DNA from: Thermoplasmata archaeon
GTDB lineage: Archaea; Thermoplasmatota; DTKX01; VGTL01
DNA length: 41,474 nt
Direction: 5' to 3'
Assembly (NCBI GenBank): GCA_038851035.1
Contig: JAWCLH010000010.1
Coordinates: 45,279-86,752, forward strand
Below, one piece after another: positions 1 through 41,474 of the stretch (position 1 is the stretch's first letter; every line of letters starts with the position of its first letter). A model generated the notes under the pieces. It saw only the letters and a program-made list of their open reading frames with translations. It made no database searches and had not been told where the DNA came from. The position numbers and the translations under genes were made by a program.

Positions 1-788
1 AGAAGGCAATTGAGGGTGAGGAGGGGATACATATCCCACACAACCGCATTCACAGGATCCTTAAAGAGAATGGACTGGCAAAAGATGAACCCAGGAAGCA
101 GAGACGCCGGAAGTGGGTCCGGTATGAGAGGAAGCACAGCAACTCTCTCTGGCACCCTGACTGGGTCGAGATTGGGGGTGCGTATGTAATTCTTATAGAG
201 GACGACGCTTCAAGGCTGCTTGTGGGCGCCGGCTCATATAAAAATGCCACCGCTCAGAATAGTCTAAGAGCCCTCAAAAAGGCGGTGGCAGCATATGGTA
301 AGCCCAAACAGCTCATGACCGACCATGGAACACAATTCACATCCTTACCAAGAGAGAGCTGTGCGGAACCGGGATTGAACGAGTTCCAGAAATGGCTCGA
401 GGAGAATGGGATAGCACATGTGAAGGCCAGGGTGAAGCATCCTCAATCCAACGGGAAAGTGAAGAAGGCGGCTGGAACCATGATGAGGCTCATCCGGCAC
501 TTCGGGAGGCTTGAGAGGGCATTAAGCTACTATAACTACAGAAGGCCGCACTGGAGCCTCAGGCTCGAGGAGTGCGAGACGCCGTTCCAGGCGTTCATCA
601 GGAAGATGTGGCCTGTAAAGAGAAGGGCGTTCATCAGGGAGAACATCAAGATGGTTGCCAGATATGCCCCTGCCTATCTTATTGGAAGAGGGATTCACAG
701 TAGAGAGGGGGTCTGGGACATGAACTCAAATCAACGAGAGGAACTTAATTCAGGACTCCACAGTCGCGCCTTCATCGGACAATTCTGA
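1..788 (+). CDS. Integrase-core transposase, 5' end cut by window, probably inactive
   Basis: The frame is open from base 3 to a TGA at 786-788. The visible product has a helix-turn-helix-like start (HNRIHRILKENGL), then WHPDW with the first acidic residue, TDHGTQF with the second, and HPQSNGKVKK where the third should lie. It ends in YNYRRPHWSL, the usual C-terminal block of IS481/IS3-like integrase-core transposases. In that family the third block reads NGKxE; here the Glu is Lys, so the DDE triad appears broken. This is seen in the sequence; loss of activity is inferred. The last 17 bases overlap the 3' end of the opposite-strand OB-fold gene, so the element may have landed against that gene or lost its own end. 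No terminal inverted repeat was recognised. Family assignment is by motif only. Confidence 0.8.
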   Translation, partial: KAIEGEEGIHIPHNRIHRILKENGLAKDEPRKQRRRKWVRYERKHSNSLWHPDWVEIGGAYVILIEDDASRLLVGAGSYKNATAQNSLRALKKAVAAYGKPKQLMTDHGTQFTSLPRESCAEPGLNEFQKWLEENGIAHVKARVKHPQSNGKVKKAAGTMMRLIRHFGRLERALSYYNYRRPHWSLRLEECETPFQAFIRKMWPVKRRAFIRENIKMVARYAPAYLIGRGIHSREGVWDMNSNQREELNSGLHSRAFIGQF

Positions 789-1542
789 CGGTTGTTCCGG
801 ATGTGCATATGAGAGAGGGAAATCGCTTGTCGTGGCTAACGAATGCACCGGAAAGCTCGACCTCCACGCCCGGGGCAAGACCATTCAGACTCTCTGGAGG
901 GAGACCAGAGAACTCAACCTCGCACTCGCCCGTGCCGTCGAAGAGGCGCGCGAGCACTGTGCGGGCCCTCCCCCCGCCAGTGGAAGAAAAAAACGTGAGA
1001 ACGCCCTGGACCGTGACCCTGTCCCCGGGATTGGTCAGATTGCGGAGCCCGCCGATTGTTGCGGGTGAGGGGGGTCGGGCGGCGGGCGTCTGCTCCACAA
1101 CAATGAAGCCTTTCCTCCCGACATGGATTTCGGGGCCAAATGCCGTTTCCTTGAAAACTCCGGAAAGGACACGCAGGGTGACCCCGGGCGCTATTCCGAG
1201 CCGCTCGACAATTTCAGTCTCATCGCCCCAGAGGGTCAGCTGGAGCGAGGCGGTTTCGTCAGATACGGAGAGCTTCCGGACACGGCCCGTACCGGATGAA
1301 CTTCGATACTCCCTTATCGGGCCGATACCATCTACGGTGCAACGGATAAAAACTGGAGTCCCGGGGCGGAGGTCTCTGAGGGGGGTGAAGGGCTGGCGGT
1401 TCAAACTCTCCTCATCTGCGATGAGACTGAGTAGGGCGGGCTCGTCTAAGAGGCCCTCAGTCTCCCTCCGCAGGAGTTCAAGCCTCGACTCGAGCTCCGC
1501 CCTTCCCAAGCGCTGCTCGAGAGCCTCTCTTAGCTTCTCCAT
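772..1542 (-). CDS. OB-fold single-stranded nucleic-acid-binding protein, RPA-like
   Basis: 256 aa, with an ATG at 1542 and a TGA at 772. After a helical start rich in Glu and Arg (residues 1-40), a first OB fold runs over about residues 55-150, with the pattern VRKLSVSDETASLQLTLWGDE typical of archaeal replication protein A subunits. A second, OB-like half occupies about 160-256 (GDRVTVQGVLTFF, CEVEFSG). No zinc-finger cysteines are present, unlike the large archaeal RPA subunit. The protein probably binds single-stranded DNA in replication or repair. It stands alone, facing the transposase remnant downstream, with the AT-rich xerA intergenic region upstream. It could instead belong to another OB-fold family such as RPA-associated proteins. 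Confidence 0.7.
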   Translation of the reverse strand: MEKLREALEQRLGRAELESRLELLRRETEGLLDEPALLSLIADEESLNRQPFTPLRDLRPGTPVFIRCTVDGIGPIREYRSSSGTGRVRKLSVSDETASLQLTLWGDETEIVERLGIAPGVTLRVLSGVFKETAFGPEIHVGRKGFIVVEQTPAARPPSPATIGGLRNLTNPGDRVTVQGVLTFFSSTGGGRARTVLARLFDGTGECEVEFSGLPPESLNGLAPGVEVELSGAFVSHDKRFPSLICTSGTTVRIVR

Positions 1543-1723
1543 CCGACCTCCAGCGAGCGACCAAGAACATCACTTTCGAATATCATTTTTTCGGATGGTG
1601 GGAAAAATAAAATGCAATTAACTAATTAAATTGATATAATATATTAATTAATATATTATTCATTTGATTATTCTTTGTTTATATAAATCATTTTAAATAA
1701 TATCATTATATATATTATTGCAT

Positions 1724-2626
1724 TTAATATTTTGGTTTTGCTTTTTTATACGCCTCTCTCAAAGCTCTGTCGTCAATGTGTGTATAGATTTGGGTTGTGG
1801 CAACGGAGGCGTGACCCAGTAGCTGCTGTATTATTCTTATGTCCGCTCCGCGCTTTAACAGAGCCGTTGCAAAGGTGTGACGAAGGACGTGAGGCGTGAC
1901 AGTCTTTTTTATTCCTGCAAGCATGGCATACTTTTTCACCAGCTTTTCGACCCTTCTCTCGGTGATTCTCTTCCCTCGCGCGGAAATGAAGAGAGGGCCT
2001 GTGGAGACTGCTCTAGTGTCTAGGTAGTCTTTTAAAGCTTGGATGGTTTTTTCGTCGATGAGCGCTATCCTCCCCTTATCCCCCTTGCCGGATCTGACGT
2101 TTATCACGCCTTCAGAGAAGTCGATGTCCTCCACATCGAGGGCGCACAGCTCTCCCACCCGGAGGCCCGAGTAGCCGAGAGTCAGAAGTATTGCCGTATC
2201 CCTTTTATCCCCATGGGCTGCGGCAAGAAGGCACGACATCTCATCTTCCGTGAGGTATTTGGGTATTGGGAGCCCCCGCCTAGGGGGTTTTATCTTATCC
2301 CCAATATTCTTGCCTAGAAACTTAAAAAATGTCCGGAGTGCAATCGTGGCAACATAGAGGCTATTTTTAGAATATCTTCTGTCTACCGAGAGATATCTCC
2401 TATAGCTCTCGAGTTGCTCGAGGTCAAGTTCTTCAGCTGTCTTCTTGGACCACTCGAGGAAATTTTTGACATGGAATAGATACTGCCTAATGGTATAGCG
2501 AGATTTTTTCTCAGTGAGTAGATGATCCCTGAAGGCTTCAAGAATTCCCTGTCCAGGGCCAGCACAGCCGTCTCCGCTCTCGGAAGGATATGAAGGCGCC
2601 TGAGGTTCCTGAGGATAGGGGGCCAT
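1724..2626 (-). CDS. xerA: Tyrosine recombinase XerA
   Basis: 300 aa. The N-terminal SAM-like, DNA-binding half covers about residues 28-105, and the catalytic half about 120-300. The expected catalytic set is visible: Arg156 (SGLRVGEL), Lys181 (SGKGDKG), His246 and Arg249 (HVLRH), His272 (LLGHAS) and the nucleophile Tyr281 (TQIYTH). Length and motifs match archaeal XerA, which resolves chromosome dimers at dif. The first 25 residues, rich in Pro and Ser, are not typical, so the true start may be internal. A TATA-like stretch lies at 2677-2692, and an inverted repeat with dif geometry sits between it and the start codon. It could also be the integrase of a lost element, but nothing else here looks like phage or plasmid. 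Confidence 0.88.
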   Translation of the reverse strand: MAPYPQEPQAPSYPSESGDGCAGPGQGILEAFRDHLLTEKKSRYTIRQYLFHVKNFLEWSKKTAEELDLEQLESYRRYLSVDRRYSKNSLYVATIALRTFFKFLGKNIGDKIKPPRRGLPIPKYLTEDEMSCLLAAAHGDKRDTAILLTLGYSGLRVGELCALDVEDIDFSEGVINVRSGKGDKGRIALIDEKTIQALKDYLDTRAVSTGPLFISARGKRITERRVEKLVKKYAMLAGIKKTVTPHVLRHTFATALLKRGADIRIIQQLLGHASVATTQIYTHIDDRALREAYKKAKPKY

Positions 2627-2638
2627 AAGAAGACCCGA

Positions 2639-2666
2639 TGGGCGTATAATCCCAGTTATACGCCCT
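2639..2666. promoter_or_regulatory. Candidate dif site (10-6-10 perfect inverted repeat) upstream of xerA
   Basis: Bases 2640-2649 (GGGCGTATAA) and 2656-2665 (TTATACGCCC) are perfect reverse complements around the six-base centre TCCCAG. Bacterial and archaeal dif sites have 11-bp arms around a 6-bp centre, with inner arms ending in ATAA and TTAT; this site matches that geometry and those inner bases. It lies 13 bases from the xerA start, roughly where transcription would begin. An operator through which XerA or a repressor controls xerA is the main alternative. Confidence 0.55.
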
Positions 2667-2676
2667 TATTGTTTCT

Positions 2677-2692
2677 ATTATATATATATTTA
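2677..2692 (-). promoter_or_regulatory. TATA-like promoter element of xerA
   Basis: On the minus strand this reads TAAATATATATATAAT, about 50-65 bases upstream of the xerA ATG. Start-site spacing of about 25 bases would place transcription initiation inside the inverted repeat at 2640-2665. The surroundings are AT-rich, so the exact box is uncertain. Confidence 0.4.
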
Positions 2693-3464
2693 TCCATTAT
2701 CTTGATGGTTTTAAGGCCTTAATTATGCTAAAAGTACATGATAGAGCCATTTATTCCCATCTCTGCGGCTCATAAGTGTATTTTGAAAAAATTATTAAGA
2801 CTAGCTTTATTTTTTTTAGTCTATAAATTTATAGCATTAAGTAAATTAAGGATATCTTAATAATTGATGGATGATGGGTTATTCACCCACTCCTTTTCCT
2901 TGAATTTTGCGAATCAATGTTGGGTGGTTTATATATTAAATAAATTGCGTTGAGCTTTTCCATTGCTACCTCCCCCTCACGTTTGGATCAAGTCTCCCTG
3001 GTTATCGTTCATTCGGGGCATTTCCCAATGATAAATTATGTATATTTCCTCCCGAACTCTATTACTCTAATTTTTACTTGACATTTGTGCATTCTCTTCA
3101 GTTTCCATTATATATACTACTTTAAGTCGATTATTTTAACGGATGTATATACGTTAGTAAAAGCATTATGTTTTCTTGCTTTAAACGCGATTTGAATACA
3201 TTAATTTACTTTTGGCTTTCTCCCTTTTCATTAATTTTTTGTCTTAAGGAGAATGGTTTTAAGGCCCAGTTACAAAGAGCCAGGTTATTAGAAGAACGCA
3301 ATAAAAAATAAAAATATAGAGTAAAAAATAAAAATCAAATAAATAATTTAATATTGTATAAGGCATATTATATAATAAAGTGGTATATAATATTATGATT
3401 AATAATATCATGATTAATTATTTTATAATTTTTTTAATTTTAATAAATATAAATTAAAATTTTT

Positions 3465-5066
3465 TCACTTCTTTCTTTTTACAAATGAACATGGCTCTAC
3501 TACTGTGCGTCCTGGATTCCTTTCCAACCACACTTTTACTGGGACCGAGAATTTTGATTCGATTTCCGTGCGATATATGGGGCCGGAGTTGTAGGCACAG
3601 AAAGGTATGATTCTTCCATCGGGAACAACGTAGTGGATGCAACACCTCCTAACCCGCTCGATGTCATAGTTGTAGGCGTCTTGGAAATGCATTCCCCCGA
3701 TCATCAGAGCATTCCATGTGAATTTTGACAATGCTTTCTTATCGCCCGACGCGAACAGCGGCTTTAATAGCTTGATAATATCGAGGCCTTCGGGCACCTT
3801 CTCTTTAATCACATACTTTTTCTCGAGATTCTGGTAGAATTTTATGGCCTCTTTCGTTCGGGTGATGAAGGATGCCTTTTTGGTCTCCAACTCAGATGCA
3901 AGCTTTGCGACGTCCGCCAGGAGCTCCTTCACTCTGACGAACCTTGTTATCGGAACAATATTGGTCTTGTCTTTTTTCTCTACGAAAACAAATGTGCCGA
4001 TTCCGCAGTGGGGGTGGGCACTGAAAGTGATCCGGGGCTTGTTTTTGATGAGCGATATCAGCTCCGATAGGTAGGACATCGCGGGGACCGTGTAGAAGTC
4101 TTCTGGCTCGATAATCCCAAGCTGCTCTTTGAGCGCTATCGCGAGGTCTGGGAGGGTGAATCTCTGCTTCTCAAGTTCTTTCTTTGAGATTCTTCCACTG
4201 AATGCTACGGGCTGGAAGTTGACCGCGTGAACGATATCTATGTTGTCGATTGCATATCTGACTATGTTCCCGATGTCGTGATCATTCACTCCCTTTATCA
4301 CTGTGGGGACGAGGCATACTGTCATTTTCCGGCCCTTAGTCGCCCTAATGTTCTCCACGGCCTTCTTCTTGATTTCCAACATCTCGCACCCGCGAGTCTT
4401 CCGGTAAATGTCGTCGCTCATGCCATCGAACTGGAGATATACTGTGTGCAGGCCCGCATCCCGGCAGGCTTGCGTGAACTCCATGCTCTCGGCCATCTTT
4501 ATTCCGTTGGTCGCGACCTGTATTTGCGCGAAGCCCAGCTCCGCAGCGTCTCTCACGATTTTGAGAAAGTCAGGATGTATCGTCGGCTCCCCGCCGGCGA
4601 ACTGTATGGCCGAGCACGGCAAGGGCCTCTGTGCTCTAAGAATCTGCATCATCTTGTGGACCTCGTCGAAAGAGGGCTCGAAAACGTACCCGCTCGCGTT
4701 TGCGTTTGCGAAGCAGACGGGGCAGGTCAGGTTGCACCTGTTGGTTAGGTCGAGATTCGCAAGGACTGTGTGGGTTAGGTGAATTTTGCAGAGGCCGCAG
4801 TCCTCAGGGCAGACCGGATTCTCTTTGGTTATGAAGGGATTCTCGACACCGATACCGTCCACAGCGTATTGCTCGGCCTGCAGGTACATCCGTGCGTCTG
4901 ACCAGACGACGTCCGAGAAGGGGCCGTGCTCCGGGCAGTTCTTCTCCATCACAGCTTTTCCGCCCCTCTCGATTATCCTGGCTGGGATAACCTTCCCGCA
5001 CTCGGGGCATATCGAGCTTGTATCCTTGGGCAGGCCCCTCGTGAGCGTTGTGGGCCTAATCATCAT
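3465..5066 (-). CDS. tes: Radical SAM protein, tetraether lipid synthase (Tes) family
   Basis: 533 aa, start ATG at 5066. Three cysteine groups stand in the N-terminal part: a rubredoxin-like CPEC...CPEH (Cys20, 23, 44), an auxiliary-cluster set (Cys86, 90, 93), and the radical SAM CNLTCPVC (Cys111, 115, 118). The C-terminal RRCCIHYVVPDGRIIPFCAYN block (Cys475, 476, 490) completes the pattern of the MJ0619 family. Characterised members (Tes) join two archaeol lipids through their phytanyl ends to make membrane-spanning GDGT lipids. Length fits the family. Function is inferred from cysteine layout and overall similarity; related radical SAM enzymes in archaea could act on other substrates. The gene is monocistronic, preceded by the 3' end of the PKD gene and followed by the AT-rich non-coding tract. 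Confidence 0.75.
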   Translation of the reverse strand: MMIRPTTLTRGLPKDTSSICPECGKVIPARIIERGGKAVMEKNCPEHGPFSDVVWSDARMYLQAEQYAVDGIGVENPFITKENPVCPEDCGLCKIHLTHTVLANLDLTNRCNLTCPVCFANANASGYVFEPSFDEVHKMMQILRAQRPLPCSAIQFAGGEPTIHPDFLKIVRDAAELGFAQIQVATNGIKMAESMEFTQACRDAGLHTVYLQFDGMSDDIYRKTRGCEMLEIKKKAVENIRATKGRKMTVCLVPTVIKGVNDHDIGNIVRYAIDNIDIVHAVNFQPVAFSGRISKKELEKQRFTLPDLAIALKEQLGIIEPEDFYTVPAMSYLSELISLIKNKPRITFSAHPHCGIGTFVFVEKKDKTNIVPITRFVRVKELLADVAKLASELETKKASFITRTKEAIKFYQNLEKKYVIKEKVPEGLDIIKLLKPLFASGDKKALSKFTWNALMIGGMHFQDAYNYDIERVRRCCIHYVVPDGRIIPFCAYNSGPIYRTEIESKFSVPVKVWLERNPGRTVVEPCSFVKRKK

Positions 5067-5111
5067 TTGAAGTTCACCGGAGGGGAATTGGGTGGTCTTT
5101 ACTTAACGGTT

Positions 5112-5132
5112 TTGTAGCGCGAGCTACTACAA
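5112..5132 (-). terminator. Hairpin at the 3' end of the PKD gene
   Basis: TTGTAGC and GCTAC(T)ACAA pair around a GCGA loop, with one bulged base. The hairpin includes the TAG stop codon of the upstream gene (5127-5129) and precedes the tes gene by about 45 bases. It could help end the PKD transcript; no long T tract follows on the minus strand, so this is tentative. Confidence 0.35.
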
Positions 5133-8100
5133 TTCTGACCGCACTCCGGGTCCTTTCCTTCTTCGGGCTCCTAGCCAGAGGGCGAGCGGAGCACCAATAG
5201 CGGCTAGTGTAACTGTCTCAAACCCAGGAATAAAACCTTTCGGCGCGCCGCCGGGCTTCGCGGGCGGGGGTCTTTTTATAATCGTCACATTCATGCTCGC
5301 CACGGAGCTGCTGCCCGAGTCGTCTGTCACATTGAGCGTCACCACGTAAGTGCCCGGGATTAGGAATGCGTAGTTTACGATGGAACCAAAGGCTTGGTTC
5401 CCGTCTCCGAAGAACCAGGTGTAGTTCACAATTCTCCCGTCGGCGTCCGAGGAGCGGGAGCCGTCGAAGAGGAGGGTGTCGAGTACGTAGCCCGTGGCAT
5501 TGTTGCTGACGAGAGTGGCGATCGGGGGTCGGTTGTTGACAGTAACATTGAGCGTCGCTGATGAAACGGCCCCGTTGTCGTCAGTTACGCTCAGCCGGAC
5601 CGTGTATACGCCCGGGTGGTAGAAGATGTGGGAGACTATGGCTCCTGAGGACTGTGTCCCGTCGCCAAAGTCCCATGTGTACAGGATAATCTCGCCGTCG
5701 GCGTCGTAGGAGGCTGCCCCGCTCAGCCAGACGGGCACGAGCGTCTCCGTGGTCACGTCCTCGTCCGTCCTGGCCGTCGGCGGTATGTTCAGGACATAGA
5801 TCGTCTCGGTGGCGCTACCCGTGGCACCCCGGTTGTCCCTGACGGTCAGCAGAACGACGTATATCCCCGGCCGCGCGTACCTGTGAAAGACCTCAAGACC
5901 GCTCCCTAGCTCCCCGTCGCCAAAGCTCCAGGTATAGCCGTCCTCCGGGATTGTCCCGTCCACGTCCGAGGAGCCCGCGGCGCTAAGCCTGACGAGCTGG
6001 TTGGTGAACACGGTGGTCGGGGCGGCTGTGAGGACCGCCCGAGGCCGAATGTTGGGCGGTATTTCTGGAGTAATCGTCAGGTTGATGGTGGCTCTCGAGA
6101 ATGCCCCCTGGTCATCCGTGACGGTCAGCGTCACAATGAATAGCTTCGCGCTCTTTTCCTTGTGTGAGTAGACATGCGTCACCAGTGGGGAGAAGGATCC
6201 CGTGCCATCCCCGAAGTCCCATGTGTAGTTGACTATAGTGCCGTCGGGGTCGTAGGAGGAAGTACCGTCGAGCGTGATGGGTTTCCCGCTCTCCTGAACG
6301 CTCGCGGAGGGGTAGATGACCGCTACTGGAGGCTTATTCTCCCCCCGCCTCACCGTCACCTCTTTCGAGACCGAGGCTTTAGCCCCGAGGTCGTCCACCA
6401 CCGTCAGTGTTACGGTGTAACTCCCTGGGGCGGAATAGCGGTGGTTCGTCCTCGCGAGGGAGAGATAGGAGGAGGTCCCGTCCCCCCAGACCCACTCGTA
6501 CCTCCGGATGAACCCGGGGGCCGGGTCGTAGGACGCGGATGCGTCGAACTCGATGTGGTCCGATGTCGTGGGCTCGGTGGGCTGGTACGTGAACTCGGCC
6601 ACTGGCGGCGGGTTGTACTTGATCACTGTTACATTACGGAAGAAACTGTTCGTGCCACCATCGTCGTCTATCACGAGGAGGCTGACGCGGAATGTGTTGT
6701 TGGCTGTGTAGACGTGCTCCACCACCTCGCCCTCCCCGAATGAGCCGTCCCCGAAGTTCCAGCTGTAGGTTGTTATCGAACCATCCCTATCGTAGGAGCC
6801 GCTGGCGTTGAAGACCACCGTTTCGCCTTCGGAGGGGGTGGGTGGGGAGAAGCTGAAGAGGGCCACCGGGGGTGTATTCCTGACGGTGACGTTGAAGGTG
6901 TGGGACGCGGTGGCGCCGTCGTCGTCCCGGACCGTGAGGGTCACGGAGTAGGTTCCCCTCTTTGTCCACGAGATGATGACCTCCGGGCCGAAGAGCAGCT
7001 GGCCCCCGCCGAGCTCCCAGGTGAAGTTGACGAGATAGCCGTCCATGTCGTGGCACTGGCTCGCGTTCAGGCTCACGTTCTGCAGGGTGTCCACGATGAT
7101 ATCGGGGAAGAATGCGTAGGGGGGGCGGTTGAGGACGGTTACGGTGAAGCTGTCGCGGGCGGTGGCCCCGTCGTTGTCCGTCACTATCAGGACGACCCTG
7201 TAGACGCCGTTGTTGGTGTAGAAGTGGTGGGTGAAAGCGCTGCTCGAGAAGCCCCCATCGCCGAAGTCCCAGGAATAATTCACGATGAGGCCATCGGGGT
7301 CGAAGGACCGGGTGGCGTCGAAGGTTATGTTCTCGTACGTGAGCACGATTGTATCCAGTCCAGCGACGGCGGTGGGGGGTATGTTGCCGACGCGAACAGT
7401 GGTCTTTGCCGAGCCGATTGCCCCGTCGTCGTCAACGACCACGAGGGTTACCTCGTAGGAGCCGTTGGCTACGTCGAACCTGTGCGTGGTTTTCACGCCG
7501 TATTCCTTCCCCCCTCCGGGGAATATCCATGTGTAGTTGGAGATATAGCCATCCAGATCATATGATTTGTAGCCGTCGAAGGTGATGCTCTCGGAGGTGT
7601 TTATATGATTGGTGGAGACATTTATCTTCGCCACGGGCTCCCTGTTGAAGACGGTTATGTAGATTGTGGTTGAGTTGGTCGCGCCGTCGTCGTCGGTCAC
7701 GGTCAGCTGGACGGGGTAGATGCCATCCTGCTTGTAGACCGTGGTGACCTTCTTGCCGTTCAGCGTGGTCCCGTTGTGAAGAGTCCACTTGGCGGCGGTG
7801 ATGTATCCGTCGAGGTCGGTGGAGTTTGCTGAGTCGAGAGTGACGATGTCGAGGGTCTGGACAAGCTGGTCGTAGGCGACCGCAATGGGCGCTCTATTGT
7901 AGATGGTAATCTGAATTTCGTCTGTGTCTGTTCCGCCGGCGTCGTCCGTGACGAGGAGCGTCACATTATATACCCCGTCATTACTCCAAAAGTGGCTGGC
8001 CTCCCAGCCCCTCGAGTCGTTCCCGTCGTCGAAGCTCCAGAAGCAGGCTGTGATATTGCCATCGGGGTCGCTGGAGTTGTAGGCGAGGAAGGTGATGTCC

Positions 8101-8609
8101 TGGAAGGTGAGGGCGCTGGCGCTTACATTCTGCGGCAGGGTGATTCTGGCCGTGGGGGCAAGGTTGATGAATACCTGCGCCCGGGCGGAGTTGTTGGTCT
8201 CGTTCTCCTCCGATATCGAGTTAGTTGGGTCGACGACCACGTATATCCAGTGGTATCCATTAGAGACGCCGACGGTGCTCCAGTTCACCCTCGCAACGCC
8301 GGAACCGTTGGAGGGGACGTTGTCAATTATCTGGTCAGAGCCTATGGTCGTGCCACCGCCCGAGGGGTCCCCGTCGTAGAACCTAACCCTAACGGATGTG
8401 GCATTGGCCCCGCCCATGTTCCAGACCGTAGCGTTTATCTGGATCGTCTCGTTGAGCAGGGGCTTGTTCTTCGAGAATGCTATGTCTTCCTCGCTCAGGG
8501 TCAGGTCCGGGGCTGCCCTTTCACCACGCGCCGCGGGCGTTATGAATGGAAAAAGAAGCTGCCCCGCAAGAGCCATGCACAAAATCGCCGCAACGCTTCT
8601 TTCATACAT
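5127..8609 (-). CDS. Secreted CARDB + 11x PKD repeat protein with PGF-CTERM-like anchor
   Basis: 1160 aa. A signal peptide (residues 1-30, hydrophobic core ILCMALAGQLLFPF) is followed by one CARDB domain (about 33-150, ending SEENETNNSARAQV). Eleven consecutive PKD domains follow; their YxWDFGDG and VTLTVTDDDGA blocks recur roughly every 85-90 residues, and repeats 2, 3 and 5 have degenerate FGDG blocks. The C-terminus has IPGFETVTLAAIGAPLALWL then ARRRK, matching the layout of the PGF-CTERM signal that archaeosortase A cleaves. Many N-x-S/T sites suggest N-glycosylation. PKD domains are extracellular beta-sandwich modules used in adhesion, S-layer or carbohydrate contact; no enzyme domain is present, so this is probably a long surface stalk or adhesin. 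The gene ends in TAG with a second TAG directly after it. Confidence 0.88.
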   Translation of the reverse strand: MYERSVAAILCMALAGQLLFPFITPAARGERAAPDLTLSEEDIAFSKNKPLLNETIQINATVWNMGGANATSVRVRFYDGDPSGGGTTIGSDQIIDNVPSNGSGVARVNWSTVGVSNGYHWIYVVVDPTNSISEENETNNSARAQVFINLAPTARITLPQNVSASALTFQDITFLAYNSSDPDGNITACFWSFDDGNDSRGWEASHFWSNDGVYNVTLLVTDDAGGTDTDEIQITIYNRAPIAVAYDQLVQTLDIVTLDSANSTDLDGYITAAKWTLHNGTTLNGKKVTTVYKQDGIYPVQLTVTDDDGATNSTTIYITVFNREPVAKINVSTNHINTSESITFDGYKSYDLDGYISNYTWIFPGGGKEYGVKTTHRFDVANGSYEVTLVVVDDDGAIGSAKTTVRVGNIPPTAVAGLDTIVLTYENITFDATRSFDPDGLIVNYSWDFGDGGFSSSAFTHHFYTNNGVYRVVLIVTDNDGATARDSFTVTVLNRPPYAFFPDIIVDTLQNVSLNASQCHDMDGYLVNFTWELGGGQLLFGPEVIISWTKRGTYSVTLTVRDDDGATASHTFNVTVRNTPPVALFSFSPPTPSEGETVVFNASGSYDRDGSITTYSWNFGDGSFGEGEVVEHVYTANNTFRVSLLVIDDDGGTNSFFRNVTVIKYNPPPVAEFTYQPTEPTTSDHIEFDASASYDPAPGFIRRYEWVWGDGTSSYLSLARTNHRYSAPGSYTVTLTVVDDLGAKASVSKEVTVRRGENKPPVAVIYPSASVQESGKPITLDGTSSYDPDGTIVNYTWDFGDGTGSFSPLVTHVYSHKEKSAKLFIVTLTVTDDQGAFSRATINLTITPEIPPNIRPRAVLTAAPTTVFTNQLVRLSAAGSSDVDGTIPEDGYTWSFGDGELGSGLEVFHRYARPGIYVVLLTVRDNRGATGSATETIYVLNIPPTARTDEDVTTETLVPVWLSGAASYDADGEIILYTWDFGDGTQSSGAIVSHIFYHPGVYTVRLSVTDDNGAVSSATLNVTVNNRPPIATLVSNNATGYVLDTLLFDGSRSSDADGRIVNYTWFFGDGNQAFGSIVNYAFLIPGTYVVTLNVTDDSGSSSVASMNVTIIKRPPPAKPGGAPKGFIPGFETVTLAAIGAPLALWLGARRRKGPGVRSEL

Positions 8610-8636
8610 GCAGTCTCCACTCCGGTGCGTCCCGGC

Positions 8637-8646
8637 TTTATATACA
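8637..8646 (-). promoter_or_regulatory. TATA box of the 11x PKD gene
   Basis: On the minus strand this reads GTATATAAAG, 28-37 bases upstream of the ATG at 8609. That spacing implies a leaderless or very short-leader transcript, common in archaea. Confidence 0.55.
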
Positions 8647-8823
8647 CAACAATCAATATAAATCCCTTTCTATGAATATATTCTTGTATAATTGAAACAG
8701 TGGAGCAGAATTTAAAAGGAATTCGGGAATGGGCAATGGATGGTCCTGGTACATTGACGAGCCCGGCTGGGGCCTCCCACCTCTCAAAAGATTTAATGGG
8801 GGGTTCGGTGTTGTGTTGTCTGG

Positions 8824-9660
8824 ATGAGGGTTGGGGACTTTGCCTGCATAGACCCTTCACGCGAGGAGAGGACCGGCGTGCCGGAGGTGGTCTTGGCGGA
8901 GGGGAAGAGCGTTGAGCAGGTGGCTTCGATCGCTAGGGCAATGCTGGAGAGAACCGGGAGGGCCATAGTCACAAGGGCGTCCCCTGCCGTGATTAGATAC
9001 CTAAGAAAGATGACTCTCCGGGGCGGCATCTCAGGAGCTTGCGAGGTCCACGAGGCCGCTCAGGTGGTAGTCCTGAAGAGAGATGGGTTCAAGCCACCAA
9101 AGAAGGCTGGGGTCGTCGGTGTTCTCTCCGCGGGCACCTCCGACTTTAGGGTCGCGGAGGAGGCCCGGGTCATTGCACAGGAGCTGGGGTGCAGAGTGGT
9201 CGTGGCCCACGATGTCGGCGTCGCGGGCGTCCACAGAGCGTTCGAGGCTCTGGAAAAGATGAGGAGGGAGGGGGTGGACGTCTATGTTGTGGTCGCGGGG
9301 AGGGAGGGGGCCCTTCCAACACTTGTCGCGGGCATGGTCGACGCACCCGTTATAGGGGTTCCGGTCTCGACGGGGTACGGTATTGCTAGGGGAGGTAGGT
9401 CTGCTCTCTACGCGATGCTCCAGTCCTGCGCTCCCCTTGTTGTTGTGAATATAGACGCGGGCTTCATCGCCGGGGCGGTTGCTTCCCAGATAGCCCGTGT
9501 GAGAGGGCGGGGGAGAGGGGCCAGCGGGGGAGGTGGAAGGGGCAGTGAAATAGATTCGGAGCGGCGTGGCCGGACAAGCTCGGCACGCTCGGGCGGGCGG
9601 CGGGACCCGAGGAGGTTCGGAAAAAAAGAGAAGAAATGGGTCGAGGAAGGGGGTTCCTAA
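8824..9660 (+). CDS. larB: Nickel-pincer cofactor biosynthesis protein LarB
   Basis: 278 aa, start ATG at 8824. LarB carboxylates and hydrolyses nicotinic acid adenine dinucleotide to give the pyridinium-3,5-biscarboxylate mononucleotide precursor of the nickel-pincer cofactor. It belongs to the PurE-like (AIR carboxylase-related) fold. Visible family blocks are GVPEVVLAEGK near residue 18, IVTRAS, VGVLSAGTSD (about 98-107), DVGVAGVHR, VVVAGREGALPTLVAGMVDAPVIGVP (about 156-180) and NIDAGFIAGA. The core ends near residue 223; a Gly/Arg/Ser-rich tail of about 55 residues follows and is not typical. No larA, larC or larE lies nearby, so the cofactor user is elsewhere. The stop TAA touches the ATG of the next gene, so the two are probably cotranscribed. 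Confidence 0.88.
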   Translation: MRVGDFACIDPSREERTGVPEVVLAEGKSVEQVASIARAMLERTGRAIVTRASPAVIRYLRKMTLRGGISGACEVHEAAQVVVLKRDGFKPPKKAGVVGVLSAGTSDFRVAEEARVIAQELGCRVVVAHDVGVAGVHRAFEALEKMRREGVDVYVVVAGREGALPTLVAGMVDAPVIGVPVSTGYGIARGGRSALYAMLQSCAPLVVVNIDAGFIAGAVASQIARVRGRGRGASGGGGRGSEIDSERRGRTSSARSGGRRDPRRFGKKEKKWVEEGGS

Positions 9661-10545
9661 ATGCGGGATGACGAGCAGGCTAGGGCGAAGGCGCGCAGGG
9701 CTGAGCTCGAGAGCGCGGAGAGGAAGTTCGGGGAGCTAGTGGCGAAGAGGGACGAGTTCAATAGGCTGGCGGAGGTGGCGAGGGAGGAGAGGAACGCCCT
9801 CAACAAGCGTAAGCGGGAGCTACTGGACCTGGTCCAAAAGCTGAAGCAGGAGAGGGACGAGCATGTCAGGCTCCTCAGAGAGCACAAGAGGCTCAGGGAC
9901 AGGCTGCACGAGGAGGCCAGGGAGCTGCTGAAGCAGAAGAGGGCTCGCGGGGGAAAGGTCTATCCGGACCTGCCTCGGGAGGCGGCCGCGAAGAAGGCCG
10001 AGATCGAGATTCTGGACCTAAAGCAGCAGACCCAGGTTCTCACGCTGGAGGAGGAGAAGGAGCTCATAAAGGACATAAAAAAAAGGATGGAGGAGCTCCG
10101 CAGACTCGAGGTCGAGCTCCAGCAGCAGGACAGGGTGAGGGTGGAGCTGGGTGAGATGGACGCCAACCTCGACGAGCTTTTCAAGAAAGCTGACGAAGAG
10201 CACGCGCTGGTCGTCAAGCACTACGGTGAGGCGCAGCAGCTCCACGAGAGGATGATAAAGCTCATAGAGGACTGCTCCGCCCTTCACAACGAGGCCGACA
10301 AGAAGCATAAATTATTCCTTGAGATGAAGGAGAGAGCGGACGCACTCCACAAAAAGGCTGTGGAGATGAGAGAGAAAATCCTGAGCCTGAGAAGCGAGAG
10401 GAGGCTGCAGGCGCGCGAGGCCCGGCGAATAATCGAGGAGCAGAACAGACTCGCGAGAGAGGCGCTCCTCGACCCGGAGCGTGTTGAGAAGAAGAGGGAG
10501 GAAGCGTTCGAGCAACTCATGAAGAGGGGGAGGATATCCCTCTAG
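9661..10545 (+). CDS. Archaeal coiled-coil protein, COG1340 family
   Basis: 294 aa, almost wholly charged heptad-type sequence (Glu, Lys, Arg, Leu, Ala) without membrane segments or Cys. The layout, with an ERKFGELVAKRDEFN start, a loop at VYPDLPREAAAKKAEIEILDLKQQT (about 99-123) and a second long helix region, matches the COG1340 family of archaeal predicted coiled-coil proteins. Their role is not settled. Its ATG follows the larB stop codon with no gap, so the pair forms an operon, though a functional link to nickel-cofactor synthesis is not evident. It ends in TAG. Confidence 0.8.
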   Translation: MRDDEQARAKARRAELESAERKFGELVAKRDEFNRLAEVAREERNALNKRKRELLDLVQKLKQERDEHVRLLREHKRLRDRLHEEARELLKQKRARGGKVYPDLPREAAAKKAEIEILDLKQQTQVLTLEEEKELIKDIKKRMEELRRLEVELQQQDRVRVELGEMDANLDELFKKADEEHALVVKHYGEAQQLHERMIKLIEDCSALHNEADKKHKLFLEMKERADALHKKAVEMREKILSLRSERRLQAREARRIIEEQNRLAREALLDPERVEKKREEAFEQLMKRGRISL

Positions 10546-11207
10546 CCGGGCCTGGGCTGGAGCGCCCTCCCTCCCCCCACCCTTCCCACCGGCGCCTTGT
10601 GACCTTGTGATTCTCATCACTGAATTTCTTTAGATATCCCTTTAGAGAAGGGCATGTGGAGAATACCAGGCCCCGAACAACACACTCTTTTCTGAGTCCG
10701 TCCAGTAATAAATAGACTCAGCTCAGGGGTTTTCACTCGATGCTCCGGGGAAGGAGCCTCCTAACCCTTTTCCTCGGCGGCGCCGGGCAGAGGTGGGGGT
10801 GCGGCTTTTCAATGTGCCTCAGACATCCTTTTACATAGGGCCGGGGCCTCGCCGCTCTGCATAGACGCCTCGGCGTTCGCGGGCGCGCAACCACATCCCG
10901 TCTTGGGCCACCGATATGGAGCTCCTCTTCCCTAATGGCCCTCCTCTCCTCCTCGGCTTCGATGTGGTTCAACGAGGGAGGCTTCTTAGAGAGAACATAG
11001 AGCTTATTTCTATAGATGAGAAATGGCGGTGGGGGTTTGCTGTCAGCGCCGCTCTCGCTCTCTTTCGACCCGGCCATTTTCCTCCCGTATAGCTTAGCCT
11101 GTTCATCCTATATAAATAATTGGAATTCGGCGCCTCGGCGCCCGCCTGCCCCTGGCGCCCTAGTAGGAGCGGTGTTCCAGGACGCCCCCGGAGGTCTGCG
11201 CCCGGGC
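10546..11207. other. Stretch without a convincing gene
   Basis: An inverted repeat CTGAGTC...GACTCAG (10692-10698 and 10715-10721) may form a hairpin. An open frame on the minus strand (10733-11077) starts with a plausible protein sequence (FLIYRNKLYVLSKKPP) but turns into Arg/Pro-rich sequence typical of non-coding GC-rich DNA after about residue 55. It may be the first part of a frameshifted small gene. No RNA gene was recognised. Confidence 0.4.
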
Positions 11208-11748
11208 TCAGAACTCCGCAAGATGCCGTTCGAAATCGGCAACGAAGAGCCTCCCGCCCCTCCGGAGCACTCCAGAGCCCTCGGCCATTAGCAGCCCCCC
11301 CTGCCCCCTAAAGTCCCCAGGATATTTCTTGTCGATTTCGTCGCCCGGCTTCGGGGTGCGAAAGTAGGGGATTGCTACATTTCCAGGGCGAGGCGAGCTC
11401 GGCCGCTGCCTCCGTTGCGATGCGCGCGAATATGCCTGCGGTTATGAGGCCGCCGATTGTGGCCCCGCGCTTGTTCGGGAGCGCGGCTCTGAGCTGGTTG
11501 ATGGTGGCGAGCTTTCCCTCAGGAACCCTCTTCATGAGCTCGTCCACTTTGATGGGGGCGGGAATGACGACGGTGTCACCCCTCCTGGTCCCCCACCGGC
11601 CGGCCATTGTCCCGGTTCTCCTGACCACCTTCGGCAGGCCTCCACTGTCGTGGAGCTTTTCCTGCCGGGAGCTTCTGGGCCTAGAATCGCCTCTCTGGAA
11701 GCATGAGTGAATTACTTGACTATAAAATCCGGGCTTGGAATTCCCCAT
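11208..11748 (-). pseudogene. MGMT-like (alkyltransferase-fold, no catalytic Cys) protein, frameshifted
   Basis: The first frame encodes the conserved core of a small MGMT-related archaeal/bacterial family: RQEKLHDSGGLPKV, WGTRRGDTVVIPAPIKVDELM, VPEGKLATINQLRAAL and GATIGGLITAGIFARIATEAAAE. At about 11370-11390 the frame must change by one base to continue into the expected C-terminal part: IPYFRTPKPGDEIDKKYPG, then GRLFVADFERHLAEF and a TGA at 11208. Removing one C from the CCC run (GGG at 11386-11388 on the plus strand) restores a single frame. The active-site PCHR of true O6-methylguanine methyltransferases is absent, so a DNA-binding or regulatory role is more likely. The lesion may be real or a sequencing indel. 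The true start is uncertain; residues before RQEKL are not family-like. Confidence 0.6.
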
Positions 11749-11770
11749 CTTCAGTCAAAGACGGAGTGCT

Positions 11771-12445
11771 TCACCCATCTAGCCCGCTGCTACCTTCGAC
11801 CAGGGTTCCATTGATTTCGAAATCCCCCTTTTCCGCGGCACCTATCAACCATACATAGGCGAAAAGCTCCTCACCAACCTCCGGAACCCTTCCCTGAATG
11901 ACCCTCCGAGTGGCTACGATAGGGGGCATGAGGGGAGGGCTGGAATTTATCAGAGGCCCGGCGAAGACATGGCCCCTCTCTCCCCATATTTCCACCTCTC
12001 TTCTTTCCACAACCGGCATCAGACCCGCATAGTCGTCTATTGCCGCGCCCTTGAGCGGAAAAATAATTGAGGCCTCTTTTGTCGTGATATAGTCATGCGG
12101 AATACCCAGCTCCCTCCTCCCCTCCTCGGAGAGGCGAAGTAAAACTTCCTTGACTGGCTGGATGGTGTAGGCCAGCGCAGAGAAGTGAAGGTTCGACTCC
12201 TTCTTTATCCTCCCTCTATGAAGATAGAAGAAGGGGTCGAAGACGGTGAGACTCATGTCCTTCAGATTCAAGCGGAGCCAGCCCTCGATCAGGTTCTTCC
12301 ACTGATTTATCTCGGTTATCGTCGCCTTTGAGGCGGAATATATATCGGGGAGGGGGAAGGCCGTCCATAGGGAGGCATTGACCCAAATGGTCATCGTCCT
12401 ACCCGTGTCGCCCTCAGATATTATTCCCCAAGTGTCGTTCTCCAT
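11771..12445 (-). CDS. Hypothetical protein, possibly the 3' part of a longer broken gene
   Basis: 224 aa from an ATG at 12445 to a TGA at 11771; no family recognised. The sequence has normal soluble-protein composition (for example FDPFFYLHRGRIKKESNLHF) and no membrane segment or cysteine motif. Upstream in the same frame, 32 protein-like codons (12479-12565, including DDFERVKRSIEEILESGGKS) are separated from it by an in-frame TAG at 12476-12478 and ten more codons. That upstream piece lacks its own start codon, and another TAG precedes it at 12566-12568. The gene could therefore be a decayed remnant of a longer one, or the coding-like upstream piece could be coincidence. It is flanked by the frameshifted MGMT-like gene. 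Confidence 0.5.
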   Translation of the reverse strand: MENDTWGIISEGDTGRTMTIWVNASLWTAFPLPDIYSASKATITEINQWKNLIEGWLRLNLKDMSLTVFDPFFYLHRGRIKKESNLHFSALAYTIQPVKEVLLRLSEEGRRELGIPHDYITTKEASIIFPLKGAAIDDYAGLMPVVERREVEIWGERGHVFAGPLINSSPPLMPPIVATRRVIQGRVPEVGEELFAYVWLIGAAEKGDFEINGTLVEGSSGLDG

Positions 12446-12759
12446 CCTCCGCCGGTGCTCGATGTTGTACCCGAACTACCTGACCCTTCCTGGGCTCTTC
12501 CCCCCGCTCTCTAGAATTTCCTCGATTGAGCGTTTTACTCTTTCAAAGTCGTCGGTGACGCAGCGCTAGTGGGACCCGTGGGGGCACCCCTTTGTTTTTT
12601 CACCGTTGAAAAGTCGTCCTTTCTTCCGAGAAAATTCAGTATACCCAGGTCACCACCTCCGATGTCATTTTTTCTCCGGTATCACTCCCCAAACATCCTC
12701 GCTCCTCTCTCGAAGCGGGCTCAACACGGCTTGCAACCGCCTTATGTTCTATCATACTT
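12446..12759. other. Intergenic stretch with coding-like fragment
   Basis: The part nearest the hypothetical gene holds the coding-like fragment described there (12479-12565, minus strand). Bases 12570-12759 show no open frame or structure that I can support. The end of the cytochrome operon lies at 12760. Confidence 0.4.
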
Positions 12760-13176
12760 TTACCCCCCTACAAAGGAGTGGAGACCGGCGGGGAGGAAAG
12801 AGACCAGAACAGTACATATACTAAGTAGGCAGGCGGTCAATGCCAGCCACCGCGCCAGCGTCTTCCTCCCCTCGATTCGCGCCCCGAGCGCGCCCGTCAG
12901 CGCCAGAAAGAGAAGGAGCATTGCGGTCTCTTTGGGGTCCCAGGACCAGGGCGAGCCCCAGGCCGACCAGGCCCAGAGCATACCAGTCACGAGGCCAAGA
13001 AGGACCAGCAACCAAGCCGCCACCCCGGCGAGAACGGCGCGCCTCCGGGGTATTTTGAGGAAAAGTAGGACGGTATATGCGAAGGTCATCACATGGCCCG
13101 CAATCGCTATGGGCGGGTGCACGAAGAGCATAACCGAGTCGAGCTCGTGCGGCAACCTCAGCCCCCTCCCCTCCAT
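12760..13176 (-). CDS. Minimal CcsA/CcmC-like haem-handling membrane protein (WWD domain)
   Basis: 138 aa with four predicted membrane helices (about residues 17-40, 48-70, 82-103 and 107-130). Between helices two and three lies the Trp-rich block WAWSAWGSPWSWDPKET, the WWD haem-handling signature of the cytochrome c assembly family (CcmC, CcmF, CcsA/ResC). The first helix starts with His-Pro-Pro (FVHPP), and the last ends GLHSF, which fit the paired axial histidines of that family. Family members usually exceed 200 residues, so this is close to the bare core. It is the last gene of the operon and overlaps the upstream cytochrome gene by 19 bases, consistent with delivering haem to the two CXXCH proteins encoded before it. 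Confidence 0.78.
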   Translation of the reverse strand: MEGRGLRLPHELDSVMLFVHPPIAIAGHVMTFAYTVLLFLKIPRRRAVLAGVAAWLLVLLGLVTGMLWAWSAWGSPWSWDPKETAMLLLFLALTGALGARIEGRKTLARWLALTACLLSICTVLVSFLPAGLHSFVGG

Positions 13177-14429
13177 CCGCTTCCGCCCTCATGGCCCATG
13201 AGGCCCCGGAGGAATCTGAAATCGGTCCCGATGCTGATGGCGTGGATTATCACCATTACGAGCGCCACGAGCGTGGCGATTCTGTGAATCCAGCGCCAGC
13301 CCCCCGCCCCGAGTATTCTGGTCATCCATCTCCTCAGCAGCCCGTTGACCGAGGCCACGCCCATCCATATCGCGGATGCCCAGCCTAGCAGAATGTAGAA
13401 GTTCCATGAAACTGAGCTGTAGGGTCCAAGGACGAGTAGCGCACCATGGTAAACTGCTAGCGCTAGAAGGAATAAGGATATCGCGCAGTGCAGCCTCACC
13501 CTCACCCTCCCGCCCCTCCTGACGAAGCCGAGGGCGAGCGACGCAATCAGGAGCAGAAGCGAGAGAATTCCCGTCGCCCTGCCCGCGAGCCTGAGGGGGC
13601 TCCCTGAGCCTCCGGGGCCGGAGGGGGGTGGGACCACCCTCACCGCTATCCCCATCGCATCAGGCGAGCCCGTGGCGTTCTTCCATGAGAGGGTGAGAAG
13701 ACCGTTGCCCATCGTCCCGCCGCCCCGCAACGCTCTAGCGCCCAGCACCGCCTCCTCCCCTGCGTCGAGCGCCCCGGGCGAGAATTCAATATCCACCACT
13801 CTCTCGAGACCTGGGGGCAGGGTCACCTTGAGTTCTGTGACAGGCGAGAGGGCCCTGAGTCTCAGCTCCCTCAGGGCCTTCGAGCCAGCCTCGAGCTTGA
13901 GCTCCCCACATGAAGCGACGAGAGAGACCGGTCTCACGGAGACGGCGCGTGGCTCGACGACCGCCCAGAGGCCCTCGTCGCCCGAGCCGACGTCGATGTG
14001 GGTGTAATGGAGCCGGCAGAGGAAGGTCACATTGACCATCAGCACTCCGGTCTCATTTCCAGTGTCGACGCGCCAACTTGCCCGGAGCCGCCCGCCGGTG
14101 TCGTTGAGGCCTCCGAGGGAGAGCTGGGGGAATTCGCCGGTGCCTAGCCCACCGGGGCCGGAGAGAGAGACCGCCGCCTTCGCTCCCCTGAGCTCGTAGC
14201 CCCCGGCATGGGAGACAGTCAGGTTCACCGTGAAATGGCTCCCCGGGGGCCATACAGGGGGGCACTCTATTTCAACTCCGGGCGGTGTCAGGACGTAGCC
14301 CCCGGCCGGGCTGCCGCCCGAGTGGCAGCTCCCGCACCTCGTCGCGGCCGGCGAGAAGGCGGAGGCTGCAATGGCGCTTAGGAGGAGGCCCGCGGCGACG
14401 GCGAGAATTCCGGCGTTCGGCCATCGCAT
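13158..14429 (-). CDS. Membrane cytochrome: N-terminal CXXCH haem c fused to bis-haem b (ferric-reductase-like) domain
   Basis: 423 aa. A signal/anchor helix (residues 5-24) is followed at once by CGSCH, a single covalent haem c site, and two extracytoplasmic beta-sandwich regions (about 45-270). Four membrane helices fill the C-terminal part (about 282-400). Helix two has His-13 residues-His (RLHC...VYHG) and helix four again His-13 residues-His (WIHR...IIHA), the spacing that holds two b haems in ferric reductase and NOX membrane domains. No FAD or NADPH domain is attached. The product could pass electrons between the membrane and the outside through two b haems and one c haem. Its ATG overlaps the previous gene's TGA by one base, and its end overlaps the CcsA-like gene. 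Confidence 0.78.
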   Translation of the reverse strand: MRWPNAGILAVAAGLLLSAIAASAFSPAATRCGSCHSGGSPAGGYVLTPPGVEIECPPVWPPGSHFTVNLTVSHAGGYELRGAKAAVSLSGPGGLGTGEFPQLSLGGLNDTGGRLRASWRVDTGNETGVLMVNVTFLCRLHYTHIDVGSGDEGLWAVVEPRAVSVRPVSLVASCGELKLEAGSKALRELRLRALSPVTELKVTLPPGLERVVDIEFSPGALDAGEEAVLGARALRGGGTMGNGLLTLSWKNATGSPDAMGIAVRVVPPPSGPGGSGSPLRLAGRATGILSLLLLIASLALGFVRRGGRVRVRLHCAISLFLLALAVYHGALLVLGPYSSVSWNFYILLGWASAIWMGVASVNGLLRRWMTRILGAGGWRWIHRIATLVALVMVIIHAISIGTDFRFLRGLMGHEGGSGWRGGG

Positions 14430-16657
14430 CAGCCCACCTCCCGCTTCTCCCCCTTTTCCTCTTCCACTCTTCTCTCCATCCTCTCCTCTGGCTTCCCCTT
14501 CCGCTTTTTCCTTTCCTTTTCACCGGCGCGCGCGGGCCGCTCGCGCCCGCCCGCGAGCGCGTAAACGATTCCGAGGGAGCCGGCGAAGAGAATGGCAAGT
14601 CCAACGAGGGCGGGAGGAGCCCCCACTTCCTGGGCCGCTGTCGAGGCGGCGGAGGCCTCCACGAGAATGGTCACGGCGACACGGGCCTCACGGGCCCCGT
14701 CGCTGACGGTCAGGGTGACGATATAGGCCCCGGTCCTTGCGTATGTGTGCCTGACGATTGGGTCGGTCGTGAGGAGGGTCGCGGAGCCGTCTCCGAAGCT
14801 CCAGAGAAAGCTCAGAGGGTCACCCTCTGGGTCCCAGGAGGGCCCCGCGTTAAAGGTCGCCTCCCTCCCTGCAACAACCCTGTTTCCTTCTATAAAGAAC
14901 GCCGCCACGGGGGGCAGGTTGGCGGGCGTGGGTGGCGGCTCCTCTAAGTAAATTTTGAAGGGGGGAGAGACCTGCTCCACGGTCCCGTTCCAATCGTCGG
15001 AGGCCCTGATTATCAGGACCGCCGCCCCAGCGTGGACCCCGGGGACAGTCCATAGATAGCTCCCGTTGGGCTCGAGCCCTGCAGCAACGGGCTCCTCGCC
15101 CGCGCCCGGCGAGGGCCTGAAATCGATTCGAACCGTCACTTTCCCATGCCCTCCGGACGCACTCCATGAGAGCTCCACCACGTCCCCCTCCTCGAGCTCG
15201 CTGCCCTCGGGGGGAAAGGAGGCCGCGAGAGAAAGGGGCGGCGCAATTGAGAATGGCGAGGACAAAGAGCTCGCGCTCCGGCCAGCGCCATCCATTACCG
15301 TGGCGCACAGCACGCATGTATCAGACACGAGCTCTGGAGCGGGTAGCTCGAGAGTGCCGGAGGCTGGGAGGCCCGACACCAGCTCCTGAAACGGCCCTTC
15401 TGTGCCGTTGCCGGAGATGGATAGCGACGTGCTCAGATTCCCCTCCCCGCCCCAGGCGCTCCAGCTGACGTTGATTGTGTCGCTCCAGTAATACCTCTCC
15501 CAGCTCGAGGGAGAGAGCAGGGCGATTTCGGGCCTAACGCCTCCGGTGGCTCCGGTTGTGAATGACCACGCAAAGGTTCTAGCCATGTAGTTTCCGGGCT
15601 CCGAGAGATCCTTGACTTCAGTGCCCAGCTCGCACTCATACAGCGTCTCGGGGTGCAGAGGCTCGTGGGCGACGCTCATTGTAATGCTGTCCGGGCTCCA
15701 CGAGAAGGACATTCCGCCCGGGCTTGGTAGCGTCTTGAGCGCAAGCTCGGCGCTCGCGCGGTGCACCGGCTCGGAGAATCGGACGATGAGCGGCGAGCCC
15801 GCGCTGACGTTGACTGCGCCGTCGGGTGGCAGAACATCGAGCACCGACGGTGGCGTGGAGTCGATTGCGAAGGGTCCTCCCGGCGGGCTCCAGAAGCCAA
15901 GCCCCTCCCTGTCCTTTATGAAAGCCCTGAGCCTCGCGGCCTCCGCGTTGATTCGGGGTAGGGTCCAAACAAGGCTGCGCTGGAGGGCGGGGGCGGAGCC
16001 GATACTCTCGTTGGAGTGAACGAAGCCGTCGGTTGAGAAAAAGATTTGCACCGTGCACCCCTCCAACTCCTCGTCACTGCAGTTCCATGTGACGGTCCAG
16101 GCGCTCCCCCCGCTCAGCCTTCTCCCCTCGAGCTCCGCCCCAAGCGCAATTGAGGGCGGAGAGTTTTGTGCGGGAGCCTCCACGACGATTTCAGGCGGTG
16201 GGGAATATGAGTCTGTGAAGCGACATTCGAAGTGAGGGTTCACGGCCTGCGCGGTGATGATAAAGGCGTCCGTCCCGCTCTTTGCAGCGGTGATTTCCCA
16301 CGAAGCCTTCGCGGTGGCCCCGCGCGCGAGGCTCCCGAGCTCGACCGTAGGGACCGCTACCCTGAACCTCCCGTCCCTCGAGCGGAGGGTCGCGGAGACG
16401 CCCTCCAGGGTCCCGTACTCGGCCTTGCTGCACTCGTTCCTTATGACAATGGTCACGTTGCGCGGACTGCTAGCGTCGAGGCTGGAGGGAATCGATTCCT
16501 CAGCGGCGCCCTCGACGATGTCCAAGTACTGCCAGTAACCGCCGCCGTGGCACTCGGCGCAGGGGTTGTCGGACTTCGGCGCCATCTGAGGCGCCAGCGA
16601 GGCCACCACCAGTAGCGCGAGCGCGACGGAGATGATGATGACTGTTGCTTTGCGCAT
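14429..16657 (-). CDS. Membrane-anchored monohaem c-type protein with Ig-like and PKD domains
   Basis: 742 aa. An N-terminal membrane helix (residues 4-24) is followed by CAECH (Cys33-His37), a single haem c site close to the membrane. Beta-sandwich domains follow: one at about 60-165 (NVTIVIRNEC), one near 175-270, a Big_5-like Ig domain (about 272-370, DSTPPSVLDVLPPDGAVNVS), two more Ig-like stretches, and one PKD domain (about 590-670, FLWSFGDGSA). A C-terminal membrane helix (PALVGLAILFAGSLGIVYAL) precedes a highly charged Lys/Glu/Arg tail, probably cytoplasmic. It is first in an operon with the haem c/haem b fusion and the CcsA-like protein. Role is inferred to be extracellular electron transfer or surface haem carriage; the electron partner is not known. 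Confidence 0.78.
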   Translation of the reverse strand: MRKATVIIISVALALLVVASLAPQMAPKSDNPCAECHGGGYWQYLDIVEGAAEESIPSSLDASSPRNVTIVIRNECSKAEYGTLEGVSATLRSRDGRFRVAVPTVELGSLARGATAKASWEITAAKSGTDAFIITAQAVNPHFECRFTDSYSPPPEIVVEAPAQNSPPSIALGAELEGRRLSGGSAWTVTWNCSDEELEGCTVQIFFSTDGFVHSNESIGSAPALQRSLVWTLPRINAEAARLRAFIKDREGLGFWSPPGGPFAIDSTPPSVLDVLPPDGAVNVSAGSPLIVRFSEPVHRASAELALKTLPSPGGMSFSWSPDSITMSVAHEPLHPETLYECELGTEVKDLSEPGNYMARTFAWSFTTGATGGVRPEIALLSPSSWERYYWSDTINVSWSAWGGEGNLSTSLSISGNGTEGPFQELVSGLPASGTLELPAPELVSDTCVLCATVMDGAGRSASSLSSPFSIAPPLSLAASFPPEGSELEEGDVVELSWSASGGHGKVTVRIDFRPSPGAGEEPVAAGLEPNGSYLWTVPGVHAGAAVLIIRASDDWNGTVEQVSPPFKIYLEEPPPTPANLPPVAAFFIEGNRVVAGREATFNAGPSWDPEGDPLSFLWSFGDGSATLLTTDPIVRHTYARTGAYIVTLTVSDGAREARVAVTILVEASAASTAAQEVGAPPALVGLAILFAGSLGIVYALAGGRERPARAGEKERKKRKGKPEERMERRVEEEKGEKREVG

Positions 16658-16681
16658 TAATTTTGGGTAAAGACTTTGGAG

Positions 16682-16690
16682 TTAATTAAA
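16682..16690 (-). promoter_or_regulatory. TATA box of the cytochrome operon
   Basis: The minus strand reads TTTAATTAA 25-33 bases upstream of the ATG at 16657, suitable spacing for a leaderless archaeal transcript of the three-gene operon. Confidence 0.5.
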
Positions 16691-16876
16691 CTATCAGGGT
16701 GTTTACTATCCCGTAATTTCCCAGTGAGGCGCACCCCGGAAGTTGCCGGCTTGTTCCAATCGCAGCCGCCCTTATGCCCGCGCGGGGCTCACCGGAAGGC
16801 GAGCTCTCTATACCAGAGCAATGCCCTCGCTCCCCCACCCTCCCCGCGGCCGGCGCCACCGCCAACTCGCAATTCC

Positions 16877-19800
16877 TCACTCCCCCTCGCCGGGACATTC
16901 GGTCCCTTCGCTATCCTTGCCCCACTGCTCTGTATCCCCGGCTTCCAGCTCTGCCTCCGAGTATTTCTCAATTAAAGAGATTGTCTCCCGCAGCACCTCC
17001 TCCTTCTTAGCCATATCCATGAGCGCACCTGTGATGAGACCATCCCTCTCGAGCCTGGCCGAGACCTCCCATCCTATCTCGGCGAGGCAGCCCGTCAGGA
17101 GGAGCTTCCCGGGCGCCGCAACGAATATCTCCAGTATATTTTTCGTGTGGTTCGCCGAGACTTTGATGACTGTACGCCTCCTCCCCTCCTGCGTGACGCC
17201 GTAGAACCAGGCCTCGCGTATGGTCCCAGTATCGTCGACGAATTCACGAACGGGTCTTAGCAGCCTCTCGCGAAACACTTCCTTCGCTATGGCATAGGAC
17301 CGCTCTATATTCCGGACATAATAGATTTTGCTGTCCTGCTGCGTCAGCTCTTCGCTGATGAGCCGGCGCAGCATGGCTGTGTTGATGTTCTCGTCAGTGT
17401 AGAAAAGGGGACAGATCACCTCAACCTTCTTCTTTTTCAGGAGATCGGACTGGAGGTTCCCTTCCGCGTCCTTATAGCGCACCACCCCCTCAATGAAGCC
17501 CTCGGTGCATATCAGTGGCTCCAGATAGAGCGCAACCGTTTTTTCACGCCCGGGTTCACGAGCCCGAAGTCGAACTTTCCCTTCTTCATCGGGTACTCCG
17601 GCTCAACCTTAACTAGCCTGAAAACATTTTCATCATAAATGGGTTCGAACTCCACACCGGTGATGACTGAGCTCGATGCGTTCCTTACTGCAACCTTAAC
17701 CTTGATGTATCCCTGGAAGAACTCCACCGCGGAGTGCATCTCGATCGTCTCCTTTCTGGATGGCGGTGCGAGCTCCGAGACCGCGTCGAAGAGGGGCAGG
17801 AGCATTTTCTTCACACCTGTGAAGGGCGCCAGGACGCCGTCCCATGTTTCGACCAGGGCAGAGTACTGAGCCTCGATGTTCCGGAGGACATCCCTCATGA
17901 TTTCGCGATATTCGCCCGGGGGGTGGCCCTTGACCACAACTGCCAGGAATATTTTCTTCCCCCTCTCGAGTATGATTTCAACGTCCCCATACTGCAGGCT
18001 CCCCAGCTCGCCCTCCTCCGCCAGCGACTCTTTCACGAAGTGCTGAATCGCCGTCAACATTCCTATGAGCAGCTCCGGGACCCTCGGCGAGATTCGGCGA
18101 GTGTCATGAGCGATGAGGCGACCATCGCGATAGACAAGGAAAACCTCCTCAACGACGAATCCCATCGCGCCTGTGGTTCTTACCGCCTTTCTTTCCACAG
18201 GCGAGAGCGCCACTCCACGGTGTTCCACAGGGCTCGACGCTGTATGGACCTCCCCCGCGGGGGAAAGAGGTAACTGGGCGCCTCCTTCCGGTGCCCTGCC
18301 CCTCGCTCTCTCGAACCTCCCCCAGCCCAGGACGGCCAATACGAGGGTGAGGCAGAGGAGAAGGAGCACTGCCGCACCGACGAGGGGACCGTAATCGGAG
18401 AACCAGCCCGTCGTGGCCACGGACCTCTCCAGAATTCTGATCTCCACCGTCTGATTGTCAGAGGTGTAGAAGTCACTGACGCGGAGCGTCACGATGTATT
18501 TCCCCGCTTTCAGGTATTTATGCGTGGCTCTCGGGCTGTCTGCGCCCGTGCCGTCCCCGAACTCCCAGTGGTAGCTCAGGTTATCGTCGGGGTCGGGGTC
18601 AGAGGAGCCAGTGGCGTCAAAAGTCACATTTTCCCTCACCCTGAAACGCTCCTGGTGGATGGGGAGGGAAATGCAGGCGCTCGGGGGCCTATTCTGGTTC
18701 AGCACTGTCACGATCCAAGTGTAGTTGAGCTCGGCACCAGTAGTGTGCATCGAGACCGTCACATTGTGCTCCCCCGCGTCCGTGTAGGAGGGCTGGAAGG
18801 TGAAAGAGGAGCCTTCCTCCCCGGCCCGTAGAGCGCCATCGAGGAGCCATCGATACTCCAAGGGGCGCTTGAGGGGGTCGCGAACCTCTATCGCGAAGGT
18901 CAGGCTGGAGTTCTCCGCGAGCTGAATTCGGGCGGCTGGCTCCACGGAAACGAGCTCGATCCCGTACCTGTTCCTGAAGCTCACGTTTCCCATCGCGAGC
19001 TCGGAGTAGGATTTCCCGTCCCACGCCCTCGCAATAATTTTGTAGGGTCCGTCATCGAAGCACGTGGTGTCTATCCTGAGGCTACAAGATTGGTTTACGT
19101 CAGCCTCGAGCCACTCCCCGCCGTCTATCTGAACAAAAACGGTGATGGTGTCCAGGAACTCTATATCGCTGGCATTGCCCGAGATGGTGACCATGCCCGA
19201 GAGGGTCTCTCCCTCCGCAAGATGGTTTATGGAGACCCTAGGGGGGTAGTTCACAGCCCCTCTTCTCAGAGAGAATCCGTCGGAGGTGACGTAGTCCGAC
19301 CAGAGGCCCGTGCCATTCATGGCCCTGGCGATGAAGTAGTACTTGAGCACATAAATGAGCGTCAGGTTGCGCACCGTGACGCTGCTCTCGCTGGTCTCCG
19401 TGAAGGGAACTATGCTTGGTGAATTCTTTGATGTCCCTAGACCATACTCGTATTTTATCACCCATGACTCCTCATCGGTGAAGGCCAGAATGGCGTAGAG
19501 GCTGGTCGTGTCCGAGGTCTCGGCACCGTCGTCGATTACCAGACCTACAGGGGGAGTGGTGTCAACGGTGAACTCCATGAATTCCGACCATGGGCCCCAG
19601 GCCCAGTCGTCGTTCGCCTTCGCCCTCCACAGATATGTTTTCTCGCTCGCAAGCTTGTAGGGGACAGGGACCGTGTAGCTCGCCTCCTCTCCGGAGGTGT
19701 AATTGATAGCGGTCCAGCCCGCCGCATTTGCGAACTGGTGCGTCCTGTGGATGGGGGCGGTAGCTCCCTTATAGTATACCTCGAGCTCGAACCATATCGT

Positions 19801-21366
19801 TCCCCCGTCTGGGTCCGTGGTACGCAGCGTGAATGTGGGAGTAGGGGTGGTAATGTATATGCAATTCTCTGGAGAAAGGAGGTTCGGGGCCAGCGGAGGG
19901 GAGTTGAAAACATAGGCGATCGTGAGGTTGCTCAGCTGGACTACGCCCTTCGCCTTAGACCTCACTCTGATCGGAATCTCAACCAGCCCCTGCGCATCGC
20001 TCTTGGCGGCCTCGACCGCCGCGCTCAGAGCGTCTGTAAAGCAGACACGGCACGGGGCTGCACCGAGGGTCCCGTTAAGCCTCCACTCGGCCGTCCCGTC
20101 GGCCCCGATGTCCACGGAGCAGTTCTCAGGATTGTGCCAGACGGTGACATCGCCACTAATGTCCGTGAGCACGGGAGTCCCGTTGGGGGCCGAGGTTGGT
20201 GCCACGAAGCTTACGTTATAAATCAGGCTCGAGTCCTCTCCAGTGAAGTTGAGCGGGGCGCCGTTGGATAGCTGCGAGAAGGTCTGCTGGCCGGAAGCGA
20301 GCCTTGCGCCGATGGTCACATTGAAACCGGTCCTGGGGATACTGAAGTTCCACCTCAGCGCCGCGGACTGCACCACGCCGCCGAATCTCATCACGGGCGA
20401 TGTCATGTAGCCGTTGGGATAGTACTGGTCAGTCCAGAAAAAGTCAAAGTCCGCGGTGTGGCCCCTCCCTGAGTTCCCATCCATCACTGCCAGCCCCACC
20501 TGAAGGGGCGGTGAGCCGGAGAAGGTCTTGCTCAGATTTGCGGCACTGAAGAGCGTCCAGTTTTCGCCGTTCACTGAATAGTGGAATCGCCAGGTTCCGG
20601 AGCCGATTTTCTCTATCTGGAGCCATACGCTCACGTTGCTGAGCGATGTGTTGACCTGTGTGGACACCCCCCCGGTCGTGCTCACCCTAATTATCCCGGG
20701 GCCCTCGGGGAGCATTCCGTATGAGAATTCTATCCACTCTATGCTCCTGGTGAACACCACGATGCCCGCTCTCTGTAGGGGGTGCGAGGGGGCGCTGGTG
20801 AGCCTGGTGATGACCCTCCAGCCATAGCCGCCCGACATGTTCTGCCAGAGGAGGCTCCCGTTTGTCTGGCTTCCCCAGAATGTGGTGTTGCTGCTGGCGA
20901 CCACCCTGAGGTGGCCGGGGACCTGATTGCCCACGTCGTACGGTGCGGGTGGGTTGAGCCACCTCCACCTCTGGTCCAGCTCCCCTACATCGAAGCCGTC
21001 GTCGTAGGGCTTTGCTAGAGTTACGTTCCCCGGCGTGGTGTTGATATCCAGGCGGTAAATGGGGCTGAACTCCTCAAAATCGGCTTTCTCCGTATGGACG
21101 AAGCTCTCATTCTACGTATTGGGGCCGCCGCTCACGTCCATCTCCGCGCTGAGGATGGATATCCTCTTAGGGAGACGGAGCGAGATCCGCTGGTCCCCCG
21201 GCAGCGAGAATACCAAATTTGCCTCACTCGAGCCGTCGGAGAATGTCTTCAGCTCGACCCTCTTCTGGCTCTCGGTTTTGCCTCCGCTCGGGGAAGGCAC
21301 AAGAGCCGTAAGCATCACCGCAACTATCATTATTGCTCCTGTTGCAGCACAGGGGCGTGGAGACAT
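16877..21366 (-). pseudogene. Receptor-like PKD/Ig membrane protein with cytoplasmic roadblock-like domain, interrupted by TAG and a -1 frameshift
   Basis: Read through two lesions, this is one gene of about 1,490 codons. It starts at ATG 21366 with a signal peptide (AIMIVAVMLTALVPSPS). An in-frame TAG lies at 21112-21114 (GGPNT-stop-NESFVHTEK), after which the same frame continues to 17512. The extracellular part has a concanavalin-like region (WRFHYSVNGENW), Ig/fibronectin-like domains and one PKD domain (YHWEFGDGTG). A membrane helix (LVGAAVLLLLCLTLVLAVLGW) is followed by a cytoplasmic roadblock-like domain (EEVFLVYRDGRLIAHDTRR) and a beta-sandwich. At six A residues (17539-17544, T on the plus strand) a -1 shift is needed to go from NPGVKK into TVALYLEPLICTEG and on to a TGA at 16877. 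Without the shift the product ends a few codons later. The lesions could be gene decay, consensus errors or recoding; the domain content strongly supports one original protein. Confidence 0.7.
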
Positions 21367-21401
21367 ATACCTTGACCGGACACACAATTATTTTCATAAT
21401 T

Positions 21402-21410
21402 ATTTAAATT
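21402..21410 (-). promoter_or_regulatory. TATA-like element of the receptor-like gene
   Basis: The minus strand reads AATTTAAAT about 36-44 bases upstream of the ATG at 21366, which supports that ATG (rather than the TTG at 21387) as the start. Confidence 0.4.
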
Positions 21411-21449
21411 CTTGGAAATTCTTGGCACCGGGGGCTGGGAAACTCCTCT

Positions 21450-22796
21450 TTAAAATCTCTCTAGATAGGTTTCCCTCTCCCAAGAGTGCACGACCCTCCT
21501 GAACTCGGTCCACTCTGCCTTCTTAGACTCTAAAAATTTATTGAACGCATGCTCACCGAGCACCTTCCTCGCGATCGTGCCTTTTTCCATCGCGCGTAGG
21601 GCATCGCCGAGAGAGCCGGGCAGGGCGCTGATTCCGTACTTCTCGATTTCCTCGGGCGTGAGTTTGAAGGCGTCCTTCTCTATCGGCTCAGGGGGTTCTA
21701 TTTTTTCCTCGATACCCCTCAGGCCAGCCTCGAGCATGACGGCGAAGGCGAAGTATGGGTTGCAGGTCGGGTCGGGGCAGCGGAGCTCGCATCTCGTCGA
21801 GGCCTCCCGCCCGGGCGTGAACTGTGGAACCCTGATTAGGGCGGATCTGTTCAGGGAGCCCCAGCACTTCAGGTTGGGCGCCTCGAAGCCCGGTATCAGC
21901 CGCTTGTAGGAGTTGATGGTCGGCGCGAGAAGGGCGATTATTTCGTCTATATAGTGCAACTGTCCCCCGATAAACCAGCGCGCGATTTTCGATAGCCTGT
22001 AGGGGTGGGAGGCGTCGTAAAAAAGGTACTCTCCGTCGGTTGACCAGAGGCTCTGGTGGCAGTGCATCCCGGAGCCGTTCATCCCCTCCACGGGCTTGGG
22101 CATGAAGGTCGCGATGAGCCCCTTCTGTCCCGCTGCGATTTTGATTATCTCCTTGGCTGTGATGACGTTGTCTGCCGTAGTCAGGGCTTCAGCATACTTG
22201 ATGTCTATCTCGTGCTGGCTGGCCGCGACCTCGTGGTGGCCTGCCTCGCATGCGATTCCGTAGCCGCGCAGGAGCCTGATGATCTCGGCGCGGATGTCGG
22301 AGGCAAGGTCCTTGACCACGTTGTCGAAGTAGCCGCCCCTGTCCAAAAAGTCAATTCCGCTGGGGCTGTTCTTGAATATGAAGAACTCGATCTCCGGACC
22401 GACAAAATACCTGTAGCCGAGCTCCGCCGCCCTCTCGAGCTCCTTCCTGAGAATCAAGCGCGGGTCTCCAGGGAAGGGTTTGAGGTCGTGGCCGTGTATA
22501 TAGCAGATGAGCCGGGCGGTGGTCGGGTGGTAGGGCACTATCGCGAATGTGGCTGGGTCGGGGAAAAGGCGGGCGTCGCTCTCCATCGTGCGGGCCCCAC
22601 CCTGTATCGAGGAGAGGTCGAGGCACACACCAGTCTCAAGGGCGTCGGCGAGCCTCTCCGCCGGAATCTCCACACATTTTATGAGGCCGTTGATATCCGT
22701 GAACTGAAGTCTGACAAGCTCCACACCCTTTTCCTTGATGGTCGCGAGCATCTCCGGCTTCTCCAACCTCCCACCCCGGCCAGTGAGTATATCCAT
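21450..22796 (-). CDS. glnA: Glutamine synthetase, type I
   Basis: 448 aa from ATG 22796. The enzyme makes glutamine from glutamate, ammonia and ATP. Family blocks are in order: the N-terminal beta-grasp VRLQFTDINGLIK (about 29-41), YFVGPEIEFFIF (metal-binding Glu), AGHHEVAASQHEID, FMPKPVEGMNGSGMHCHQSLW (about 235-255), NSYKRLIPGFEAP and the Arg-containing RSALIRVP. Length fits the short archaeal type I enzyme, without the bacterial adenylylation insert. An internal Met at 22751 precedes the conserved LATIKEKGVEL and could be the true start, since a TATA-like sequence lies only about 15 bases upstream of 22796. The perfect palindrome at 22802-22819 sits in the divergent promoter and may control nitrogen-dependent expression. 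Confidence 0.95.
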   Translation of the reverse strand: MDILTGRGGRLEKPEMLATIKEKGVELVRLQFTDINGLIKCVEIPAERLADALETGVCLDLSSIQGGARTMESDARLFPDPATFAIVPYHPTTARLICYIHGHDLKPFPGDPRLILRKELERAAELGYRYFVGPEIEFFIFKNSPSGIDFLDRGGYFDNVVKDLASDIRAEIIRLLRGYGIACEAGHHEVAASQHEIDIKYAEALTTADNVITAKEIIKIAAGQKGLIATFMPKPVEGMNGSGMHCHQSLWSTDGEYLFYDASHPYRLSKIARWFIGGQLHYIDEIIALLAPTINSYKRLIPGFEAPNLKCWGSLNRSALIRVPQFTPGREASTRCELRCPDPTCNPYFAFAVMLEAGLRGIEEKIEPPEPIEKDAFKLTPEEIEKYGISALPGSLGDALRAMEKGTIARKVLGEHAFNKFLESKKAEWTEFRRVVHSWERETYLERF

Positions 22797-22801
22797 TTAG
22801 T

Positions 22802-22819
22802 TTGATAAATATTTATCAA
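22802..22819. promoter_or_regulatory. 18-bp perfect palindrome in the glnA divergent promoter
   Basis: TTGATAAAT-ATTTATCAA is a perfect palindrome, six bases upstream of the annotated glnA ATG and 22 bases upstream of the GTG of the divergent gene. It overlaps the only TATA-like sequence (AAATATTTA) in the 45-base gap. It does not resemble the GGAA-N8-TTCC operator of methanogen NrpR. It may be an operator for a dimeric regulator, possibly of the Lrp type, but the regulator is not identified. Confidence 0.45.
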
Positions 22820-22841
22820 TAACAAACACGATTGAGAGTTC

Positions 22842-23609
22842 GTGAGGAAATCGGTCTTCGCACTGTCGGTTATCATCGCGCTTGCGCTCACGTGCGCGGG
22901 CGCGCTGCCCACCCGAGAATTGACGACGCACTGGTCGGCACCCCGGAAGTGTAGCGAAGGGCACGCGCAAGCGGGGGAAGCGGTCGGGGTGAGGGGGTGT
23001 GGAGAGGAATTTGGTCCCCCCTCGCACGACTCGGAGACCAGCAGCCCCGGAGGCACGCTGGCAATATTCCTACACTGCAACATCACCGAATCATCGGTGT
23101 CGCTGAACGCGAGCGCCGCGGACCAGCTCGTGGTCCTGACCGGAAAGGTAACGGTTGACTACATTAATGTTCTAGCTGTCAGCGTCTCGCTGAGGAGCTC
23201 CGTGGACCTCGGTTGGCCGTCAGCGGTTCAGCCGACTGAGATGAGCTTCAACGCTCCGGGCTCCCTCCCCTTCACAGTGAATGTTACGGTTCCCGGGGGA
23301 ACCCAGAACAGGAGCGCCGTTCTGACGGTGAGGGCGACCGCGACGATTCAGGGCCTGCCCTCGGACAGCGACCAGGATACGGCGACCATCGAGGTCGGGT
23401 TGACAGCACAGCTCCCGGTGGTCCCCCCCACCGAGCCCCAACCCCGGAGTGAGGGCGAGGTCAGGCTGCTGAATATGCCCGCGATCGTCGCCGGCATCTC
23501 GCTACTCGCAGTCATCGGTGCATTTCTGGCACTCAGATTCAGACACCCGAAAGGGCGTGGTGGCAAAGCGAGACCGCAGGGAAAGCTGGAGGGCGGGAGG
23601 CCGAGCTAG
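22842..23609 (+). CDS. Secreted/membrane-anchored beta-sandwich protein
   Basis: 255 aa from a GTG at 22842. A signal peptide (residues 4-21, FALSVIIALALTCAGA) is followed by a region with two Cys and no clear fold (24-70). A beta-sandwich domain of about 110 residues comes next (CNITESSVSLNASAADQLVVLTGKV ... NVTVPGGTQNRSAVLTV), resembling CARDB or NEW3-like modules. A Pro-rich linker leads to one membrane helix (IVAGISLLAVIGAFLALRF) and a basic cytoplasmic tail. The topology is a cell-surface protein with its domain outside. It is divergent from glnA, sharing the palindrome-containing promoter, and convergent with DUF655. It ends in TAG. No specific function is recognised. Confidence 0.7.
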   Translation: MRKSVFALSVIIALALTCAGALPTRELTTHWSAPRKCSEGHAQAGEAVGVRGCGEEFGPPSHDSETSSPGGTLAIFLHCNITESSVSLNASAADQLVVLTGKVTVDYINVLAVSVSLRSSVDLGWPSAVQPTEMSFNAPGSLPFTVNVTVPGGTQNRSAVLTVRATATIQGLPSDSDQDTATIEVGLTAQLPVVPPTEPQPRSEGEVRLLNMPAIVAGISLLAVIGAFLALRFRHPKGRGGKARPQGKLEGGRPS

Positions 23610-23677
23610 GTCCGGCTGGGATTCTCCAACCCCCACACCTCCGTCTGGTGAAGGCTGTGGGCCCGGCGCGGGTCCGA

Positions 23678-24247
23678 CTATTTGGCCACGAAAAGATGGT
23701 ACTTCTGGTTCGGGTCAGAGAGCTCGAGCTCGATTCTTCGCACAATGTGCTTCTCTGGGTGATGAAGTGCCGGTATCCTTTTCTTTATATCCTCGAAGCT
23801 CTCGAAGGGCTTTTTCTTCCTCTCTTCGAGAATGGCCCACATCATCTTCTTGCCCAAGCCGGGAAGGAGCTCGAGCATGTGGAATCTGGTGCTGATCGGC
23901 TGCGATTCGTTGTAGAAGCGCACGAAGCGCGGCTCCTGCTTTTTAACGATTTCGGCTATGATGAAGGGCAGCTCACTCTGGGCGGTATTGGTGATTTCCG
24001 AATAGGATACCCTCCTTTTCACATGGAGAATCTTGTCGCGCTTCTCGAGGTCTTTGCCGATGTAGATGTAGTCGCCGATGTTCAGGGTCACGTCGGGCTT
24101 AATGGCGAGCTCTAGAATCTTGAACTCGTTCTCCCCCAGAGCGTAAGCTAGGGGCTCGCGCTTGAACTTCCGGGCGTCGGGATGGCCCTGTGCTAAATAA
24201 TCTAATACATAAGCGTAGTCTTCCAAGGAGGTCCCTCCGGGGTTCAA
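23678..24247 (-). CDS. DUF655 family RNA/DNA-binding protein
   Basis: 189 aa, COG1491-like. The N-terminal half (about 40-120) is an OB-fold-like region (EFKILELAIKPDVTLNIGDYIYIG). A helix-hairpin-helix region follows at about 122-165 (LELLPGLGKKMMWAILEERKK, then FESFEDIKKRI). Archaeal members sit next to rpoF and rpl21e, as here, and are thought to act in RNA metabolism; the exact role is not settled. The TTG start overlaps the rpoF stop codon, implying translational coupling. The downstream ksgA often seen in this cluster is absent. The gene ends in TAG at the usual family C-terminus. Confidence 0.88.
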   Translation of the reverse strand: MNPGGTSLEDYAYVLDYLAQGHPDARKFKREPLAYALGENEFKILELAIKPDVTLNIGDYIYIGKDLEKRDKILHVKRRVSYSEITNTAQSELPFIIAEIVKKQEPRFVRFYNESQPISTRFHMLELLPGLGKKMMWAILEERKKKPFESFEDIKKRIPALHHPEKHIVRRIELELSDPNQKYHLFVAK

Positions 24248-24567
24248 ACAAATTTCTTTACAGCCTCCAGAATTGCGTTGGTCTCTTCTGGGGTGAGGGG
24301 GTGCCTCTCCTTGGCAAAAATCACCCTCACATCGTCCGGGGTGGCGGGAAGAATCTCGATGATTTTGTAGGCGAGGGCCTCGGAGATGTGCGGGTTCTTG
24401 CAGAGCTCCGCCTTCAACTTCTCGGAGTCCTCTACGCTGAGCTTGGAGAAGAGCTGCGCGTGGCTCAGCGCGAGCTTTTGCTCGTAGCCGAGCTCTCTCT
24501 TCTTGCTCTCCTCCTCAAGCATCCGCAGCGCTTCTGCCAGCGAAATAAATCTTCCCTCTTCCGTCAA
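24244..24567 (-). CDS. rpoF: RNA polymerase subunit F (Rpo4/Rpb4)
   Basis: 107 aa. The archaeal homologue of Rpb4 pairs with subunit E (Rpb7) to form the stalk of RNA polymerase. Visible features are LAEALRMLEEESKKRELGYEQKLALSHAQLFSKLS and the C-terminal HRDC-like part VRVIFAKERHPLTPEETNAILE. Length is normal. The only suitable start is a TTG at 24567, 12 bases after the rpl21e stop. It is encoded in the conserved pus10-rpl21e-rpoF-DUF655 order. Confidence 0.93.
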   Translation of the reverse strand: MTEEGRFISLAEALRMLEEESKKRELGYEQKLALSHAQLFSKLSVEDSEKLKAELCKNPHISEALAYKIIEILPATPDDVRVIFAKERHPLTPEETNAILEAVKKFV

Positions 24568-24579
24568 TTCCCCGCCCCC

Positions 24580-24876
24580 TCAGCACTTCCTCAGGTGCTC
24601 CGGTCCAGCCAAAAGGGTCTTCCGCTTCCTTCCTTCGATAATCTCCACAAGATAAGCCCTTCCCTGCCTCCCCACGACCCTCCCCGTCTTGCCCTGGTAC
24701 CTCGGGTGGGGCATACCGTCATGGACTCTCCCGTCTAAGTGAATCGAGGCCCTGTCGCCGACCTCCAGCTCTTGGAGAGAACGGGTCACCGGGGGCATCC
24801 CCCTGCTCCTCGGTTTAACCCTCAGGGTCCTCCTCGTCTTCACCCTGAAGCCCTTCGACGCCTTCACCATCCCCAC
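24580..24876 (-). CDS. rpl21e: Large-subunit ribosomal protein L21e
   Basis: 98 aa, with the family blocks KASKGFRVKTR near the start and GMPHPRYQGKTGRVVGRQGRAYLVE in the middle, ending PEHLRKC. It is a component of the archaeal 50S subunit. The start at 24876, or the second Met at 24870, which fits the family better, lies within the 3' end of pus10, giving an overlap of about 60 bases in another frame. Confidence 0.95.
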   Translation of the reverse strand: MGMVKASKGFRVKTRRTLRVKPRSRGMPPVTRSLQELEVGDRASIHLDGRVHDGMPHPRYQGKTGRVVGRQGRAYLVEIIEGRKRKTLLAGPEHLRKC

Positions 24877-26065
24877 TGCCTCCGGTACTGAGCACGTCCA
24901 GCTCCCTCACTAAGCACCCGACCCCGAGCGCCTCCGAGACGCTGGGCCGGGTCCTCCCCCCGTCGCCGCTGATGAGCTCTTTGATGTAGAGCCCGGCCTC
25001 TGCCGTTATGCGGAACCTGTCCGGGCCCTCGACCCGGAACTCCAGCACCCTCCGCACGCGGGTGAGATCAGCGCGCCTGTGGGAGACCCTCAAGGGCGTC
25101 CTCTGCTGGACCTCCAGGCCGGTGAAAGTCCTCTCCAGTAATTTAAGCTTTTCCTCGGGCACTGGAGAGGAGAATTCGACCGTAGCCAGATAGCACTTCG
25201 GGACCCGCGATTCCTTCAGCCCCCTGACCTCCTCCATCGAGGACGGGCGGAGGCCCGAGACCTCCACGCGGCCGGCCGCGAGGCGGTTGATCTCTTCCTG
25301 GAGGGCAACTAGGTCGAGAGCTCTCCTCACAGGCTCCCGGACCTCGAGTACGAATGGCCTGCCCCCGCCGAGCATCCGGGCGTCGATGTCCTCCCTGCCC
25401 ATCCCGTGGAGGGCGTGGGAGCTTCCCCCGGCGGCCCTCATCACGGGGCCCGCGATCAGCTCCTCGACGGAGGTCTGGTACATCCTTCCAGTTCCGCCAC
25501 ACCGCGCGCAGCCCTTCCCCCGGCAGGCTCGGCAGGGCCACCGAGTCTGCGGTATCCCCCTCTCGAGCTTCCTGTATCGGCCGTAGATGAAGAGGGGCGC
25601 GAGCTGTATCTCGACACTCCCGAAAGCTATGTCCACGATAATCGTCACATCCGGGCTATCGAAGTCCACCGTTTTTCCAGTGAGCGCCTCCAGCCTCTTC
25701 CCGAGCTCGCGGTTGACCTCTTGCTTGAGGTGCTCTGGGTATCCGAGCCGCTCCTCGAGCTCGAGAGTAGAGGCCTCTTGCTTCGAGCCCACGAGGAATG
25801 TGGAGAACTCATACGGCGCCATTTTTCGCGCGGCGGCGCGGGCAATTCCGTCGAGCTCGTCGAAGATATTGTCGCAGATGGGGCAGAACACGGCGGGCTC
25901 GCTCCGCGCACCTGCGGCGGCCAGCGCCAAGCGAATAGCGCGGCCCCTCTCCGAATTCGTCGCCTGCTGGACGCGGGCGAAGCGCCTGCCCAAGCAATGG
26001 TCGCAGAGGCCTTGAGGCAGGGAGCGGGCGACGGCAAGAATCTCCTCTGTCGGCTCGAAGCTCAT
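24815..26065 (-). CDS. pus10: tRNA pseudouridine synthase Pus10
   Basis: 416 aa. Archaeal Pus10 makes pseudouridine at tRNA positions 54 and 55. A zinc site is formed by CDHC (Cys21, 24) and CPIC (Cys61, 64) in the THUMP-containing N-terminal part. A second Cys group (CRACRGKGCARC, 178-189), typical of the family, precedes the catalytic domain. The catalytic Asp is in GREDIDARML (Asp228). The C-terminal part has TPLRVSHRRADLTRVR and ends in an acidic, Gly-rich tail that overlaps rpl21e. The promoter GTTATATATT lies 22-31 bases upstream, and the whole cluster to DUF655 is probably one transcript. Confidence 0.95.
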   Translation of the reverse strand: MSFEPTEEILAVARSLPQGLCDHCLGRRFARVQQATNSERGRAIRLALAAAGARSEPAVFCPICDNIFDELDGIARAAARKMAPYEFSTFLVGSKQEASTLELEERLGYPEHLKQEVNRELGKRLEALTGKTVDFDSPDVTIIVDIAFGSVEIQLAPLFIYGRYRKLERGIPQTRWPCRACRGKGCARCGGTGRMYQTSVEELIAGPVMRAAGGSSHALHGMGREDIDARMLGGGRPFVLEVREPVRRALDLVALQEEINRLAAGRVEVSGLRPSSMEEVRGLKESRVPKCYLATVEFSSPVPEEKLKLLERTFTGLEVQQRTPLRVSHRRADLTRVRRVLEFRVEGPDRFRITAEAGLYIKELISGDGGRTRPSVSEALGVGCLVRELDVLSTGGSGDGEGVEGLQGEDEEDPEG

Positions 26066-26086
26066 CGAGGGATAATGGGAGGGACG

Positions 26087-26096
26087 AATATATAAC
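26087..26096 (-). promoter_or_regulatory. TATA box of the pus10-rpl21e-rpoF-DUF655 operon
   Basis: The minus strand reads GTTATATATT, centred about 27 bases upstream of the pus10 ATG at 26065, implying a leaderless transcript. Confidence 0.6.
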
Positions 26097-26148
26097 GGCG
26101 CGGCTGTCCTTCCGCGTCCCCGGGAGACTATTTAACCACCCCTTTTAC

Positions 26149-26165
26149 CAATTGCTTAGCAATTG
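26149..26165. repeat. 7-bp perfect inverted repeat with 3-base loop
   Basis: CAATTGC-TTA-GCAATTG lies between the pus10 promoter and the next rightward gene. It may be an operator, or a small hairpin in a leader; a chance palindrome is possible. Confidence 0.35.
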
Positions 26166-26248
26166 AATATCAATCTCTCTCAATCCTCCACCATCCAGCT
26201 CGGAGTGCTCGCCCGGCCACCACCGGTTCCGTCTCAGATGCGAACTCG

Positions 26249-26627
26249 ATGTGCGAGCCCCTTGTCGACGACCTGACGGTCCATGCCGGAGCTACCCATA
26301 CCGATGACAATATTGAGCTCAACCTCTACCGCAACAGGAGGCAGGTGGAAAGTAGGGACGGTTATACCGGCTCCTCAGGGGGCGATATATAGATTTCGAA
26401 CAAGCCAGTCCGGGAGCTACAGACTCGGGCTCTGGTCGAGGGTGATAGGCCAGATAGTTTTCCCGAGGGAGTGGGGGCTCCCGGAGCTCCGGCGAGCGCT
26501 CTCGGTCTCGCCCGGCGAGGGGGATTGCGAAAGCTGGGCCAGGGACTTCCTTCCCATTGAGTCGAAGGCACTATGTAGCGGCTGCGGCAGGGAGGTCGCG
26601 CCGGAGCTTGAGAGGTGCCCGCACTGA
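26249..26627 (+). pseudogene. Small protein with incomplete zinc ribbon, apparently frameshifted
   Basis: From ATG 26249 one frame reads MCEPLVDDLTVHAGATHTDD, then IELNLYRNRRQVESRDGYTGSSGG, and stops at TAG after the G run 26378-26382. One base off, the frame continues as AIYRFRTSQSGSYRLGLWSRV ... GQIVFPREWGLPELRR and ends CSGCGREVAPELERCPH, TGA. Deleting one G from the five-G run would fuse the two. The C-terminus looks like a zinc ribbon that stops exactly where the fourth Cys is expected. No family is recognised. The alternative is a shorter real gene starting at 26283 in the second frame. Confidence 0.35.
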
Positions 26628-26677
26628 AGGGAGAGGCTGTAGGCCTCAGTTGGTGAACTATTTATCTCCGGACGCAG

Positions 26678-28162
26678 ATGAAGTGGACCGTGCTGACTAC
26701 TAAGTATACCTATGCCTACAGAGCCCTCGGCGCGCTCGGCGCCGGTCTCGTGCTTCTGGGAATATTCCTGCCGTGGGCCAACATAACTGACGGCAGAATC
26801 GGCCCCTTTAGAGCCGGGGAAACCCCGACCGGCTGGGCGCTTGCCTACGAGCAGCAGATGGTCGGCGGGAAGCTGAATATCGGGGGCGCAATATTTTTCG
26901 CCGTTTTCGGGATGGTGATATTTGCCACATTCGGCGTCTTCGCCATTGCCGCTGGGAGGAACGGCATCGGCCTCGGGTACTTCCTCCTCGGCTCGAGCGC
27001 CTTCTTCGTCGTCTTCATGGTCGCTCTCCTGCCCTATGTACAGCAGGGCATCCCAGTCCCCGATGACCCCCTGACTCCCGACAAGGTGGCCGAAATCGAG
27101 GCCCTCAACGCCACGGACCCCGCGAGGGGCAGCGAGCTCTACTCCGAGGCCCTGAAGCTCAAGGAGCAGCGCGACAAAATTCTCGAGTGGAAGAACCTGA
27201 GAATGGTGCCCCAGTACGGGCTGATTCTTTCCCTCGCCGGCTCGGTTCTGGCCTATGTCTTCGCCCGGCTCGTCGTCTCTGACAATGCGAAACTAGAGAA
27301 CTACAAACGATACGCAGCTTTACTCGCGCAGGTCCACGCCGACGGCAAGGTCACGAAGGACGAGGCTGAGCTGCTCGCGCGGGAGAGGCAGTTACTCAAG
27401 CTCTCGTGGGAGGAGCACGAGCTAATTCTCAGGCAGACGGTGAGGGAGCCGGCGAGCCAGCAGCGCCTCCTCGAGATGCACAGGCGGCCCGTGGACGTCG
27501 AGAGAATTCTCAGGGACAGGGAGTTCGACTCCTACAGGAGGGCTCTCGTGCAGGCCTACAAAGATGGAAAGCTAACCGAAGACGAGGCCGCGCTGCTCAG
27601 GGTGCAGAGGGAGTCCCTCGGAATCACGGACGCCGACCACGATGCCATTCTGGCTGAACTCGTGGCCTCCGGCGATGTCACGATGAAAGGGCCGGCAGCC
27701 TCAGAGAAAACAATAAAGGCCGACACGATGGCGACCCCTCCCGCCACCCCCGCCGCCCCTCCCCTACGGCCTGCCCCGTCGCCTTCTCCTCCGCAGCCTC
27801 ATTCCGCAAGAGAGCCAGCACCGGTCCCCACCCAGCCTCAACCCCCTCTTCCCGCAATGAAGCCAGCTCCGGCCCTTGAGCAGCCCAGTGTTCCCCCTCC
27901 CTACCAGCCTGCCCCTCCCACCCAGACCCCAGAGGCTCCCCCACAGCCTCCAGTTCCTTCATCCAGTCCCCCCGCCCCCGCCCCGGCACCTTCTTTCCGA
28001 TCCTCTGCGGCGCCCGCTCCCAAAGCGCCCCCGGAGACGGGGGCTACCATGAAGCGGGTCAGATGCACGAAGTGCAGGACCCAGATTCCCGTCTCAAGTC
28101 CAGAGAGGCCCCTGAGAATCAAATGCCCCGGGTGTGGATTCGAAGGGACGCTGAGGAAATAG
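26678..28162 (+). CDS. Four-TM membrane protein with two TerB/EF-hand-like helical repeats, Pro-rich linker and C-terminal zinc ribbon
   Basis: 494 aa from ATG 26678. Membrane helices lie at about 15-33, 70-92, 97-118 and 178-198. Two short helical repeats follow in the cytoplasmic part: ALLAQVHADGKVTKDEAELL (about 214-250) and ALVQAYKDGKLTEDEAALL (about 288-325), each with a D/G turn resembling EF-hand or TerB-like modules. A long linker of Pro, Ala, Ser and Gln (about 345-460) connects to a C-terminal zinc ribbon CTKC...CPGC (about 468-490). This kind of modular protein is common in Thermoplasmatota, and its function is not established; a membrane-tethered binding or scaffolding role is plausible. 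It ends in TAG. Confidence 0.7.
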   Translation: MKWTVLTTKYTYAYRALGALGAGLVLLGIFLPWANITDGRIGPFRAGETPTGWALAYEQQMVGGKLNIGGAIFFAVFGMVIFATFGVFAIAAGRNGIGLGYFLLGSSAFFVVFMVALLPYVQQGIPVPDDPLTPDKVAEIEALNATDPARGSELYSEALKLKEQRDKILEWKNLRMVPQYGLILSLAGSVLAYVFARLVVSDNAKLENYKRYAALLAQVHADGKVTKDEAELLARERQLLKLSWEEHELILRQTVREPASQQRLLEMHRRPVDVERILRDREFDSYRRALVQAYKDGKLTEDEAALLRVQRESLGITDADHDAILAELVASGDVTMKGPAASEKTIKADTMATPPATPAAPPLRPAPSPSPPQPHSAREPAPVPTQPQPPLPAMKPAPALEQPSVPPPYQPAPPTQTPEAPPQPPVPSSSPPAPAPAPSFRSSAAPAPKAPPETGATMKRVRCTKCRTQIPVSSPERPLRIKCPGCGFEGTLRK

Positions 28163-28283
28163 CTCACAGAGCGGCTGACGATGCGGGGCTCCGCCCCGGC
28201 TGTGAATTCTGTATAATTTCTGTGCGATTCCGATTGCCAGAGCAGCCGTGCGGAGGAGCGAGGGTGGAATTCTGTCCGTGTGA

Positions 28284-29360
<1,077 letters not shown>

Positions 29361-29389
29361 GGCGCGATGGCGCGCGACTGACATCCGAC

Positions 29390-30076
29390 CTATTTCAGAC
29401 CGCTCACTAGCTCGAGCAGCGATGCCCTCCTGTCCTTCGCTTTGACGACGCCCGAGGCCAGCAGGACTCCCATCGCACCGAGCTCGAGCGCCCTGCGCAC
29501 GTCCTTTCCGCTCTTCACGCCCGCGCCGCAGAGCACCTTGACCTGGGGATTGACTCTCCGCACCTCCTCAACGCTGCCCCTAACGACCTCCGGGCTCGAG
29601 CTCGTGACGGATACGTCCCCTCCAATCAGCTCCGGGGGCTCGACCGCGACGAAATCGGGGCCGAGGGCGGCGCAGGCCCTGCTGACGGCAGTATTGTTTG
29701 TGCAGACGCAGCTCTCAATGCCCAAGGCGCGGGCCCGGGCCACGAGCCACTCGATGTCGGCTAGCTGGAGCCTCCTCTCGGAGTGGTTGATGAGGAGGCC
29801 GGAGGCCCCGACCTCCCTGAGCATCTCGAGCGTTATATGGCCCGTCCGCCCCCCGGGCTCGACAGCGTCCGCGGCCTGGCCCCAGACAGGAATTCGGACC
29901 TCGGCCCTCACCCGCGCGAGCTCCGTGGCAGGGGGGCAGACAACAATCGATACACCGTTCTCCCGGGCGACCTCGTCGCACAGTCTGGCGAGCGCCAGTC
30001 CCTCGGAACCGATGGCTTCTGGGTAGACCTTGAAGTTTACGACGATGACGGGCACTGCGGCGGACACACTGAACAC
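29390..30076 (-). CDS. tpiA: Triosephosphate isomerase, archaeal type
   Basis: 228 aa from ATG 30076; a GTG at 30055 (VPVIVVNFK) fits the family start better. It interconverts dihydroxyacetone phosphate and glyceraldehyde 3-phosphate. Asn14 and Lys16 in VNFK bind substrate, His98 lies in INHSERR, and the catalytic Glu146 is in VAVEPPELIG. The C-terminal GAGVKSGKD and GVLLASG bind phosphate. Its length of about 220 residues is that of the short archaeal TIM, unlike the roughly 250-residue bacterial enzyme. It ends in TAG and is convergent with gap. Confidence 0.95.
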   Translation of the reverse strand: MFSVSAAVPVIVVNFKVYPEAIGSEGLALARLCDEVARENGVSIVVCPPATELARVRAEVRIPVWGQAADAVEPGGRTGHITLEMLREVGASGLLINHSERRLQLADIEWLVARARALGIESCVCTNNTAVSRACAALGPDFVAVEPPELIGGDVSVTSSSPEVVRGSVEEVRRVNPQVKVLCGAGVKSGKDVRRALELGAMGVLLASGVVKAKDRRASLLELVSGLK

Positions 30077-30182
30077 CGGGCACCGGTAGGCTCTCCGATG
30101 GGATAATGTTTTTGCCGGGCGCGAATTTCCCGGTTGTTAGTGCCCTCGCTCGCGGAGAAGGCCGGCCGCTCCGACCCTCGGC

Positions 30183-32537
30183 TCAGGTGTATGTCGAGGC
30201 TATCAACCTCTCTATCATCTGGTTTATGTCCTTGAGCTTGCTGACGGAGCCGTCCCAGTTCTCCAGAACATCGGCGTAGGTCTGGCTGATCTGCCTGACG
30301 GTCTCCCTCATCTTATCGCGCATCTTGGGCGAGGCGACGCCCGAGACCACGACGGCCAGGCAGATGTACTCTCCCCTCTCGATAAGAATTTTGGTCTTGC
30401 CGTAGCGCAGCTCATTCAGCTCCTCCGACTCGGCCTCCCTAAACGATTCCTTGACAAATGCCGTGACGGCGGTCAGCATCCCGCTGAGGATGTCCCCGTC
30501 GACGTCCGGCCTCAGCCTCCGCGTGTTGTGCGTTATCAGGCGTCCGTCGCGGTACATCAAAAAGACGTCCTCTATCATCGGTCCGATGATTATCCTCGCT
30601 CTCTCCTGTGCCCTGCCCTCCTTACCGTCGAGGGCTCGCTTAAAGCTCAGCTTGACCGTAATGTAGGCATCGAGGGGGATGTCATGCTCGTCGGCCGTGA
30701 CTTCGATTGTAACAACGGCCTTCTCGCCAGCCTTTAGAAAGTCTATGCCGGGGGGGGTGGCGCTGAACTCCTTTATCGGTCCGATGACCTCGATCCGGAT
30801 GTTTGATGCGTGCGCCTTCCCGATGTTGGTGATGGAGAGGTTGAACTTGCTCCTATTCACAGTGAGGCCCTCGCTTGAGCCCGCTCGCAGGGAGAGTGAG
30901 GGCAAGGCCTCCTCTTTTACCTTCTCTATAATATCCATTATCAGCCCGGCGCACTCTCTCGCCCTCTCCGCGTCGTCGGCGTTGAGGGCCTTCTCGGCCT
31001 CCTCCAGAAGCTTTTTGGCGTCGCTGATATCGATGAAGTGCTCGGCGTTCTTCATGTGGGCCCTGACCGGCCCCATTATCTCCATAGCCTCTCTGAACTG
31101 GGTCCGCTTGGATATTATGGAGGCCTCGGTCCTCCTCAAGTTCTCCACGGCGCCGACATAGTCTCCCAGCTTGATGGCGCTGAGAGCGGCTGCAAGCATC
31201 CTCTCGGCCTCCGCCACGCTGATTCCCTCGGCCCGAACGTCCCTGACCATTTTCTCAAAGTCGGCGTAGACCGAATGCACCCTCTCGTGCTGCTCCATTG
31301 CGCCAGTCAGGTACTTGTCTAGGGTCTTGAGCTGGTCACTGGCGTTTCTCTCGAGCTGGAGGGCGAGGTCGAACCTCCCATCCTTAATCTCTTTCTTTAT
31401 TCCTGCAATGCAGCGCTCCAAGGAGTCGAGCGCGGTCTGAAAGCCCTCCGTGTAGTTCACGACGGGCTGGGAGAGCTTTCTGTGCCTCTCAGTTGCGCTC
31501 GAGAGCTCCGCGCGCGCAAGCTGGAGGAACTCCTCAGCCTTCTTCCGGTCGCCAACGCTGCTCAGGAGCTTTGACGACTGGAGGAGGTACTCGACCTCGT
31601 TCACAGCGACGCCTGCGCTCTTCGCCCGCGCTAGCTCTCTTTCGAGTTCTCCTATGAGCCCGAAGTCAGCTGAGGCCATCTCGAAGAGGGTGACCCGGCT
31701 GTCCATCGTGCCGACCACGACCCTCCTGAGGTCAGGGGCGAGGGCCACGCTCACGATCTCGCTCGGGAGTTTCATCGTCCATACCGGCTTCCCGTGGAGA
31801 TCAATTAGGTAGAGCATCATGTCCTCCGAGCCGACGAGAACGCTCTGGCCATCGGTTGTAAATGCCAGACCGGTCACGGCGCCACCGGTCGGGAACTGCC
31901 AGAGTATCCTTCCCGTCCTGTCGAGTAGGGTGACCATCCTCTCTTCGGAGCCTGCGGCGATGTAGGCACCGTCGGGCGAGACCGCGGTCCTATAGGGATA
32001 GCGGCCGGTCTCGATGTGCCATTGGTAATCGCCCCACTTGTTCAGGCAGGTTAGGAGGTTGTTGTAGGAGGAGATGACGATGATGTCCTGGTCGTCCGAG
32101 ACCGACACGGACCTCACCGGGCTCTTCATGTCGCATCTCCAGAGCATCGTGCCCTCCCGGTCGAAAGCATAGACGTATTTGTCTGTGGAGCCAGCCAGAA
32201 TGAGGCTCCCGTCGGGCACCATTGCCACCGAGAGCACCGAGCCGCCGGTAGGCGATGTCCAGAGAAGGAGGCCATTGTTGTCTAGTGCATAGACTGTGCC
32301 ATCCTTGGAGCCGGCCACGACGAGGTCCCCGAAGGCTGTGGCGGCGACGCGGAATACCGGTCCACTGGTCTCGAACTTCCAAAGCAGCCTGCCGTCGCTG
32401 GCGAAGCAGTATATCCCACCGTCGGCTGAGCCGGAGTAGACGATGTCACCGCTTCTGGAGAGAGCCACGCCCCAGACGTGTCCTCCAGTGGCGTACTTCC
32501 ACACTTCTTGGAGTTTGCTGCCTTTTGTATCAGCCAT
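30183..32537 (-). CDS. Seven-bladed beta-propeller protein with helical middle and C-terminal CARDB-like and roadblock-like domains
   Basis: 784 aa, no signal peptide, so cytoplasmic unless held by a partner. Seven propeller repeats cover about residues 8-285, each with a DG-x-x-LW-type edge (DGRLLW, NGLLLW, EGTMLW, GDYQW, TGRILW, GKPVW). A long helical region of TPR-like or coiled-coil character follows (about 290-555), then a CARDB-like beta-sandwich (about 558-665, FNLSITNIGKAHASNIRIEV). The last domain (about 668-784, EDVFLMYRDGRLITHNTRR, then AVVVSG) is clearly related to the cytoplasmic domain of the interrupted receptor-like gene at 16877-21366. It resembles the roadblock/longin alpha-beta fold used by small-GTPase regulators. 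A 48-aa membrane protein is encoded 15 bases upstream. Function is not known; a sensing or scaffold role is inferred. Confidence 0.75.
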   Translation of the reverse strand: MADTKGSKLQEVWKYATGGHVWGVALSRSGDIVYSGSADGGIYCFASDGRLLWKFETSGPVFRVAATAFGDLVVAGSKDGTVYALDNNGLLLWTSPTGGSVLSVAMVPDGSLILAGSTDKYVYAFDREGTMLWRCDMKSPVRSVSVSDDQDIIVISSYNNLLTCLNKWGDYQWHIETGRYPYRTAVSPDGAYIAAGSEERMVTLLDRTGRILWQFPTGGAVTGLAFTTDGQSVLVGSEDMMLYLIDLHGKPVWTMKLPSEIVSVALAPDLRRVVVGTMDSRVTLFEMASADFGLIGELERELARAKSAGVAVNEVEYLLQSSKLLSSVGDRKKAEEFLQLARAELSSATERHRKLSQPVVNYTEGFQTALDSLERCIAGIKKEIKDGRFDLALQLERNASDQLKTLDKYLTGAMEQHERVHSVYADFEKMVRDVRAEGISVAEAERMLAAALSAIKLGDYVGAVENLRRTEASIISKRTQFREAMEIMGPVRAHMKNAEHFIDISDAKKLLEEAEKALNADDAERARECAGLIMDIIEKVKEEALPSLSLRAGSSEGLTVNRSKFNLSITNIGKAHASNIRIEVIGPIKEFSATPPGIDFLKAGEKAVVTIEVTADEHDIPLDAYITVKLSFKRALDGKEGRAQERARIIIGPMIEDVFLMYRDGRLITHNTRRLRPDVDGDILSGMLTAVTAFVKESFREAESEELNELRYGKTKILIERGEYICLAVVVSGVASPKMRDKMRETVRQISQTYADVLENWDGSVSKLKDINQMIERLIASTYT

Positions 32538-32552
32538 CCATCTCCTCCCCCA

Positions 32553-32699
32553 TCAGCGAAAAGCAAACGCCGTGGCCACGCTGACGATTATAGTGATAAT
32601 ATATAAAACTACCAGATGCCTGTGAGGGTCTGCACTGTCCTCCATCTGGGGTGTTTCCTCCACGGTTCCCTCCGTCAGCTCTCCCATAAGTGAGTTCAT
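32553..32699 (-). CDS. Small single-pass membrane protein, 48 aa
   Basis: ATG 32699 to TGA 32553. The N-terminal 28 residues are acidic (MNSLMGELTEGTVEETPQME), followed by one C-terminal hydrophobic helix (LVVLYIITIIVSVATAFAF) and a final Arg, a tail-anchor layout. It lies on the same strand 15 bases before the propeller gene, whose start has a GGAGGAG ribosome site in the gap. The two probably share the AT-rich promoter at 32731-32742. It may tether the otherwise soluble propeller protein to the membrane; that is inference. No family is recognised. Confidence 0.55.
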   Translation of the reverse strand: MNSLMGELTEGTVEETPQMEDSADPHRHLVVLYIITIIVSVATAFAFR

Positions 32700-32730
32700 C
32701 GCTTTTGCGGTATTAATACATTCCTACGGA

Positions 32731-32742
32731 ATTATATATATG
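32731..32742. promoter_or_regulatory. Bidirectional TATA element
   Basis: ATTATATATATG lies 24-34 bases upstream of the GTG of the rightward radical SAM gene, and 32-43 bases upstream of the ATG of the leftward small membrane protein. It could serve both; a second minus-strand box, TATTAATA (32711-32718), is too close to that ATG. Confidence 0.5.
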
Positions 32743-32764
32743 GAGGAAGAGCCTATCGAGCCTC

Positions 32765-33661
32765 GTGGCCGCGGAGTTGGAGCGCTATAAAGAAATCGTG
32801 AGAGGGAGAGCCAGGGCGCGCTTCTTGGAAGTGGACCTCGACGACAGAATAGCACAGGCCGAGGGGCTCTCGTCCCCCTGCCGGCTTTGCGAGAGGGCCT
32901 GCGGCGTGGACAGGAAGGGTGGGGGGAGAGGTGTATGCGGCGTCGGGGCCGCGAGGGTGGCTTCTGAGTTCCTCCACTTCGGCGAGGAGCCCGAGCTCGT
33001 TCCCTCCCACACGATTTTTTTCGCCGGCTGCACCTTCAAGTGCGTCTTCTGCCAGAACTGGGACATCAGCCAGTTCCCGGACCGCGGTCGGGAGGTTCCC
33101 CCAGAGGAGCTGGCGCGGGTAATCCAGACGAGCGGCGGAATCAATGTGAACTGGGTCGGGGGTGACCCAACCTCCAACCTCGTCTACATCCTCAAGGTAA
33201 TGAGGGAGCTTCAGAGGCTTGAGGTGAACATCGCGCAGGTCTGGAACTCCAACATGTACCTGAGCGAGGAGGCGATGAAAATTCTGGACGGTGTAATAGA
33301 CGTCTACCTGAGCGACTTCAAGTACGGAAACGACGCCTGCGCGAGGCGCCTGTCGAAGGTGGAGAGGTACTTCGAGGTCGTCAGCAGGAACCACCTCCTT
33401 GCTGCTAGGCAGTGTGAGATTCTCCTCAGGCACCTCGTCATGCCGGGGCACATCGAGTGCTGCACGAAGCCTGTGCTGAAGTGGGTCTCGGAGAACATCC
33501 CGCGCAATGTGCTCAGGGTCAATGTCATGGACCAGTACCGGCCGGACCACATTGTTCTCCAAGACAGGAGGAAGTACCCGGAGCTCTCACGCCATTTGAG
33601 CATGAAAGAGTTTCTCGAGGCCCATCAATTCGCCGCGGGGCTCGGGCTGGACCTCGTTTAG
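32765..33661 (+). CDS. Radical SAM protein, COG1313 (pyruvate-formate-lyase-activase-like)
   Basis: 298 aa from a GTG at 32765. The N-terminal Cys set (Cys39, 42, 46, 58: CRLCERAC ... GVCGV) is typical of the COG1313 branch. The radical SAM cluster follows as CTFKCVFC (Cys89, 93, 96), with QNWDIS after it. The GGDPT (about 137-141) and DVYLSDFKYG blocks match the glycyl-radical-activase-like TIM barrel. Members are often called PflA-like, but most have no known glycyl radical partner, and none is visible here. Substrate is therefore unknown. The gene is a single transcript, ending in TAG and convergent with the flavoprotein gene. Confidence 0.85.
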   Translation: MAAELERYKEIVRGRARARFLEVDLDDRIAQAEGLSSPCRLCERACGVDRKGGGRGVCGVGAARVASEFLHFGEEPELVPSHTIFFAGCTFKCVFCQNWDISQFPDRGREVPPEELARVIQTSGGINVNWVGGDPTSNLVYILKVMRELQRLEVNIAQVWNSNMYLSEEAMKILDGVIDVYLSDFKYGNDACARRLSKVERYFEVVSRNHLLAARQCEILLRHLVMPGHIECCTKPVLKWVSENIPRNVLRVNVMDQYRPDHIVLQDRRKYPELSRHLSMKEFLEAHQFAAGLGLDLV

Positions 33662-33727
33662 AAGCCCTAGCTTTCCCCGCCTCGTGCCGCGGCTGGACCT
33701 TTCCGCTCCCTATCGACCAGCGCGGCT

Positions 33728-34984
33728 TCAGCTCTTGCGTTTCCGGACCCTTGGCCCATTCGAACCCGCTGCCTCGAGCGCACCGCTGGCAAGAAGAGGA
33801 TGCGAGGCTCCGAATCGCAAGAAGCGCTTCATGAGCGGTCCGGCTGTTCTCTGGAGAATTGAGGGGACGCCGTACACATCATGGCTGCCGACGGACTGAT
33901 AGCCGGCAACTGCACCATTGATAGTCACTAGCTTCCGCCATACGCCACCCTCCCTCCAGAGTTCGCACTCTACGGGCGAGCCCTCGAGCTGCGAGGCCGT
34001 CTTGCCAATGCTGAAGACGGGTAGACCGAATATCGTCGCGACGTTTACATTGTCGAAATGCGTAAACGAGGCCATCTCGCCGACCATATTCACGGCAGCG
34101 ATCTCGCCCTGCTTCACAGCGGTGGGCCAGGTCGCTGGAATGACACCCTCGAACTCGGCGATGTCCCCGGCCGCGAATATGTGCGGGTCGGAGGTCCGCA
34201 TGTCAGGCCCGACGATGACGCCCCTGTTTGTTCTCAGGCCGGCGGAGCTGGCGAGGGAGAGCTCCGGCCTCACACCGAGGCACAGAACGACCATGTCGGC
34301 CTCGAGGGTCCCCTCTTTACCCCCAGGTCCCTGAATTCTGACTGCGCTACGGCCTCCGGCGCGGGACAGACCGGTTACCCTCGTCCCCAGCTTCAGGCCG
34401 ACGCCTCCCTTTGCAAGGGCCTCCTCGACCGGCGGGGACATGTCCCTGTCGAGGGCTCGCGGGAGGACGCGGTCCTCCATTTCAACCACGGTCACCTCAA
34501 GCCCCCTCCTCCTCAGCGCGCAGGCGCACTCCAGACCGGTGAGGCCGGCGCCGAGGACGACGGCGCTCCTTGAGACGGCCGCGGCCGAGATCAGCTCCCG
34601 GGTGTCCTGAAGCGAGTTGAAGGTGTGGACACCGGGCAGTTCGCCACCGAGCGGCGGGGGCCTGAAGGGCACGGAGCCCGTGGCCAGGAGGAGGATGTCG
34701 TACTCGAGCTCCTTTCCGTCAGCAAGAATGACGCGCCTCCGCGCCGGGTCGATGGCTCTCGCCTCCGCGCCGAGGTGGGGAGTCACTCCCATCTTCCGCA
34801 AGGCAGCCTCGTCGTGGGTGATGATGCGCTCCTCGTCCACCTCGCCCGAGAGGACGTAGGGCAGGGCGCAGAGAGAGTAAACAGCCCTCTCCCTGCTGAC
34901 CAGCACGACCTCCTCTCCAAGTTTGCGGAGGCGGGCGGCCGCGGCCATGCCGGCGGCCCCGGAGCCGATTATGACGGTGGCCAT
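33728..34984 (-). CDS. FAD/NAD(P)-dependent disulfide-reductase-family enzyme (NADH oxidase/CoA-disulfide-reductase-like)
   Basis: About 418 aa from ATG 34984 (ATVIIGSGAAGMAAAARLR); a longer frame from 35038 adds a non-family leader. The FAD-binding GSGAAG is at the start, the NAD-binding VVLGAGLTGLECA in the middle, and the second FAD site IFAAGDIAE towards the end. A single Cys in YSLCALPYVLSG occupies the position of the redox Cys of CoA-disulfide reductase and NADH oxidase. The C-terminal dimerisation domain is shorter than in CoA-disulfide reductase. Likely roles are oxygen or disulfide reduction with NADH, or electron transfer to a rubredoxin-like partner. The last 25 residues look unusual (rich in Ala, Gly and basic residues). 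Confidence 0.82.
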   Translation of the reverse strand: MATVIIGSGAAGMAAAARLRKLGEEVVLVSRERAVYSLCALPYVLSGEVDEERIITHDEAALRKMGVTPHLGAEARAIDPARRRVILADGKELEYDILLLATGSVPFRPPPLGGELPGVHTFNSLQDTRELISAAAVSRSAVVLGAGLTGLECACALRRRGLEVTVVEMEDRVLPRALDRDMSPPVEEALAKGGVGLKLGTRVTGLSRAGGRSAVRIQGPGGKEGTLEADMVVLCLGVRPELSLASSAGLRTNRGVIVGPDMRTSDPHIFAAGDIAEFEGVIPATWPTAVKQGEIAAVNMVGEMASFTHFDNVNVATIFGLPVFSIGKTASQLEGSPVECELWREGGVWRKLVTINGAVAGYQSVGSHDVYGVPSILQRTAGPLMKRFLRFGASHPLLASGALEAAGSNGPRVRKRKS

Positions 34985-35077
34985 CGATGGGGGTATGCGC
35001 CGGGGGGAATAAAGCTGATTGGGTGCCCGCATCTTCATGTATGAGCAGGAAGAGGGCGCTGTAAAACTCCCGCTCGA

Positions 35078-37585
35078 TTACCTTGTCGTGCGCCTTTTCC
35101 ACGCAATAGTCAGAGCGACGGTGGCGAGAATAACCACCGCCCACATCCAGAAAAGAAATGTTTCGCGCGAGATTCTAACGGCCTGCACGGTTATTTCAAA
35201 GCTCTTCTCGGCCAGAGCGCCGTCGTCGTCGCGCACCGCCACCCTGACCAGATATTTCCCCGGCTTTGTGAAAGTATAATTGATAACTGTGCCGTGGATG
35301 GTCCTGTTCTCAATCAGCCAGCTCACAGACACGACGCAGCCGTCCAGGTCGAAGGAGCCTGAGGCGTCTAGAAATGCTCTCTCGTCGGCCATGAGCTTTT
35401 GTTCGTATTTGAGCCCAATCACAGGGCCTCTGTTCCGCACATTTATCGTTATGTTGGTCACGTTCTCATCAAAATCATCGTCTATGACTCTCAGTTTTAC
35501 TTCATAGGTCCCGTCGTCCCTGTACTCGTGGCTCACGTTTTCGCCCACCGCAGTGGTTCCATCGCTAAAGTCCCATATATAGAGCTTTACGGTACCGTCC
35601 GCGTCGCTCCCCGAAGCGGTGAGATTGATTTTCTCGAGTGTGAGGGGGGAGGTGGAGGAGGCGTTTATCGCGCCCTGCGGCGGGATGTTTTCGACGATAA
35701 TCTGCTTTCTGGCGATGTTGCTCGCCGCGCTGTCATCATCTACGACATAGAGCGTGGGCCAGAATGTGCCTTTGGTCCGGTAGCGGTGGGTCGGGTTGGG
35801 CTCATCGCTCGTGGAGCCGTCTCCAAAGTCCCAGAAGTACCGCGATATTGCCCCGTCCATGTCGAAGGCCTCGGGCGTGAAGGCGATGTCGTCGAGAATG
35901 GTGGCGGTCGTCAGGGACATATTGAAGTCGGCCAGGGGGCCGCGATTCATGACATAAATCTTGAACTCGGTCGAGTTGGACGCGCCATCGTCGTCCCAGG
36001 TGGTGAAATGGACGGTATATATTCCCGCCTTGGAGTAGCTGTGGACAGGGTTGGGTATATCATTGATATTTCCATTACCAAAGTTCCAATATATTTTAGT
36101 AATGAAACCGTCAATGTCATATACAGAAATATTAAAATAAATGGGTTCATTAGTTAAATAAATAAAGAATAAGGAGCTACTTTCAATTACTGGGGGTCTA
36201 TTGTTGATTGTTAAATTAATATAGCACCAATTGCTTGTTAACCCATATTCGTCACGGACTTTTAATTTTGCTATATAGTTACCCATCTTATGATATAAAT
36301 GTTTAATCGATTTGTCGTTAATCCAATTTGAATTATTTCCATCGCCAAAATCGAAAAAAAGTTCGTTAAAAATAGTGATACCTTGAAAAGTAATTGGTTC
36401 AATTGTCAGTGCATTATCTGGCCATACTATTATCTTTGGCAAATCTATTATTACGGTGACGGCAAGATTATTATTATTCTCATTTATTTCATTAAAATAA
36501 TTATCAGGGTCAATAGTTAATAAACAAATATGTGATAATTGATTTTGATCCCTAAATTTAAGATTGAGATTATATAGACTAGCGTTATCTAAATCATACG
36601 ATGAAATATTAATATAGGTTATATATAAATCGCACTCGATGAGAATTGTAACATTAATAGAGGTCAATTTCCAGTTCAATATTGTTAATGGTATTATGGC
36701 TTCTTTTTTAGATGGAGTATATACTTTACTCGGACCTTGTAGAACTAGATCGAAATTGTAGCAATATTCAGAAATATGGAATTGAGAAAATAATTCATCA
36801 TCAAATTTTGATGGCTTCCATGTTTTTATTGTCGAAAAGTTGTATAATATTTTGTTGAACATCATTTTTTTAAGGGTCTCCAACGAAATTGGGATACTAC
36901 TTGGATACGAGTTACCGAGAATATGTATAACATTTTCTTTATTAAGTTGAATTTCTATTCCGATACAGTTATCTAAAATCATTGCATATAGAATACCTAA
37001 ATCAGAATCTGCTCCGGGGCCCCAGTCCGAGTTGAAACGAATTTCATCAATTAACCTGACCCCTTTTTTTGACCAACCCATAATAGAATCTATCCAATGA
37101 CTTTCATATATCGTGAGCCGTAAGAATGGTTGTGTGGATAACAAGCCAAATTCCGGAAAAGTAAATCGGAGTTTTAGATCATACGAACCCAATAAAAAAT
37201 TATCTAACAATAGACCATTATTAATATCCCTAGATGATAGTATAATGAATAAAATTAAGTCGGTGTCATTATGGCACATTTTCATTTGAATTGATAAATT
37301 GATAGTTTCTTTTGGATTTGAAGTGTTTCGGGCTAGAATATTTTCTACTAGTGCATATTGGATGTTGTTCCACTCATTATTTGTATTTATTCCATCGAAA
37401 GTAATTGTTTTAATAGGGTAATGTATATAATATGTATTGATTTTCTGATTTCTATCTCTGGATATGTTTAGGGTGGCCAGCGAGATAATTGAAATATTAA
37501 TGATAAAGAAGATAATGATTAAAATATATGAGGAATGTAATAATGATTGAGCTTTTTTTAATTGAACACTAACTCTACCTTCCAT
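35078..37585 (-). CDS. Secreted, membrane-anchored protein with CBM9-like N-terminus, CARDB-like and PKD domains
   Basis: 835 aa. An N-terminal membrane helix or signal (YILIIIFFIINISIISLATL) is followed by a CBM9/DOMON-like region (about 58-230, ITFDGINTNNEWNN). A CARDB-like module lies at about 285-395 (FNEINENNNNLAVTV). About five PKD-type domains follow (FDFGDGNN, YWNFGNGN, YFWDFGDGS, YIWDFSDGT and a degenerate last one). A C-terminal helix (FLFWMWAVVILATVALTIAW) ends in KRRTTR. Codon use is sharply AT-rich up to about residue 510 (base 36055) and GC-rich after it, with the change falling inside a PKD domain. Its ATG is two bases after the stop of the transglutaminase gene, so the two are cotranscribed. 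It may bind surface polysaccharide or protein; the role is inferred. Confidence 0.78.
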   Translation of the reverse strand: MEGRVSVQLKKAQSLLHSSYILIIIFFIINISIISLATLNISRDRNQKINTYYIHYPIKTITFDGINTNNEWNNIQYALVENILARNTSNPKETINLSIQMKMCHNDTDLILFIILSSRDINNGLLLDNFLLGSYDLKLRFTFPEFGLLSTQPFLRLTIYESHWIDSIMGWSKKGVRLIDEIRFNSDWGPGADSDLGILYAMILDNCIGIEIQLNKENVIHILGNSYPSSIPISLETLKKMMFNKILYNFSTIKTWKPSKFDDELFSQFHISEYCYNFDLVLQGPSKVYTPSKKEAIIPLTILNWKLTSINVTILIECDLYITYINISSYDLDNASLYNLNLKFRDQNQLSHICLLTIDPDNYFNEINENNNNLAVTVIIDLPKIIVWPDNALTIEPITFQGITIFNELFFDFGDGNNSNWINDKSIKHLYHKMGNYIAKLKVRDEYGLTSNWCYINLTINNRPPVIESSSLFFIYLTNEPIYFNISVYDIDGFITKIYWNFGNGNINDIPNPVHSYSKAGIYTVHFTTWDDDGASNSTEFKIYVMNRGPLADFNMSLTTATILDDIAFTPEAFDMDGAISRYFWDFGDGSTSDEPNPTHRYRTKGTFWPTLYVVDDDSAASNIARKQIIVENIPPQGAINASSTSPLTLEKINLTASGSDADGTVKLYIWDFSDGTTAVGENVSHEYRDDGTYEVKLRVIDDDFDENVTNITINVRNRGPVIGLKYEQKLMADERAFLDASGSFDLDGCVVSVSWLIENRTIHGTVINYTFTKPGKYLVRVAVRDDDGALAEKSFEITVQAVRISRETFLFWMWAVVILATVALTIAWKRRTTR

Positions 37586-39335
37586 ATTTATCCACTATAT
37601 TGATTAATTAAATCTACTTTTGAATTTGAGTAATAATCGTAATAGCATATATGCTGAGGTTTTCCATATATAGATACCGTATCAGACTTATCATTTCCTG
37701 AATAATAATCTTTGCGAGTAGCTTCTCTTGATCTAGAATTATCATCAACGCTTGTATTATTAACCGAATCAAATTTAATCCCAGTCGCATCAAAAACATA
37801 CCATGTATTCATTGATGGAATCCATGCTTCGGTCCAAATATGGTAATTCCAATTGTTTGATCCGCCGGTCCAATTCTGACCTGTTACAGCCCTTGCAGGT
37901 ATCCCAATTGCTCTCATAAATGCAATACAGTAATGTGTAAAATCATAACATTGCCCATAATGTATCTGTCGAGCTGACAATTTCTCTGGATTAATTAATT
38001 CATTATATTTTAAATCTGACTTACTTCCTGTCATTCTCAATATATAATCAATTGGACATGATGATAGTCCCACATCTGTAACAGAATATTTAATAAGATA
38101 GTTTGTAAAGTATTTTATTCTTGATGAGGCAGATTTATGATCTGTAGCCCCTTTCGCAATTATACATGCCTTAAGATATACATTACTATTAAATTGATTT
38201 ATACCACCATTTTTTCCATCATACTCACCCTGACTCGGTTTAGGACCCCCATAGAAATATAAAGTCGAATCTGAAGATGTTCTATAAAACGGTCCTCTTT
38301 GATCAATATTGCTTTCTTTTCCATCATTTTCAGTATGATAAAGAAATTGTTGAATCGCTTGGTTAGTAAGTCCAATTAAGGAATCGGAACCATAGGTTTG
38401 AGGTATCTCAAATATTGTGCAAATATTCATATATCCAAGATAAAATAATAATGTAATTGTGATATCAGGGAAGAATTTTCCACCAGAAAATGTAAATGTT
38501 TTCCAATAAAAAAAACATATAGACCAGGTTCCAATAGGTATATTTTGTTTAATAGTTACTGACCATGTTATTATATAATTATCTTGTTTTTGTTTTTGAA
38601 TAGATATCATGTTTCCTTTATAATAATCAATACCATAAAGAGTTATGGTAAAAATATTCTCTACATTTTTTGTATAAATTTCCGTAGATATATCGCTATT
38701 AATATTTCTCCGCACAACTATAATGTTATTTAACGCATAACCCTCGCCATCCCAGCAATCATACTTTCTTGTATTAAAATTATTTTTATATTTTGAGTAA
38801 ATATTTGGTAAAAATGTTCGACTCGATGCGCCACCTTTTTTGTTGGATTCATCAATAGAGTCGATAGTATTAGATTCGTAATAATCAGGTATACCATCAC
38901 AATCCATATCATTCAACTTCGGGTCAATCCATCCATAACTCGTTAGGGCTATATTGAATGTCATTGGAGAATAGATTTCACTAGAATTAACCGATTCAAT
39001 ACATAAATAAAATTGAATTTCTTTATTTATAGACTCATTACCTAAATAATATCCAAAATATGAATTTGAATAAAGATAATTTCCATTCTCAGTTGTTGTG
39101 TTAATCGGGCTCCCGGTTAAATTATGTAAATTATTAAGATGACTTATATCTTGAAATGTATAGTCTATAGATTCCGCATATCCTCTTAAAAAAATGTCTT
39201 GGGGGCTATTCCAATTAAAATTGATATTAACAAGATAAGTCCCAACCCTGGGATAATCAATTACATCAAGATTAACATTGGCGGCATCTGTAGATATATA
39301 CACAATTTTATGGATACTACTATTTATCAATACCC
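36055..39335. other. AT-rich block spanning the 3' part of one gene and the 5' part of the next
   Basis: Between these approximate limits both genes are visibly AT-rich, with Lys, Asn and Ile codons dominating, while the flanking parts of the same two genes are GC-rich like most of the window. Both borders fall within protein domains and both frames stay open. Limits were judged by eye; base composition was not computed. Confidence 0.7.
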
Positions 39336-41474
39336 CGCTCCCGTCGGCGTCATTATAATATTTCCAGACGAAATCGTAATGACCCGCCGGAAGCTGCGAG
39401 GATTCAATCTCCAGCGCGCCCCACTCGGCCCACGGACCTCCCATCGAGTTTCCGCTCTCGTCGTAAATATAGGCGTCGTAGAACAAATCGTCATTGTCAT
39501 TCTCCATTGACACCTGGTCGTAGCTCCGCAGCAAGAAATCTATTGCCCCCTCCTCCTCATTGAAAATATGTACACAGAAGCTCATCCCGTCCTGATGGGG
39601 GCCCGACGAGAACGCCCCCGCAATCCCCTCCGGGACCCTCATCCTGAAATCGGTCATCCAGACATGGTCCCACTCGCTCTCCTCCCTGAGCATGATCACA
39701 TGCTCCTCGCGGGCCATGTCCGGACCGATGTTCCTCAGCTTCGAAACATTCGAGAGGCCATCCTTTTTAACGATGATTGTGTAGGGCGTCTTGAAGAATG
39801 TCCCGGTCTCGCCCCCCTCGGCAACCATTTCGAATATCTTGCCTTCCATCGTCACAATACCATTGGCATCAGTTGCTCCGGAATAAATCAGGCTCTGCTC
39901 GAGGTCCTTCACAAGAACCTGAGCATCAGAGACATTCTCCGAATTCTCATTGATAACCCGGATGACCATATTCCCTCGGGCGCTCAGTGTTCCGTCAACA
40001 ACCTCCACCTTCGAGCGGTTGAAGTCGCAGTCCGCCATGACGACATTGGACCCCTCAATCCTGATGTCAGCGCCATTGTTGTTAATGATTATTGAATCTG
40101 TGATTGATATTTCGGATGAGATTATCTGCATCCCGTACTCATTGCAGTAGTGAATTCCGATGTCTGAGATTTCCACATTCGGCGAATTAATTAATAATCC
40201 ATTGTTCATGTGGGCGAATGTGGTATTCGTGATTGTGGCCGTGCCGAGGATATTTATGTCGAAGTACCTGTTCTCTACACCGGAGAAGAAAAGGGTATTG
40301 TTGATCGCGGCCGTGGAGCCCTGCGCCAGCGATATTCCATGCTCGCCCGTCCATTCGCTGTTGACCTGAACGGTGACATTGTCGGCGCTTATATCTCCAT
40401 TTATAGATAGATTACCTGTGATATTTAGGTAAGTAACTATAATATTAAGGCAGCCATCCACCTCCAAATCATTTCCCGTCATAGTTGTGTTGTATGTCTC
40501 CAGAGCGCCCTCGGATGAAATGATAATCTCTCCCTCGACAACCTCCAGAATTCCGTTGTCGAAGGTCAGGCTCGATGAAACGGAGAGGCTGTCGGCAACG
40601 ACAACCTTGCCATCGTATTCCGTTTCCGCTCCAACGCTCCAGTCCTCCTTCCTCTCGTCACACACCAGTATCTTGTGATGGACGATATTATTGGTCTCAT
40701 TGTCCTCGGTGATATTTTCGCCCAAATCAATTTTTATAACGAGATATTGATATCCTGTCTCGTTTAAAGTCGTATTAACGTCCTGGAGGCCCGTTTCGCC
40801 CCATGCACCCAGGCCGCCCACTGTCCGGTTCTCTATCAGAGTCTCGCTCTCGGTGTTGTTAAGATAGAAACTGACGGTGAATGTTGAGTTCGCGTTTTCG
40901 TATCCATCATTGTAGATGGTAGCGTTTATGGTGATTATGCTGCTGACCAGCGGGTAATCATCGGACACATCGAGGTGTATCAGCCTCAGGTCCAGGCTCG
41001 GGAACTCGAAATAGACGAGCTGGCTCTGGTTCATCGTTCTTTCTTCGGATTTCGTTATGTTTAGCTTTTGTGCAGTTACATTGTGCGGCGTGTGATTGAC
41101 GGTCCCCGAGCTGTCCTTCGTGCAGTACCTGGCCTGAATCAGCGCATGGCCCGAATCAAGGGTCCGTTCGAGCACTTCCAGACCGCCGTCCTCCTTTATT
41201 ATTGCGCTCCCGCCGCTAATAAAGCTTCCGCTCCTGTCCTTTAAATTCACCTCGAGATAGTTCCTCATGTGGATTATGGATGTTGAGTCCACGCCTACCT
41301 CGCTTCCGAGCAGGGCGCAGCCCACGGAGGTGATGTTGCTGCTCTCGAGCTCCACTTTTGGAGATGAGACCTCCTCAAAGCTCACGCCGGCCATGCAGGC
41401 CCTCGTGTCCTCGAACCTGATTCCCTCACTTGTGGCATTTGTTATTGCGTCCCCCCGGAGCGCCAGAACGGAGT
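37588..41474 (-). CDS. Secreted beta-helix/CARDB protein with C-terminal transglutaminase-like domain, 5' end cut by window
   Basis: The frame is open to the window edge (at least 1,294 codons), so the start and any signal peptide lie outside. Numbered from the Met at 41394, right-handed beta-helix-like repeats flank a CARDB domain (about 135-235, EDNETNNIVHHK). A longer beta-helix region runs to about 450. A CNA-B-like module (about 455-560) and unassigned domains follow, with a calcium-type DMDCDGIPDYYE near 815. The C-terminal part is a transglutaminase-like core with the full triad Cys1149 (YGQCYDF), His1185 (NYHIWTEAW) and Asp1202 (WYVFDAT). Such secreted archaeal enzymes may cleave or crosslink proteins, or act on peptide-linked wall polymers; the substrate is unknown. 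The catalytic part lies in the AT-rich block; the N-terminal part does not. Confidence 0.8.
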   Translation of the reverse strand, partial: SVLALRGDAITNATSEGIRFEDTRACMAGVSFEEVSSPKVELESSNITSVGCALLGSEVGVDSTSIIHMRNYLEVNLKDRSGSFISGGSAIIKEDGGLEVLERTLDSGHALIQARYCTKDSSGTVNHTPHNVTAQKLNITKSEERTMNQSQLVYFEFPSLDLRLIHLDVSDDYPLVSSIITINATIYNDGYENANSTFTVSFYLNNTESETLIENRTVGGLGAWGETGLQDVNTTLNETGYQYLVIKIDLGENITEDNETNNIVHHKILVCDERKEDWSVGAETEYDGKVVVADSLSVSSSLTFDNGILEVVEGEIIISSEGALETYNTTMTGNDLEVDGCLNIIVTYLNITGNLSINGDISADNVTVQVNSEWTGEHGISLAQGSTAAINNTLFFSGVENRYFDINILGTATITNTTFAHMNNGLLINSPNVEISDIGIHYCNEYGMQIISSEISITDSIIINNNGADIRIEGSNVVMADCDFNRSKVEVVDGTLSARGNMVIRVINENSENVSDAQVLVKDLEQSLIYSGATDANGIVTMEGKIFEMVAEGGETGTFFKTPYTIIVKKDGLSNVSKLRNIGPDMAREEHVIMLREESEWDHVWMTDFRMRVPEGIAGAFSSGPHQDGMSFCVHIFNEEEGAIDFLLRSYDQVSMENDNDDLFYDAYIYDESGNSMGGPWAEWGALEIESSQLPAGHYDFVWKYYNDADGSGVLINSSIHKIVYISTDAANVNLDVIDYPRVGTYLVNINFNWNSPQDIFLRGYAESIDYTFQDISHLNNLHNLTGSPINTTTENGNYLYSNSYFGYYLGNESINKEIQFYLCIESVNSSEIYSPMTFNIALTSYGWIDPKLNDMDCDGIPDYYESNTIDSIDESNKKGGASSRTFLPNIYSKYKNNFNTRKYDCWDGEGYALNNIIVVRRNINSDISTEIYTKNVENIFTITLYGIDYYKGNMISIQKQKQDNYIITWSVTIKQNIPIGTWSICFFYWKTFTFSGGKFFPDITITLLFYLGYMNICTIFEIPQTYGSDSLIGLTNQAIQQFLYHTENDGKESNIDQRGPFYRTSSDSTLYFYGGPKPSQGEYDGKNGGINQFNSNVYLKACIIAKGATDHKSASSRIKYFTNYLIKYSVTDVGLSSCPIDYILRMTGSKSDLKYNELINPEKLSARQIHYGQCYDFTHYCIAFMRAIGIPARAVTGQNWTGGSNNWNYHIWTEAWIPSMNTWYVFDATGIKFDSVNNTSVDDNSRSREATRKDYYSGNDKSDTVSIYGKPQHICYYDYYSNSKVDLINQYSG

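Follow-up and report, generated by a model that had tools for sequence, protein, structure and literature searches.

A conserved archaeal operon joins two putative monohaem cytochromes c to a stand-alone minimal haem-handling protein

We analyzed a 41,474-nucleotide stretch of DNA from a Thermoplasmata archaeon (the window), whose source genome measures 2.69 Mb and is 99% complete. The window carries a real and conserved operon of three genes, A, B and C, which probably encodes a self-contained conduit for electrons across the membrane, together with a dedicated haem-attachment factor consisting of one protein. The ingredients are each known, namely reelin-type monohaem cytochromes c, FRD cytochromes b and WWD haem-handling proteins; what is new here is a reduced stand-alone haem-handling protein (C, referred to as mini-C) with dedicated cytochromes. 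The earlier note on this DNA stated that no described system has this make-up, and this holds within the literature searched, which took in few subscription papers and no preprints: we found no account there of a mini-CcsA or of the A-B-C trio.

Three open reading frames were present on the minus strand where the earlier note had placed them, in the order A, B, C (Table 1). A and B share one base within TGATG, which holds the A stop and the B start. B and C overlap by 19 bases when C starts at ATG 13176; an alternative start at TTG 13155, two bases 3' of the B stop, gives C a length and an N terminus that match those of its relatives. Chance open reading frames are ruled out as the source of A, B and C by conservation, and a chimaeric assembly at the operon is unlikely because it sits mid-contig in a block syntenic with the genome G001. 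The two features whose loss from relatives the earlier note would have taken as refutation are both conserved: the Cys and His of CXXCH are invariant in 17 B and 12 A-type sequences, and A, B and C are adjacent in G000, G030, G036, G050 and G058. Elsewhere in the window are very large PKD-rich surface proteins (5127-8609, 17512-20934 and 35078-37585), the first with about 61% identity to its G001 counterpart, and possible mobile-element remains (222-2626) with one ORF resembling an integrase core (222-788) and another resembling a tyrosine recombinase (1724-2626), both recognized by eye.

Table 1. Positions of the operon genes and their predicted features in the window
Feature	Position	Strand	Remarks
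Gene A, 742 aa: putative exported monohaem cytochrome c domain, Ig/PKD stalk, C-terminal anchor	14429..16657	-	
CXXCH (CAECH) of A, residues 33-37	16547..16561	-	Invariant in 12 A-type sequences
Stalk of A, residues 266-665: Big_5, Kre9/KNH-like and PKD domains	14663..15862	-	Pfam
C-terminal membrane helix of A, about residues 683-703, then charged tail	14549..14611	-	Sequence
Gene B, 423 aa: putative haem c domain, second beta domain, four-helix cytochrome b	13158..14429	-	
CXXCH (CGSCH) of B, residues 32-36	14322..14336	-	Invariant in 17 B sequences
Four-helix region of B, residues 278-400, with H314, H328, H382, H396	13230..13598	-	Model; ligands invariant
Gene C, 138 aa (131 aa from TTG 13155): stand-alone mini WWD haem-handling protein	12760..13176	-	PF01578
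WWD motif of C, residues 68-83 (WAWSAWGSPWSWDPKE)	12928..12975	-	
P-His1 of C, H20	13117..13119	-	Invariant; aligned with CcmF by profile
P-His2 of C, H133	12778..12780	-	Invariant; aligned with CcsBA and CcmF

The predicted anatomy of A agrees with the membrane-anchored monohaem protein on an Ig/PKD stalk that had been described: a signal-like segment precedes CAECH, Pfam matches Big_5 (E 6e-15) and PKD (E 6e-18), and a C-terminal helix follows. The stalk and the C-terminal anchor would hold the haem domain of A well away from the membrane. Profile comparison established homology between the N-terminal domains of A and B (98.7% probability, E 1.6e-16) and aligned their CXXCH motifs as well as a second His (H142 in A, H144 in B). 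This second His is invariant in each family together with the C, C and H of CXXCH in the alignments used, is absent from two divergent B copies (L044 and L028), and is plausible as a distal haem ligand. Being apparently exported and bearing a conserved motif, the CXXCH domains of A and B are candidate c-type cytochromes with putative covalent haem. The model NF041895 (Reelin-N fold/choice-of-anchor V domain) reached 14.2 bits against a cut-off of 42.

We scanned the source genome for CXXCH-type sites, considering ORFs of at least 60 aa. Among the 89 such DNA sites, only those of A and B had a hydrophobic segment shortly upstream in a plausible gene; two further ORFs flagged by the script as exported CXXCH proteins were set aside on inspection. 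The raw count was below that of a reversed-pattern control, so most CXXCH sites in this genome are not cytochromes. Stand-alone 208-aa haem-domain proteins resembling the B N terminus were seen at L168:7742-8365 and L169:2855-3478, with no mini-C in the stretch examined.

In B, the fusion of CXXCH to a four-helix domain with two HX13H pairs was found as the earlier note had read it, and all four membrane His (H314-X13-H328 and H382-X13-H396) are invariant in the 17 B sequences. The charges of the short loops, read by the positive-inside rule, place the first His of each pair (H314, H382) towards the inside and the second (H328, H396) towards the outside. The predicted structure comprises two beta domains and four helices at moderate confidence (pTM 0.56), low in the CXXCH segment, and a flavin domain is absent from the domain set. 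Pfam gave no significant match on B, PF01794 included; two B homologues scored 30.8 and 29.9 bits with PF01794 against a cut-off of 28. A fold search with the whole B model yielded only poorly superposed, generic Ig-like matches, and a PDB sequence search gave nothing convincing; we therefore claim no solved relative for B. Judged from its sequence, the ligand pattern is that of the ferric reductase domain superfamily, with four His in two helices at a spacing of 12-13; the haem ligands of NOX2 are His 101/115 and 209/222 (PMC3591440). An apparent split version was observed at L166:5226-8556 and L167:4698-7838, where the gene for a large CXXCH surface protein precedes one for a distinct four-helix protein of 170 aa that has HX11-13H pairs; these genomes have CcmE.

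The minimal haem-handling protein of the earlier note is C, which matches PF01578 (Cytochrom_C_asm) over the cut-off (E 3.8e-17). H20, H133 and most of the WWD core are invariant in 13 C sequences, and WGSPWSWDPKE is conserved. A mini-C profile matched solved structures of CcmF, CcsA, CcsBA and CcmC at E 6e-11 to 3e-6, with the CcmF and CcsA matches spanning nearly the whole of mini-C. The structure of C was predicted with high confidence (mean pLDDT 86) as four membrane helices and a short last helix bearing H133; the best PDB match of this model was CcmC, at E 0.008 only. H20 lies ahead of the first core helix and H133 beyond the last. The positive loops of C place the WWD motif and both His outside. 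H20 and H133 are its only conserved His, and no His within a membrane helix is conserved, so that mini-C has no counterpart of the inner TM-His haem site known from CcsBA. Structural work has identified a four-helix WWD/P-His core common to CcsA, CcmF and CcmC, and the predicted features of C (131-138 aa) are those of this core alone: four helices, the WWD motif and two outer His. In a phylogenetic tree, all mini-C proteins formed a single clade (100/99) separate from CcsA, CcmF and CcmC, of which CcmF was the closest (89/90).

We then surveyed 390 Thermoplasmata-phylum (Thermoplasmatota) genomes, mostly drafts, in which absences rest on filtered searches. B was found in 33/390 and mini-C in 12/390, the latter at 132-190 bits in open frames of 110-171 aa. 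The other genomes reached at most 66.5 bits with the mini-C model, with long CcmF or CcmC types among the matches listed; mini-C is thus a sharply separate class (132 bits or more versus 67 or less). All 12 mini-C genomes contain B (Fisher p 1.6e-14), and CcmE was found in 14 of the 21 B genomes without mini-C versus 0/12 with it (p 1.6e-4), genomes being counted in both tests without correction for relatedness. No CcmE was detected in 10 mini-C genomes by a small search or in all 12 by the phylum search; the CcmE of G016 was missed by the phylum search and found by the smaller one. Seven B genomes had neither a mini-C nor a CcmE match, six of them, G016 included, having long CcmF-type proteins; G071, also among the seven, is 69% complete.

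Other maturation genes were likewise sought. Ten mini-C genomes tested for ResB gave no PF05140 match over the cut-off, and thirteen genomes tested for CcmB, G390 included, gave none of full length. Mini-C is the sole PF01578 protein in each mini-C genome searched, besides a second mini-C in G012, G036 and G058, and C of the window is the only protein of the PF01578 superfamily in its genome. A search of named genomes with the mini-C alignment returned mostly bacterial CcsA; a Propionibacteriaceae match (L081) was rejected as a mini form, its open frame being 344 aa.

Mini-C is tightly linked to its presumptive substrates. All 19 copies with readable flanks adjoin or are fused to a CXXCH gene. 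In Thermoplasmatota, 14/14 readable copies adjoin a B gene or B fragment, and one more lies at a contig end. The second mini-C in G012 and in G036 each adjoins a second B gene, and the mini-C and B pair seems to have duplicated together in these genomes. G001 and G041 have A and B but no mini-C, and G009 and G010 have B and C but no A. Stand-alone haem-domain proteins are also present away from mini-C in G050 and G058, and to serve these, C would at times need to work in trans.

Mini-C also occurs in the phylum that contains the Bathyarchaeota record BE326-BA-RLH, in 5/398 genomes. In four of the five it lies directly 3' of an A-like CXXCH gene, without B. In G711 (L256:1498-2631), an A-like CXXCH domain and mini-C form one 378-aa protein, in which WSWDLKE replaces WSWDPKE. 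The C protein of the window groups in the tree with the Bathyarchaeota-type proteins (97/88), which suggests that mini-C may have been transferred between the two phyla.

G001, which belongs to the same family as the source genome of the window and is its closest relative, allowed a direct comparison. The two share a collinear block of glnA, A, B, a coiled-coil gene, a neighbor gene and a PKD gene. In G001, ccmF, ccmB, ccmC and ccmE lie between glnA and A and there is no mini-C; in the window, two other genes lie between glnA and A, and mini-C follows B. Mini-C and the ccm genes thus replace each other within a syntenic block, and the simplest reading of this replacement is that either machinery may serve the same cytochrome pair. 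The earlier note had understated C, since the genome holds no other protein of this superfamily, searches found neither CcmE nor ResB, and G001 has a full ccm set at this place.

These results point to the following model. B would be a dihaem membrane cytochrome b of the ferric-reductase type, carrying a monohaem c domain on a beta-sandwich at the outer face, and the haem c domain of A could reach on its Ig/PKD stalk towards or through the S-layer. C would present haem at the outer membrane face and attach it to the CXXCH of A and B, as System I would do in G001. The electron path would start at a cytoplasmic or quinol donor, run through the two b haems of B to its c haem and then lead to A. 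The transmembrane conduit without a flavin domain put forward in the earlier note is therefore well supported in its anatomy, with an outer haem c domain, four invariant His and positive-inside loops, and its direction and partners are what we infer. In G041 (L033:1-10024), A and B lie 96 bases 3' of a molybdoenzyme gene set and no mini-C is present there; the set encodes molybdopterin-binding, 4Fe-4S, ethylbenzene-dehydrogenase-type (haem subunit) and nitrate-reductase-delta (chaperone) domains. This one genome suggests that the A-B pair may serve an outside-facing molybdoenzyme.

How much C does by itself is the point on which other explanations turn. Unlikely, yet the strongest of these, is that C handles haem for A and B as one part of a larger, unrecognized archaeal maturation system, in which haem export and the reduction of the CXXCH cysteines would fall to other, non-homologous proteins. 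To our knowledge, the c-cytochrome maturation systems described so far all need a cysteine reductant, and C is devoid of the TM-His pair, the beta cap and the large outer domains of CcsBA and CcmF; both points favor such a system. However, the loci examined have no further gene in common next to A-B-C, and the natural fusion in G711 joins a CXXCH domain to C only. That no haem exporter, beta cap or cysteine reductant was identified also counts against single-protein attachment by C, which we nevertheless prefer. In its strongest form, mini-C alone would be a complete c-type maturation system of about 131 residues, able to deliver haem to the outer side and link it to CXXCH, and would replace the multi-gene System I in at least one archaeal lineage; this we put forward tentatively, our confidence falling just short of even.

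We consider it improbable that C is instead a haem-bearing electron-transfer subunit, whose two outer His would bind a haem in electron exchange with the CXXCH domains. The WWD motif is diagnostic of haem handling, no other maturation protein was found in mini-C genomes, a ccm cluster replaces mini-C in G001, and C is without a second haem site inside the membrane for carrying electrons across. These observations outweigh, in our view, the constant position of C beside or fused to a CXXCH protein, the pairing in Bathyarchaeota without B, and the proposal that CcmF is itself a cytochrome (PMC10663686). Very improbable is a role of the operon unrelated to haem, with the CXXCH motifs as metal sites or disulphides of surface proteins: the beta-sandwich folds without classical cytochrome c helices, the generic Ig-like fold matches and a raw genomic CXXCH count not above control would fit it, but the exported position, the conserved second His, the linkage to ccm genes in G001 and to the WWD protein elsewhere, and the reelin-fold monohaem cytochromes c already proposed in Ignicoccus (PMC4429474) speak against it.

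A natural protein cut down to the WWD/P-His core would show what this core can do alone, and mini-C would offer a small system for studying haem transport and attachment. If single-protein attachment by C is confirmed, the operon would rank with the smallest routes known for making a c-type cytochrome; the known prokaryotic maturation systems range from two proteins (or one large fused protein) to about eight. In a 2015 survey of archaeal cytochromes c, System I was the only maturation system encountered in archaea, System II having been probed with ResB only; the survey also listed 17 monohaem cytochromes from species with at most one maturation protein (PMC4429474). Mini-C could explain monohaem cytochromes c in archaea without Ccm genes, an open point of that survey (PMC4429474). 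Bathyarchaeum tardum was set aside as a cultured test organism, no c-type cytochromes having been detected in it (PMC10477458). The operon suggests that uncultured Thermoplasmatota and Bathyarchaeota have simple electron-transfer chains at their surface.

The reelin-N-like monohaem cytochrome c of Ignicoccus (Igni_0759), modeled on a reelin-N domain, resembles A and B in having an exported CXXCH ahead of a predicted beta-sandwich and a candidate second His; it is set beside them by description, and unlike in the operon neither a fused cytochrome b nor a mini-C is described for it (PMC4429474). Mini-C shares the WWD and WxWDPKE motifs, P-His1/P-His2 and four core helices with CcsA/ResC (CcsBA, System II; E 7e-9 to 7e-7), but has about 131 aa against about 270-400 aa for CcsA (900 aa for fused CcsBA), and differs from System II in that no ResB/CcsB partner was found, no helix His is conserved and its clade is separate. 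CcmF of System I has the same core and is both the best solved profile match (E 6e-11) and the nearest clade in the tree. CcmC, also of System I, shares the core and, like mini-C, is without TM-His (PMC10663686). In contrast to System I, however, no CcmE, large CcmF or full-length CcmB was found in mini-C genomes. B resembles the ferric reductase domain superfamily (NOX, FRE, YedZ/MsrQ, STEAP) in its four haem His, arranged as two pairs in two helices, but is without the flavin/NADPH domain and has a cytochrome c domain fused on. In eukaryotic proteins of the CYBDOM/FRRS1 type, an outer beta-sandwich domain is fused to a dihaem transmembrane cytochrome b; the likeness to B is one of layout only, as the cytochrome b family differs and no covalent haem occurs there. 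Most short bacterial ferric reductase domain forms do not retain all four His, whereas B keeps them all (PMC3591440).
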